From NCBI GenBank assembly GCA_944324075.1, contig CALUUZ010000020.1, positions 1-51,722 on the forward strand: DNA of 51,722 nucleotides. The letters are read 5' to 3'. This stretch comes from Candidatus Mailhella excrementigallinarum (lineage in GTDB: Bacteria; Desulfobacterota; Desulfovibrionia; Desulfovibrionales; Desulfovibrionaceae). The notes under the pieces were generated by a model. That model was given only the letters and a program-made list of their open reading frames with translations, did not search any database and was not told the DNA's origin. This document shows, one piece after another, positions 1 to 51,722 of this stretch (positions are counted from its first letter, which is position 1; each line of letters starts with the position of its first letter). Made by a program: the position numbers and the translations under genes.

Positions 1-155
1 GCGTATACGCCGTGTTTTTTCCCTTTCGGGAATTCCTCGTTGCATGCCCTCTTCTTAGCAAACTGCGTGCCAAAATACGCCTGTTTTTATAATATATTGA
101 AATAAATATATTTTTTTAAAAATATCTGCTTGCCATCCATTTCCATTTTACGCTA

Positions 156-174
156 GTGTTACCTTTCGTAACAC
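156..174. promoter_or_regulatory. GTGTTAC-N5-GTAACAC dyad
   Basis: A perfect 7-bp inverted repeat (GTGTTAC, loop CTTTC, GTAACAC) is followed by a pyrimidine-rich stretch on the plus strand. It could be an operator for the two-component operon about 390 bases downstream, or a weak terminator for an unseen gene to the left. The sequence alone does not decide between these. Confidence 0.35.
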
Positions 175-355
175 CTTTTCGTTTCCAGCATGAGTAATTT
201 CTACACATTTCATGGCATTATTACCCTTGGGTACGCTCCATTCGGATCTTCCGCTATTCGGCTCATACATAACTATTTGAAATACAAGATAAAATATAAA
301 TTTCCTCCAATATCGTTCCGAATGGCCCGGATTTTGCTTGAGTCGATTCCATCCA

Positions 356-540
356 TACAGGCATTTTCAGGGTGAATATGCTCCCGGAGCCGGGCAGAGC
401 GGGATTACTCCGCGGTGCTCCCTGATATCCGAAGCCGCCGCGCTTCGCTTGCGAGGTCAGGCTCCGGCCTCGGGCATGAATGCTGCGGATCAGGGCACAC
501 GGTTCTGGCGGGCAGATATTTTCAAGAGCAAAACGCTCTA
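356..540 (+). repeat. Family A structured repeat, copy 1
   Basis: Diverged full-length copy. It ends in the typical ...AGATATTTTCAAGAGCAAAACGCTCTA block at 511-540 (terminal GCTCTA) and begins near a TACAGGCATTTTC stretch. The central part is rearranged compared with copy 19746-19918. It lies directly upstream of the sensor kinase ribosome binding site, so it is probably transcribed as leader or sits over the promoter. Confidence 0.7.
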
Positions 541-560
541 CTGATACAGGGAGTATGATC

Positions 561-2468
561 ATGTTTTTCCCCCGCATACTGAAACAGAAGGTGCGGAGCG
601 GGGATGCCCCTGCGGGGCGGACACCGCGCCGCGCCGCCGTTCATCTGCGCAGCATGCCTTCATGGCTCGCGTTTTCCCCCTGGATTGTGGTGGCCGGCTC
701 CCTTCTGCTCGCTCTGATGGTTCTGCTGATGGACTACCGCGGCGGCGACAAGGAAAGTGCTGTCGCTACCCGTATCTTTCTGGAACGAGGCACTTCACTG
801 ATCCACGCCTATGAGGCCACATTGCAGGCAGGCATGGGCTTTCAGTGGACGGATGAGGAGCTGCAGGCGCTTCTGGATAAAATCGGCACCAGTCCCGATA
901 TCCATTATATAGCCGTCACGGACGAACAGGGCCGGGTACTGGCCGCAAGCGACACGCGCCTGGTGAATTCCGATCTGGTCGGTCCGGAAGAAATGGAAGA
1001 GCTGGCTCCCTCTCGCCGGGCCAGAGGCCATATTGTGAATCTTGCCGGTGAAACTCCGATATTCCAGGTATATCAACTGCTTTCCGTCCGCCAGTATGAA
1101 GAGCGGCTGCGCAGGCACGGGCATATGATGATGAGCCGCCGCATGATGCACTCTTCCTCCGGCGCGGCGCGCATCCCCAATCAGCGTCTGACCATTTTTG
1201 TCGGCTACGACATGACACCGCTTCTGGAAGCGGAATCCGCCGACGCCCGCCGGGCACTCATCCACTGGAGCGTTCTGGCCTTCATCGGAGCAGCGGGCCT
1301 GCTGACCCTGTTTCTGGTCAAGGGATACCAGCGTTCACGCCTGCTGGTGCAGGAGACATCAGCCTTTACCTTCGCTCTTCTTGATACTCTGCCGCTGGGT
1401 CTTGTGGCCGTGGATCAGGCCAATCGCGTCACGTCCATCAATCCTGAAGCCGAACGCATCACGGGTCTGAAAGGCGGGGATGTTCTGGGCCGCGACATAA
1501 GCGAGGCACTCCCGGGCCTGTGGACCGCGCTGAACGAGACGGGAGTCATGGAAGAACATGGCGAAGAGCGGCATGTGCCGCGCGAGCAGGAAGTCAGATG
1601 CGTATTCGGGGACGGGCGCCGTGTTCCGCTTGCGCTGACGGCAACGCCCGTTGCCGTGCCGTCCAGGAATGGTCGGAACTCCGGATACGCCTTCATCCTT
1701 CGCGATCTGGGAGAAATACGCCGCCTTCAGGCGGAAATACGCCGTCAGGACAGGCTGGCCGCTCTTGGTCATATGGCCGCGGGCATCGCCCATGAAATAC
1801 GCAACCCGCTGAGCGCCATCAAGGGACTGGCACGCTTCTTCCGGGAAATCAGTCCGGAAGGCGGCGAAGAAGCGAGGGTAGCGGGCATCATGACCCAGGA
1901 AGTGCAGCGGCTGGACAGAGTGGTCGGCGACCTGCTGGAACTCGCCCGCCCGGACAAGCTCAATCTGACAGGCATATCCCCCGCACTGCCGCTCGAACGG
2001 GCCGCGAATCTGGTGCGGGCCGATATGGACAAGCTCGGCATCCGCTATACGCAGGAAGTCCCGTCGCCATGCCCGGAAGTCATGCTGGACGCGGATCGCA
2101 TGACGCAGGTTCTGCTCAACCTGTTCCTGAACGCAATACAGGCCATGCCCGGGGGAGGCACGCTGACCACGCGGATCCGTTTTCAGTCCCGCAGCGGGGA
2201 GGAGGACGCCCCCGGCAGCGGAGACATTCTGCTGCTGGATATTGAAGATACCGGCGAAGGCATTCCCAAGGACAAGATTCACCAGATATTCAGCCCCTAT
2301 TATACCACCAAGGCGCGAGGAACCGGGCTGGGCCTGTCACTGGTGCAAAAGATAGTGGAAGCCCATGACGGTGAAATAGAGGTCGCCAGCACTGTGGGCA
2401 AGGGCACGCGCTTTACGCTGCATCTGCCCCTGCCCGCCGCGGCCCGGGAGGAACATCATGACAAGTAA
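561..2468 (+). CDS. Membrane sensor histidine kinase (ZraS/NtrB type)
   Basis: This is the sensor kinase of a two-component system; it should autophosphorylate and pass phosphate to the regulator encoded next. The start at 561 follows AGGGAG with 7-base spacing; an ATG at 555 is too close. The 635-residue protein has a first membrane segment at about 38-57, a periplasmic sensor of about 175 residues, a second membrane segment at about 233-253, a PAS-like region, a HisKA box (AAGIAHEIRNPLSAI) and a HATPase with DTGEGIP and GTGLGLSLVQ. The periplasmic domain contains a striking His/Met-rich patch at about 186-197 (HGHMMMSRRMMH), suggestive of soft-metal or redox sensing, as in zinc-responsive ZraS; that is inference. 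The gene overlaps the regulator by 11 bases, so translation is probably coupled. Confidence 0.92.
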   Translation: MFFPRILKQKVRSGDAPAGRTPRRAAVHLRSMPSWLAFSPWIVVAGSLLLALMVLLMDYRGGDKESAVATRIFLERGTSLIHAYEATLQAGMGFQWTDEELQALLDKIGTSPDIHYIAVTDEQGRVLAASDTRLVNSDLVGPEEMEELAPSRRARGHIVNLAGETPIFQVYQLLSVRQYEERLRRHGHMMMSRRMMHSSSGAARIPNQRLTIFVGYDMTPLLEAESADARRALIHWSVLAFIGAAGLLTLFLVKGYQRSRLLVQETSAFTFALLDTLPLGLVAVDQANRVTSINPEAERITGLKGGDVLGRDISEALPGLWTALNETGVMEEHGEERHVPREQEVRCVFGDGRRVPLALTATPVAVPSRNGRNSGYAFILRDLGEIRRLQAEIRRQDRLAALGHMAAGIAHEIRNPLSAIKGLARFFREISPEGGEEARVAGIMTQEVQRLDRVVGDLLELARPDKLNLTGISPALPLERAANLVRADMDKLGIRYTQEVPSPCPEVMLDADRMTQVLLNLFLNAIQAMPGGGTLTTRIRFQSRSGEEDAPGSGDILLLDIEDTGEGIPKDKIHQIFSPYYTTKARGTGLGLSLVQKIVEAHDGEIEVASTVGKGTRFTLHLPLPAAAREEHHDK

Positions 2469-3843
2469 GCCTTCAGTTCTGGTTGTGGATGACGACAACG
2501 GCCACCGCCTCATGCTGGAAGCCCTGCTGGGCAAATGGGGCTACCGTGTGCAAAGCGCCGCCAACGGCGTCCAGGCCGTGGAAAAAGTTCGTGAGGGACC
2601 TTTTGACGCGGTGCTTATGGATATCCGCATGCCGGACATGGACGGCATCACCGCCCTCAAGGGCATCAAAAGTTACAACCCCGCCGTGCCGGTGGTGCTC
2701 ATGACCGCCTATTCCGCTGTGGAAAGCGCAGTGGAGGCGCTGAAGTCCGGAGCATATGACTATCTGATCAAGCCGCTGGATTTTGATGTGCTCAAGCTGA
2801 CCCTGAGCCGTACCCTGGAACACAGCCGGCTCAAGGCCGAAAACTCTCAGCTCCGCGCGGAAAGCCGGAGCCGGGCCATTGTGGGCAATTCCCCCGCCAT
2901 CCGCCGGATGCAGGAAATGATAGAAACCGTGGCGCCATCCGACGCCACGGTACTCATCATCGGCAAATCCGGCACAGGCAAGGAACTGGTGGCCCGCTCC
3001 ATCCATCAGCTCAGCTCACGCGCCGACGGCCCGTGGGTGGCGGTCAACTGCGCCGCCCTGTCGGAAAACCTGCTCGAATCCGAACTGTTCGGCCATGAAA
3101 AAGGAGCGTTCACCGGAGCGGACAAGCGCAGGGAAGGACGCTTTCTCCAGGCTTCCGGCGGTACGCTCTTTCTTGACGAAATCGGGGAAATTCCTCTCCA
3201 GATGCAGGTCAAACTGCTGCGCGCCCTGCAGCAGAGGGAAATCCAGCGAGTGGGCAGTGATGAAACGATTTCGGTGGATGTGCGCATCGTGGCGGCCACC
3301 AACCGGGATCTTGCGGAAGAAATACGGGCGGGACGCTTTCGCGAAGATCTGTACTACCGGCTCAATGTCGTCAGCATCATGGTTCCCTCGCTTGCCGAAC
3401 GGCGGGAAGACATCCCCCTGCTCGCCCAGCATTTTCTGCATATCCATGGGGAACGAAACCGCAAGGACGTGAAAGGCTTTACCCCCCTGGCCATGGATAT
3501 GCTGCTCCGCTATGACTGGCCGGGCAATGTGCGCGAACTGGAAAACGCCGTGGAACGGGCCGTGGTGCTGCTGTTCGGGCAATATGTTTCCGAACGGGAA
3601 CTGCCTCAGGCCGTGGTGGAGTCCTACCGTCCTCCGCAGGAAATATCCGCTCCCCTGCCGGACGGCGGAGGCGGTCCGGACGAACCCAGAACGCTGGAAG
3701 ATGTGGAGCGGGATTTCATCATCAGAACAGTCCGGGAATGCGGCGACAATAAAAGCGAAGCGGCCAAACGTCTGGGGATCTCGCGCAAGACGCTGCATAC
3801 CAAGCTCAAGAGCTACGGCCTGTCTTCAGGGAACGAGGAATAG
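2458..3843 (+). CDS. Sigma-54-dependent response regulator (NtrC/ZraR family)
   Basis: A transcription activator that opens sigma-54 promoters after phosphorylation by the overlapping kinase. The 461 residues comprise a receiver domain (acidic pocket DDD at 11-13, phosphoacceptor D55 in LMDIRMPD), an AAA+ domain with Walker A GKSGTGKE, the sigma-54-contacting GAFTGA loop and Walker B FLDEIGE, the R-finger region, and a C-terminal Fis-type helix-turn-helix (SEAAKRLGISRKTLHTKLK). All active parts look intact. No sigma-54 promoter with the required GG-N10-GC spacing was found upstream of the operon, so its target genes cannot be named from this window. Confidence 0.95.
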   Translation: MTSKPSVLVVDDDNGHRLMLEALLGKWGYRVQSAANGVQAVEKVREGPFDAVLMDIRMPDMDGITALKGIKSYNPAVPVVLMTAYSAVESAVEALKSGAYDYLIKPLDFDVLKLTLSRTLEHSRLKAENSQLRAESRSRAIVGNSPAIRRMQEMIETVAPSDATVLIIGKSGTGKELVARSIHQLSSRADGPWVAVNCAALSENLLESELFGHEKGAFTGADKRREGRFLQASGGTLFLDEIGEIPLQMQVKLLRALQQREIQRVGSDETISVDVRIVAATNRDLAEEIRAGRFREDLYYRLNVVSIMVPSLAERREDIPLLAQHFLHIHGERNRKDVKGFTPLAMDMLLRYDWPGNVRELENAVERAVVLLFGQYVSERELPQAVVESYRPPQEISAPLPDGGGGPDEPRTLEDVERDFIIRTVRECGDNKSEAAKRLGISRKTLHTKLKSYGLSSGNEE

Positions 3844-3912
3844 CGGGCCAGTGATGGTTTGAAGGATGCAGGGAGGGGGCAGAACACGAGTCCATGCGTC
3901 GCTGAAACCTGC

Positions 3913-5877
3913 TCACATCCCGCGCAGCGAAGCCCGTATCCTGCCCGCGCGCTTTTTGCCGATGCCGGGCAGACGGGCGATTTCCTCCTCCGTGGCGGCC
4001 TTCATGTCCGCTACGGAGGCGAAGTGTTCCCAGAGCAGTTTTGCCGTGCCCGGCCCCACGCCGGGCAGACGCTGCAACTCCCCGCTGAAGGCGAGTCTGG
4101 CCCGCGCCTGGCGGTGCCGCCCGATGGAAAAGTCATGTGTGGCGTCACGCACGGCCTGCAGGAAAAGCAGCTCCGGACTCCCTTCACGGATATTCAGAGG
4201 ATTGGATCGCCCCGGCGTGAAAATGCGATCCGCCACATTGCCCGCCCGGCGATCGGCGTGGCCGCGCTCATCTCTGGCCTTGGCGATGCCCGCCACAAGG
4301 AAGGGCAATCCGTTTTCTTCGCCCCGCGTGCGGGGCCAGCCTTCATACAGCACTCTGTACACAGAAGCGAGCTGCCCCCGGCCTCCGTCGATCAGCAGCA
4401 GATCCGGCCACGGCGCGCCATGCTCCAGACGTCGTTCCGCCCACATGGCCAGAGCGGCGTAATCGTCGCCGCCCGCGCCCTCGATATTCCAGACGCGATA
4501 CTCATCCTTGCGGGGCTTGCCATCCTCATACACCACCATGCCCACCTTGGTGGCCTGCCCTCCGGTATGGGAAACGTCCACACACTCAATGCGGCTCACG
4601 GGCCGGGGAGAACGCAGCACCAGCGCCAGCCGCTCGGAAAGCGGCGCATCCGCCCTGCTGCGCGCCGCCTCGCGGGCATTGCTTTTGGCCATGTCCACCA
4701 GACGGTTTTCATCGGCATTGCGAGGCGCGGCGATATACACCGGCCCGCCCCGCAGATCCGACAGGGCGGAGGTCAATGTTTCCAGAATGCCCTTTTCCTC
4801 TGTCTCGTCTTCTCCCTCCGCATTGAGTCTGTCCGGCCCGCCTTCCCCGGCCGACATTCCGATCGGTTCCAGGCCGGAGCATTCCGCCGTCCTGCGCTCT
4901 GCGTCTTCAGCGCGTTTTTCACCGGGAATCCAGGGAATGACCACTCTCGGCGGCACGGCGCTGTGCGGCCCGTAGAACTGGCTCAGAAAACTCAGGATCA
5001 GCTCGTCCGCCTCTTCCAGCCCCAGCCCGGGCCAGAAGAAGGTGCTGCGATCCAGCACCGCGCCCTGCCGCACAAAGATCATGCCCAGCGCCAGCCCGTC
5101 CGGTCGGGTGACCACCCCGATGACATCCATGTCGCCGCCCCTGTGCAGCACCACTCCCTGCCGCTCCACGGTCTTTTCCACAGCGCGGATCTGATCGCGC
5201 AGCACGGCGGCGCGCTCGAAGTCCAGATCATCCGCGGCCCTTTCCATGGCGCCGCGCAGCAGATCGATCAGCTCGCGGGACTTGCCGTCCAGCAGCAGGG
5301 AAACACGACGGGTCATGTCCGCGTATTCCTCGCGGCTCACATCCCCCGCACAGGGCGCGAGGCAAAGGCCGATGTGATGGTACAGGCAGGGCCGCACCCG
5401 GTTTTTCATCGCGCGATCCGTGCAGCGCCGCAAAGGGAAGATACGGTGAATACTCTTCCATGTCTCCCGCGCGGCCTGGGCGGACGTGAACGGCCCGAAA
5501 TAGCGCGCCCCGTCTCTTTTGCGCACCTTGCGCACCACTTCCAGCCGGGGGAACTCATCCCGCTCCGAAAGCCGGAACAGCACATACTGCTTGTCGTCGC
5601 GCAGAACGATATTGTAGTGCGGCCTGTGCTTCTTGATCAGGCTTGCCTCAAGCAGCAGGGCTTCCTTTTCCGTGGTGGTGTTCAGCGTGTCCAGCGAGAC
5701 GGCATGCCCGATCATCGCCACGGTCTTGGGCGTGAGCTGCTCCTTCGGACGGAAATAGGAAAGGATGCGCTTGCGCAGGTTGCGCGCCTTGCCCACATAG
5801 ATGATTTTCCCCAGAGCGTCCTTGTACAGATACACTCCGGGCGTGGTCGGTATGAGTGAAGCGTCGGGACGTTCCAT
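3913..5877 (-). CDS. uvrC: UvrC, excinuclease ABC subunit C
   Basis: The nuclease subunit of UvrABC nucleotide excision repair, which cuts on both sides of a DNA lesion. The 654 residues show an N-terminal GIY-YIG nuclease (GVYLYKDALGKIIYVGKARN, about 14-33), a UVR helix pair binding UvrB (DLDFERAAVLRDQI), an RNase H-like C-terminal nuclease (VDVSHTGGQATKVGMVVYE, LLLIDGGRGQL) and a tandem helix-hairpin-helix (LPGVGPGTAKLL, LPGIGKKRAGRI). It is longer than E. coli UvrC (610) because of an acidic low-complexity insert of about 45-60 residues near position 320-370. It lies 32 bases downstream of purF and is probably cotranscribed with it. It converges with the response regulator, with no obvious terminator between them. 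Confidence 0.97.
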   Translation of the reverse strand: MERPDASLIPTTPGVYLYKDALGKIIYVGKARNLRKRILSYFRPKEQLTPKTVAMIGHAVSLDTLNTTTEKEALLLEASLIKKHRPHYNIVLRDDKQYVLFRLSERDEFPRLEVVRKVRKRDGARYFGPFTSAQAARETWKSIHRIFPLRRCTDRAMKNRVRPCLYHHIGLCLAPCAGDVSREEYADMTRRVSLLLDGKSRELIDLLRGAMERAADDLDFERAAVLRDQIRAVEKTVERQGVVLHRGGDMDVIGVVTRPDGLALGMIFVRQGAVLDRSTFFWPGLGLEEADELILSFLSQFYGPHSAVPPRVVIPWIPGEKRAEDAERRTAECSGLEPIGMSAGEGGPDRLNAEGEDETEEKGILETLTSALSDLRGGPVYIAAPRNADENRLVDMAKSNAREAARSRADAPLSERLALVLRSPRPVSRIECVDVSHTGGQATKVGMVVYEDGKPRKDEYRVWNIEGAGGDDYAALAMWAERRLEHGAPWPDLLLIDGGRGQLASVYRVLYEGWPRTRGEENGLPFLVAGIAKARDERGHADRRAGNVADRIFTPGRSNPLNIREGSPELLFLQAVRDATHDFSIGRHRQARARLAFSGELQRLPGVGPGTAKLLWEHFASVADMKAATEEEIARLPGIGKKRAGRIRASLRGM

Positions 5878-5909
5878 GACTCTGTGACGCGGCCTCCCGT
5901 GAACCGCTG

Positions 5910-7298
5910 CTACTTTCTTGCGTACTCAAGCGAATACTTGTCCTGCACCGCAGGCAGCGGCGTGGGATAACAGCCGTCAAAACAGGCGGTGCAGTACTGA
6001 TCCGGGCAGGACACGCTGCGTTTCAGGCCTTCCAGCGAAAGATAGTGCAGCGAATCAAGCCCCAGCAGCGCGGCCAGTTCTTCCGGCCCGTGCTGCACTG
6101 CCACCAGTTCCCTGGTGGAAGGAAAGTCGATGCCGTAAAAGCAGCCATGCCTGATGGGCGGGCAGCTCACGCGAAAATGCACTTCCTTTGCTCCCATGTC
6201 CCGCAGCTTGGCCACACGGGTCCGCACGGTGGTACCGCGCACAATGGAGTCGTCCACCACGAAGAGCCGCTTGCCCTCGATCATGGAATGCACGGGGTTG
6301 ATCTTCACGCGCACGCTGAACTGACGCATGCTCTGGGAAGGCTGGATGAACGTCCGCCCCACGTAGTGATTGCGGATAAGCGCATGCTCATAAGGCACAC
6401 CCGCGCCCTGAGCCACACCCAGAGAGGCATAGACGCCCGAATCCGGAAAGGGAATCACGCAGTCCACATCGGCGGGAGCTTCCTTCACCAGTTCCAGCCC
6501 CATGCGCTTGCGGCACTGGTACACATCCTCTCCGAAAATGACGGAATCGGGCCGGGCGAAGTAAACCAGCTCGAAAATGCACTGACGCACGGGCGCGCTC
6601 TTGCGCAGGGCGAAACTCCTGTATTCCAGGGCCCCGTGTTCGATGACCACCATCTCGCCGGGCCGCACGCCGCGCAGACGTTCGGCTTCCAGCAGATCAA
6701 AGGCGCAGCTTTCGGAGGCGAATACCCAGGCGTCGCCCAGGCGTCCCATGACCAGAGGGTGGAACCCGTGCGGGTCACGCACGGCAATGAGTTTGCCGCC
6801 GGCCTGAATCATCAGGCAGTATGCGCCTTCCACCCGGTCGCACGCGGACAGGATGGCCTCTTCCAGACTCATGTCCTTCAGGCAGTGGGAAATGAGATGC
6901 AGAAAAATCTCGCTGTCGCTGGTGGTCTGAAAAATGGCCCCGGCGTCTTCCAGTTCGGCGCGAAGCTCCGCCGCATTGGTCAGATTGCCATTGTGCGCAA
7001 GAGAAAGCTGCATGCCGCCCCGCATGCGCACCGTCAGCGGCTGGGCATTGCGCGGTTCGGGCCTTCCGGTGGTGGAATAGCGCACATGCCCCACGGATAC
7101 GTCTCCCGGCAGATGCACGAGAACTTCCTCGGTAAATACATCGGGCACCAGCCCCATGCCCACATGACTGTGGATCTCGCCATCCGCCCACGTGGCTATG
7201 CCCGCGCTTTCCTGTCCGCGATGCTGGAGGGCGTAAAGACCGAAATAGGCCAGACGGGCCGCTTCCTCATGTCCGCTGATGCCGAAAATGCCGCACAT
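5910..7298 (-). CDS. purF: Amidophosphoribosyltransferase PurF
   Basis: Catalyses the first step of purine synthesis, PRPP plus glutamine to phosphoribosylamine, in the cytoplasm. The 462 residues begin MCGIFGISG, so Cys2 becomes the N-terminal glutaminase nucleophile after Met removal, without a long propeptide. The PRPP loop VVDDSIVRGTTVRT is intact. Cysteines in QCIFELVYFARPDS, GCFYGID and CTACFDGCYP match the positions that hold a 4Fe-4S cluster in the Bacillus-type enzyme, so this is likely the oxygen-sensitive Fe-S form (family knowledge plus inference). The start is supported by AGGACATGCT before ATG. The gene is followed by uvrC and preceded by the MFS gene on the same strand. Confidence 0.97.
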   Translation of the reverse strand: MCGIFGISGHEEAARLAYFGLYALQHRGQESAGIATWADGEIHSHVGMGLVPDVFTEEVLVHLPGDVSVGHVRYSTTGRPEPRNAQPLTVRMRGGMQLSLAHNGNLTNAAELRAELEDAGAIFQTTSDSEIFLHLISHCLKDMSLEEAILSACDRVEGAYCLMIQAGGKLIAVRDPHGFHPLVMGRLGDAWVFASESCAFDLLEAERLRGVRPGEMVVIEHGALEYRSFALRKSAPVRQCIFELVYFARPDSVIFGEDVYQCRKRMGLELVKEAPADVDCVIPFPDSGVYASLGVAQGAGVPYEHALIRNHYVGRTFIQPSQSMRQFSVRVKINPVHSMIEGKRLFVVDDSIVRGTTVRTRVAKLRDMGAKEVHFRVSCPPIRHGCFYGIDFPSTRELVAVQHGPEELAALLGLDSLHYLSLEGLKRSVSCPDQYCTACFDGCYPTPLPAVQDKYSLEYARK

Positions 7299-7373
7299 AG
7301 CATGTCCTGAAACGTTTTGGGGTGGAGACTGCGCTTCTGCAAGCCGGAAGACAGCGCAAAGACCCCTTGTAGC

Positions 7374-8573
7374 CTACTCCGCCCCGCCTGTCACCCGCCT
7401 GAACGCCGCCCGGCACTGCAGGCCCAGCCCGCATGCGGCCGCGGCCCCTGCGCCGTACAGCAGCGTGAACCCTCCGGAAACAAAAAGCCAGCCGCACACA
7501 AGGGGAGCCAGCGTCTGCGAGGCGCGGAACAGCGTGGAGAAAAGGGAAAGAATGGTCGCCCGCGTATCCGGCGTGGCACAGCCGGCCACGCCCACGGTCA
7601 CCAGAGCGGTCAGCATGCCCTGCGCGCCGCCGTACAGCGCCAGCGCCGCTGGCAGCAGCGCGACGGAAGGGGTCAGCCACATGCCGAGCAGCCCAGAGGC
7701 CGCAGCAAAACCGCAGCACAGACCGACGCGCGGCATGGGCATGGCGTTAACAATGCGCCCGGCCGAAAGACAACTGACGGCCAGGCTGGAGGAAAACACG
7801 GAAAACATGGGACCGACCAGATGCGGCGAGGCGCCGAGCCTGTCCGTCACCAGCGCGGGCAGATACGCATACAGCACGCCGAACATGATCAGCGCCATGA
7901 GCATGCGCGCGCCATACAGACTGAGCAGCGTTCGGGAAGAAACCAGCGTGCGCACGTTGGACAGATACCTTCCAAGGGAAGGGGCTGACGACGCATCGTA
8001 GCGCATGGGACGGCGCAGCCACAGCAAAAAGACGGGAATGCCCATGAACACAGGCAGCAGAAAGGCCGCCCGCCAGCCCGCAAGAGCCAGCACCGCGCCG
8101 GACAGGAGCGGAAAGGTGGCGACGCCGATGTACAGAATGGAAGCGCAGCGGCCAATCTGACGCACACGTTCCTCCCCGCGGAAGTTGTCCGTCACCAGCG
8201 TATTATACAGCGCCTCCAGCGGCGTCACCGCCAGTCCCTGACAGGCACGCCAGAACACCAGCCCTCCATAGTCGGAGGAAAGAAAGCACATGAACGAGCT
8301 GACGGCGCACAATGCCATGCCGCCCAGAAGAATGGGCCTGCGCCCCAGCCGATCTTCCAGCACCCCGAACAGGGGGATAATACATGCCCCCGGCAGCGCA
8401 TACATGGAGATCATCAAGCCCAGCTCCATAGGAGAGAGCGAGAATTCTCCAGCGATAAAAGGCAGCAGAGGCATGACCAGAGGGTTGCCGAAGGATGCGA
8501 AATACGCCAGAGCATAAATGGACAGCACCGTTCCCCGTGACGGCGGAACATCCGGAATGCCGGCAGCAGGCAT
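7374..8573 (-). CDS. MFS family transporter, probable drug/metabolite efflux
   Basis: A 399-residue hydrophobic protein with about 12 membrane segments and the MFS loop 2-3 signature GVLEDRLGRRPILLGG. Substrate cannot be told from sequence; the layout resembles the DHA1 drug:H+ antiporter and AraJ group. The start at 8573 was chosen because GGAGGAG stands 7 bases upstream; an in-frame ATG seven codons earlier would place that Shine-Dalgarno sequence inside the gene. Its stop is 75 bases upstream of purF and the NYN gene lies 118 bases upstream, so all could share a transcript. Functional link to purine synthesis is only positional. Confidence 0.85.
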   Translation of the reverse strand: MPAAGIPDVPPSRGTVLSIYALAYFASFGNPLVMPLLPFIAGEFSLSPMELGLMISMYALPGACIIPLFGVLEDRLGRRPILLGGMALCAVSSFMCFLSSDYGGLVFWRACQGLAVTPLEALYNTLVTDNFRGEERVRQIGRCASILYIGVATFPLLSGAVLALAGWRAAFLLPVFMGIPVFLLWLRRPMRYDASSAPSLGRYLSNVRTLVSSRTLLSLYGARMLMALIMFGVLYAYLPALVTDRLGASPHLVGPMFSVFSSSLAVSCLSAGRIVNAMPMPRVGLCCGFAAASGLLGMWLTPSVALLPAALALYGGAQGMLTALVTVGVAGCATPDTRATILSLFSTLFRASQTLAPLVCGWLFVSGGFTLLYGAGAAAACGLGLQCRAAFRRVTGGAE

Positions 8574-8635
8574 GGAACCGCTCCTCCATTGCAACCCCCA
8601 GGCCGTGAGCGTAAGGCGCCCTGCGGATAAGGAGA

Positions 8636-8694
8636 GCAGAGGCGGATCTCGCCCCGCCCGACTCCGCAGAGCATTTCAAGGGCGAAATGTTCTA
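8636..8694 (-). repeat. Family A repeat fragment, copy 2
   Basis: Only one end is kept: the GACTCCGC arm and the hairpin GAGCATTTC-N6-GAAATGTTC. The terminal TTCTA (read TAGAA on the minus strand) supplies the TAG stop of the NYN gene at 8692-8694. In an RNA copy the hairpin would follow the stop codon at once. Confidence 0.65.
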
Positions 8695-9411
8695 ACCCTC
8701 CACAACGTCTTCCACGGAAGGATAGGGATCATATTCCTTGGGATCGTCAAAGATATGCACGCCGTTGGGATAATTGGCGTGCTGCGGGCGGGGCAGCTTG
8801 TTCACCACATAGTCCACATGCTCGCGCAGATCTTCCGCCGCGCGGGTCCACAGGGGGTCCAGCGCAACCTTGATGCCTTCACGCCGCACCAGCTTCACCG
8901 CGGGCACATAGTCCGCGTCGTTGGCCAGCAGCACCACGCGCTCCGCCTGCCTTTTGAAGGCAATGGTGGCAAAATCGAGGCCGAGGCGCATATCCACGCC
9001 CTTCTGCCGTATATCCGGATAAATGTCCCGGCTTTCAATATCTTCCACGTCAATTTCTCCGGCCATGAGCTCGCCCAGCTTGTTGGAATCAAGCTGCCAC
9101 TGACCGGCCTGCCAGGCGGACCGGCCAAGGCGCAGCGCGACTTCGGGCGTGGCCCTCAGGCTCTGAAGGAACTGCTGCTTGCGGGCAACCAGCGGTGTCT
9201 GGGAAAAGTCGACCGGACCGTCCAGAGGATGCTCTCCCCTGCCGGTGAACGGCATGGCATCATAAAAAAGAATGCGGCTGACGCATTCGTTCGGCCCCAG
9301 ATGAGCGAGGCAGTGCCGCCGGATGCCCGGGCCGTCGAAATAGAACGCTTTGAGAGTGATGATGCGCTTGCGCATGAACTCGCCATCAACGACGAAAATA
9401 ACACGATCCAT
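8692..9411 (-). CDS. NYN domain (LabA/DUF88, PIN-like) protein
   Basis: A predicted cytoplasmic PIN-like ribonuclease of the NYN/DUF88 family, 239 residues. Family marks are the N-terminal VIFVVDGEFMRKR strand with an early Asp, the central KGVDMRLGLDFATIAFK stretch, and VVLLANDADYVPAVKLVRREG, which supply acidic metal-binding residues. Substrate is unknown. The start at 9411 follows GCAGG with 5-base spacing; an ATG at 9423 has a weaker site. The stop codon TAG lies within the end of a family A repeat fragment. It is divergent from hisS across about 600 bases. Confidence 0.85.
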   Translation of the reverse strand: MDRVIFVVDGEFMRKRIITLKAFYFDGPGIRRHCLAHLGPNECVSRILFYDAMPFTGRGEHPLDGPVDFSQTPLVARKQQFLQSLRATPEVALRLGRSAWQAGQWQLDSNKLGELMAGEIDVEDIESRDIYPDIRQKGVDMRLGLDFATIAFKRQAERVVLLANDADYVPAVKLVRREGIKVALDPLWTRAAEDLREHVDYVVNKLPRPQHANYPNGVHIFDDPKEYDPYPSVEDVVEG

Positions 9412-10011
9412 GAAAACCTGCATTTCTTTTTATGCGGGGAAGCAGCTCCGCAAGTGAACGAAAGATATAACGTCCCCTGCCTGGGCACTGTCGTAAAAAG
9501 TCTGTCAGAGCGATTTCGATTTTCCGGCGGTTCTCTGCCGATCCGCGCCTTGAAAGGCGGCTTTGCCCTCATGGGAGAAAGTGCGCCGATATTTCGCCGG
9601 ATATCCGTTCCGCACAGCCTGCAGGGAGGACGGAAGCCGTTGCGGCGGCGTTCTGCGGCGAAAAAAGACTATACAATTTCAACAGTACGAATTTTCAGAA
9701 AAATCTGTACAAAACCGCTTTTGCCTTCTCCTGCGTCCCGACAGCCGGAAACGGAAGTTTCAGACAAACATCTATCTTGCCTCACTCTGATTGAAGTGAC
9801 GATAAATTCCGCACGGCAAATCGTCAAGTTTTTCCACGTCATCAGGCATGGACGCTTCCCGCGTTCGCATATACGTCCGTCAGACCGGGCAAACGTTTCC
9901 CGTCTTTACAGCAGAAGGCTTTGGCTCTATTGTTAAGGCTTGCCCAAGTTTCAGCGTCCGTTCCGGCAGGGCCGGGCGCAACAGCATCTGCGCATCCCCA
10001 TGGAGTCTATC
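9412..10011. other. Intergenic region between the NYN gene and hisS
   Basis: About 600 bases with no gene I can support. It should carry the divergent promoters for the NYN gene and for the hisS operon. AT-rich patches at 9660-9710 and 9780-9840 are plausible promoter sites, but no pair with good spacing was convincing. A stretch near 9507-9540 (AGAGCGATTTCGATTTTCC) faintly resembles the end of a family A repeat. No T-box or other riboswitch pattern was recognised. Confidence 0.5.
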
Positions 10012-11265
10012 ATGGCACAGATTCAGGCCATCAAGGGTTTCGCCGACCTTTTTCCCGAAGACAGCGCCCTCTTCCTGCGCATGGAGCAGGCGGCGCGTGA
10101 GGTGTTCCCCCGTTACGCCTTCGGCGAGCTGCGTACGCCCCTTCTGGAATACACGGATCTCTTCCGCCGTTCCATCGGCACGGAAACTGATGTGGTGCAG
10201 AAGGAAATGTACACTTTCGCCGACAGCAAGGAACGCTCCATGACCCTGCGGCCCGAAGCCACGGCGGGCGTCATGCGCGCGTATATCGAACACGGAGTGC
10301 ATGCCCGCGAGGCCGTGAGCAAGTTCTTCACCATCGGCCCCATGTTCCGCCATGAACGCCCGCAAAAGGGCCGCATGCGCCAGTTCCATCAGATCAACTG
10401 CGAATGCCTCGGTCCGCGTGAAGCCGAGGCCGATGCCGAAATCATCTGCATGCTCATGGAGTTTCTCGGCAGGCTGAATCTCGGCGACATCACACTCCAG
10501 ATTAACTCCCTGGGCTGTCCGAACTGCCGTCCCGCCTATCGAAAGATTCTGCGTGACTGGCTGGAGAGCCTTGATCCCGCCGGCCTGTGTGAAGACTGCC
10601 GCCGCCGCATGGAAACCAATCCCCTGCGCGTGCTGGACTGCAAGGTTCCCACATGCAGGGAAAACACGGCCAGGGCTCCGGTCATGCTGGAGCACCAGTG
10701 TCCGGAATGTTCCGCGCACCTTGACACGGTACTCCGCCATCTCAGGGCTCAGGGCGTGTCCTTCGAGATCAATCATCGCCTGGTGCGGGGGCTGGACTAC
10801 TATACCCGCACCACCTTCGAGGTGGTTTCCGGCAGCATAGGGGCTCAGGGCTCCGTGGCCGGAGGAGGCCGGTACGACGGCCTGATCTCCTCCCTCGGCG
10901 GCCCGGATGTGCCGGGCATAGGTTTTGCCTGCGGCATGGAGCGCCTTGCCCTGCTCATGCGGGAAGACGGGGAGCATTTCCTCTCCCGTCCGGATTTCTA
11001 TCTGGCTTCACTGGATGACTCCTGCCGCGACGCGGCGTTCGAGCTTGCCCAGATCCTGCGCGGAGCAGGACTCGGCGGCACGCTGGCCTTCGAAACCCGC
11101 AGCATGAAAAGCGCCATGCGTCAGGCCGACAAGTCCCGCGCGCGCTTTGCCCTGATTCTCGGCCCGGACGAGCTTGCGGCGGGTACGGTAGCCGTCAGGA
11201 ACATGGAAAACGGCGAGCAGCGCGCCGTGTCCCGCGCCGAGGCCGCAGGCGCGCTCAAGGCATAA
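10012..11265 (+). CDS. hisS: Histidyl-tRNA synthetase
   Basis: Class II aminoacyl-tRNA synthetase charging tRNA-His, 417 residues. The start at 10012 gives the usual MAQIQAIKGFADLFPED N-terminus and follows GGAG. Motif 1 (GELRTPLLEYTDLF), motif 2 (FFTIGPMFRHERPQKGRMRQ), the histidine-binding loop LVRGLDYYTRT and motif 3 region (VPGIGFACGMERL) are all present, followed by the C-terminal anticodon-binding domain. First gene of a hisS-aspS-def run, with aspS 38 bases downstream. Confidence 0.97.
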   Translation: MAQIQAIKGFADLFPEDSALFLRMEQAAREVFPRYAFGELRTPLLEYTDLFRRSIGTETDVVQKEMYTFADSKERSMTLRPEATAGVMRAYIEHGVHAREAVSKFFTIGPMFRHERPQKGRMRQFHQINCECLGPREAEADAEIICMLMEFLGRLNLGDITLQINSLGCPNCRPAYRKILRDWLESLDPAGLCEDCRRRMETNPLRVLDCKVPTCRENTARAPVMLEHQCPECSAHLDTVLRHLRAQGVSFEINHRLVRGLDYYTRTTFEVVSGSIGAQGSVAGGGRYDGLISSLGGPDVPGIGFACGMERLALLMREDGEHFLSRPDFYLASLDDSCRDAAFELAQILRGAGLGGTLAFETRSMKSAMRQADKSRARFALILGPDELAAGTVAVRNMENGEQRAVSRAEAAGALKA

Positions 11266-11303
11266 CTTTCTCTTTTCCGTACTTCTCCCAAGGACAACAG
11301 AAC

Positions 11304-13190
11304 ATGAGCGACAGCAATCAGATGATGGACGATCAGAAATCGCAGGCAGACATCCAGAAGGAACACGCCCGCTATATAAAGCCCCTTGGCGACTGGAAGC
11401 GCAGCCACAATTGCGGCGCCCTCAGTCTGGCCGATGACGGCCGCGAAGTCTGCCTCATGGGCTGGGTGCAGTACCGCCGCGACCATGGAGGACTGATTTT
11501 CGTGGATCTGCGGGATCGCGACGGACTTACCCAGGTGGTGTTCAGCCCGGAAATCGCCCCGGAAGCGCATCGCGACGCTCATGTGCTGCGCAGTGAATAT
11601 GTACTGGCGATCAGAGGCCGGGTGCGCCCCCGCCCCGAAGGCATGCGCAACCCCAATCTGGCCACCGGAGAAATCGAAGTGGTGGTGCTGGACTGGAAGC
11701 TGCTGAACACCGCCAAAACTCCTCCCTTTCCCGTGGAAGACCGCAGCGACGCGGGTGAAAACCTGCGCCTGGCCTGGCGTTACCTTGACCTGCGCCGTCC
11801 GCGCATGGCCAATAACCTGCGCCTGCGCCACCGCATTGTGCAGGCCGTGCGCAGCTATCTCAACGAACTCGATTTCCTCGAAGTCGAAACGCCCATTCTG
11901 ACCAAGTCCACGCCGGAAGGAGCGCGCGACTTCCTTGTGCCCAGCCGCCTCAATCAGGGCCAGTTCTATGCCCTGCCGCAGTCGCCCCAGCAGTTCAAGC
12001 AGATGCTCATGATGAGCGGCGTGGATCGCTATTACCAGGTGGCCCGCTGCTTCCGTGACGAGGACCTGCGCGCCGACCGCCAGCCCGAGTTCACCCAGGT
12101 CGACATCGAAATGAGCTTTGTGGATGAAGATCAGGTCATGAGCATGGCCGAAGGTCTCATGGCCCGCGTGTTCCATGACGCCATGAATATTGATCTGCCG
12201 CTGCCCTTTCCCCGCCTGACATGGGAAGAGGCCATGCGCGACTACGGAGTGGACAAGCCCGACACGCGCTTTGACCTCAGACTCAGGGACGTTACCGCCT
12301 GCGTTGCAGGTTCCGGCTTCAAGCTCTTTGCCTCCGCTCCTCTGGTCAAGGCTCTGCGCGTGCCCCAGGGCGGCACACTGAGCCGCAAGGAAATCGACGA
12401 TCTTACCGAATTCGTCAAGATATACGGCGCGCAGGGCCTTGCCTGGATCAAAATCCATGAATCCGAATGGCAGTCTCCCATCGCGAAATTCCTGTCCGAG
12501 GGAGAACGCGCCGCACTGACCCGCGAACTCGGGCTTGAGCCTGGCGATATCGTGTTCTTCCAGGCGGGCGAACCGGGCATGGTCAACGCCGCGCTGGGAA
12601 ATCTGCGCGTCAGGCTGGGCCAGCAGATGAATCTCATTCCCGAAAATGCCTGGAATTTCCTGTGGGTGACGGACTTCCCGCTGTTTGAATACAGTGAGGA
12701 GGAACAGCGCTATGTGGCCTGCCATCATCCCTTCACCGCCGTGCAGGAGGCCAGCCGGGAGACCATGACCAGCGACAGGGCCAACGCCAGAGCCCGCGCC
12801 TATGACATGGTGCTGAACGGCAACGAGGTGGGAGGAGGCTCCATCCGCATCCATACGCCGGAGGATCAGTACCGCATGTTCGAGGCCCTCGGATTCAGCG
12901 ACGAGTCCGCCAGAGCCCAGTTCGGCTATTTCATTCAGGCGCTGGAATACGGCACTCCGCCCCACGGCGGCATTGCCTTCGGCCTGGATCGTGTGGCCAT
13001 GCTGCTGACCGGCTCTTCCTCGATCCGTGACGTCATCGCCTTCCCCAAAACACAGAAGGCAACCTGCCTGCTCACCGACGCGCCAGATACCGTTTCCGCC
13101 AGGCAATTGCGCGAACTCGGTCTCAGGCTGCGTGAAACCCCCGCTGCGAATCCCGGAACGGATTCCGGCCAAGAAGCCAAAACGGAGTAA
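11304..13190 (+). CDS. aspS: Aspartyl-tRNA synthetase (bacterial type)
   Basis: Charges tRNA-Asp with aspartate; 628 residues. It has an N-terminal OB-fold anticodon domain (MGWVQYRRDHGGLIFVDLRD), class II motif 2 (RCFRDEDLRADRQPEFTQVD), the bacterial GAD insertion in the middle, and motif 3 (GGIAFGLDRVAMLL). An N-terminal extension of about 35 residues precedes the OB-fold compared with E. coli. The start is supported by AAGGA 9 bases upstream, but a later start cannot be excluded. Whether it also misacylates tRNA-Asn was not judged. Two bases separate its stop from def. Confidence 0.96.
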   Translation: MSDSNQMMDDQKSQADIQKEHARYIKPLGDWKRSHNCGALSLADDGREVCLMGWVQYRRDHGGLIFVDLRDRDGLTQVVFSPEIAPEAHRDAHVLRSEYVLAIRGRVRPRPEGMRNPNLATGEIEVVVLDWKLLNTAKTPPFPVEDRSDAGENLRLAWRYLDLRRPRMANNLRLRHRIVQAVRSYLNELDFLEVETPILTKSTPEGARDFLVPSRLNQGQFYALPQSPQQFKQMLMMSGVDRYYQVARCFRDEDLRADRQPEFTQVDIEMSFVDEDQVMSMAEGLMARVFHDAMNIDLPLPFPRLTWEEAMRDYGVDKPDTRFDLRLRDVTACVAGSGFKLFASAPLVKALRVPQGGTLSRKEIDDLTEFVKIYGAQGLAWIKIHESEWQSPIAKFLSEGERAALTRELGLEPGDIVFFQAGEPGMVNAALGNLRVRLGQQMNLIPENAWNFLWVTDFPLFEYSEEEQRYVACHHPFTAVQEASRETMTSDRANARARAYDMVLNGNEVGGGSIRIHTPEDQYRMFEALGFSDESARAQFGYFIQALEYGTPPHGGIAFGLDRVAMLLTGSSSIRDVIAFPKTQKATCLLTDAPDTVSARQLRELGLRLRETPAANPGTDSGQEAKTE

Positions 13191-13192
13191 GC

Positions 13193-13702
13193 ATGCTGCG
13201 TCCCGTACTGCAATATCCCGATCCCCGTCTGGCCCAGAAAAGCGCGGAAGTGACGGAAATCAACGACGAAATCCGCGCCCTGGCCCAGGACATGCTGGAC
13301 ACCCTCAAGGCCATCGGCGGCGTGGGCATTGCCGCGCCCCAGATCGGCATATTCAAGCGGGTGATTATTCTCGACCTCTCGCAGGAGCTTAAAGATCCCG
13401 ATGCGCCGCAGGAATTCAAGGCTCTGGTAAACCCCCGCGTCACCGTGCTTGATCCCGCGCTTCACGCCGAAAACGAAGGATGCCTTTCCGTGCCGGACTA
13501 TCGGGCCATGGTCAAGCGCCCCCGCCGCGTCGCCCTGGATGCCCTTGATCTTGACGGCAACCCCGTCCACCTTGAAGGCGAAGGCTACTACGGCGCAGCC
13601 ATGCAGCATGAAACCGACCATCTGGACGGCAGACTGTTCATCGATCACCTGAGCTACCTCAAGCGTTCCCTGTACGACAAGAAAGTGCGCAAGGCACGCT
13701 GA
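13193..13702 (+). CDS. def: Peptide deformylase
   Basis: Removes the N-formyl group from nascent proteins using a metal ion. The 169 residues carry all three signatures: GVGIAAPQIG, EGCLSVPD (metal-ligand Cys) and the HEXXH-type QHETDHLDG. The gene begins 2 bases after aspS and ends the operon; a strong intrinsic terminator follows at 13726. The partner formyltransferase fmt lies 10 kb away rather than next to def, which is less usual. Confidence 0.97.
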   Translation: MLRPVLQYPDPRLAQKSAEVTEINDEIRALAQDMLDTLKAIGGVGIAAPQIGIFKRVIILDLSQELKDPDAPQEFKALVNPRVTVLDPALHAENEGCLSVPDYRAMVKRPRRVALDALDLDGNPVHLEGEGYYGAAMQHETDHLDGRLFIDHLSYLKRSLYDKKVRKAR

Positions 13703-13725
13703 GAAATACGGAAAATGACCATGTG

Positions 13726-13770
13726 CGTCAGGGGGGAGGAACGTGTTCAGAGCTTTCCTCCCCCCTGACG
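13726..13770 (+). terminator. Strong intrinsic terminator of hisS-aspS-def
   Basis: A perfect 16-bp stem (left arm 13726-13741, right arm 13755-13770, including a G6/C6 core) with a 13-base loop, followed by TCTTTTCTCCTTT. It stands 23 bases after the def stop and should isolate the operon from the LysR gene. Confidence 0.9.
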
Positions 13771-13864
13771 TCTTTTCTCCTTTCCCTGCGGATACGGGGA
13801 ATGCCAGAATCCGGGGTTCCGTCCGGCGGCGATGTTCCCCCTCGGAACGCCTGAGGATAAACGC

Positions 13865-14752
13865 ATGGATATCAAGCGACTGGAATACTTCTGCGCCATC
13901 ATTGAAAAGGGTCAGATAGGCAAGGCCGCGCAATCCCTCCATATCTCCCAGCCTCCTCTCAGCATGCGCCTCAGAGAGCTGGAGGAGGAGCTGGGCGTCA
14001 CTCTCATCCACCGCCGGGGCAAAGCCTGGCAGATTACTCCGGAAGGCCAGCTGCTCTATCAGAAAGCCCAGTTCATACTTTCCTACATGGAGGGCGTGAA
14101 AAACGATGTCTCCAGCCTTTCCGGCACGTTGCAGGGACTGGTCAGAATCGGCGTCTGCCCGCCATGCCGCCGCATGGCTTCCCGGGTCTTTTCCGGGCTG
14201 GCCCATGAGCATCCGCGGCTGCGTTTCCGGGTATGGGTCATGGACAACCAGTCTCTGGAACGGCACCTCCAGGAAAGTCACCTTGACTTCGCTCTGCTTC
14301 TCCTGCCCGTAAAGGGAACAAACTATGCCATCCGTACCCTGCGCCCCTTGCCGTATTACGCGGTCTTCGGGCAGGGCCTGACGGCCCCGGAAAAAGACCA
14401 TATCGGCGTGGAGGAACTGGTCGGTGTGCCGCTCATGGCCCAGCACCGGCGCGATGACGAGGCCGGAGTCAATACTGTGCTGCGGCGCGCCTTCCAGACC
14501 ATCGGACACCAGCCGCGCTTCGCGCTGGAAACCCAAGACTCCGGTTTTCTGCAAAGCCTGCTGCTGGACGGATTCCCGGCTGTGGGCATTCTGAATGAAC
14601 ACGAAATCCGCAGCGGCGGGCTGGAAGCCTTCCCTTCCGTCCGGCTGGACGTGGAGGGACTTTCCCTGACGCCCGCCGCCATCACGCTGAAACAGGCCTA
14701 TGTTTCCATGGCTGCGCAGCGCATTATTGAAAAATTTACCGAAATATTCTAG
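13865..14752 (+). CDS. LysR family transcriptional regulator
   Basis: A 295-residue LysR-type regulator. The winged helix-turn-helix is at the N-terminus (RLEYFCAIIEKGQIGKAAQSL, then SQPPLSMRLRELEEELGV), followed by an effector-binding domain from about residue 90. The start at 13865 follows GAGGA with 7-base spacing. It is convergent with the TRAP transporter operon, not divergent as is typical, so the link to that operon is possible but unproven. Its TAG stop (14750-14752) is formed by the end of a truncated family A repeat, so the last residues may have been altered by insertion; the length is normal for the family. Confidence 0.92.
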   Translation: MDIKRLEYFCAIIEKGQIGKAAQSLHISQPPLSMRLRELEEELGVTLIHRRGKAWQITPEGQLLYQKAQFILSYMEGVKNDVSSLSGTLQGLVRIGVCPPCRRMASRVFSGLAHEHPRLRFRVWVMDNQSLERHLQESHLDFALLLLPVKGTNYAIRTLRPLPYYAVFGQGLTAPEKDHIGVEELVGVPLMAQHRRDDEAGVNTVLRRAFQTIGHQPRFALETQDSGFLQSLLLDGFPAVGILNEHEIRSGGLEAFPSVRLDVEGLSLTPAAITLKQAYVSMAAQRIIEKFTEIF

Positions 14753-14835
14753 AGCGTTTTGTATTTGAAAATATCTGCCGGCCAGACACTGTGTTCCGGC
14801 TCGCAGGTTTCACGCCGCCACCGGAGCTTAACGCC
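14750..14835 (-). repeat. Family A repeat, truncated copy 3 between convergent genes
   Basis: Starts TAGAGCGTTTTG, continues with GAAAATATCTGCCGGCC, the ACACTGTGTTCCGG hairpin and GGTTTCACGCCGCC, then stops near GGAGCTTAACGCCGC. The TAG at its left end is the lysR stop codon, and the TTA inside GGAGCTTAACG is the TAA stop of the TRAP permease on the other strand. The whole gap between these two genes is therefore repeat sequence. Confidence 0.75.
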
Positions 14836-16771
14836 GCCCGGCGCTGCCCGGCATCTCCCTTTTCCGCGCGGCAAGCTGTCCGGACAGCACCAGCCCGAAC
14901 AGGACGAATCCGGCGATATCAGCCCGGAAGTCAGGCCAGATGAACACCATGCCCGCCGCGATCAGCAGCAGTCTGGCCCGGCGGCCGAGCCTGCCGCACA
15001 GCCAGCCTTCCAGCCCGCCGGCGAAACTGAATATGCCGAGAAAGCTGACAAGCGCGGCATAGATGATTTCCGGCGCACTGCCGTCAAGAATGAGCGCCGG
15101 GCGGTACATGAACACAAACGGCACAAGATAGGCCGCCACGGAGAGCTTCACCGCCTCTGCGCCGGTGGAATTGGGGTTGCCTTCCGATATGCCGGCCGCG
15201 GCATAGGCCGCCACGGCCACGGGCGGCGTGATGGCGGAAATGGCGGAAAAATACACGATGAACAGATGCGAACTCATCAGCGAAAACCCGAATTCCAGCA
15301 GAGCGGGAGCGGCCAGCGTGGCGGTCAGCACATAGGCGGCGGGCACGGGCATGCCCATGCCGAGGATGATGCACACCAGCGCGACCATGACCAGACACAG
15401 TCCACTGAAGCCGCCCGTGGCGGCGAAAACAAGACTCGTGAACTTGCCGCCAAGCCCGGTGAGCATGATGCCGCCGATTACCAGTCCCGCCGCAGCCGAG
15501 GCGTTGGCCACGGTCAGGATGCCGCCGCCGGTGCGGCGCAGCGCCTCGCAGATTTCCCGCAGTCCCATGCGATGCCCTGGAATGAACCAGCTTACGACGA
15601 CAGTGGCCGCCGTAGCCGCAAGTCCCACTACAGTGGGATTGACCCGACGGGTGATCAGCCAGACCAGAACGGCGATGGGAACAAGGTAAAGCCAGTTTTC
15701 CCTGAGTACCGTGCGGGCTTTTTCCTGCCTGTGCCGAGGATCGTCGGAAAGGGGCCGCATGCCCGTGATGACGGAACGATCATGCACCTGCACCATGATC
15801 CCGAAATAGAACAGAATGGAGGGAATGACGGCGGCCAGAGCGATTTCCAGATAGGGAATGCCCGCCACGTCCACCATGAGAAAGGCGGCCGTGCCCATGA
15901 TGGGCGGCATGAGCGAGGCTCCGGCGCAGGCAGACGCGGAAACAGCGCCGGAAAAGTCTGCTCCGTAGCCGAGACGCTTCATCAGCGGGATGGTGATGCT
16001 GCCCGTGGTCACCACATCGGAAACCGGAGACCCGGAAAGCGTGCCGTACAGCGCGGAAGCGATGACACTGATTTTGGCGGGACCGCCGCGCATGCGTCCG
16101 GCAATGGACGCGGCGAGGCGGAAAAAGAAGTTGCCGCCGCCCGCCGCGTTGAACACCTGCCCGAACAGCACGAACATGAAGACATAGGTACAGGCCACGC
16201 CCACAGGCGTGCCGAGGATACCGTCATAGGTATAGGCCATGCGGTCAAGAAAAACCTCCAGCGATGCGCCGCGGTGCCCGAAATAGCCGGGCAGATACGG
16301 TCCGGCAAAGCTGTAGGCAACGAACACGAGGATAATGCCCAGCAGCACCGGCCCCACGGTACGGCGCGTCACTTCCAGCACCAGTAGCACCAGCGCGGCG
16401 GTGACGGCCCGGTCCATGGGAAGAAGCGGATCCACTCCCGTCCAGCGATCAACAATATCCTTGCCGTTCAGGGCGAACCATACGCCGAGGAGAAGACTTG
16501 CGCACGCCAGAATGATGTCGGGAAGAGGAACCTTTTCCTCCGCTCCGCGCGGAGCGGAGGAAAAGAAGGGGGTGTAGCAGAGAAAGGTCAGCGAAAGGGC
16601 AAACGCGACAAAGACGCCGCGCAGGATGAAGGAATCGACAAAACCGAAGGGCGCGCCGTATATTTCCACAGCGGCGAACAGAAAAAGCAGCGCTCCCGTG
16701 ATCTTCGTCCAGAACGGATTCAGCTTTCTGCGCCGCCCCTCCTCGAACAGTCGTGACAGAACGGGAAACAT
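14828..16771 (-). CDS. TRAP transporter fused permease (DctQM type)
   Basis: A 647-residue integral membrane protein, the fused small (4-helix) and large (12-helix) permease of a TAXI-type TRAP transporter, driving solute uptake with an ion gradient. Conserved blocks of the large subunit are visible: FGQVFNAAGGG, ASALYGTLSGSPVSDVVTTG and SACAGASLMPPIMGTAAFLM. The start at 16771 follows GAGGAGGAATCC; frames open further upstream but lack support. The binding protein gene lies 97 bases upstream. A perfect 34-bp palindrome lies in the coding sequence at 16532-16565. Its stop falls in a family A repeat fragment. Substrate is unknown; related systems take C4/C5 acids or amino acids. Confidence 0.93.
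   Translation of the reverse strand: MFPVLSRLFEEGRRRKLNPFWTKITGALLFLFAAVEIYGAPFGFVDSFILRGVFVAFALSLTFLCYTPFFSSAPRGAEEKVPLPDIILACASLLLGVWFALNGKDIVDRWTGVDPLLPMDRAVTAALVLLVLEVTRRTVGPVLLGIILVFVAYSFAGPYLPGYFGHRGASLEVFLDRMAYTYDGILGTPVGVACTYVFMFVLFGQVFNAAGGGNFFFRLAASIAGRMRGGPAKISVIASALYGTLSGSPVSDVVTTGSITIPLMKRLGYGADFSGAVSASACAGASLMPPIMGTAAFLMVDVAGIPYLEIALAAVIPSILFYFGIMVQVHDRSVITGMRPLSDDPRHRQEKARTVLRENWLYLVPIAVLVWLITRRVNPTVVGLAATAATVVVSWFIPGHRMGLREICEALRRTGGGILTVANASAAAGLVIGGIMLTGLGGKFTSLVFAATGGFSGLCLVMVALVCIILGMGMPVPAAYVLTATLAAPALLEFGFSLMSSHLFIVYFSAISAITPPVAVAAYAAAGISEGNPNSTGAEAVKLSVAAYLVPFVFMYRPALILDGSAPEIIYAALVSFLGIFSFAGGLEGWLCGRLGRRARLLLIAAGMVFIWPDFRADIAGFVLFGLVLSGQLAARKREMPGSAGRR
16532..16565. 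repeat. Perfect 34-bp palindrome inside the TRAP permease gene
   Basis: Two 17-base arms (16532-16548 and 16549-16565) are exact reverse complements with no spacer, built around CCTCCGCTCCGC/GCGGAGCGGAGG. They encode about residues 69-80, in the hydrophilic loop FFSSAPRGAEEK between early membrane helices. The mRNA could fold into a very stable hairpin early in the gene. Confidence 0.9.
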
Positions 16772-16868
16772 GGATTCCTCCTCGGGAGATCGGGTTTCAC
16801 CCCGCCTCATGGACGGGATAAAGAGAACTTTTTCACGTTCAAAGGCTCGAAAAACGTCAAAACATGCC

Positions 16869-17861
16869 TCAGTTCTTTGAGATCGCGTGCCTGCGGAAAA
16901 ACCTTTCCGCCGCCGGATGCATGGGGATGCCGGCATATCCTGCCATGCTCTCCGCGGAAAGCCCGCGCAGGTTGGCGTGCACACTGCGCAGATATTCGAC
17001 ATTCTCAAGCATGGCCGTCAGCATGTCCGTGACGATCCGGTCGGGCTGATCCGCACTGGTCACCAGCAGAAGCCGGGTGGATACAGTGGGACAGTCCTCC
17101 TTCTGAAAGGAATAGGTTCCGGCGGGAATGATCATACTGAAGGTTCCCATGTCCCTGTTGATTTCCTCCGCCTTGTCCGCGTCTATGGGAAGCATTACGA
17201 GATCGTGCTTCATGCCCAGATCATAAAAGCGGCTGAGCGGAAACTGCGACGCCTCGACAATGGCGTCCATCTGTCCGGCATCCCACAGGTCCACGGCTTC
17301 GGGCGCGGGCCCCTTGTGCACGACTCCGCCCCACGCCTCAATGTCTTCATAACTCACGCCATAGGCCTCCAGAACCCGGCGCGACACGAGATCGTTGACC
17401 GTGCCGGAGCGGTTGACATTGATCCGGAGCGGATATTTTCTTTCCCCAAGTTCCTTCAGCGATGTCAGCCCGGTTCGGGCATCCATATAAATCTGCACCG
17501 CAGCCGTGGGATTTACCACCGCTACCAGACGCAGCTTTTCCGACTTTCTGTTTCTCACATCAAACGGAGCGTCGCCCTTCAGCGCCTTGAGCGTAAGCAC
17601 GTCGCTGGCCAGACAGAACTCCACGTCGCCCCGCCCGACAAGAACCTGATTCGGGCCGTCCTTGCCCGGCTCGGTGGTCACGCGATACCTGGGAAAACTG
17701 CGTCGCATGGCCTCGCCCACTCCCTCCGCGATAATGGCCCACAGCCCGCCAGAACTGCCTCCGAGGATGGTCACGACGCTTTCCGCCGCGCTGCTCGTCT
17801 CCCCCGCGCAGGCGAGCAGCATGACCGATGTCAGAATACATGCCAGTGTCTTTTTCAGCAT
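16869..17861 (-). CDS. TAXI family TRAP solute-binding protein, probable lipoprotein
   Basis: The extracytoplasmic receptor that delivers substrate to the fused permease encoded 97 bases downstream. The 330 residues start with a signal peptide (MLKKTLACILTSVMLLAC) whose LLAC at 15-18 is a possible lipobox; alternatively it is cleaved later near SSAAES. The mature protein opens with the TAXI hallmark VTILGGSSGGLWAIIAEGVGE and continues with a type II periplasmic-binding fold, including RINVNRSGTVND. The start follows GAGGAGAAACGT. It probably heads the two-gene transporter unit, separated from the DASS gene by a family A repeat. Confidence 0.93.
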   Translation of the reverse strand: MLKKTLACILTSVMLLACAGETSSAAESVVTILGGSSGGLWAIIAEGVGEAMRRSFPRYRVTTEPGKDGPNQVLVGRGDVEFCLASDVLTLKALKGDAPFDVRNRKSEKLRLVAVVNPTAAVQIYMDARTGLTSLKELGERKYPLRINVNRSGTVNDLVSRRVLEAYGVSYEDIEAWGGVVHKGPAPEAVDLWDAGQMDAIVEASQFPLSRFYDLGMKHDLVMLPIDADKAEEINRDMGTFSMIIPAGTYSFQKEDCPTVSTRLLLVTSADQPDRIVTDMLTAMLENVEYLRSVHANLRGLSAESMAGYAGIPMHPAAERFFRRHAISKN

Positions 17862-17876
17862 ACGTTTCTCCTCGAT

Positions 17877-18006
17877 TAAAGCGTTTTGCTTTCGAAGATC
17901 TCTGCGGGCCAGACCCTGTGTTCAGGCCCGCAGGTTTCACGCCTCCGGCGTCGCGGCTTCAGTCTCGCCCCGCTCGACTGAAGGAGAGCATTTCGCTAAT
18001 GCTCTA
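17877..18006 (-). repeat. Family A repeat, copy 4 (130 bp, internal deletion)
   Basis: Runs from TAAAGCGTTTTGC to GCTCTA. It keeps the AGATCTCTGCGGGCCAGACCCTGTGTTCAGGCCCGCAGG hairpin region at about 17897-17936, the CTTCAGTC...GACTGAAG arm pair and the terminal GAGCATTTCGCTAATGCTC hairpin, but lacks the GCCGCAAGTGAATTGCGGC segment. The final CTA at 18004-18006 is the TAG stop codon of the DASS transporter. Confidence 0.85.
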
Positions 18007-19476
18007 GTGATAGAAGCCGGACAGCCAGCTCCAGTAATACGCGCTCAGCACATACCAGATGACTGCAACCAGAGAGAGGGAAAGTGTACAGCGCAGAAAC
18101 CTGGGCATGGTCACAAAGCCGAAGCTGTACATCAGGATGGCCGGAGTGTGCTCGTACGGAAAGATGAACGGACGCATGCCGTGCAGCGTCATATGCCCCA
18201 TCAGGGCGGCGTCAAAGCCGTGCGCGGTGCCCCAGGCGATCAGCAGCGGCGCGGCCAGCGCCACGGTGCCCGTTCCGGAAGGAATGAGCTTGTGGATGAT
18301 ATGGCAGAGTACATACATGCCCAGCACAAAACCGATGAAACCGTATTCCAGGCAGGGTTCCAGAATGGGGGACACCAGGTTGTCGGTGATCCATCTGTCG
18401 ATTTGCCCCAGCTCCATAATCGGGCTGATGGCAAGGCTCGCGCCGATGAACAGGATGCTGGGCCAGGAAATGCTCTTGATATCCTTGCCCGTGAGCACGC
18501 CGATCCGGGGCAGGAAAAGAATCAGCCCGAAAAACATGGCCGTCCAGGCGCTGCCCAGAGACAGCCCTGTCAGCCTGCCGATCTTGTCGCCAAACATCCA
18601 GGAAAGCACGCAGGCGCACACGATGATCAGCGTACGGCGCTCCTCCGGAGACATGGGGCCGAGTTTTTCATACTCGCGGCGCAGCATCTCGCGGCCGCCT
18701 CCTATGGTGGGACTGTCCGGCGGAGCCACAAAGTTGATGGTCAGCCAGGTCAGTACCATGAGCACTACCGCGCTGGGAAAGCTGTATACTGCATAGCTGA
18801 TCCATGTCTGGTTCACGCCGAACTTGGCCAGAGCGGAAGTCATGATCGGGTTGAGCACGGAACCGGTCAGCCACATCATGCATCCCCCGCCGATGGCCGC
18901 AGACCAGATGGTGATCATGACAAGATTGAGGGCCGTCCTGCTTCCCTTCTCAATCTTCATGACATCGCACAGCCCCATGTAAATGGGGACATACAGCGCG
19001 GCGCGGGCGGTGCCGGACGGCATCATGAGACCGAGGATCGCGCCGGAAATGAGCAGACACATGGTCAGAGTGCCGTATCGCTCGCCCGTCAGGTTGATGA
19101 AACGGAACGCCACGCGGCGCGCAAGCCCCGTGCTGTTGCAGGCCTGCCCGATCATCAGCGCGCCCATCAGCAACCATGTGGTGTTGTCGGTAAAGCCGCT
19201 CAACGCCACTCCGGGCTTTGCCAGCCCCGCAATAATCAGAAACACGAGCCAGAGCAGCGTGATGATGGACGCATCCGTCACTTCGGCGGTGAGCAGAATG
19301 ACCCAGGCGATGAGCGCGCCGAAAATCCTGTTCCCCTCCGGCGTCATGCCCTCAATGGGCAGGGCGATCCAGAACCATGTGCCCGCAATCAGCGCCGCTG
19401 CAACAGCCACGCTCTTCATGCGGCTCTTCATAAAGCCGGACAAGCCCCCGGCTCCTGCCGCACTTTCCGTTGACAT
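18004..19476 (-). CDS. DASS/SLC13 family anion transporter
   Basis: A 490-residue membrane protein with about 11-12 helices of the divalent anion:sodium symporter family (dicarboxylates, tricarboxylates, sulfate). Visible family regions are FTDNTTWLLMGALMIGQACN in the first half and IHKLIPSGTGTVALAAPLLI in the second, matching the paired re-entrant hairpin/SNT-like regions. The start at 19476 follows GGAGGAAGGAT. Together with the TRAP system just downstream it suggests two independent routes for organic or inorganic anions, or uptake and exchange of substrate and product. Its TAG stop is the end of a family A repeat. Confidence 0.9.
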   Translation of the reverse strand: MSTESAAGAGGLSGFMKSRMKSVAVAAALIAGTWFWIALPIEGMTPEGNRIFGALIAWVILLTAEVTDASIITLLWLVFLIIAGLAKPGVALSGFTDNTTWLLMGALMIGQACNSTGLARRVAFRFINLTGERYGTLTMCLLISGAILGLMMPSGTARAALYVPIYMGLCDVMKIEKGSRTALNLVMITIWSAAIGGGCMMWLTGSVLNPIMTSALAKFGVNQTWISYAVYSFPSAVVLMVLTWLTINFVAPPDSPTIGGGREMLRREYEKLGPMSPEERRTLIIVCACVLSWMFGDKIGRLTGLSLGSAWTAMFFGLILFLPRIGVLTGKDIKSISWPSILFIGASLAISPIMELGQIDRWITDNLVSPILEPCLEYGFIGFVLGMYVLCHIIHKLIPSGTGTVALAAPLLIAWGTAHGFDAALMGHMTLHGMRPFIFPYEHTPAILMYSFGFVTMPRFLRCTLSLSLVAVIWYVLSAYYWSWLSGFYH

Positions 19477-19745
19477 ATCCTTCCTCCTATCCGGGGAATT
19501 CCCCGGACAAATCCTGTTCTTCATGCCGCGCCGCCTCCGCATGACGACGCGGCTCTCCTGAAGCGTTCCGCGATGAAGTCCCGCCCTGTCCGACTCCGCG
19601 GAGCGCTTCAATGGTGAAATGCCCTCAGACTACAGACCATGCTCTGCGGTATCTGCGCCGTCCAGGCCGTAAAGCGTCTTGATGGAAAGGCCCGAAAATC
19701 AGTCGCTTACGGCGCGGTGCCTTCAGCCGTTGGCGCAAAGCGCCT

Positions 19746-19918
19746 TAGAGCATTTCGCTTATGAAATGCTCCACTTCAGTCGAGCGGGGCGAGACTGAAG
19801 CCGCGCCGCAGGAGCAGCCGCAATTCACTTGCGGCGTACAGCTCCGGCGGCGGCGTGAGACCTGCGGGTCAGAACACGGGGTCTGGTCGGCAGATATTTT
19901 CAAGAGCAAAACGCTCTA
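19746..19918 (+). repeat. Family A repeat, copy 5 (best-preserved reference copy)
   Basis: 173 bp from TAGAGC to GCTCTA. Terminal inverted repeats TAGAGCATTTCGCT and TAGAGCGTTTTGCT (right end, inverted) match at 12 of 14 positions. Inside, in order: hairpin GAGCATTTC/GAAATGCTC, arm pair CTTCAGTC/GACTGAAG, GGAGC...GCTCC enclosing GCCGCAA-N5-TTGCGGC, a GGTCAGAACACGGGGTCTGG hairpin, and AGATATTTTCAAGAGCAAAA. No coding capacity is seen. The TA at each end suggests a TA target duplication, as in MITEs of the IS630/Tc1 class (inference). Confidence 0.9.
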
Positions 19919-19965
19919 CGGATGAAAAGCGCAGATATGAGCCGCAACCTGCTCCTTATTTTCGG

Positions 19966-19988
19966 GGCTGCTGACTTTGTCAGCAGCC
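19966..19988 (-). terminator. Hairpin directly after the GltD-like stop codon
   Basis: A perfect 10-bp stem GGCTGCTGAC/GTCAGCAGCC with a 3-base loop abuts the stop codon. On the transcribed strand it is not followed by a U-run (the next bases are CCGAAAATAAGG), so it may stabilise the mRNA end or act with Rho rather than terminate on its own. Confidence 0.5.
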
Positions 19989-21686
19989 TCAGAGCATCAT
20001 CGTCAGCGGAAAACGGTACGACACGGAACCCGTCGAACAGGCGATGCGACAGCAGCCGCAGTGCCAGCACTGTTCGGGCCAGGCAACAAAAGGCCCATCC
20101 CCGCCCATTTCAAGAATATGGCCGGGGCAGCTTTCCACACAGGAGCCGCAACTGATGCAGTGCCCGCAGTGAAGACAGCGCGCAGCTTCCTTTGCGGCGT
20201 CTTCCGCGCAAAGCCCCCCTTCAAGCTCGGCAAAGGCCAGTTGCGGCCCCCTCCCGCTTTCCCGGCCATGGGATACGGCAACGCGCGGTGCATGTTCGTG
20301 ATAGTCAACGTGCATAATCTCATCGAGTTCGACGACATGCGGCGCGGGCAGAGCCTTGCGTTCCGCCGTCTCGAGACGGCCTTCATCCCCAAGCCATACG
20401 TCAAGACTGCTGTCGGCCGCGAATCCGGAAAGAAATCTGTGTACGGCAAGAGCCGTCTCACGTCCGCTTCCGATGGCCGACGTCAGCAATCCCGGCCCGG
20501 AAGCAATATCCCCCGCGGCAAAAAGACCGGGAATGCTGCTCATGCGGGAAACGGGATCCACCGCGACGAAGCCGCGCGGCGTGAGTTCCGCGTCCAGCCC
20601 GGAAAGCGCCGTCAGATCAGCCTGCAGTCCGCTGGCGCAGATGACCAGATGCGCGGAAAACCGCTTCCGTTCTTCAACGGATTCCTGCACATGCAGCGCG
20701 CCCTTCTCGTCAAAGGAGAACCCGGAAACAGGAACAGCCGCGACCGTGAAGCCTCCCTCGCCGTCGCTTTCCACCGCGGCGGCGAGCATGCTGTTTTCCA
20801 TGGCAATATGTTCGTCGCGGGCCTGGGCAACTTCCGCTTCGGGGGCATGCATGGCGCCTTCCGCCTCCAGACAGATCATGCGTACGCCGGCCGCACCCAG
20901 GCGCCTGGCCGTGAATGCCGCGTCAAACGCAATCCCGCCGCCCCCCAGAATGACCACCTCCTTCCCTTCCAGCCCAATGCGCTCCAGGGTGGACTTCTTC
21001 ATCCAGCTCACGGCGGTCTGCAGGTATTCCCTGCCGGGAATATTCAGCAGACGCTCCTTCCACAGTCCGGCCGCCAGAATGCAGGCGTCGCAGTCGGAGA
21101 GCAGCCCGGACAGGGTCACATCCCTGCCCACGGTCACATTGGTATGCACGCGCACGCCCAGCGCCGCCACCGCGCCCGTTTCCCGGTCAACCACGTCCTT
21201 GGGCAGACGGAAATCGGGGATGGCCTGGCGCATGACGCCGCCCATGACAGGGGAACTTTCATATACGGTGACGTCATGACCGAACTGCCGCAGAAAGCGC
21301 GCGGCAGTCAGTCCGGCGGCCCCGGCGCCGATCACGGCCACGCGCCTTCCGGTGGGAGGCAGGGGCGTCAGTACAGGTGTACGTCCATGATCGGCCGCGT
21401 ACCGTTCCAGAGCATGAATGGCCAGACCTTCGTCATACCCGCAGCGGTTGCATTTTTCCTCGCAGGGGTGGGGACAGACCCTGCCGGTTACGCCGGGGAA
21501 GGGATTCTTCGCATACATGGCGAGCAGGGCGTCATCCACCCTGCCCTCGGCCAGCAGGCTGTGCATCTTCTGAATATTGTTGCCCGCCGGACAGGCGGCC
21601 TCGCAGGGGGAAGTACGATTCTGGCGCATGAGTCCCTGCATGCTGACAACTGCGGTTTTCCATTCCTTGCTGTAAATGGGAGGCAT
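19989..21686 (-). CDS. GltD-like NAD(P)H:FAD oxidoreductase with extra Fe-S domain
   Basis: A 565-residue cytoplasmic flavoprotein resembling the small subunit of glutamate synthase. It has an N-terminal Fe-S domain (Cys28, 32, 71, 75, 79, 82), an FAD-binding GAGAAG at 120-125, a second dinucleotide fold (VVILGGGGIAFDAAF) for NAD(P)H, and the FAD C-terminal motif GLFAAGDIASG. Beyond the usual GltD fold it adds a C-terminal ferredoxin-like region with CLHCGHCISCGSCVESCPG and CWHCGCCRIACS, enough for two 4Fe-4S clusters. No glutamate synthase large subunit is nearby; instead an AprA-like flavoprotein lies 85 bases upstream on the same strand. It therefore probably passes NAD(P)H electrons to that reductase (inference). 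The Shine-Dalgarno sequence is weak. Confidence 0.88.
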   Translation of the reverse strand: MPPIYSKEWKTAVVSMQGLMRQNRTSPCEAACPAGNNIQKMHSLLAEGRVDDALLAMYAKNPFPGVTGRVCPHPCEEKCNRCGYDEGLAIHALERYAADHGRTPVLTPLPPTGRRVAVIGAGAAGLTAARFLRQFGHDVTVYESSPVMGGVMRQAIPDFRLPKDVVDRETGAVAALGVRVHTNVTVGRDVTLSGLLSDCDACILAAGLWKERLLNIPGREYLQTAVSWMKKSTLERIGLEGKEVVILGGGGIAFDAAFTARRLGAAGVRMICLEAEGAMHAPEAEVAQARDEHIAMENSMLAAAVESDGEGGFTVAAVPVSGFSFDEKGALHVQESVEERKRFSAHLVICASGLQADLTALSGLDAELTPRGFVAVDPVSRMSSIPGLFAAGDIASGPGLLTSAIGSGRETALAVHRFLSGFAADSSLDVWLGDEGRLETAERKALPAPHVVELDEIMHVDYHEHAPRVAVSHGRESGRGPQLAFAELEGGLCAEDAAKEAARCLHCGHCISCGSCVESCPGHILEMGGDGPFVAWPEQCWHCGCCRIACSTGSVSYRFPLTMML

Positions 21687-21771
21687 AACTAAAACTCGTT
21701 GTTGGATGTGAAGACTGTCGGGTGTTCGGAGTCAGCGTCCCGCCCGGCGCTCGCGGCGTCCGGGCGGACGC

Positions 21772-23412
21772 CTACTTCATCCAGAACAGGGACGGGCCGT
21801 CCGCACTCTTGCTGACGGCAAGAACTTTCTCGTATTCAGGACTTTTTTCAGGGTAGTCGCTGCGCCGGTAGATGCTGCGTCCGCTTTCCCTGCGCTCGCG
21901 GGTGCAGAGCGTGGAAAGACGACAGCTTTTCAGCAGGTGAACAGCCTCATGCGCCATCATCAGCTCATGCATGTTCCCTGCCTGTATCCTGTCCTCGTAT
22001 CCGGCCAGAAAGCCAAGGCGTTCCAGCGCGACGTCAATGCCCTTCTCGTTGCGCACAAATCCCATGTAGTAGGACATTACCTGACGGATGGAAGATTCAA
22101 ACATCTTCTGGCTGATACCGTCCTCCTGCTCTTCCAGCGGTCTGAATATCCGCTCGCATTCGGCGGTAATTTCCTCTTCCAGTCCTGACAACCCGGCGGC
22201 CCGGCCCATCTCGCGCGAAGCCGACTCTCCGGCGAGGTATCCGCTGCACATGGAGCCGGAGAAGGTATAGAACACACAGCCGTTGTACAGGCCGGGCACG
22301 GTGCTGCGGAAAGCGTCATCCGTGGCGAGCATGCCGCTGAACTCGATTTCCCCTATCTCAACTTCCATGGGCGCTCTGGCGAAATCCACGCCCCGCTGTT
22401 CGCAGTAGTCAAGGAACGTGGCCTTGTCGCCGGGCATCAGCACATATTGCAGATGGCGCAGAAGTTCGGGGTCAATGTGGCGCATTTCCATGACAAAGGG
22501 CGGCCCGTTGCCCTCGATCTGTTCCTGATAGGTTCCCCCTATCTGAAACTGGCGGGGACAGTTTTCCATCTGCGGATGATATTTGGGCATGAAGCGTTCG
22601 CCCAGCGCGTTAAGCTCGTGCGCGCCGGAACCGTTGATGCCGTTCATTCCCGCACAGCCGAAGCCCTTGGGAACCAGCGTGGCCTGCTGCTTGAGATCCA
22701 TGTTGATGATGGCCGCGCCCGCCTCGTAAGCCAGCGCGTACTGGCTGCCCGTGTCAAAGGGGCTGTGCCAGGTATTGTAGGGGTTGCCGGTGGAATTGGC
22801 TGTGGCGCGGTTGCAGCTGTTGCCGAGCGCCAGGATCACGGAAGCCGCGCTGATGACGTAGCATGTGCCGTCCAGAACGCCGTACCCCATGGCTCCGGCC
22901 ACGCGGCCGTCTCTGACCAGAAGGCGGGTGATCATGACGTGATCGAGCACATCGGCCCCTCTGCCGCGCAGACAGGCGGCCACCAGCCGCTTGATGCGCT
23001 GGCCTTCGGCAATGTTGATGTGCCACGCCGGTTCTCCCCGCCCTGCGGTACGGAGATAGCTGCCGTCAGCTCGGTGAATAAACCTTACCCCCAGACCTTC
23101 CAGAAAGCTGACCATGTACGGCATGGCCCTGCCCCACTCTCTCAGCATATGCTCGGTGAAGCCGCTGCAGGGTTTGAGATAGTATTTTACAAGGTCATCG
23201 ACGGTATCATCCGGTTCGCCGGTGCCCAGCACCGCCATGAAATGATCGTTTCCCCCTCCCAGGCAGCCGGAGCTTTCCAGCTTGCCCTTGTCCACCACAA
23301 GAGTACGAACCCCGGCTTCTCTTGCGGCCAGTGCGGCGCCGCATCCCGCCGCGCCGCTGCCGAGGATGAGCAAATCCGTTTCCAGATTCACCGTGTTGCG
23401 CGCTGCGCTCAT
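21772..23412 (-). CDS. AprA/FrdA-like FAD-dependent reductase
   Basis: A 546-residue FAD protein of the fumarate reductase/succinate dehydrogenase and APS reductase alpha-subunit superfamily. It has GSGAAG at 18-23, followed by the acidic ribose-binding strand (TLVVDKG), a GGGNDHFMAV region, and a C-terminal TLCTRERRESGRSIYRRSDYPEK stretch that parallels the Arg-rich C-terminus of AprA (TRxxxxxxYYRxDYPEK pattern). There is no signal or twin-arginine peptide, so it acts in the cytoplasm, unlike periplasmic fumarate reductases. It is not AprA itself: no aprB neighbours it. Substrate is unknown; an unsaturated acid or related acceptor brought in by the neighbouring transporters is plausible. The start follows GGAGAGGAAGTT. 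Confidence 0.85.
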   Translation of the reverse strand: MSAARNTVNLETDLLILGSGAAGCGAALAAREAGVRTLVVDKGKLESSGCLGGGNDHFMAVLGTGEPDDTVDDLVKYYLKPCSGFTEHMLREWGRAMPYMVSFLEGLGVRFIHRADGSYLRTAGRGEPAWHINIAEGQRIKRLVAACLRGRGADVLDHVMITRLLVRDGRVAGAMGYGVLDGTCYVISAASVILALGNSCNRATANSTGNPYNTWHSPFDTGSQYALAYEAGAAIINMDLKQQATLVPKGFGCAGMNGINGSGAHELNALGERFMPKYHPQMENCPRQFQIGGTYQEQIEGNGPPFVMEMRHIDPELLRHLQYVLMPGDKATFLDYCEQRGVDFARAPMEVEIGEIEFSGMLATDDAFRSTVPGLYNGCVFYTFSGSMCSGYLAGESASREMGRAAGLSGLEEEITAECERIFRPLEEQEDGISQKMFESSIRQVMSYYMGFVRNEKGIDVALERLGFLAGYEDRIQAGNMHELMMAHEAVHLLKSCRLSTLCTRERRESGRSIYRRSDYPEKSPEYEKVLAVSKSADGPSLFWMK

Positions 23413-23513
23413 AACTTCCTCTCCTTGGATACGTTGGCGAAAGAACGCTGCGGGCGTTCCTCTCTTCGGATTCTTTTGTATTTTTTTTCATTAACGCAGC
23501 ATATTCATTTCAT

Positions 23514-23534
23514 AAAATACTTTAAAAGTATTTT
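23514..23534. promoter_or_regulatory. Perfect dyad upstream of the AprA-like reductase
   Basis: AAAATACTTT and AAAGTATTTT form a 10-bp perfect inverted repeat around one central A, 102-122 bases before the reductase start codon within an AT-rich stretch that should contain the promoter. This is a candidate operator for the redox operon. The protein that binds it cannot be told. Confidence 0.45.
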
Positions 23535-23683
23535 TTTCATATTCAAAACTTCTTGCCAAATGTTCCATCCTTCCTCTCCCTCTCGCCTTCATGCGCGATT
23601 TATGCGAAAGTCCTGCCGAGCGCGCCGCCCCGCCCATCTTCCGTATCCGGAAGATGTCCGGAACATGCCGTGTCATGTTTCAG

Positions 23684-23806
23684 GGGATTTTCAAAATGAA
23701 CATGCTCCCGGAACCGGGCGGAGCAAGGTCCGGCATCAGGCGTGAAACCTGCGGGCCGGAAAGCAGGGTTCTGCTCGGCGGCGACTTTCGATCACAACAT
23801 TCTTCA
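23684..23806 (+). repeat. Family A repeat, diverged copy 6
   Basis: Shows TTTTCAAAATGAACATGCTCCCGGAACC, then GGCGTGAAACCTGCGGGCC and AGCAGGGTTCTGCTCGG, in the same order as other copies, but the terminal motifs have decayed and the GCCGCAAGTGAATTGCGGC segment is missing. It lies just upstream of fmt. Confidence 0.55.
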
Positions 23807-23852
23807 GAAAAAGGGGGATGCGGAAGAGACGACGTCTTCTCCGCCGCATGCT

Positions 23853-24875
23853 ATGACAGATTCCAGACTTCGCATTGTCTTTATGGGCACGCCGGATTTC
23901 GCGGCGAAGATTCTCCGGGCCGTGGCGGCCTGGGAAGGCGGAGAAGTGCTGGCCGCCTATGCCCAGCCGGATCGCCCTGCCGGGCGTGGACGCAGGCTCA
24001 GGGAGCCGGATGTCAAGGTCACGGCGCGGGAACTGGGCATTCCTGTCCTTCAGCCGCCGAACTTCCGGGAACAGGCGGATCGGGCCGCACTGGCCGCGCT
24101 GAAGCCCGATGTGCTGGTGGTGGCGGCCTACGGGCTGATCCTGCCGCAGGCTGTGCTGGATATTCCGGCATACGGCGCCTTCAACGTGCATGCTTCCCTG
24201 CTGCCCCGGCACAGGGGCGCGGCTCCTATCCAGAGGGCGATCATGGAAGGGGACGAGATCAGCGGCGTGACCATCATGCGTATGGAAAAAGGGCTGGATA
24301 CCGGTCCCATTCTGCTTCAGCAGGCGGTTTCCCTGGAAGAACACGAAACGGCAGGGTCTCTGTTCGAGCTTCTGGCCGAACACGGCGCAAGGCTCATGGT
24401 CGGCGCGCTGGGCATGATCGCGGAGCAGCGCGCGGCCTTTGTGCCCCAGAATGACGAACTGGCTACCTACGCAGCCAAAATTTCGCCTGCCGAGGAGTAT
24501 CCGGACTGGACCAGAAGCGCGCGGGAAATTCATGCCCACATACGAGGCATTACCCCCTTTCCCGGCGCAAAAACCCTGTTCCGCCGCACGGACGGAGAGG
24601 AACTGCCGCTGCGTCTGCTTCCCGGCGAAGTTGTGGACGCCGGAGAGATGAAGCTTCCTGCGAATTCCGCGCCGGGTTCCGTAGCGGCTTTTGACGGCAG
24701 AGGGCTGATTGTGAACTGCGGTGAGGGAGCATATCGCATCACCAGACTCAAACCGGCAGGCAGGCAGGAAATGAGCGCGGCGGACTTCTTCAACGGCAGA
24801 CTCAGAAATATGGATGCTCCGTACGGCATGCTGGGCGCGCAGGCAACAAAGGCGGACGGAGCGCGGCATGGCTGA
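23853..24875 (+). CDS. fmt: Methionyl-tRNA formyltransferase
   Basis: Formylates initiator Met-tRNA with 10-formyltetrahydrofolate. The 340 residues start LRIVFMGTPDFAAKIL, carry the catalytic NVHASLLPRHRGAAPIQRAI block with Asn, His and the later Asp in GLDTGPI, and end with the tRNA-binding beta-barrel. The start at 23853 fits family alignments although the Shine-Dalgarno sequence is weak; the gene could also begin at another in-frame ATG. The stop overlaps the start of rsmB (ATGGCTGA), implying coupled translation. Confidence 0.96.
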   Translation: MTDSRLRIVFMGTPDFAAKILRAVAAWEGGEVLAAYAQPDRPAGRGRRLREPDVKVTARELGIPVLQPPNFREQADRAALAALKPDVLVVAAYGLILPQAVLDIPAYGAFNVHASLLPRHRGAAPIQRAIMEGDEISGVTIMRMEKGLDTGPILLQQAVSLEEHETAGSLFELLAEHGARLMVGALGMIAEQRAAFVPQNDELATYAAKISPAEEYPDWTRSAREIHAHIRGITPFPGAKTLFRRTDGEELPLRLLPGEVVDAGEMKLPANSAPGSVAAFDGRGLIVNCGEGAYRITRLKPAGRQEMSAADFFNGRLRNMDAPYGMLGAQATKADGARHG

Positions 24876-26280
24876 AATTTCCCCGGCCAGGGCGGCGGCG
24901 TTCCGCATTCTGTGCCGCCTGCACGAAAAACCGGACGATCAGACGCCGCTTCCCGTTCTGCTGGAAGAATCCGGAAAGACACTGTCTTCACGCGACGCGG
25001 CTCTCGCAGCGGAAATCATCTATGGAGTGCTGCGCAACGAGGCATGTCTTTTCGCCGCATTGCGCCCCTTTCTTCCACGTCCGGAAGGACTGCCGCCCCG
25101 CCTGCGGATCATCCTGATCATGGCGGCCCTTGAGCTGACGGAGCTAAACGGAATCCCCGCCCGCGCCACGCTGGATCAGGCAGTGGAACTTGCCCGCCGA
25201 AAATTCGGCAGGGGACTGTCCGGGCTGGTCAACGCGGTACTGCGCAATGCCTGCCGCGCGGCCGCCCTTGTTCCGTCACAAAACGCTCTGACGAAATCCG
25301 GCGGGCGCAATGCGGATCAGGATGCGGATATCGCCCTTTCAGGCTCCCTTCCGCTCTGGCTGGCAAAACTCTGGCGGGAACAGTACGGACGGGAAACGGC
25401 ACAGCGTCTCTCCCTGCTTTCCACGCTGCGTCCACTCCCCGCTCTGCGCCTTAACGCCGCCCGTGATGAAAAGTGCCTGAAAGAACTGCGCACGGTTCTT
25501 GCGGAAGCGGGAGCGAAATTTTTCAGCGCCGGGGGCTGTTTTCTGCCTCCGACGGACTCTTCCCGGTTTAAAGGCCCCTGTATGCTCGGAGAAACGCCGG
25601 AACAACCGGAGCCGTCTCAGGGTAAAGGATTGATGGCTTTTGTGGCTGATGCGAGCCGCAACGGCCTTGCTTCACGTCAGGGTTTTGCCTCACAGAGGCT
25701 GGCCCTGCGCGCGGCGGAGAAAATGCGGATGATGAACGGTCCGTTCTGGGACGCCTGCTGCGGTCGGGGAGGAAAAAGCTGTGCCCTGCGCGAGCGCGGC
25801 ATTGCTCCGCTGCTGTGTTCCGATCCCTCGGACCGGCGGCTTGCCTTTCTGCGCACCGATGTGGAGCGGCTGGGGCTGGACAGGCTCGAAATCGTCGCAG
25901 GAGAGGCGCAGTCCATAGCCGCCGCACATCCGCAGGCATTCAACGGCATCCTGCTGGACGCGCCATGCAGCGGCACGGGCACCCTGGCGCGCAACCCCGA
26001 ACTGCGTCTGCGCCTGACCCCGCAAAAACTGGAAGCGGCGGCGAGGCTGCAGAGGGAACTGCTGGATGCGGTATGGCCGGCACTCCGGCCGGGCGGCCTG
26101 CTGGCATATGCCACATGCGCCGTGAACCGGGCCGAAAACGAGGACCAGATTGACGCGTTCCTCGCGCGTGCCGGGGATGCCCGCCTGGAAGAACAGGAAC
26201 TCGTCCTGCCTGCTTCGTCCGAGGAAGAGGGACAGGATATTCTTTTCCATGCCTTTATACGCAAAGACGGCATGCGGTAG
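24868..26280 (+). CDS. rsmB: 16S rRNA (cytosine-C5) methyltransferase RsmB
   Basis: Methylates C967 (E. coli numbering) of 16S rRNA using SAM. The 470 residues consist of an N-terminal NusB-like RNA-binding domain (ALAAEIIYGVLRNEACLFAAL) and a C-terminal methyltransferase with the SAM loop DACCGRGGKS and both cysteines of the family, in LLDAPCSGTGTL and YATCAVNRAENE. It overlaps fmt by 8 bases, the classic fmt-rsmB arrangement. It converges with metY, only 15 bases away. Confidence 0.94.
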   Translation: MAEISPARAAAFRILCRLHEKPDDQTPLPVLLEESGKTLSSRDAALAAEIIYGVLRNEACLFAALRPFLPRPEGLPPRLRIILIMAALELTELNGIPARATLDQAVELARRKFGRGLSGLVNAVLRNACRAAALVPSQNALTKSGGRNADQDADIALSGSLPLWLAKLWREQYGRETAQRLSLLSTLRPLPALRLNAARDEKCLKELRTVLAEAGAKFFSAGGCFLPPTDSSRFKGPCMLGETPEQPEPSQGKGLMAFVADASRNGLASRQGFASQRLALRAAEKMRMMNGPFWDACCGRGGKSCALRERGIAPLLCSDPSDRRLAFLRTDVERLGLDRLEIVAGEAQSIAAAHPQAFNGILLDAPCSGTGTLARNPELRLRLTPQKLEAAARLQRELLDAVWPALRPGGLLAYATCAVNRAENEDQIDAFLARAGDARLEEQELVLPASSEEEGQDILFHAFIRKDGMR

Positions 26281-26295
26281 CCCTGCAAGGGGCAT

Positions 26296-27573
26296 TCAGC
26301 ACGCGTCAAGCGCCTGCGCAAGATCGGCGATAATATCATCCTTGTGCTCAATGCCTATGGACAGCCGCACCAGTTCGGGCCGCAGCCCTGCCGCGAGCTG
26401 CTGCTCATCGCTGAGCTGGGAGTGCGTTGTACTGCCGGGATGGACGACCAGGCTCTTGGCATCACCCACATTGGCCAGATGGGAAAAGAGTTTCAGCCCA
26501 TTCACCAGCTTTTGCCCGGCTGCCTTGCCGCCCTTCACGCCGAATACGACCATGCCGCCTGCCCCATGCGGCAGATAGCGCAATGCCAGCTCATGCGACG
26601 GATCACCCGGCAGGCCCGGATAACGAACCCAGTCCACCGCCGCATGATCCCGCAGAAACCCGGCCACGGCAAGCGCGTTTTCACAATGGCGCTCCATGCG
26701 CAGATGAAGCGTTTCCAGCCCCTGCAGAAACATCCAGGCGTTGTCGGGTGAAACACAGGCGCCAAGATTGCGCAGCGGCACCGTGCGCAGACGCAGCAGA
26801 AACGGATCCGCTCCTTCCGGAACGTCATGCCCCCAGCGCAAGCCGTGATATCCGGCGTCAGGCTGCTCATAAAGCTCAAAGCGTCCGTTTCCCCAGGGAA
26901 AGGCCCCGCCCGAAACCACGATGCCGCCAATGGCCGTGCCGTGTCCGCATATCCATTTGCTCAGGGAATGGATGACCACGTCCGCACCGTGTTCCAGCGG
27001 ACGCAGCAGGCAGGGAGTGGCAAAGGTGGCATCGACAAGCAGCGGCAGACCATGGGCATGCGCCAGCTCCGCCGTGCGGCTCAGGTCGGCCACATCCAGA
27101 CCGGGATTGCCGATGGCCTCCACATATACCGCGCGGCTGCGCTCATTGACGGCCTTTTCCATTGCGCTGAAATCATTGACGTCAACCATGCGGGTCTTGA
27201 TGCCGAACTGGGGCAGGATGGCATCCAGCATGGTATAGGTTCCGCCATACAGGTTGCCGGCTGCTATAATCTCATCTCCCTGCCCCGCAACATTGATGAG
27301 CGCGGAAAAAATTGCGGCAGTGCCGGATGCGAAGGCGACAGCTCCGCTTCCTCCTTCCAGCAGGGCCATGCGCTGCTCAAGAACTTCCTGTGTGGGATTT
27401 CCCAGCCGGGTATAAATGTTGCCCGGCTCCTCCAGCCCAAACAGCCGCGCGGCATGCTCCGCATTGCGGAACATATAGGCTGTGGTGCGATGCACGGGCA
27501 CACCGCGGGACAGCGTGAAAGGATCAGGCGCCTGCCCTCCATGAACGGCCAGAGTTTCAAGATGCTGTTTCAT
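26296..27573 (-). CDS. metY: O-acetylhomoserine sulfhydrylase (MetY type)
   Basis: A PLP enzyme of the Cys/Met metabolism family that makes homocysteine from O-acetylhomoserine and sulfide. The 425 residues show the PLP-phosphate region SGTAAIFSAL, D181 in LLVDATFATP, and the Schiff-base lysine K206 in HSLSKWICGHG. Active-site YTRLGNPT and the C-terminal VGDAKSLVVHPGSTTHSQL are typical of O-acetylhomoserine enzymes, not cystathionine lyases. With the neighbouring MetA, which carries the acetyl-CoA determinant, it completes direct sulfhydrylation. A sulfide-rich anaerobe would suit this. The Shine-Dalgarno sequence before 27573 is poor, and a family B repeat begins 6 bases upstream of the start codon, so the leader is repeat-derived. 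Confidence 0.93.
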   Translation of the reverse strand: MKQHLETLAVHGGQAPDPFTLSRGVPVHRTTAYMFRNAEHAARLFGLEEPGNIYTRLGNPTQEVLEQRMALLEGGSGAVAFASGTAAIFSALINVAGQGDEIIAAGNLYGGTYTMLDAILPQFGIKTRMVDVNDFSAMEKAVNERSRAVYVEAIGNPGLDVADLSRTAELAHAHGLPLLVDATFATPCLLRPLEHGADVVIHSLSKWICGHGTAIGGIVVSGGAFPWGNGRFELYEQPDAGYHGLRWGHDVPEGADPFLLRLRTVPLRNLGACVSPDNAWMFLQGLETLHLRMERHCENALAVAGFLRDHAAVDWVRYPGLPGDPSHELALRYLPHGAGGMVVFGVKGGKAAGQKLVNGLKLFSHLANVGDAKSLVVHPGSTTHSQLSDEQQLAAGLRPELVRLSIGIEHKDDIIADLAQALDAC

Positions 27574-27578
27574 TTTTT

Positions 27579-27750
27579 CAATCCATCGCCGCCCCATCCG
27601 CCGACTGATTCCGCAGCCGACGGACAGGGGGCGTGCGGATGTCCTTCCGGAAAGGAGGAGCTGCAAAAAGGGATTTCATCGGCTTTGCCGTTTTGGCAAG
27701 TCCATTTTCCCCCTGAAGGGGGGAGCCTTCAAACCATAAAGGAATTTTTA
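27579..27750 (+). repeat. Family B repeat, copy 1
   Basis: Begins CAATCCATCGCC and includes CGACTGATTCCGCAGCCGACG, then GACAGGGGG, GGATTTCATCGGCTTTGCCG, a CCCCTGAAGGGG hairpin and AAACCATAAAGGAATTTTTA. It matches copy 2 closely over its whole length and sits between the metY start codon and a family A copy. Confidence 0.85.
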
Positions 27751-27918
27751 GAGCATTTTCGTTTTGAAAATGCTCCCGGAGTCAAGCGAAGCGAGACTCC
27801 GCCGCGACATCGGAGCAGCCGCAATTGACTTGCGGCGTCAAGCTCCGATGGAGGCGTGAAACCTGCAAGCCAAAAACAAAGCCCTGGCCGGTAGATACGT
27901 TAATGGCAAAATGCTCTG
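27749..27918 (+). repeat. Family A repeat, copy 7
   Basis: 170 bp from TAGAGCATTTTCG to GCAAAATGCTCTG, with the first hairpin (GAGCATTTTC/GAAAATGCTC), GCCGCAATTGACTTGCGGC and the GGAGGCGTGAAACCTGC block. It directly follows family B copy 1, and 72 bases later family B copy 2 begins. Confidence 0.85.
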
Positions 27919-27990
27919 CTGAAGCTTCTCCCTCCGGAACTGTTCCAGGCATGTCATCACCTTGTGTTCTGTTCCGCATGCCGAATGTTT

Positions 27991-28165
27991 CAATCCACAG
28001 TCGCCCTATCCGGCGACTGACTGAAGCAGCCGACGGACAGGGGTCGTGCGCATTGCCCCTCCCTGAAGGGAGGGGTTACGAAAAAGGATTTCATCGGCTT
28101 CGCCGTCTTGTCAACTCCTCTTTTTCCCCTGAAGGGGAAGGTCTCAAACCACAAAGGAATTTTTG
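27991..28165 (+). repeat. Family B repeat, copy 2
   Basis: Direct repeat of copy 1: CAATCCACAGTCGCC, CGACTGACTGAAGCAGCCGACG, a CCCCTCCCTGAAGGGAGGGG hairpin, GGATTTCATCGGCTTCGCCG, a TTCCCCTGAAGGGGAA hairpin and AAACCACAAAGGAATTTTTG. It ends 13 bases before the metA stop codon. On the minus strand the hairpins might end metA transcripts. Confidence 0.85.
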
Positions 28166-28178
28166 ATGAAATATCATG

Positions 28179-29105
28179 CTATGCCGTCTGGCACAGATTC
28201 TGAAGCTGAAAGGGCGTTTCCTGATACACATAATAGTTCAGCCAGTTGCAGTAGAACAGATGGGCATGGGCGCGCCAGTTCATGAGGGGAGTTCGTGCGG
28301 GGTCATCATTCGGATAATAATGGGCGGGCACGCAGGGATTCAATCCTTTACCGAGATCCCGACGATATTCTCCATCCAGGGTATCGCGCTCATATTCCAG
28401 ATGTCCTGTCATGAAAACCTGACTGTGATCGCGCGATTCCACCATGGTTACTCCAGCCTCACCCGATTCCGCCAGAATTTCCAGTTCCGGAATTCTTGCG
28501 ATATCCCCGGCGAGAACTTCCGTATGTCGGGAATGCGGCGCATGAAACACGTCGTCAAACCCTCTGAACAGGCGACAGGAAGGCCGCAGCACCCGGTGTT
28601 CAAAAATCCCGGAAAGCTTCACCGGCAAATTGTATTTCGGAATGTCGTAAAAATGATACAGAGCAGCCTGAGCAGCCCAGCAGATATACAGCGAACTGTA
28701 CACATGGCCGCGTCCATATTCCATAATCCGAAGCAGCTCTTCCCAGTAATCCACCTCTTCAAAAGGAAGATGCTCTACCGGAGCCCCTGTCACCAGCATG
28801 CCGTCAAAGGAACGATCGCAGATTTCATCAAAGGTCTGATAAAAACGCTCCAGATGATGCAGGGGCGTATGCCTGGAAATATGCCCGGCTGTGCGCAGAA
28901 GCGTAATATTAACCTGCAGGGGAGAATTCCCGAGCAGACGCAGAAGCTGGATTTCCGTGGAAATCTTGGTGGGCATCAGATTGACAATGACAATTTCAAG
29001 CGGGCGGATATCCTGCCGCTCCGCCCGCTCATCAGTCATAACGAAAATGTTTTCGCTATCCAGCGCCTTGTAGGCGGGAAGTTCAGCGGGAATTTTAATA
29101 GGCAT
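28179..29105 (-). CDS. metA: Homoserine O-acetyltransferase (MetA family)
   Basis: Acylates homoserine, the committed step to methionine. Of the 308 residues, the catalytic Cys142 (LYICWAAQA), His235 and Glu237 (TGHLEY) sit at exactly the family positions. Residue 111, in [10 protein letters not shown], is Glu; published work on this family found that Glu at 111 selects acetyl-CoA while Gly selects succinyl-CoA, so the enzyme is predicted to make O-acetylhomoserine although it belongs to the MetA fold. That matches the neighbouring MetY. A TTGACA and a TATAAT lie 245-320 bases upstream, implying a long leader. Confidence 0.95.
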
Positions 29106-29319
29106 GCTTACCTCCGCAGCCGGAACAGTCAGATGCTCTGCAAGGGAAACTCTTTCCAGCCGGAATGCAAATCCCCGCTGCGGACTTCACGTCTTCACCG
29201 GAACGACCGCCTGTCTCTCCGACTTTCATGGGGAACTCTCAGATAAAAAGACAGCACATGGTTTCCTGTTGACGGCTCATCACAGGATGAGTACGCCATA
29301 CGCCCCATAGGACAGTTTC

Positions 29320-29335
29320 CATTTCACGTGAAACA
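29320..29335. promoter_or_regulatory. parS-like site 1
   Basis: CATTTCACGTGAAACA matches the chromosomal parS consensus TGTTTCACGTGAAACA at 14 of 16 positions, with a perfect TTTCACGTGAAA core. It lies between the heptose kinase and metA, about 1.1 kb beyond the end of parB. Confidence 0.75.
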
Positions 29336-29349
29336 TTTCTGGAAAAAAT

Positions 29350-29426
29350 ATTATACTATAAGACAAGATCTCGATTTATCTATATATCCTGAAGAAAAGC
29401 CTAGAATTATGGAAGAAGCTTGTCAA
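29350..29426 (-). promoter_or_regulatory. Candidate metA promoters
   Basis: Reading the minus strand, TTGACA (29421-29426) is followed after 17 bases by TAGGCT (29398-29403), and a perfect TATAAT lies further on at 29350-29355 without a good -35. Either would start a transcript about 240-290 bases before metA, passing through parS-like site 1. No SAM riboswitch pattern was recognised in the leader. Confidence 0.4.
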
Positions 29427-29469
29427 GCATGAGAATGAACAGAACTTTTCCGGGCCATTGAAAACCACG

Positions 29470-30486
29470 CTATCGCCAGAGCGTCATTTCCGGAGGACAT
29501 GCTTCGATACTGGCGCGAATTTCCTCTACTGAGGCAGTTGAGGCCCCCACCTTGCCGACAACCACGCCGGCTGCATAGTTGGCCAGCACACATGCGGACA
29601 GCAACGGAAAACCAGCGGCCAGAGCAAGGGCCGTGGTAGCGATGACCGTATCTCCCGCGCCAGTGACATCAAATACCTGGCGTGCGGATGTAGCCACATG
29701 CCAGACATCATTTTCCTTCCCGAACAGGGCCATTCCATCCGCGCCAAGCGTAGTCAGCACATGCTCCACATCCAGATCGCGGCGCAGCGCCCTTCCGGCA
29801 GCCATAATCTCTTCTCTGCCGTCCACAGGCATGCGGGAAGCTTCACTTGTTTCTTTGGTATTCGGAGTAAGCAGATAGGCACCATGATAGCAGGAAACAT
29901 TCTGCGGCTTGGGGTCGACCAGAATTTTCAAATTGTCACCTTGCGGAGAAGATTGACGGATATCCTGCAAAAGCGTGGCGTCAACTATTCCCTTGCCGTA
30001 ATCAGACACCACTGCAACATCAAATCCCGGCGCCAATGCGGCAAGAGCTTCCCTCACTTCACGCCCGGCCTCTCTGGACACGGGAGAACTGTCTTCCTTG
30101 TCCAGTCTGATCATCTGCTGATTACGCGCCAGCACTCTGATCTTTATTGTAGTCGGACGTTCCCCGCACCTGACCAGATGAGGCGTTACCCCGGCATCAC
30201 GCAGCATGCGGTTCAGACGCTCCCCGTCAGCATCACACCCGCATAGGCCAATCAGAGACGCCTCTCCGCCCAGAGCGGCAATATTCCGCGCGACATTTCC
30301 CGCTCCGCCCAGAAGATGCCGTTCCTGCTCTATTCTTACAACCGGAACAGGAGCTTCCGGAGAAATACGCTGTGCGTCTCCTACCAGATATGTATCCAGC
30401 ATGACATCGCCGATCACAAGAACACGTTTGCCGCTCAGCGTATCCAGACGACTCAGCAGATCGTCGGGAGAACACAGCCTATGCAT
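29470..30486 (-). CDS. rfaE1: D-glycero-beta-D-manno-heptose-7-phosphate kinase
   Basis: A PfkB/ribokinase-family kinase that makes heptose 1,7-bisphosphate for the LPS inner core. The 338 residues include RVLVIGDVMLDTYLVGDAQR, LLGGAGNVARNIAALGG and the catalytic VTGAGDTVIATTALALAAG with the base Asp. Only the kinase domain is present; the nucleotidyltransferase half of the E. coli bifunctional HldE is absent, so a separate HldC/RfaE2 is expected elsewhere. The start at 30486 follows AGGGAG with 7-base spacing and overlaps the parB stop by 8 bases, so it is translationally coupled to a chromosome partition gene. Confidence 0.93.
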   Translation of the reverse strand: MHRLCSPDDLLSRLDTLSGKRVLVIGDVMLDTYLVGDAQRISPEAPVPVVRIEQERHLLGGAGNVARNIAALGGEASLIGLCGCDADGERLNRMLRDAGVTPHLVRCGERPTTIKIRVLARNQQMIRLDKEDSSPVSREAGREVREALAALAPGFDVAVVSDYGKGIVDATLLQDIRQSSPQGDNLKILVDPKPQNVSCYHGAYLLTPNTKETSEASRMPVDGREEIMAAGRALRRDLDVEHVLTTLGADGMALFGKENDVWHVATSARQVFDVTGAGDTVIATTALALAAGFPLLSACVLANYAAGVVVGKVGASTASVEEIRASIEACPPEMTLWR

Positions 30487-31600
30487 GTTTTTTCTCCCTG
30501 CGGCTGTTCCTTGTGCCTGCCACATTGTCAATACTGACAGGAGGATCAAGCCTTTCAATAAGCTCTGCAATAACGGGATCAGCTTCTCCACTCATATTTT
30601 TCTCTGCCTCGGGCCAGTTTTCGTCCTGCTTCGCAGTTTCAGGCCCACCAGACGCGGCATGTTCTGCCGTACTGCCGAGTCCCAGCAAATCCAGCAGAAA
30701 TTCAAGCTCTCCGCGGGAAGAATAAGGAAGAGCAATACGCCCCTTTTCTTCCGTACCGCTGATGCAGGCTCCCTGCATGACCGTCAGACGCAGATTTTTC
30801 TGTATGTCCTTGAGCCATGCCGTCTTTGGCGCTCGCTTTGCACTCTGTCTGCCTGCCTCCCTTGCATCGTCTTCCCGCAAACTCAAGGCACTTTCAAGCC
30901 CGGGGGGCAAAGAACCTTTCTTTTTCCAGAAATCTGCAGCCGCTTCACACTCCCGAACGGATAAATCCAGTTTCAGAAGAGCATTCAGCAAGTCAGTCTG
31001 AGCGTGTTCATCACTTATCGCCAGCAAGGCTCTGGCATGTCCGGCGCTGATTTTTCCCGCTCCCAGAGCATCTCTGGCTTTCTCGGAAAGCTGGAGCAGC
31101 CGGAGAGAATTCGCCACGGCGGATCTGCTTTTGCCAAGCCTGACGGCAAGCTCTTCCTGGCTCAGGCCATGAGCCTCCTTCAGCGTAGATAGTGCTTCCG
31201 CTTCTTCCAGAGGATTCAGATTTTCGCGCTGAAGATTTTCTACCAGAGCCACAGTCATGGCCTCGATATCGTCATATGCGGCAATGACAACCGGAACTTC
31301 CGTCAGACCGGCAAGTTTTGCAGCCCGCCAGCGCCTTTCACCGGCGACAATTTCATACATCTGAGGAACACTGTCTGCCTTTGGACGGACAATAAGCGGC
31401 TGAACAATCCCCTGATTACGAATTGAAAGGGAAAGCTCGGAAAGACTGGTTTCCTCAAAATACTTGCGCGGCTGATGAGGCCCCGGAACAAGCTGGGTCA
31501 GCGCAAGTTTTTTTATATCACGCTCCGGCTGCTGTTCCGCATCCCGGGTTGAACGAAACAACGAATCCAGCCCTTTGCCCAAACCTCTTTCCAAAGCCAT
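30479..31600 (-). CDS. parB: Chromosome partitioning protein ParB (Spo0J)
   Basis: Binds parS sites and spreads as a CTP-dependent clamp to segregate the replication origin. The 373 residues start MALERGLGKGLDSLF, then show the ParB/Srx CTP-binding motifs (IVRPK, VAGERRWRAAKLAG), the helix-turn-helix (LSQEELAVRLGKSRSAVANSLRL) and the dimerisation C-terminus. The start at 31600 follows GAGGTTGCAG; a codon 12 bases upstream also opens the frame but lacks a binding site. Part of a parA-parB-heptose kinase run; parA ends 214 bases upstream. Four parS-like sites lie within 4 kb. Confidence 0.96.
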   Translation of the reverse strand: MALERGLGKGLDSLFRSTRDAEQQPERDIKKLALTQLVPGPHQPRKYFEETSLSELSLSIRNQGIVQPLIVRPKADSVPQMYEIVAGERRWRAAKLAGLTEVPVVIAAYDDIEAMTVALVENLQRENLNPLEEAEALSTLKEAHGLSQEELAVRLGKSRSAVANSLRLLQLSEKARDALGAGKISAGHARALLAISDEHAQTDLLNALLKLDLSVRECEAAADFWKKKGSLPPGLESALSLREDDAREAGRQSAKRAPKTAWLKDIQKNLRLTVMQGACISGTEEKGRIALPYSSRGELEFLLDLLGLGSTAEHAASGGPETAKQDENWPEAEKNMSGEADPVIAELIERLDPPVSIDNVAGTRNSRREKKHA

Positions 31601-31814
31601 CTGCAACCTCATATCAAGATAAGTTCAACTTGCCGCAATTTCAAAGCAGGCAGAGAAATGAATGCAGTTACCGGACAATCCTGCATCTGCTTCCACAGAT
31701 ATCACGCATGAAGCCGAAGCCTCACACCATTGACTCCAGGCATATTTTCAAAAAAAGCCCCCGTAACTCTGCTGAAATTGTCGTTCCTGCCCCTTCATGA
31801 ATACTGACGAAAAA

Positions 31815-32594
31815 CTACGAGCTTTTACGCCCTGGGGATTTCCGGACAACTTCCTTTGCCAGTTCAAGGTAGGCTTCCGCACCCTTTGACTTGATGTCAT
31901 AATGCAAAATGGACTTTCCATGGCTGGGGGCTTCCGACAATCGTACATTTCGCGGAATCAATGTCTTGAACATATCGCTGGGGAAACACCGCTCAGCTTC
32001 ACTTTTCACCTGACGTGCCAGCTTGTTTCTGGCGTCAAACATGGTCAGGACCACACCAAGCAGTTGAATTTCAGGGTTCAGACGCTTTTTAACCTGCTCA
32101 TAGGTATGAAGAAGCTTTACAATACCTTCAAGCGCAAAGAACTCACATTGGAGCGGTATCAGCAGTTCCTTTGCCGCGCACATGGTATTAAGAGTAATCA
32201 GGCCAAGCGAAGGCGGACAATCCAGAATAATATACTCATAGTCCTGACTGACCGGCTGCAGCAAATCGGCAAGATAGTATTCACGCGCCATCTTGTCCAC
32301 AAGTTCAAGCTCAATTCCCACAAGATCAGAGCAGGAAGACAGCAAAGTCAGGTATGGAGTAGCCGTGGGCAAAAGGGCTTCCGAGAGCTTATCAGGTTTA
32401 TAAAATGAGGTATATAAGTTGGACTCGATTGTTTCCTGATCAAATCCGAGCGCACTGGTGGAGTTGGCCTGAGGGTCGCAATCAACCAGCAGCACTCTGT
32501 TTTCCATGATAGCAAGTGAGGCGGCAAGATTAACAGATGTGGTCGTTTTTCCCACCCCACCCTTCTGATTTGCGACAGCTATAATTCGTGCCAT
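31815..32594 (-). CDS. parA: Chromosome partitioning ATPase ParA (Soj)
   Basis: A deviant Walker ATPase that moves ParB-parS complexes on the nucleoid. The 259 residues start [19 protein letters not shown], with the Walker A box at about 10-17 and its signature lysine, followed by [13 protein letters not shown] and [11 protein letters not shown]. The start at 32594 follows GGAGGGCAAC. A parS-like site at 32658-32673 lies 64 bases upstream, so ParB binding may autoregulate the operon, as known for other par loci (inference). Confidence 0.96.
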
Positions 32595-32657
32595 GTTGCC
32601 CTCCATAGCAAAACTTCCTTTTCTGATAATCGACAGCTGATTACTTTGCAAGTTTAT

Positions 32658-32673
32658 TGTTTCATGTGAAACA
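32658..32673. promoter_or_regulatory. parS-like site 2, upstream of parA
   Basis: TGTTTCATGTGAAACA differs from the parS consensus at one position (C to T in the centre). It lies 64 bases before the parA start codon, suitable both as a centromere site and for repression of parAB. Confidence 0.88.
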
Positions 32674-32715
32674 AGCGTAACCGTATACAACAAACTATTC
32701 TGAACAGATCTGTTT

Positions 32716-32942
32716 GGAACATTTCATGAGTGAAATGCTTCTACGGAGTCGAGCGAAGTGAGAATCATCTCTGCACTCCTTATCCGTAAAGCTCTTCGCG
32801 CTGAGCGCCAAAGGCGACGCCCCCCTTTTTCTTCCGGTGTCGCCGCAAGTGAATTGCGGCGTATAGCTCCGGTTTCAGGTGTGAAACCTCCAGATGGGAC
32901 ACAGAATCCGGCCGACAGATACTTTCAGATATAAAACACTCC
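32716..32942 (+). repeat. Family A repeat, copy 8, with unrelated insert
   Basis: The left part (GGAACATTTCATGAGTGAAATGC, GGAGTCGAGCGAAGTGAGA) and right part (GCCGCAAGTGAATTGCGGC, GGTGTGAAACC, GACACAGAATCCGGCCGACAGATACTTTCAG) of family A flank about 90 bases of other sequence near 32764-32842. The copy is diverged at both ends. Confidence 0.6.
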
Positions 32943-33299
32943 AAAAAGAAAAGGAGGATTGTCTTGACCGCCGGAGGCATGTCACATCGGCAGCGCACGG
33001 AACGACGACTTTCCTGTCGCATGGCAGCAATACGACAGGTCTTCTGTAGTCCGCTCAGCGCGAAGTTTTGGATATCGAAAGCAGAAACACGGCTCAAACG
33101 CAATGTCACATGAAGAGATGCTTTTAAGCAACAAAGCTGCACAAAGGCACCAGCAAGCTGCGGATATATATTATTCTCATACACATGGAGATATAGGCTG
33201 CCTTTAAGACAACCAATATTACTTGCCTGCACGGCCCCGTGCCTCTTGAGCAGTTTCTAACCGAAACTTTAAATAGATCCTTCTGAAAAGTGAGGCAGG

Positions 33300-33353
33300 A
33301 AAGGGTGTTTCACATGAAACAGGTAAAGAAATGTTTCATGTGAAACACCCTTT
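33300..33353. promoter_or_regulatory. Twin parS sites forming one perfect inverted repeat
   Basis: TGTTTCACATGAAACA at 33306-33321 and TGTTTCATGTGAAACA at 33332-33347 are reverse complements of each other, and the symmetry continues outward through AAAGGG/CCCTTT, giving a 22-bp perfect inverted repeat with a 10-base loop. T-runs on the outer sides mean it may also act as a bidirectional terminator between the second response regulator and parA. Confidence 0.9.
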
Positions 33354-33380
33354 TTGCTGAGTCTTTCTTCCACTCTTCCG

Positions 33381-33591
33381 TTTTATGATTGAAAATATCT
33401 GCCAGCCGGACCTTGTATTCTGACTCAAAGATTTCACGCTGGAGAAGGAGAATATGACACTCCGTGCCCCCTTCATGCCGCGTAACCATGCGGGGGGGGG
33501 AGCGTCGCTCCATAGCTCGCTGCGCCCACGCCTTCGGCGGTCAAGGTTATGTTCAACACTATTCTGGAACAGAGCCGACAAAAATGCTCTA
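33381..33591 (-). repeat. Family A repeat, diverged copy 9
   Basis: The left end keeps GAAAATATCTGCCAGCC, TTGTATTCTGACTC and AGATTTCACG; the middle is replaced by unrelated sequence including a G9 tract; the right end AAAATGCTCTA supplies the TAG stop codon of the second response regulator at 33589-33591. Confidence 0.55.
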
Positions 33592-34968
33592 ATGACCGCT
33601 TATATTGTATTTCTTTAATTTATACTGCATCAGACTGCGGGAAATCCCCAGCAAATCCGCAGCATGAGCCTGAACAAAATCCGCCCGCACCAAAGCTCTG
33701 CGGATCAGCGCAGCTTCAATCTTATCCAGCGTATCTGCCAGATTAAGTTCGACCGGGAGCAAATCCACCGCACTTTTGAACTGAGACTCCTCATCCCGTA
33801 TTTCCGGCGGAAGATCTTCAACATCAATGACATCTCGCGGAATCATCACCATGCATCGCTCAATGACATTCTGAAGCTGACGAATATTTCCCGGCCATTC
33901 GTAACCTGAAAGATAGTTCTGAGCTTCCTGCGTAAAGCTCTTTGGCGTTATGCCGTTTTCCGATGCAATCTGCGCGATAAAGTGGGAAACAAGCAAGGGA
34001 ATATCTTCCCGACGTTCCCGCAGGGGAGGAATATGAATTTGCACGACATTGAGTCTGTAGTACAGATCTTCGCGGAAACGTCCTTCTTCCACCATTTTTG
34101 CCAGATCTTTATTGGTTGCCGCGACAATGCGGATATCTACCTTGACCGGTTCCGTTCCGCCGACTCTTTCAAACACGCGTTCCTGCAGCACACGCAAAAG
34201 CTTGACCTGAAGATCTGGAGGAAGTTCTCCTATTTCATCAAGAAACAGCGTTCCTCGATCTGCCTGTTCAAAGCGTCCGCGCCGCATGGCCACAGCTCCT
34301 GTGAACGAACCTTTCTCATGACCGAAAAGTTCACTCTCCAGAACACCGGCATTAAACGCCATGCAGTTTACGGCAACAAAAGGTTCGTCCTTGCGCGGCG
34401 ACGAAAAATGTATGGCCCGGGCCACCAGCTCCTTGCCCGTACCTGACTCGCCCGTAATCAGAACGGTGGAACGGCTTGCGGAAACCCTGTCGACAATACT
34501 CAAGGTTTCGCGCATGGCCGGTGATTTGCCGATAATCTGATGCGTGCTGTAACGCTCTTCCAGACTTTCCTGCAAAATGCGGTATTGCTGATGCGCTCTC
34601 GACAGCTCCACGGCATTGTGTACAGAAAGCAGAAGTTCATCATTGGCAAACGGCTTTGTTATATAGTCAAATGCGCCGTACTTCATGACTTCCACAGCGC
34701 TTTCAATGGAGCCGAAGGCAGTCATGATCAGCACGGGAATGGACGGAGAACTGCGCTTTATCTGCTGAAGCACATCAAGACCTGACATCTTGGGCATTTT
34801 CATGTCCGTGATGACAACATCAACCTCAGCTTCCTCCAGATAGGAAACTGCCATTTCCGGATCATTTATGGGCGTAACGTCATATCCCGCATCGCTGAGC
34901 AGGGCTTCAAGCACCAGCAGGTAGTTCTTTTCATCATCCAGAATCAATATGCGGGATTTCTCGCTCAT
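33589..34968 (-). CDS. Sigma-54-dependent response regulator (NtrC family)
   Basis: The second sigma-54 activator of the window, 459 residues: receiver domain with DDE at 11-13 and phosphoacceptor D55 (ITDMKMPK), AAA+ domain with GESGTGKE, a GSFTGA version of the sigma-54 contact loop (Ser for the usual Ala), Walker B FLDEIGE, and a C-terminal Fis helix-turn-helix ([19 protein letters not shown]). The start at 34968 follows CAGGAGTAAGG; an upstream TTG next to the kinase stop is less likely. It lies 37 bases after its kinase gene. The TAG stop is the end of a family A repeat. Confidence 0.94.
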
Positions 34969-35005
34969 GACCTTACTCCTGAAAGTTTCACCAGACTGTT
35001 CCAAG

Positions 35006-36508
35006 TCAGCTTTTGTCCCCCCGCTCTATTTCCTCATCCGGAAGAACACTGCCGGAGGGAAGAACAAAGCGGATCAGGGCCCCGCCGTCTTTTCCGTTTT
35101 CCAGTTCAAGTTTTCCCCCATGCGAAGTAATGATGCTCTGCACGATGGGAAGTCCGAGTCCGGTTCCATTGTCCTTTGTCGTGTAGAAGGGATCCAGGGC
35201 CTTCAGACAGTTCTCGGCAAATCCCGGCCCGCTGTCCATGACTTCAAGCACGGTTTTCCCGTCATCGCGCACCTGTCCCTGTACGATGACCCGCCCCTCC
35301 CCGCCTATCGCCTGCAGCGCATTGATCAGCACATTATATACTGCGCGGTATAAAAGGTCTTCATCTCCCGAAACAGGAAGAAAGGGCGGAATCTCATCCA
35401 CAAGCTCCACATTCTGACGCTGGAATTCCCCGGCCAGGAAGTTGAAGGCCTTATGCGCCACATCCGCCATATTGACCGCATCCCTGCGGGGCTGCCGGGG
35501 ACGGGCATAATCAAGAAAGTCATTGACCGTGGAGCCAAGGCGGCAGGATTCGTCATAAATGGCTTCAAGAATCGGCCGACTGGAATCCTGCACAGCCTTC
35601 TCGCGCCGCAGCAAAAACTCGGAGCTGGATCTGATGATTCCCAAGGGATTACGGATTTCATGCGCGATGGAAGCCACCATACGGCCCATGCTGGCCAGCT
35701 TTTCACTCTGATGAAGCTCCGCCTCAAGCTGGAGATTGCGCTCCATGCGTTCGGCTATGACCTTTTCCGCCTTGCGCGCCACTACATGCAGCAGCGTGAA
35801 CAGCACAAGGCTGGATACAAGGAAGCCCCCCATAATCAGCCATTGGTTGCGTATGGAAATCTGGTAGTGATTGCTTACATCCTGAATGATTTCCAGAGCC
35901 CCCAGCACGGTGGAAGCATCCTCCTCGCTGAGGTTGGGATACAGCTCCTGGTTTATCTTGAGAGGATAAATGGTTCTGAGCTGAAAGCTCCCCTCGGCCA
36001 GGCGCGGGCGCAGCATGGCCTGAAAGTAGGACATTGTGGAAAGTACATCGAAATGATGGTGCTTTCCCTGAAAAATTTCCGGCACGCCCTGCGTATACAG
36101 ATCCGTCCGCCGCACCTCATCCCTGTTCGTGGAATAAGTCACCGCGTATTCATTATTGTAAATGCGGATGGTCTCCACCCTCAGACCATGCAGCAATGAA
36201 TGAACAACTTCGTCAAGCAGGCGATATTGTTCAGGATCTCCAAGTTTGACCCGTCCAGAAGCAACAGTGACAGGCAACGTGAAGCGGTTGAATATCTGCT
36301 TGTTCAGATTCTCGGCCAGAAGCAGGGCATAATCCTCCTGGCTGTCCAGAAGTGTGGCCGTGGTGGCGCGGGCGATGAACAGAGAAAGAAAAACGCTGCT
36401 GGCAAGAACGAGCAGCAGAAAAAACCAGGAAAAAAATCGGGCGAGCCCGAACGGCAGATAGCGGGAATTAAGTCCGGATTGTTCCTGTTTGCCCTTGAAC
36501 TTGAACAC
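35006..36508 (-). CDS. Membrane sensor histidine kinase
   Basis: Partner kinase of the adjacent sigma-54 regulator. The 500 residues have a first membrane helix at about 24-47, an extracytoplasmic sensor of about 175 residues without a recognised fold name, a second helix at about 225-247, a HisKA box SIAHEIRNPLGII and a HATPase with DSGPGF and GTGLGLPIVQSI. Unlike the first kinase it has no PAS domain and no metal-like His/Met patch. The start is GTG at 36508 with GGAG 5 bases upstream; no better ATG exists nearby. It lies 48 bases downstream of pgi, separated by a strong hairpin. Confidence 0.92.
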   Translation of the reverse strand: MFKFKGKQEQSGLNSRYLPFGLARFFSWFFLLLVLASSVFLSLFIARATTATLLDSQEDYALLLAENLNKQIFNRFTLPVTVASGRVKLGDPEQYRLLDEVVHSLLHGLRVETIRIYNNEYAVTYSTNRDEVRRTDLYTQGVPEIFQGKHHHFDVLSTMSYFQAMLRPRLAEGSFQLRTIYPLKINQELYPNLSEEDASTVLGALEIIQDVSNHYQISIRNQWLIMGGFLVSSLVLFTLLHVVARKAEKVIAERMERNLQLEAELHQSEKLASMGRMVASIAHEIRNPLGIIRSSSEFLLRREKAVQDSSRPILEAIYDESCRLGSTVNDFLDYARPRQPRRDAVNMADVAHKAFNFLAGEFQRQNVELVDEIPPFLPVSGDEDLLYRAVYNVLINALQAIGGEGRVIVQGQVRDDGKTVLEVMDSGPGFAENCLKALDPFYTTKDNGTGLGLPIVQSIITSHGGKLELENGKDGGALIRFVLPSGSVLPDEEIERGDKS

Positions 36509-36522
36509 ACACGCTCCGTGCG

Positions 36523-36554
36523 GGATTCCGCCCGAACCTGTACGGGCGGAATCC
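36523..36554 (-). terminator. 12-bp hairpin between pgi and the sensor kinase
   Basis: Perfect stem GGATTCCGCCCG/CGGGCGGAATCC with an 8-base loop, 2 bases after the pgi stop. No U-run follows on the minus strand, and the kinase start codon is only 15 bases away, so it may attenuate, process or stabilise the message rather than fully terminate it. Confidence 0.55.
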
Positions 36555-36556
36555 GA

Positions 36557-37927
36557 TCAAAATTCCATAATCTCGCGGGGATGCGCAGCAAATTCCTCAA
36601 GAAGGCGCCGCTCGTCATCCGCACCCGGAGCCCCCAGTCTGGCACGGGCCAGACGTTTGCCTTCCTCCACTGCGGGCTGATCCAGCGGATCGATGCCGAG
36701 CAGCCAGCCTGCAAGAAGCGTGACGGCCTCAAGAAGGACAATGAGACGTCCGGCCTGCCAGGGTGAAGGTTCGGGCAGCTCAAGGGAAACCAGAGGCATT
36801 CCCGCCCGTACCAGCGACATGCGTGTGGCCAGAGCTTCAGCCTGGAATATTTCTCCCAGGGAAAGGCCGGAAAGCCAGGCCCACGGTTCACGAAGTCCTT
36901 CACCCAGCCGGACGCATCCTTCCGCAGCTTTCCGCACGCTGTTCCGCGTGCCGAGAAAAAGGCAGGCCTTATCCGGCGGGCCCTGCAGAAACATCTGCAG
37001 GAGAGAATGCTGATCCGTCGCTCCTACGGCGGAAACAGGCATGCTTCCCTTGCCTTCCTTTCCCAGGCTTTCCGCCCAGAGCTGGCAGAACCAGGGGCCG
37101 AAAGAAGCCAGCGCCGGCTCATAACAGAAGCTGAGGAGCTGCCCCTTGCCGTTTTCCGCCCAGAATGCCGCCCAGGAAGCTATTTTCCACGCAGGGTGGC
37201 CAGCGAAACCATCGGGATCGGAAGATGCCCCCTCAAGAAGCTCACGCCCCAGCGTACAGCCGCCGTCCAGCAGCGCCGCCCAGTTGATCCCGAGAAAAAG
37301 CGCGGGAACCAGTCCCACGGCGGAGAGTACGGAATACCGCCCTCCCAGATACTCGGGCACAGGCAGGGAACGCAGAAAGGCGGCATCCGTTTCGTCACGC
37401 AGGAAACCCTTTTGCGCATCCGTCACCATGAACAGATGTTCCTGCCATGTGGCGGGGAGATGCTGCTTCAACCAGGGCAGCACGGCCAGATACTGAGCCG
37501 CCGTTTCCAGCGTTCCCCCGGACTTGCTGATCACAACCACCAGAGTCTCCTCTGGAGGAAGCCTGTCCAGCATGGCAGAGAACGCCGCTTCATCCAGATT
37601 GTCGGCAATCCACAGCCAGGGGCCGTCATATCCCGGCCTGTCCTGACCGGGCGCAAAGGACTTCTGCAGGGCGCGCGCTCCCAGAGCCGAGCCTCCGATA
37701 CCAAGAAGCAGCATATGCCGGAAGCTGCGAAGGAACTCCTCATGGCCCCGCAGCTTGAGACTCAGATCCCACGCATAGGGCATGGACAGAAAAGGCAGAC
37801 GTTCAGCTTCCCGGGTCAGACGGGAAGCTGCCTCGGCCGCCCGGGAGTCGCGGGGGACTCCTCCCGTCCGGGATGAAGAGGGGAACGCATGGGTACAGTC
37901 AAGAATGGCGCGTTGTTCATCAGACAT
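36557..37927 (-). CDS. pgi: Glucose-6-phosphate isomerase
   Basis: Interconverts glucose 6-phosphate and fructose 6-phosphate. The 456 residues, shorter than E. coli Pgi (549) and like the compact bacterial form, show GIGGSALGARAL, the sugar-phosphate SIS signature VVVISKSGGTLETAAQ, GGRYSVLSAVGLVPA and the catalytic GATDQHSLLQMF. The start at 37927 follows GGAG with 8-base spacing, 13 bases after the aminotransferase stop, so the two are cotranscribed. Confidence 0.95.
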   Translation of the reverse strand: MSDEQRAILDCTHAFPSSSRTGGVPRDSRAAEAASRLTREAERLPFLSMPYAWDLSLKLRGHEEFLRSFRHMLLLGIGGSALGARALQKSFAPGQDRPGYDGPWLWIADNLDEAAFSAMLDRLPPEETLVVVISKSGGTLETAAQYLAVLPWLKQHLPATWQEHLFMVTDAQKGFLRDETDAAFLRSLPVPEYLGGRYSVLSAVGLVPALFLGINWAALLDGGCTLGRELLEGASSDPDGFAGHPAWKIASWAAFWAENGKGQLLSFCYEPALASFGPWFCQLWAESLGKEGKGSMPVSAVGATDQHSLLQMFLQGPPDKACLFLGTRNSVRKAAEGCVRLGEGLREPWAWLSGLSLGEIFQAEALATRMSLVRAGMPLVSLELPEPSPWQAGRLIVLLEAVTLLAGWLLGIDPLDQPAVEEGKRLARARLGAPGADDERRLLEEFAAHPREIMEF

Positions 37928-37940
37928 TGAAAGGACTCCG

Positions 37941-39113
37941 TCAGGCATACAGGGCCTTTTTGACCCGGTGGAGAGCGGATTCAAGCACTTCATCCGCAAC
38001 AGAATAGGAAAAACGCACACAGCGGCTGTCGCCGAAGGCGGAACCCGGCATCAGCGCCACACGGGCCTCATCAAGCAGATAACGGCAGCAGGCTGTATCA
38101 TCGGGCATCTTTTCGCTGTACAGGGCACTCACATCGGGAAAGAGGTAAAACGCTCCCTCCGGACAGGGACAAATCACTCCCTCCCAGGTGGAAATCTCCG
38201 CATAGGCCATGTCCCGGCGGCGCATGAACGCCTCGCGCATGGCCCTCATTTCACTGAAATCCCCTTCCAGCGCCGCGGCCGCCGCCGCCTGGGTGATGGA
38301 GCAGGGGTTGGAGGTCACCTGGCTCTGGACTTTCATACACTGCCGGATAAGATCCGCATGGGCCAGCGTGTATCCCATGCGCCAGCCGGTCATGGCGAAA
38401 CTTTTTGACAGGGCGTTGACAACCGCCACACTTTCAGGATGTCTTTTCCACCAGTGGCAGGCGCTGGCCTGCCCGGCCGGCGGATACACAAGCTGATCGT
38501 ACACTTCATCGGAAATGACGAAAATTTCATGCCGCCGCGCCCATTCAAGAATGGCTTCCATTTCTTCGGCAGTATACGTCACGCCCGTGGGATTGGACGG
38601 GGAATTGAGCATCAGCGCGCGGCTTCTGGGGGTACGGACCCTTTCCAGATCTTCCGGCGTGATGCGAAACCCCCGCGACGCGGGAGACGGAGCAAATACA
38701 GGCACGGCTCCGGCCAGAGCCGCCATGTCGGGGTAGCTTGTCCAGTAGGGTACGGGAATAATTACTTCATCACCGGGATCAACGACGCACATCAGCACAT
38801 TGAACAGCGCCTGCTTGCCGCCGGTGCTGACAGCGACGTTTTCAACTGCGGCCTCAAGCCCGTATACGCGCTTGAAATACCTGAGCACCGCTTCCCGCAA
38901 TTCCAGGCCGCCGGGAACGGGCGTATAATGCGTACGGTTCTCGTCCAGCGCCCGTTTCGCGGCGTCCTTGATAAACTCCGGCGTATTAAAATCAGGATCC
39001 CCAACCACAAGATTGGCAATCTCCACTCCCTCTGAACGCAGTTCAAGCACCCTGTCGTTCAGTGCCAGCGTCGCGGAAGGTTTGAACAGGTTCATGCGCT
39101 GCGAGAATCTCAT
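37941..39113 (-). CDS. aspC: Class I PLP aminotransferase (aspartate/aromatic type)
   Basis: A fold type I aminotransferase of 390 residues, probably moving amino groups from aspartate or other amino acids to 2-oxoglutarate. It carries the PLP lysine K237 in NALSKSFAMTGWRMGY, N170SPSNPTG, the SDEVYDQLVY segment, and the C-terminal VRFSYSVADEVL with the carboxylate-binding Arg. It resembles the Thermus-type aspartate aminotransferase group, which also includes prephenate-active enzymes, so exact substrate is uncertain. The start at 39113 is well supported by GAGGAAATT before ATG; the open frame extends far upstream without a start site. It is divergent from sfsA. Confidence 0.9.
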   Translation of the reverse strand: MRFSQRMNLFKPSATLALNDRVLELRSEGVEIANLVVGDPDFNTPEFIKDAAKRALDENRTHYTPVPGGLELREAVLRYFKRVYGLEAAVENVAVSTGGKQALFNVLMCVVDPGDEVIIPVPYWTSYPDMAALAGAVPVFAPSPASRGFRITPEDLERVRTPRSRALMLNSPSNPTGVTYTAEEMEAILEWARRHEIFVISDEVYDQLVYPPAGQASACHWWKRHPESVAVVNALSKSFAMTGWRMGYTLAHADLIRQCMKVQSQVTSNPCSITQAAAAAALEGDFSEMRAMREAFMRRRDMAYAEISTWEGVICPCPEGAFYLFPDVSALYSEKMPDDTACCRYLLDEARVALMPGSAFGDSRCVRFSYSVADEVLESALHRVKKALYA

Positions 39114-39297
39114 AATTTCCTCACCCTTTTCATAAGAGCACTCTGCAGTTGAAAACATCCGTCCCGCATCCGAAGCAGACGGCTGCTCCGACGGCATGCG
39201 GAAAGGGCTTGCCTCGAAGCGTATATTGCTCCATGCTGACTGCATTCTCCGCTGCCAGCCTTTGCAGGACGGTAGCAGTTTCCCAAAGGAGTGTAAA

Positions 39298-40041
39298 TTG
39301 ACGCCCGCCGCCCTTCTGCCCTTTCCGCCCGGCTGCCGCGCCGCCCGCTTTCTCCGCAGAGAAAAACGATTTTTTGTTATTGCCGAACTGGACGGAAAAA
39401 TCATAACCGCCCATACCAACAATACAGGCTCCATGCTGGGCATGCTGCGCCCCGGCGCGCCCGTGCTGCTTTCCCCGGCCACAACCCCCGGCCGCAAACT
39501 CGCCTGGACCGTCGAGGCCATCGGACAGCCCGGAGGGACGCCCGGCGCCTTCTTCTGGGCCGGAGTCAACACGTCCGTGCCCAACCGCTTTCTTGAAGCC
39601 GCGTTCAGGGCGCATCTTCTTCCCTGGACGGAGGGATATGATGGATTGAAACGTGAGGCGGCCTGCGGGGAAAGCCGTCTGGACGGTCTTTTCACTAGCT
39701 CAGACGCCTCCCTTCCTCCACTCTGGGTGGAGTGCAAAAACGTCACTCTGGTCGAGGACTGCGTCGCGGCCTTTCCCGACGCGATCACCGCAAGGGGAGC
39801 CAAACATCTGGCAACGCTGGCACGACTGGTTCGGGAAGGCTGCCGGGCTGCCATGCTGTATCTGGTACAGAGACCGGACGGACAGTGCTTCGGCCCTGCC
39901 GACTACATCGATCCCGCATATGCCGCAGCCTTTTACGACGCTGTTGCGGAAGGGGTGGAAATCCATGCCGTAACGGCAAAAGTGACGGAAGAAGGCATTT
40001 TTTACGACGGACTCCTGCCCGCGGTGAAACGAACAGCGTGA
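39298..40041 (+). CDS. sfsA: SfsA family DNA/RNA nuclease-like protein
   Basis: A SfsA (sugar fermentation stimulation) homologue of 247 residues (E. coli 234). Family marks are AHTNNTGSMLGMLRPG, WVECKNVTLV with the restriction-endonuclease-like Glu and Lys, FPDAITARGAKHL and LYLVQRPDGQCF. The start is most likely TTG at 39298, 6 bases after AAGGAG; the frame opens earlier at an ATG (39196) but the extra 34 residues do not look like the family. Its cellular role is unsettled. Confidence 0.9.
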   Translation: MTPAALLPFPPGCRAARFLRREKRFFVIAELDGKIITAHTNNTGSMLGMLRPGAPVLLSPATTPGRKLAWTVEAIGQPGGTPGAFFWAGVNTSVPNRFLEAAFRAHLLPWTEGYDGLKREAACGESRLDGLFTSSDASLPPLWVECKNVTLVEDCVAAFPDAITARGAKHLATLARLVREGCRAAMLYLVQRPDGQCFGPADYIDPAYAAAFYDAVAEGVEIHAVTAKVTEEGIFYDGLLPAVKRTA

Positions 40042-40090
40042 TCTGCTTCTGAATCCCGCGGCATCTCCGCGCAATATCGGAAGCCCGGCA

Positions 40091-40423
40091 TCAATGCGTA
40101 TAATCAAAAATGGTGACGTCTTCCCCCACCTCCTTCCGGACAAGCTCCTTCATTTTCCGCGCAAAGGGACAGGGATACCCGATGGGATTCCCCTTCTGAA
40201 CGCAGGAGGCAAAGGCAATGGCATCGGCCCCCCTTTTCACCAGCTCTCTTGCCCGCAGCACGGACTTTTTGGCCGGGCATCCGCCGCAGTTGGCAAAGCC
40301 GACAATCTCAATATCCCCTTCCACACCTTCAAACGCTCCCTTTTTTTCCCGGATGAAGGCAAAGTCCGTTGTTCCCGGACAGTAATCCTCCGTCTGCATG
40401 CACCTGATGATGCCCAGCTTCAT
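40091..40423 (-). CDS. CGGC domain-containing protein
   Basis: A 110-residue protein of the CGGC family, thought to bind metal through conserved cysteines. Visible are Cys8, Cys15 (TEDYCPGTTDF), the C46-G-G-C49 signature in FANCGGCPAKK, Cys74 in AFASCVQKG and Cys85 in YPCPFA. No signal peptide. Function is not established for the family; it is common in sulfate reducers and methanogens. The start at 40423 follows GGAGAGAGGG. It stands alone between sfsA (convergent) and a family A repeat. Confidence 0.88.
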   Translation of the reverse strand: MKLGIIRCMQTEDYCPGTTDFAFIREKKGAFEGVEGDIEIVGFANCGGCPAKKSVLRARELVKRGADAIAFASCVQKGNPIGYPCPFARKMKELVRKEVGEDVTIFDYTH

Positions 40424-40452
40424 CCCTCTCTCCTGTTCTGGCTGAAGAGTCC

Positions 40453-40634
40453 GGCAGAGAGCTTCAGAGCGGCTCCGCCTTGAAGTTGCTCCCGAAGTCA
40501 GGCAGAACGCGACTTCGCCGCGAGGCAGGAGCAGCCGCAGTTCACTTGCGGCGTAACGCTCCGGCTTCCGCCGTGAAACCTGCCGGTCAGACCCTGTGTT
40601 CTGACCGGCAGATATTTTCAAGAGCAAAATGTTC
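40453..40634 (+). repeat. Family A repeat, copy 10
   Basis: Right two thirds are well kept: GGAGCAGCCGCAGTTCACTTGCGGC region at about 40527-40552, GCCGTGAAACCTGCCGGTCAG, the GGTCAGACCCTGTGTTCTGACC hairpin and AGATATTTTCAAGAGCAAAATG. The left end is rearranged. It separates the TPR lipoprotein gene from the CGGC gene. Confidence 0.75.
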
Positions 40635-40665
40635 CGGGACAGGAGAAGCGGAGATGAGGCCCTGC

Positions 40666-41532
40666 TCATCTTCCCTGGATCACCGGCGTGATCTTCCCTT
40701 TTCCCCGCAGAAGTTCCTCGCGCCGCTGCGCGACTTCGGGGCTGGGATACCAGGATTTTGCCTGTTCAAAACAGACAAGGGCCTCTTTCCTCTTTTCCAG
40801 CGTCTCCAGAATATCCCCTTTAAGCAGCAGCGTCCGGCCCAGCAGTTCGCCTTTCTGCCCGGCCTCCTCCTCTTCCCGCGCGCCGCGCCCCAGCAGGTTC
40901 GCAAATTCCGGCATCGCCAGCACATCGTCCAGCATGGCGAGCGCCTCTTCCCGTCTGTCCTGCAGATAATAGGTATAGGCAATCTGATAACGGCACAAAG
41001 CCTGCTGCGCCGCGTCATCCGCATGTTCCAGTCCCATGACGAACATGTCTTCGGCCATGTCGAACTTCTGCCCGCGCTGGTAGTACAGCCCCATATGCTC
41101 GTACAGACGGGCGGCATCCCGGTCGGAAAGATCAGCCACATCCAGCAGCCGGAGCCATGTGTCGGAAGCCTTGTCCCATGAACGCATGGACTCGTAGACC
41201 GGGCCAAGTTCACGCAGTATCCACTTGAGCTGTTCCGGACGGTTTTCATATTCATGGAGCATGTTCTCGAGCGTTTCCACCAGCCATTCCCGCTCTCCCA
41301 TGCGTTCATGGGACTGTGCCAGAAGCTTCCACGCCTCCCATCGCCGGGAATCGTCCATTTCATCGCGCAGATAGCGCTGAAGCAGACGGGCGCTCTGCGT
41401 CCAGTCCAGTTCTTCCGCCGCCTCTCTGGCCGCCTCGAGATCGTCCGACGGATAGTTCCTGTCGCACGCAGCAAGGCAGCACAGAAAGAACGGCACGATG
41501 AACAGACGGCACAGCCCGGAAGGAAGGAACAT
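40666..41532 (-). CDS. TPR-repeat lipoprotein downstream of gyrA
   Basis: A 288-residue predicted lipoprotein: hydrophobic signal peptide and lipobox LAAC with Cys23. Asp follows the Cys, which in E. coli would keep it in the inner membrane. The mature part is almost entirely alpha-helical with several tetratricopeptide-like units (for example LYEHMGLYYQRGQKFDMAED and CRYQIAYTYYLQDRREEALA), so it is a likely protein-binding scaffold; it is reminiscent of BamD-type proteins but is not clearly BamD. It starts 2 bases after the gyrA stop and must be translated from the gyrase message. Confidence 0.85.
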   Translation of the reverse strand: MFLPSGLCRLFIVPFFLCCLAACDRNYPSDDLEAAREAAEELDWTQSARLLQRYLRDEMDDSRRWEAWKLLAQSHERMGEREWLVETLENMLHEYENRPEQLKWILRELGPVYESMRSWDKASDTWLRLLDVADLSDRDAARLYEHMGLYYQRGQKFDMAEDMFVMGLEHADDAAQQALCRYQIAYTYYLQDRREEALAMLDDVLAMPEFANLLGRGAREEEEAGQKGELLGRTLLLKGDILETLEKRKEALVCFEQAKSWYPSPEVAQRREELLRGKGKITPVIQGR

Positions 41533-41534
41533 GG

Positions 41535-44069
41535 CTATTCGTCCGCCGCGGGATTTCCAGATGCGGCCTTTTCCCCGGCTTCAGCCGCAGGAGCGTTTTC
41601 GGAAACATCGGGAGAACCGTCATCACCTTCCGCGCCCGCGCTGTCGGCCACGGTGTCAAAGCCCACCACGGTCGCGCCGTCATCAAGCCGCACCAGCCTC
41701 ACCCCCATGGTGGCGCGCCCCACGGAACGCACTTCATCCACGCTCAAGCGAATGATCTTGTTGGTGGATGTCAGCAGTATGAGGGAATCCGAATCGGTTA
41801 CGGGCATGGCTCCGATAACGCCGCCCGTCTTGGAGGACACCTTGAAGTTGATAAGTCCGATGCCTCCCCGGCTCTGAATCCGGTACAGATCCACACGAGT
41901 CCGTTTGCCGTAGCCCAGGGCGGACACGGCCATGATTTCCGTGGACTGGTCTTCGGGCCTCAGAGTCAGACTGGAAACAACGGTATCGCCCCGGCGCAGC
42001 CCCACTCCCTTGACGCCGGCCGCGCTGCGGCCCATGGGCCGCACATCTGTGGCGGAGAAACGGATGGCCATGCCGTTGGCCGTGGCTATCACAATATGGT
42101 CATCCTCATGTATTTCCCGCACGGCGATAAGCTCGTCGTCCTCGCGCATGCTGAGCGCGATAAGTCCGCTCTTGCGGCAGCGGGCATACAGAGAGGCGCT
42201 TGAACGCTTGACCATGCCGCGCTTGGTGGTGAACAGGAAATAGCGGTTTTCCGCAAATTCCCGCACGGTCAGCACATTGGCCACCCATTCTTCCTTTTCC
42301 AGCGGAAGCAGATTGGCAATATGCACCCCCTTGGCCGTGCGGCTGCCTTCCGGCACCTGATGCACCTTGAGCTGATGCATGCGCCCCTTGCTGGTGAACA
42401 GCAGCAGGTACTGATGGTTGGTGGTGGTCAGAAAATCCTGCACGAAATCGTCATCGGAAGTGTGCAGGCCGGCAATTCCCTTGCCGCCGCGCTTCTGCTG
42501 CTGATAGGTCGCAAGCGTGGTGCGCTTGATGTAGCCGCGCCGCGACAGGGTGATCACCACATCCTCATCAGGAATGAGGTCCTCAATGTCAATGCCGCCC
42601 AGTTCATCCATGAGCACTTCCGTGCGGCGGGGCGAGGCATAGGAAGCCTTGATTTCATTCGTTTCATCGCGCAGCACGCCGCGCAGCACGGCAGAATCCT
42701 CCAGGATGGAAGTCAGGTAGGCGATAAGACGCTGAAGCTCGGCATACTCGTCCTGCAGCTTGTCGCGTTCCAGCCCGGTGAGACGCTGCAGACGCATATC
42801 CAGAATGCTCTGGGCCTGAACTTCCGAAAAGCCGAATCCCTCCATCAGGCCGTTGCGGGCGTCCAGAGGCGTGGGAGATGCCTTGATCAGCGCCACGATC
42901 TCGTCAATGACGTCCAGGGCCTTGAGCAGCCCTTCCACGATATGCGCGCGCGCTTTGGCCTTGTCGAGATCGAAGCGGGTTCGGCGGATGACCACCTCCC
43001 GCCTGTGATTGAGAAAGCAGGTCAGCGCGCTTTTCAGATTCAGCAGCTGCGGCTTGTTGTCCACCACAGCCAGCATGTTGATGCCGTAGGAACTCTCCAG
43101 AGGAGTATATTTGTACAGCGAATTGATGACGACATCGGGAATGGTTCCGCGCTTGAGATCCAGCACCACGCGAATGCCGTTGCGGTTGGACTCGTTGCGC
43201 AGATCGGACACGCCGTCGATTTTGTGATCATTGACCAGCTCGGCGATCTTGGCCACCAGCGCGGCAAGATTCAGACCATAGGGAATTTCCCTGATCACGA
43301 CGGACTGCTGCCCCTTCTTGCGCTCCTCCACCTCCACGCGGCCGCGCATTTTCACGATGCCGCGGCCCGTGCGGTAGGCGTCAAGCAATCCCTGCCCGGC
43401 ATAGACAAAGCCCGCGGTGGGAAAATCCGGCCCGTGCACCAGATCGATAAGATCCTCCACTGTGCAGTCCGGTTCGTCGATCAGCCGGATAAGCGCATCG
43501 CAAAGTTCTCCGAGATTATGCGGAGGAATATTGGTGGCCATGCCGACGGCAATGCCCGAAGAACCGTTAAGCAGCAGGTTGGGCACCTTGGTGGGCAGCA
43601 CCTCCGGTTCCTGCTCGGAACCGTCATAGTTCGGGCGGAAATCCACCGTCTTCTTGTCGATATCGTTCAAAAACTCGGAGGCCAGACGGGACATGCGCAC
43701 TTCCGTGTAACGCATGGCCGCGGCGCTGTCGCCTTCAATGGAACCGAAATTTCCCTGACCGTCTTCCAGCGGATCGCGCATGGAAAAATCCTGCGCCATG
43801 CGTACCAGCGCGTCATATACCGCCCTGTCCCCGTGGGGATGGTATTTGCCGATGACATCACCGACCACACGGGCGCATTTCTTGTGCGGACGGGTATAGG
43901 TATTCGCCATCTGCGACTGCGCGAACAGGATACGCCGGTGCACAGGCTTGAGACCGTCGCGCGCGTCGGGAATGGCGCGCCCTATAATGACGCTGAGGGA
44001 GTATGCCAGATATGACTGGCGCAAATCTTTCTCAATATCTATGGGAGTATATTGTTCCAGTTCTTCCAC
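41535..44069 (-). CDS. gyrA: DNA gyrase subunit A
   Basis: The DNA-cleaving subunit of gyrase, 844 residues. The catalytic tyrosine is Y121 in [11 protein letters not shown]. The C-terminal domain carries the GyrA box as QKRGGKG, so it is gyrase and not topoisomerase IV. In the quinolone-contact helix ([15 protein letters not shown]) residue 82, equivalent to E. coli Ser83, is Arg (codon AGG at 43824-43826), while the Asp equivalent to E. coli 87 is kept. That position commonly governs fluoroquinolone binding. It follows gyrB by 89 bases and is followed by a TPR lipoprotein gene 2 bases away. Confidence 0.97.
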
Positions 44070-44158
44070 TGTTGCCTTCCTTTACGGAGCCTGACGCCAG
44101 CGCCAGGAAAAAGCGGGAAAGGAGCGGAAAAGCCGTCTGCGCTTTTCCGCATCCCGGA

Positions 44159-47015
<2,857 letters not shown>

Positions 47016-47600
47016 TCACAGCTTCCGCGCCAGATACAGCGTTTCCGGACGTACGGTCTTGTTCCTCTGTCCGCAGGCGGTCACACGGGAACTCTTCCAG
47101 TCAAGAGCGGACATCCACGCATCCACGGCGGCGGCTTCTTCCACCGCACCCTCATGCCCGCTGTACGCATGCACGCAGAGAAGCCCGCCGTGCCGCAGGA
47201 ACGGCCACACCGCTTTCAGCGCCTTCAGGGTGGATGCGGCCGAAGTGCGTATCCTCTTGTCACTGCCCGGCAGAAAACCAAGATTGAATACGGCTGCGCT
47301 CAATTCCCGTCCGACAGGCAGTTCCCTTTCCAGCAGCTCCGCCATTTCGGCATGATCTACCAGCATCAGGCGGACCCGGTTTTCCATTCCCCGCTCACGC
47401 AGCAGCACTGCGGCGGAACTCAGAGCCTCTTCCTGCCTGTCCAGGGCAAGCACACGCCCCTCTGCGCCTACCAGCGATGCAAGAAACAACGTATCATGTC
47501 CCCGCCCCGCCGTGGCATCAAGCACAGTGTCACCCTTTCCGCAGGAGCCGGAGAGCGCAAGATGGCAAAGGCCGATAAGTTCGGACAAGGGGAAGGCCAT
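47016..47600 (-). CDS. mnmM: tRNA wobble-uridine methyltransferase MnmM/YtqB family
   Basis: A class I SAM-dependent methyltransferase of the family formerly called rRNA methylase (PF06962), whose members YtqB/MnmM methylate the wobble uridine side chain of tRNA. The 194 residues carry the SAM-binding DATAGRGHDTLFLASLVG and VLALDRQEEAL, and the family signature FNLGFLPGSDK. It starts 3 bases after the stop of the upstream unknown gene and is likely cotranscribed. The exact tRNA modification is by family analogy. Confidence 0.85.
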   Translation of the reverse strand: MAFPLSELIGLCHLALSGSCGKGDTVLDATAGRGHDTLFLASLVGAEGRVLALDRQEEALSSAAVLLRERGMENRVRLMLVDHAEMAELLERELPVGRELSAAVFNLGFLPGSDKRIRTSAASTLKALKAVWPFLRHGGLLCVHAYSGHEGAVEEAAAVDAWMSALDWKSSRVTACGQRNKTVRPETLYLARKL

Positions 47601-47603
47601 GCT

Positions 47604-48128
47604 TCAGCGATCCTCTTCCGGCTTATCCTCATACGGAGTGATGACAGTCACGCGCTGAACGGCCTGCCGCGCCGCCCAGGACCGGAAAGCCCTCTCCCAT
47701 TCCTGAAACGCAGGCGCTCCGGAAGGCCGGCAGACAGGCTCGCTCTCCTCTCCGTCCGCCAGCTCCTGAACCCAGCCGTGAAACAGATCAAGACCGCGCC
47801 GGAAATCCGGATCGCTCACCAGTTCAAACATTTCCGCGCCAAACTCGGCATCAGGAACGTCCCGGCCAGCAGCCTGCGCGACATGACGAAATACCGCGTC
47901 CCGGGACAGCTTCATGGACAAGGGACGTCCCTGCAAGAATTCAAGCACGGGAAACAGATCCGGGTTTTCTCGACGCTCCAGCTCAACCTGCTCTTCCGGC
48001 ACATGCAGGACAGCGTCCATACACTCATCTTCTCCGGAAGAAAGAATATCCTCCATAAAATGGAAACGCAGCCAGTGTTCATAGCGCAAGGCGCGCAGCA
48101 AGAGGGAACAGAGATCAGCGTGCTGCAT
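47604..48128 (-). CDS. Conserved hypothetical protein
   Basis: I do not recognise this protein. It is 174 residues, acidic, mostly helical and soluble, with no signal peptide or membrane segment and no evident catalytic motif. A tryptophan-rich helical segment (QEWERAFRSWAARQ) lies near the C-terminus. The start at 48128 follows GGAG; an ATG 21 bases upstream lacks a binding site. Tight spacing with mnmM suggests a shared transcript, perhaps a small tRNA-modification unit, but this is only position. Confidence 0.7.
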   Translation of the reverse strand: MQHADLCSLLLRALRYEHWLRFHFMEDILSSGEDECMDAVLHVPEEQVELERRENPDLFPVLEFLQGRPLSMKLSRDAVFRHVAQAAGRDVPDAEFGAEMFELVSDPDFRRGLDLFHGWVQELADGEESEPVCRPSGAPAFQEWERAFRSWAARQAVQRVTVITPYEDKPEEDR

Positions 48129-48207
48129 GGAAAACTCCGGAAGAGGCACGGAAATGCGGATCAGAAATGAGGTTCCGGCCCGCGCGCACTTTCAATCATG
48201 TTTGTTA

Positions 48208-48334
48208 CAATCCGCAGTCCCCCCCATCCTCCGACTGACTTCACAGCACGACGGAGAGGAATCCCGCGTATCGCCCCTCCCCGGAGGGGGAGGCTGTGAA
48301 AACAGGATTTCATCGGCTTTGCCGTCTTGTCAAG
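48208..48334 (+). repeat. Family B repeat, copy 3
   Basis: CAATCCGCAGTCC, CCGACTGACTTCACAGCACGACGG, a CCCCTCCCCGGAGGGGGAGG hairpin and AGGATTTCATCGGCTTTGCCG, then CTTGTCAA. It shares the order of copies 1 and 2 but lacks their last third. It lies between the unknown gene and gdhA. Confidence 0.75.
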
Positions 48335-48547
48335 AATACTTTGCACCACACTTCCCCGCCCTTCCGGGCGGCGGGGAATCGTCGCTCCAGACGCCGCATG
48401 GTCATGCGGCATCCCGGGATGTGCGGAGAGCGAGCGCGTTTTTTTCGAGCATAACGCAGGAAAAAGGGTCGGCAGGCCAGGACGAGCGTCATCGGAATAT
48501 CATGAAAACAATGTCTCGCGGAACCGCAGGCGCAGGAAAAGACGAAA
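48335..48547. other. Gap downstream of gdhA
   Basis: About 210 bases between the end of the third family B repeat (48334) and the gdhA terminator. GCCGCATGGTCATGCGGC near 48402 is a small hairpin. No gene seen. Confidence 0.5.
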
Positions 48548-48577
48548 AGCGGCATCCCTCATTTGGGAGATGCCGCT
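48548..48577 (-). terminator. Intrinsic terminator of gdhA
   Basis: On the minus strand AGCGGCAT...ATGCCGCT forms an 8-bp stem extended by CCC/GGG with a 2-base bulge and an AAATGA loop, followed by TTTTCGTCTTTT. It lies 37 bases after the gdhA stop. Confidence 0.75.
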
Positions 48578-48614
48578 CAAAACTCAGGGAATGCTCCGAT
48601 GGAAAGCGGCGTTC

Positions 48615-50162
<1,548 letters not shown>

Positions 50163-50271
50163 TTAATTCCATGCTTGCTTCTGATTTCCACAGGTCGGCT
50201 GCACTCAGAACAGACACGGTTCCTGTGAAAACCTCACTCATTGTGTCTCTCACGCGACGAATCCTGAAGCG

Positions 50272-50435
50272 TACAGCATTTGAAAATATCTGCGGGCCAG
50301 AACACAGGGTTCTGACCCGCCGGCTTCACGCCGCCGGAGCTATACGCCGCAAGTGAACTGCGGCTACTCCAGCGGTGCGGCTTCAGTCTTGCCTCGCTCG
50401 GTTGAAGTAGAGCATTTCATAAGCAAAATGCTCCA
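50272..50435 (-). repeat. Family A repeat, copy 11
   Basis: 164 bp from TACAGCATTTG to AAAATGCTCCA. It keeps AAAATATCTGCGGGCC, the AGAACACAGGGTTCTGACCC hairpin, GCCGCAAGTGAACTGCGGC, GGCTTCAGTC...GGTTGAAG and the GAGCATTTCATAAGC end. It marks the left edge of the AT-rich GNAT island. Confidence 0.85.
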
Positions 50436-50570
50436 GTAACTGGTTTTATGAACAAAAACTTTAGATCAAGTTAACTCAAAAATAAAACAATCCTCTGGAT
50501 GATGCATAAAACTTGCGACATTTAACATGATATCATGCTATGATAATATTCAAATAATATGCTTTCATAT

Positions 50571-51203
50571 TTAAATCTGATTAGAAATATTTTCATACAT
50601 AAAAAAAGATATTTTTTCATGACAATTTACATTTGTTACTTCTTTTACTTTTTCTCCACACTTTTTCATATTTCTTTTTTCATAAAAATTATAATTACAG
50701 CTTGTATCTGTAAAAACATAAAAATTATTAATTTTATTTATTTTAGCATAATTATAAAACCTATTATACAATTCATTTCCAATACCAAAATTACGATATA
50801 ATGGATGAACCACAAAAAAAGACAATTCACCATCATATTTTTTTATCTGTAATGATAACAACTCCTTATATATTTTATCAATATTTCTAAAAAATCTCCA
50901 TGCATTGCGCCCTTCTTTCGACATTGAAAGACATATAATATCATACATTGCATATAAAAAATAATTAAAATGAAAATGGCGCTTTAAAAAATTATTACCA
51001 ATAATAATACCGACCGTTTTTTCATTAACCTCTGCTACCTGTGCAAATGTCTGTTCAGAAAGACAAAATCTCAAGTATGCATCAGCTACTCTACAAGAAA
51101 CACCATAGCTATAATACTTACCATGATTCCATGTTATTTTGATAATTTCCGACAACATATCAAAATCGTTTGGCTGATACTCCCTATAAATGACGCCATC
51201 CAT
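50571..51203 (-). CDS. GNAT family acetyltransferase, AT-rich, probably acquired
   Basis: A 210-residue protein with the GNAT acetyl-CoA motif FFVVHPLYRNFGIGNELYNRF and the later FYEKRNMKKCGEK strand-helix; substrate unknown. The start at 51203 follows GGAG with 6-base spacing; GTG at 51245 or ATG at 51215 are alternatives. The base composition is far more AT-rich than all neighbours, and Lys, Asn, Ile and Tyr dominate, signs of recent transfer. A TTGACT-N16-TATATT promoter lies about 140 bases upstream. A family A repeat lies on its 3' side. Confidence 0.82.
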   Translation of the reverse strand: MDGVIYREYQPNDFDMLSEIIKITWNHGKYYSYGVSCRVADAYLRFCLSEQTFAQVAEVNEKTVGIIIGNNFLKRHFHFNYFLYAMYDIICLSMSKEGRNAWRFFRNIDKIYKELLSLQIKKYDGELSFFVVHPLYRNFGIGNELYNRFYNYAKINKINNFYVFTDTSCNYNFYEKRNMKKCGEKVKEVTNVNCHEKISFFMYENISNQI

Positions 51204-51621
51204 GCCATTCTCCATAAAAAAACGAATAAAATATCGATATACCACACACCTTCACGCCAATCCGTACGCAGATTAGAGGTAATGAGGCTATTTCGACTAT
51301 TTTATTCGTGTCTTGCAGATACGTCTGCGTTCCATTTGTTGTTAATATATCATATTATATAACAAAGTCAATAACATACCAAACAACGTCCTGTTGCAGC
51401 GCTGTGTTGATGGCACTGTGCGTGACGTATGGCGCTGCTCCGGCATGGCGGCAACATTTGTGCCGCAAACACACGGGCGAACGGCAGTCGTCAGGCGACG
51501 CAGGAGCCTTGCGAATGGCGGCAGCAGAGATAAGGCGACATGTATCCACGGCCGGATCGCTGTTCGCTCGCGTTCGCTCCTCCGGCAATCAGGAATTCAG
51601 CTCGATATGACGACAACAAAA
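51204..51621. other. Gap right of the GNAT gene
   Basis: About 420 bases. The left part (to about 51385) is AT-rich and contains the GNAT promoter and a GCAGA-N4-TCTGC dyad at 51315-51328; the right part returns to high GC. A 77-codon minus-strand frame at 51355-51588 has no recognisable features and is not called. Confidence 0.5.
51344..51371 (-). promoter_or_regulatory. Sigma-70-like promoter of the GNAT gene
   Basis: On the minus strand TTGACT (51366-51371) and TATATT (51344-51349) are separated by 16 bases, directed at the GNAT gene, about 140 bases before its start codon. Confidence 0.55.
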
Positions 51622-51646
51622 GAGGGGAGGAACAGCTCCTCCCCTC
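51622..51646 (-). terminator. Intrinsic terminator of the gene at the right edge
   Basis: A perfect 10-bp stem GAGGGGAGGA/TCCTCCCCTC with a 5-base loop, followed on the minus strand by TTTTGTTGT, 29 bases after the stop codon of the partial gene. Confidence 0.85.
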
Positions 51647-51675
51647 CCGTCACAGGTCAATACAGTTCCGGCCGC

Positions 51676-51722
51676 CTACTTCTTCGCGTTGGCGGCGGCG
51701 GTGGCTTCGCGCAGGAGCGCGG
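51676..51722 (-). CDS. 3' end of an unidentified minus-strand gene
   Basis: Only 14 complete codons and the TAG stop are in the window. The C-terminus reads ALLREATAAANAKK. It is accepted as real because a strong terminator follows at the expected distance. Too short to identify. Confidence 0.6.
   Translation of the reverse strand, partial: ALLREATAAANAKK

Follow-up and report, generated by a model that had tools for sequence, protein, structure and literature searches.

A probable non-autonomous mobile element with nested palindromes, dispersed between the genes of a Mailhella-like bacterium

A short repeat that is scattered between the genes of a Mailhella-like bacterium, here called family A, is in our view a non-autonomous mobile element with a MITE/REPIN-like organisation and one branch of a superfamily of the Desulfovibrionaceae; we give this reading a probability of about 75%. 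A preliminary description of the window, i.e., of the whole stretch of 51,722 bp analysed here, had proposed that the repeat is MITE-like, i.e., mobile but non-autonomous, dispersed and bounded by inverted ends, and this part of it is supported by the number of copies, by their absence from orthologous places in the nearest genome (0/17 conserved) and by related empty sites. The result is a dense intergenic mobile repeat whose internal structure is kept across genera and which none of the transposase families tested explains.

RESULTS

Family A copies in the window and in the genome

The window is the entire contig C20 of the host genome, G000 (3,709,134 bp in 51 contigs). Its hisS has an uncultured Mailhella sp. 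as best named match (74% identity), with other named matches at 66% at most, and we therefore take the host to be Mailhella-like. It was searched with an nhmmer profile built from 26 oriented genome copies (E ≤ 1e-3). Fifteen raw matches were obtained, which merged to 12, three of the raw matches being a listed copy read on the opposite strand; all eleven copies named in the preliminary description were recovered. The top match, and the reference for all that follows, is the full-length copy of 173 bp at 19746..19918 on the plus strand (copy 19746), which has YR-GAGC...GCTC-YR ends, here with TA/TA. Two further full-length copies lie at 27748..27918 (plus) and 50265..50436 (minus). A long copy of 229 bp occupies 32714..32943 (plus), another lies upstream of a histidine kinase gene (362..540, plus), one is internally shortened (17877..18006, minus), and one has no counterpart at the orthologous place in the nearest genome (40463..40639 with a second profile, 40480-40637 with the first; plus). 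Right-half copies were found between convergent genes (14749..14837, minus) and upstream of fmt (23725..23805, plus), and the remainder are a partial copy (33379..33450, minus), a partial left-end fragment (8647..8695, minus) and an extra, twelfth match, which is a weak fragment (19569..19625, minus; E = 7.9e-5). These profile matches confirm that copies occur in both orientations and decay to fragments.

Family A is by no means confined to the window. The profile found 181 copies in 1,251,722 bp, or 34% of the genome, and none in the reversed sequence, with an uneven density (C1, 71; C2, 53; C3, 30; C5, 15; window, 12). The genome total of ~540 (about 536) is extrapolated from this 34%, because the whole-genome searches scored part of the first-look candidates (40 of 416, and 19 per genome in the covariance model search). 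A narrower sample of 851,722 bp (400 kb of C1, 400 kb of C2 and the window) gave 138 merged matches, again with none in the same sequence reversed. Family A makes up 2.2% of the sampled DNA, at ~1 copy per 7 kb. The family A pattern GCCGCAANTSANTTGCGGC has 125 exact matches in G000; one pattern searched in viral contigs gave 0 exact matches, and no match was obtained in plasmids.

Anatomy of an element

The 83 copies with both ends are 127 to 233 bp long (median, 181), contain no open stretch of more than 77 codons and are without a transposase gene; their GC content is 0.589, compared with 0.590 in the sampled genome. As single-stranded DNA, copy 19746 gave a fold with z = -6.4, and 0 of 200 shuffled sequences were equally stable. 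The fold runs from a left terminal hairpin over a second hairpin and a nested central palindrome to a fourth hairpin, all given here on the plus strand. The left terminal hairpin, GAGCATTTCGCTTATGAAATGCTC (19748..19771), was delimited by the fold and by position weights, and the second, CTTCAGTC...GACTGAAG (19774..19800), which reads GGAGTC...GACTCC in other copies, by the fold and alignments. The nested central palindrome (19802..19855; fold and covariance model R1, see below) consists of an outer stem and the central hairpin GCCGCAA-TTCAC-TTGCGGC (19817..19835), the latter located by exact matches of GCCGCAANTSANTTGCGGC. It is followed by the fourth hairpin, CTGCGGGTC...GGTCGGCAG (19862..19893; fold), and by the right end, GATATTTTCAAGAGCAAAACGCTCTA (19893..19918), which position weights identify as an inverted relative of the left end.

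The ends are inverted relatives in the family as well: the left end reads TAGAGCATTTCGCT..TGAAATGCTC and the right end, reversed, TAGAGCGTTTTGCT..TGAAAATATCTGC. Terminal inverted repeats with YRGAGCRTTTYGCTNNTGAAA at both ends are seen in 60 two-ended copies, a set chosen for having this motif, and the position weights outside the selection likewise agree. The left end is a hairpin in many copies (uninterrupted stem of at least 7 pairs in 35/83) and the right end mostly is not (at least 4 pairs in 12/83). Modules are swapped among copies; there is a longer central module with CCCCTTCTCCGGTGT, the second hairpin occurs in two forms, and other central inserts are present in the elements of G006, the nearest genome. 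RNAalifold, applied to an alignment of 36 copies, gave a poor structure because variants of the left hairpin misalign.

Borders and related empty sites

According to the preliminary description, the best copies have TA at both borders. This is true for part of the copies; overall, the border is YR. The left border dinucleotide of the 83 two-ended copies is CA in 23, TG in 21, TA in 19, CG in 6 and GA in 6, and the right one is TG in 25, TA in 24, CA in 16 and CG in 8, which makes YR the left border in 69/83 and the right border in 73/83. The base outside is a pyrimidine on the left in 69/83 and a purine on the right in 69/83.

The flanks of each two-ended copy were then joined and matched against the genome sample. 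Empty sites, whose comparison had been recommended, were indeed found as related sites in repeats, with a single dinucleotide that is mostly YR rather than TA. Copy 19746 interrupts a repeat whose left part (19687..19745, plus) and right part (19919..19971, plus), when joined, match uninterrupted copies at C1:185601-185715, C1:307646-307591 and C1:39988-40045. The empty sites read GCGCCT-TG-CGGATG, GCGGGT-TA-CGGATG and GCGCTT-TG-CGGATG, the filled site GCGCCT-TA-GAGC...GCTC-TA-CGGATG. Since the related empty sites hold one dinucleotide and the filled site holds two, a filled site equals an empty site plus one dinucleotide. Copy C5:118214 (CA...CT when filled) interrupts a repeat with 28 uninterrupted copies, CGACGGA-NN-GGGGG, in which NN is CA in 16, GA in 7, TA in 3, TG in 1 and CG in 1. 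Copy C3:213994 shares with copy 19746 the kind of host module and the dinucleotide at which it lies (TA...TA versus TG). Its single relative has a 5-base gap close by too, the aligner having drawn one 7-base gap, so that this copy would fit a gain of one dinucleotide in our own reading and is not a clean case. The loop of a hairpin in another repeat, which has 26 junction-spanning matches, holds copy C1:225926, with borders that are not clean. Junction-spanning matches of C1:106791, C1:334795 and C2:338474 were set aside as self-matches and those of C1:84925 and C2:396293 because there was one weak partner each. The host repeats are 72 to 92% identical, and, with 3 to 28 uninterrupted copies, they offer ready-made empty sites that make the insertion chemistry tractable.

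The two border dinucleotides of a copy are identical in 18/83 cases (17.0 expected from shuffling) and complementary in 26/83 (17.4 expected; 1.7% of 5000 shuffles got as high). Identical pairs are no more frequent than after shuffling and complementary ones somewhat more frequent, which is not what a simple target duplication would predict. In the outer flanks of 60 copies, a fixed target site duplication of 2 to 12 bp gave no clear excess (largest, about 1.8 sd). Palindromic flanks were also looked for: 3 of 20 positions had z > 2, one was below -2 and the rest were at chance level.

A second dispersed repeat, family B, consists of GATTTCATCGGCTTTGCCGTCTTGTCAA and a CCTCCCC..GGGGGA hairpin and has more than 20 copies in the sample; in the window it lies at 27576-27749, 27987-28168 and 48275-48333. 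Family B repeats hold inserted family A copies.

Comparison with the nearest genome

The nearest genome is G006, with a gyrA that is 94% identical; the other 16 matched at 80 to 85%. Synteny with the G006 sample (384,961 bp of contigs, picked because family copies are present there) extended over about 99 kb with a mean identity of 78.7% (about 79%) in this single comparison genome. Two findings had been named as refuting the preliminary description, namely a lack of further copies in the genome, or each copy being conserved at the same position in distant relatives without empty sites; it withstood both tests. Among the 17 family A copies for which both flanks were located in G006, in 13 separate intervals, not one had a copy at the orthologous place, and the sole G006 copy that could be located in G000 is absent there. 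Several intervals lack about the length of one element in G006: 244 versus 42 bp at C1:66911, 291 versus 79 bp at C2:168591 and 242 versus 19 bp at the window copy 40463-40639. Four of the 13 intervals are as long or longer in G006 (429/446, 298/534, 946/2779 and 539/1578 bp, G000/G006) and therefore document the absence of a copy, no clean empty site. The flanks in the two genomes are too diverged for base-exact borders. Taken from these sequence comparisons, family A elements can be regarded as mobile and dispersed.

The identity between nearest neighbours among the family A copies has a median of 83.7%, and most copies are therefore old. Two pairs with different flanks are at least 90% identical, one at 97.0% (1.5 kb apart) and one at 94.7%.

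Pairing in the stems

In a sister family, A2, base pairs predicted on both strands were Watson-Crick at a fraction of 0.859, compared with 0.749 (sd 0.006) when partners were shuffled; in family A, the values were 0.819 and 0.801 (sd 0.0045; maximum of 200 shuffles, 0.815), the shuffling of partners ignoring relatedness among copies. The central hairpin of A2 has a perfect 7-bp stem in 83/92 distinct copies, with six stem sequences and GTGAA or near loops; this count takes the best hairpin per copy and so favours pairing. The A2 stems carry compensatory changes around a near-constant loop. In family A, the central stem is perfect in 48/79 copies (about 36 expected from independent decay), and left stems of at least 8 pairs reach 0.398 versus 0.318 shuffled, a value that shuffled stems also attain (maximum, 0.422). 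The evidence that stems are maintained within family A is weak. For pairs common to both strands, the G-T and C-A cells were 75/58 and 118/89, and the lack of a consistent strand preference speaks for palindromes at the DNA level. When folds were optimised for one strand, G-T exceeded C-A on either strand.

The pairing might be a by-product of replication template switching (quasi-palindrome correction) and not a product of selection, an alternative that we hold to be rather unlikely. PMC8794818 describes template switching as a source of compensatory changes, and one case from our own sample is in line with this. A TonB/ExbD/ExbB operon was recently duplicated over 1.95 kb (L147:14951-16896 and C2:195785-197750 [L148]). 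In the gene part, there is 1 difference among 1780 aligned bp. The edge of the duplication lies in a family A element, in which the differences form one compact patch; CGGCGGAGTC within that patch repeats, exactly and in inverted form, the GACTCCGCCG that lies further upstream in this copy. As judged from this patch, template switching or gene conversion could keep stems paired without selection. This is, however, a single duplication in which the ancestral copy is not proven, and gene conversion from an unscored copy could give the patch as well: the best near-full-length partner was 86% identical and shorter ones were up to 88% identical, with 40 of 152 candidates scored.

A wider superfamily and the sister family A2

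The pattern GCCGCAANTSANTTGCGGC was found in one of 149 other genomes of an order-wide sample, G063, which belongs to another genus and has it three times. A search of relatives with a covariance model, as had been proposed, extended this considerably. The core model R1 (21 sequences, 16 of them from G000; training sources G000, G006 and G063) had matches in 18/199 genomes of the family and in 6/44 genera at E ≤ 1e-4, with 19 candidates scored per genome. Matches were strong in the three training sources, with four copies at 92 to 111 bits in G063, and weak (31 to 40 bits) elsewhere; those in G156, G039, G208 and the g46 genomes were weak and mostly multi-copy. A search of 20 named loci of Desulfovibrionales and others with R1 gave 0 matches at E ≤ 0.05.

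Nineteen loci of the weak matches and one more locus of G063 were read for a common plan, which runs from a TAGAGC hairpin over a GC-rich second hairpin and a nested palindrome of the form CGCAA (or CGAAA)-loop-TTGCG (or TTTCG) to a right end that closes with GCTCTA or near. The plan is present at both loci of G156, one of G039, both of G208 and 7/11 of g46; it is partial in three g46 loci, and G176 (g46) has the central hairpin without the ends. It was not seen at the loci read from G161 and G012, and one G039 locus (L267) could not be placed. The genera with the plan are g1, g14, g31, g46 and g56, i.e., four besides that of the host, and G063 carries several of its subfamilies. From genus to genus, plan and core are kept, and the termini drift.

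From here one may go further and let the nested-palindrome core (the outer stem and CGCAA-loop-TTGCG or compensated versions of it), not classical terminal repeats, set the transposing unit. Family A would then belong to an old Desulfovibrionaceae superfamily of mobile hairpin DNA, its core would be recognised as folded single-stranded DNA or RNA, termini and transposase would be replaceable, and A2 would in part of the genus be a tandem one-strand array in one part of the chromosome. We regard this extension as unlikely.

A2 was found in G008, G010, G015, G017 and G018 and sparsely in others. Its unit has the central 30 bp in common with family A at up to 100% identity, and its ends differ. 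In G018, 50 A2 copies (46 plus, 4 minus) were counted in 10/12 sampled 20-kb stretches of the region from 240 to 680 kb, as against none in 18 sampled stretches elsewhere, some stretches having been chosen for known copies. Tandem A2 arrays with a spacing of about 148 or 296 bp, nearly all on one strand, are present at L224-L231, L309 and L310 (G018 C1:240001-680000).

Placement relative to genes, and Y1 transposases

Copies had been described as lying only between genes. Indeed, 1 of 138 family A matches shares more than 30 bp with a called gene, the calls being those of our own codon-usage caller. The neighbouring genes are convergent for 32 of the 134 placeable matches, tandem for 91 and divergent for 11. 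Among gaps of at least 50 bp, a copy is held by 29/58 convergent, 78/296 tandem and 10/67 divergent ones; as an element adds to the length of the gap that holds it, these figures give a tendency and not a rate. Copies in tandem gaps lie at a median of 60 bp from the stop of the upstream gene and 133 bp from the start of the downstream gene. Family A copies avoid genes and favour 3' ends, and they show no preferred orientation to neighbouring genes (49 same, 42 opposite).

This placement, in convergent and tandem gaps with few in divergent ones, is like that of REPs as given in passages of PMC3733652, and it raises the question of a REPIN-like element that a Y1 (RAYT/IS200-type) transposase would move in the form of single-stranded hairpins. 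The inverted, often self-palindromic end would suit such an element, and so would the foldable spacer that lies between inverted ends and shows compensatory changes, an arrangement which parts of PMC3116915 report for REPINs. Y1_Tnp has matches in 15/19 genus genomes, with nine matches in G000. Five of these genes were read (two on C30, and those at C2:348604, on C18 and on C3). Four have PDHxH and one has VDHIH, which we take to be IS200. No REP-associated transposase (RAYT) was recognised among the five, the other matches being fragments. Next to three Y1 matches there is a family fragment on one side, at 145 bp (C41), 431 bp (second C30 gene) and 146 bp (C2:348604; weak, E = 0.004), which is unsurprising at ~1 copy per 7 kb, and family ends on both sides of a Y1 gene were found in none of seven regions scanned. 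The Y1 genes read look like ordinary IS200 with other ends, those at C2:348604 and on C30 having hairpins of their own. Of the tags that stand beside REP palindromes, GTAG or CGTC, GTAG was counted at the left end, where it precedes the hairpin in 2/83 copies. The REP/BIME likeness noted before is apt for placement and folding; movement by a Y1 enzyme in the manner of REPINs seems doubtful to us.

Two distinct IS200-type transposase genes stand in tandem at L167:1-1600 (G000 C30), with their own hairpins around them.

Search for other mobilising enzymes

The preliminary description had attributed the copies to an IS630/Tc1-type transposase, and classical MITEs of this type would carry a TA target duplication. 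Inverted ends of about 21 bp, a length below 300 bp and a gain of 2 bp at the related empty sites, with TA/TA in two of three, are what such elements would show. However, none of the 19 genus genomes searched (11 with a completeness of 90% or more) gave a PF13358 (DDE_3) match, in a search that was positive in 3/14 control genomes; TA is found at 19/83 left and 24/83 right borders, with CA and TG about as frequent; the empty sites show TG, TA, CA or GA; and no longer transposon with these ends was recognised in the parts searched. The attribution is not supported, and we consider an IS630/Tc1-type MITE very unlikely.

Other transposases were searched for as well. PF01609 (DDE_Tnp_1) had no match in G000; it had matches at E ≤ 1e-3 in the 8 other element-bearing genomes searched, 7 of which were over the cut-off. 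The 12 loci fetched gave six terminal inverted repeats; none equals the element ends, and one begins TAGAGG. At one G039 locus, a family-type element lies about 150 bp outside the IS, and one G156 match, close to the end of a contig, has an R1 match at a distance of about 80 bp. For rve, G000 gave one sub-threshold match (E = 2.7e-4; C44:8785-8955). It lies between two complete family A copies of the same orientation, 785 bp apart (L004:1501-2638, G000 C44:8245-9382), and looks like a decayed IS remnant, the arrangement being coincidence or a composite.

A full transposon sharing the ends, for which a search had been advised, was not recognised in the parts searched (851,722 bp, and G063). Facing family A ends formed 45 pairs at 290 to 5542 bp without a peak in the 851,722 bp, where end distances alone were examined, as expected from neighbouring copies. 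No multi-copy transposase gene was found in the same sample, and G063 had no facing end pairs between 217 bp and 17 kb.

DISCUSSION

We file family A neither as an IS630 MITE nor as a REP, because it fails two defining tests of the former and one of the latter; in the broad sense, it is a MITE without a recognised parent. As a non-autonomous mobile element, it would have two inverted ends (YR-GAGCRTTTYGCTNNTGAAA), the left one often a hairpin as well, that enclose two to three further palindromes. It would insert at a dinucleotide, usually YR, and leave two dinucleotides, mostly outside genes and near 3' ends. An enzyme provided in trans would recognise the hairpin ends and perhaps the nested core. 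This enzyme is presumably not of the IS630 type; candidates are a hairpin-recognising (HUH/Y1-like) enzyme or a DDE transposase that duplicates 2 bp, either resident or since lost. What preserves the palindromes may be a requirement for movement or their continued repair by replication template switching. With its conserved core and variable stems, the element lends itself to testing whether folded DNA serves as a transposition signal or whether template switching is what maintains perfect palindromes.

IS630/Tc1-type MITEs such as RUP have inverted ends, a small size and a 2-bp gain. Family A differs from them in having YR rather than TA and in the lack of an IS630 match in the genus genomes searched. 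Bacterial MITEs such as Correia, ERIC (711 copies in Photorhabdus) and Chunjie are, in the passages of PMC10969869 that treat them, likewise short, gene-free and intergenic, with inverted ends, many copies, decayed fragments and stem-loops. Compared with these, family A has no recognised parent IS and a YR border in place of a fixed duplication, its nested palindromes are conserved across genera while the ends diverge, and it is not AT-rich. With REPINs and REPs that have a RAYT, as portrayed in parts of PMC3116915 and PMC3733652, it shares the extragenic location, the inverted palindromic ends, the foldable spacer and subfamilies with alternative complementary stem residues. The family A unit is about 180 bp and not 20 to 40 bp, as in REP, and has neither a GTAG tag nor a recognised RAYT. 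Among the matches listed in a search of the open-access literature there was no paper on such repeats in Mailhella or Desulfovibrio, and PMC2267715 gave no hit for Desulfovibrio, Dvu, Bdellovibrio or Geobacter.

That family A is a structured RNA (a 3'-UTR element or small RNA) with copies kept for function is hardly credible: the stable fold of copy 19746, the well-paired A2 stems and the excess of G-T on either strand in strand-optimised folds would agree with it, but the copies are not conserved in position and have no preferred orientation to neighbouring genes, and the G-T and C-A cells are not far apart on both-strand pairs. Also, Rfam 15 gave 0 matches in the window at the gathering score and, in two A2-bearing stretches, a tRNA alone. 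In the window, ARAGORN called a tRNA-Ile (TAT) of 94 nt at 6330-6423 (minus strand); as it falls within purF, whose coding sequence spans 5910-7298 on this strand, it is mentioned here as a probable false positive.
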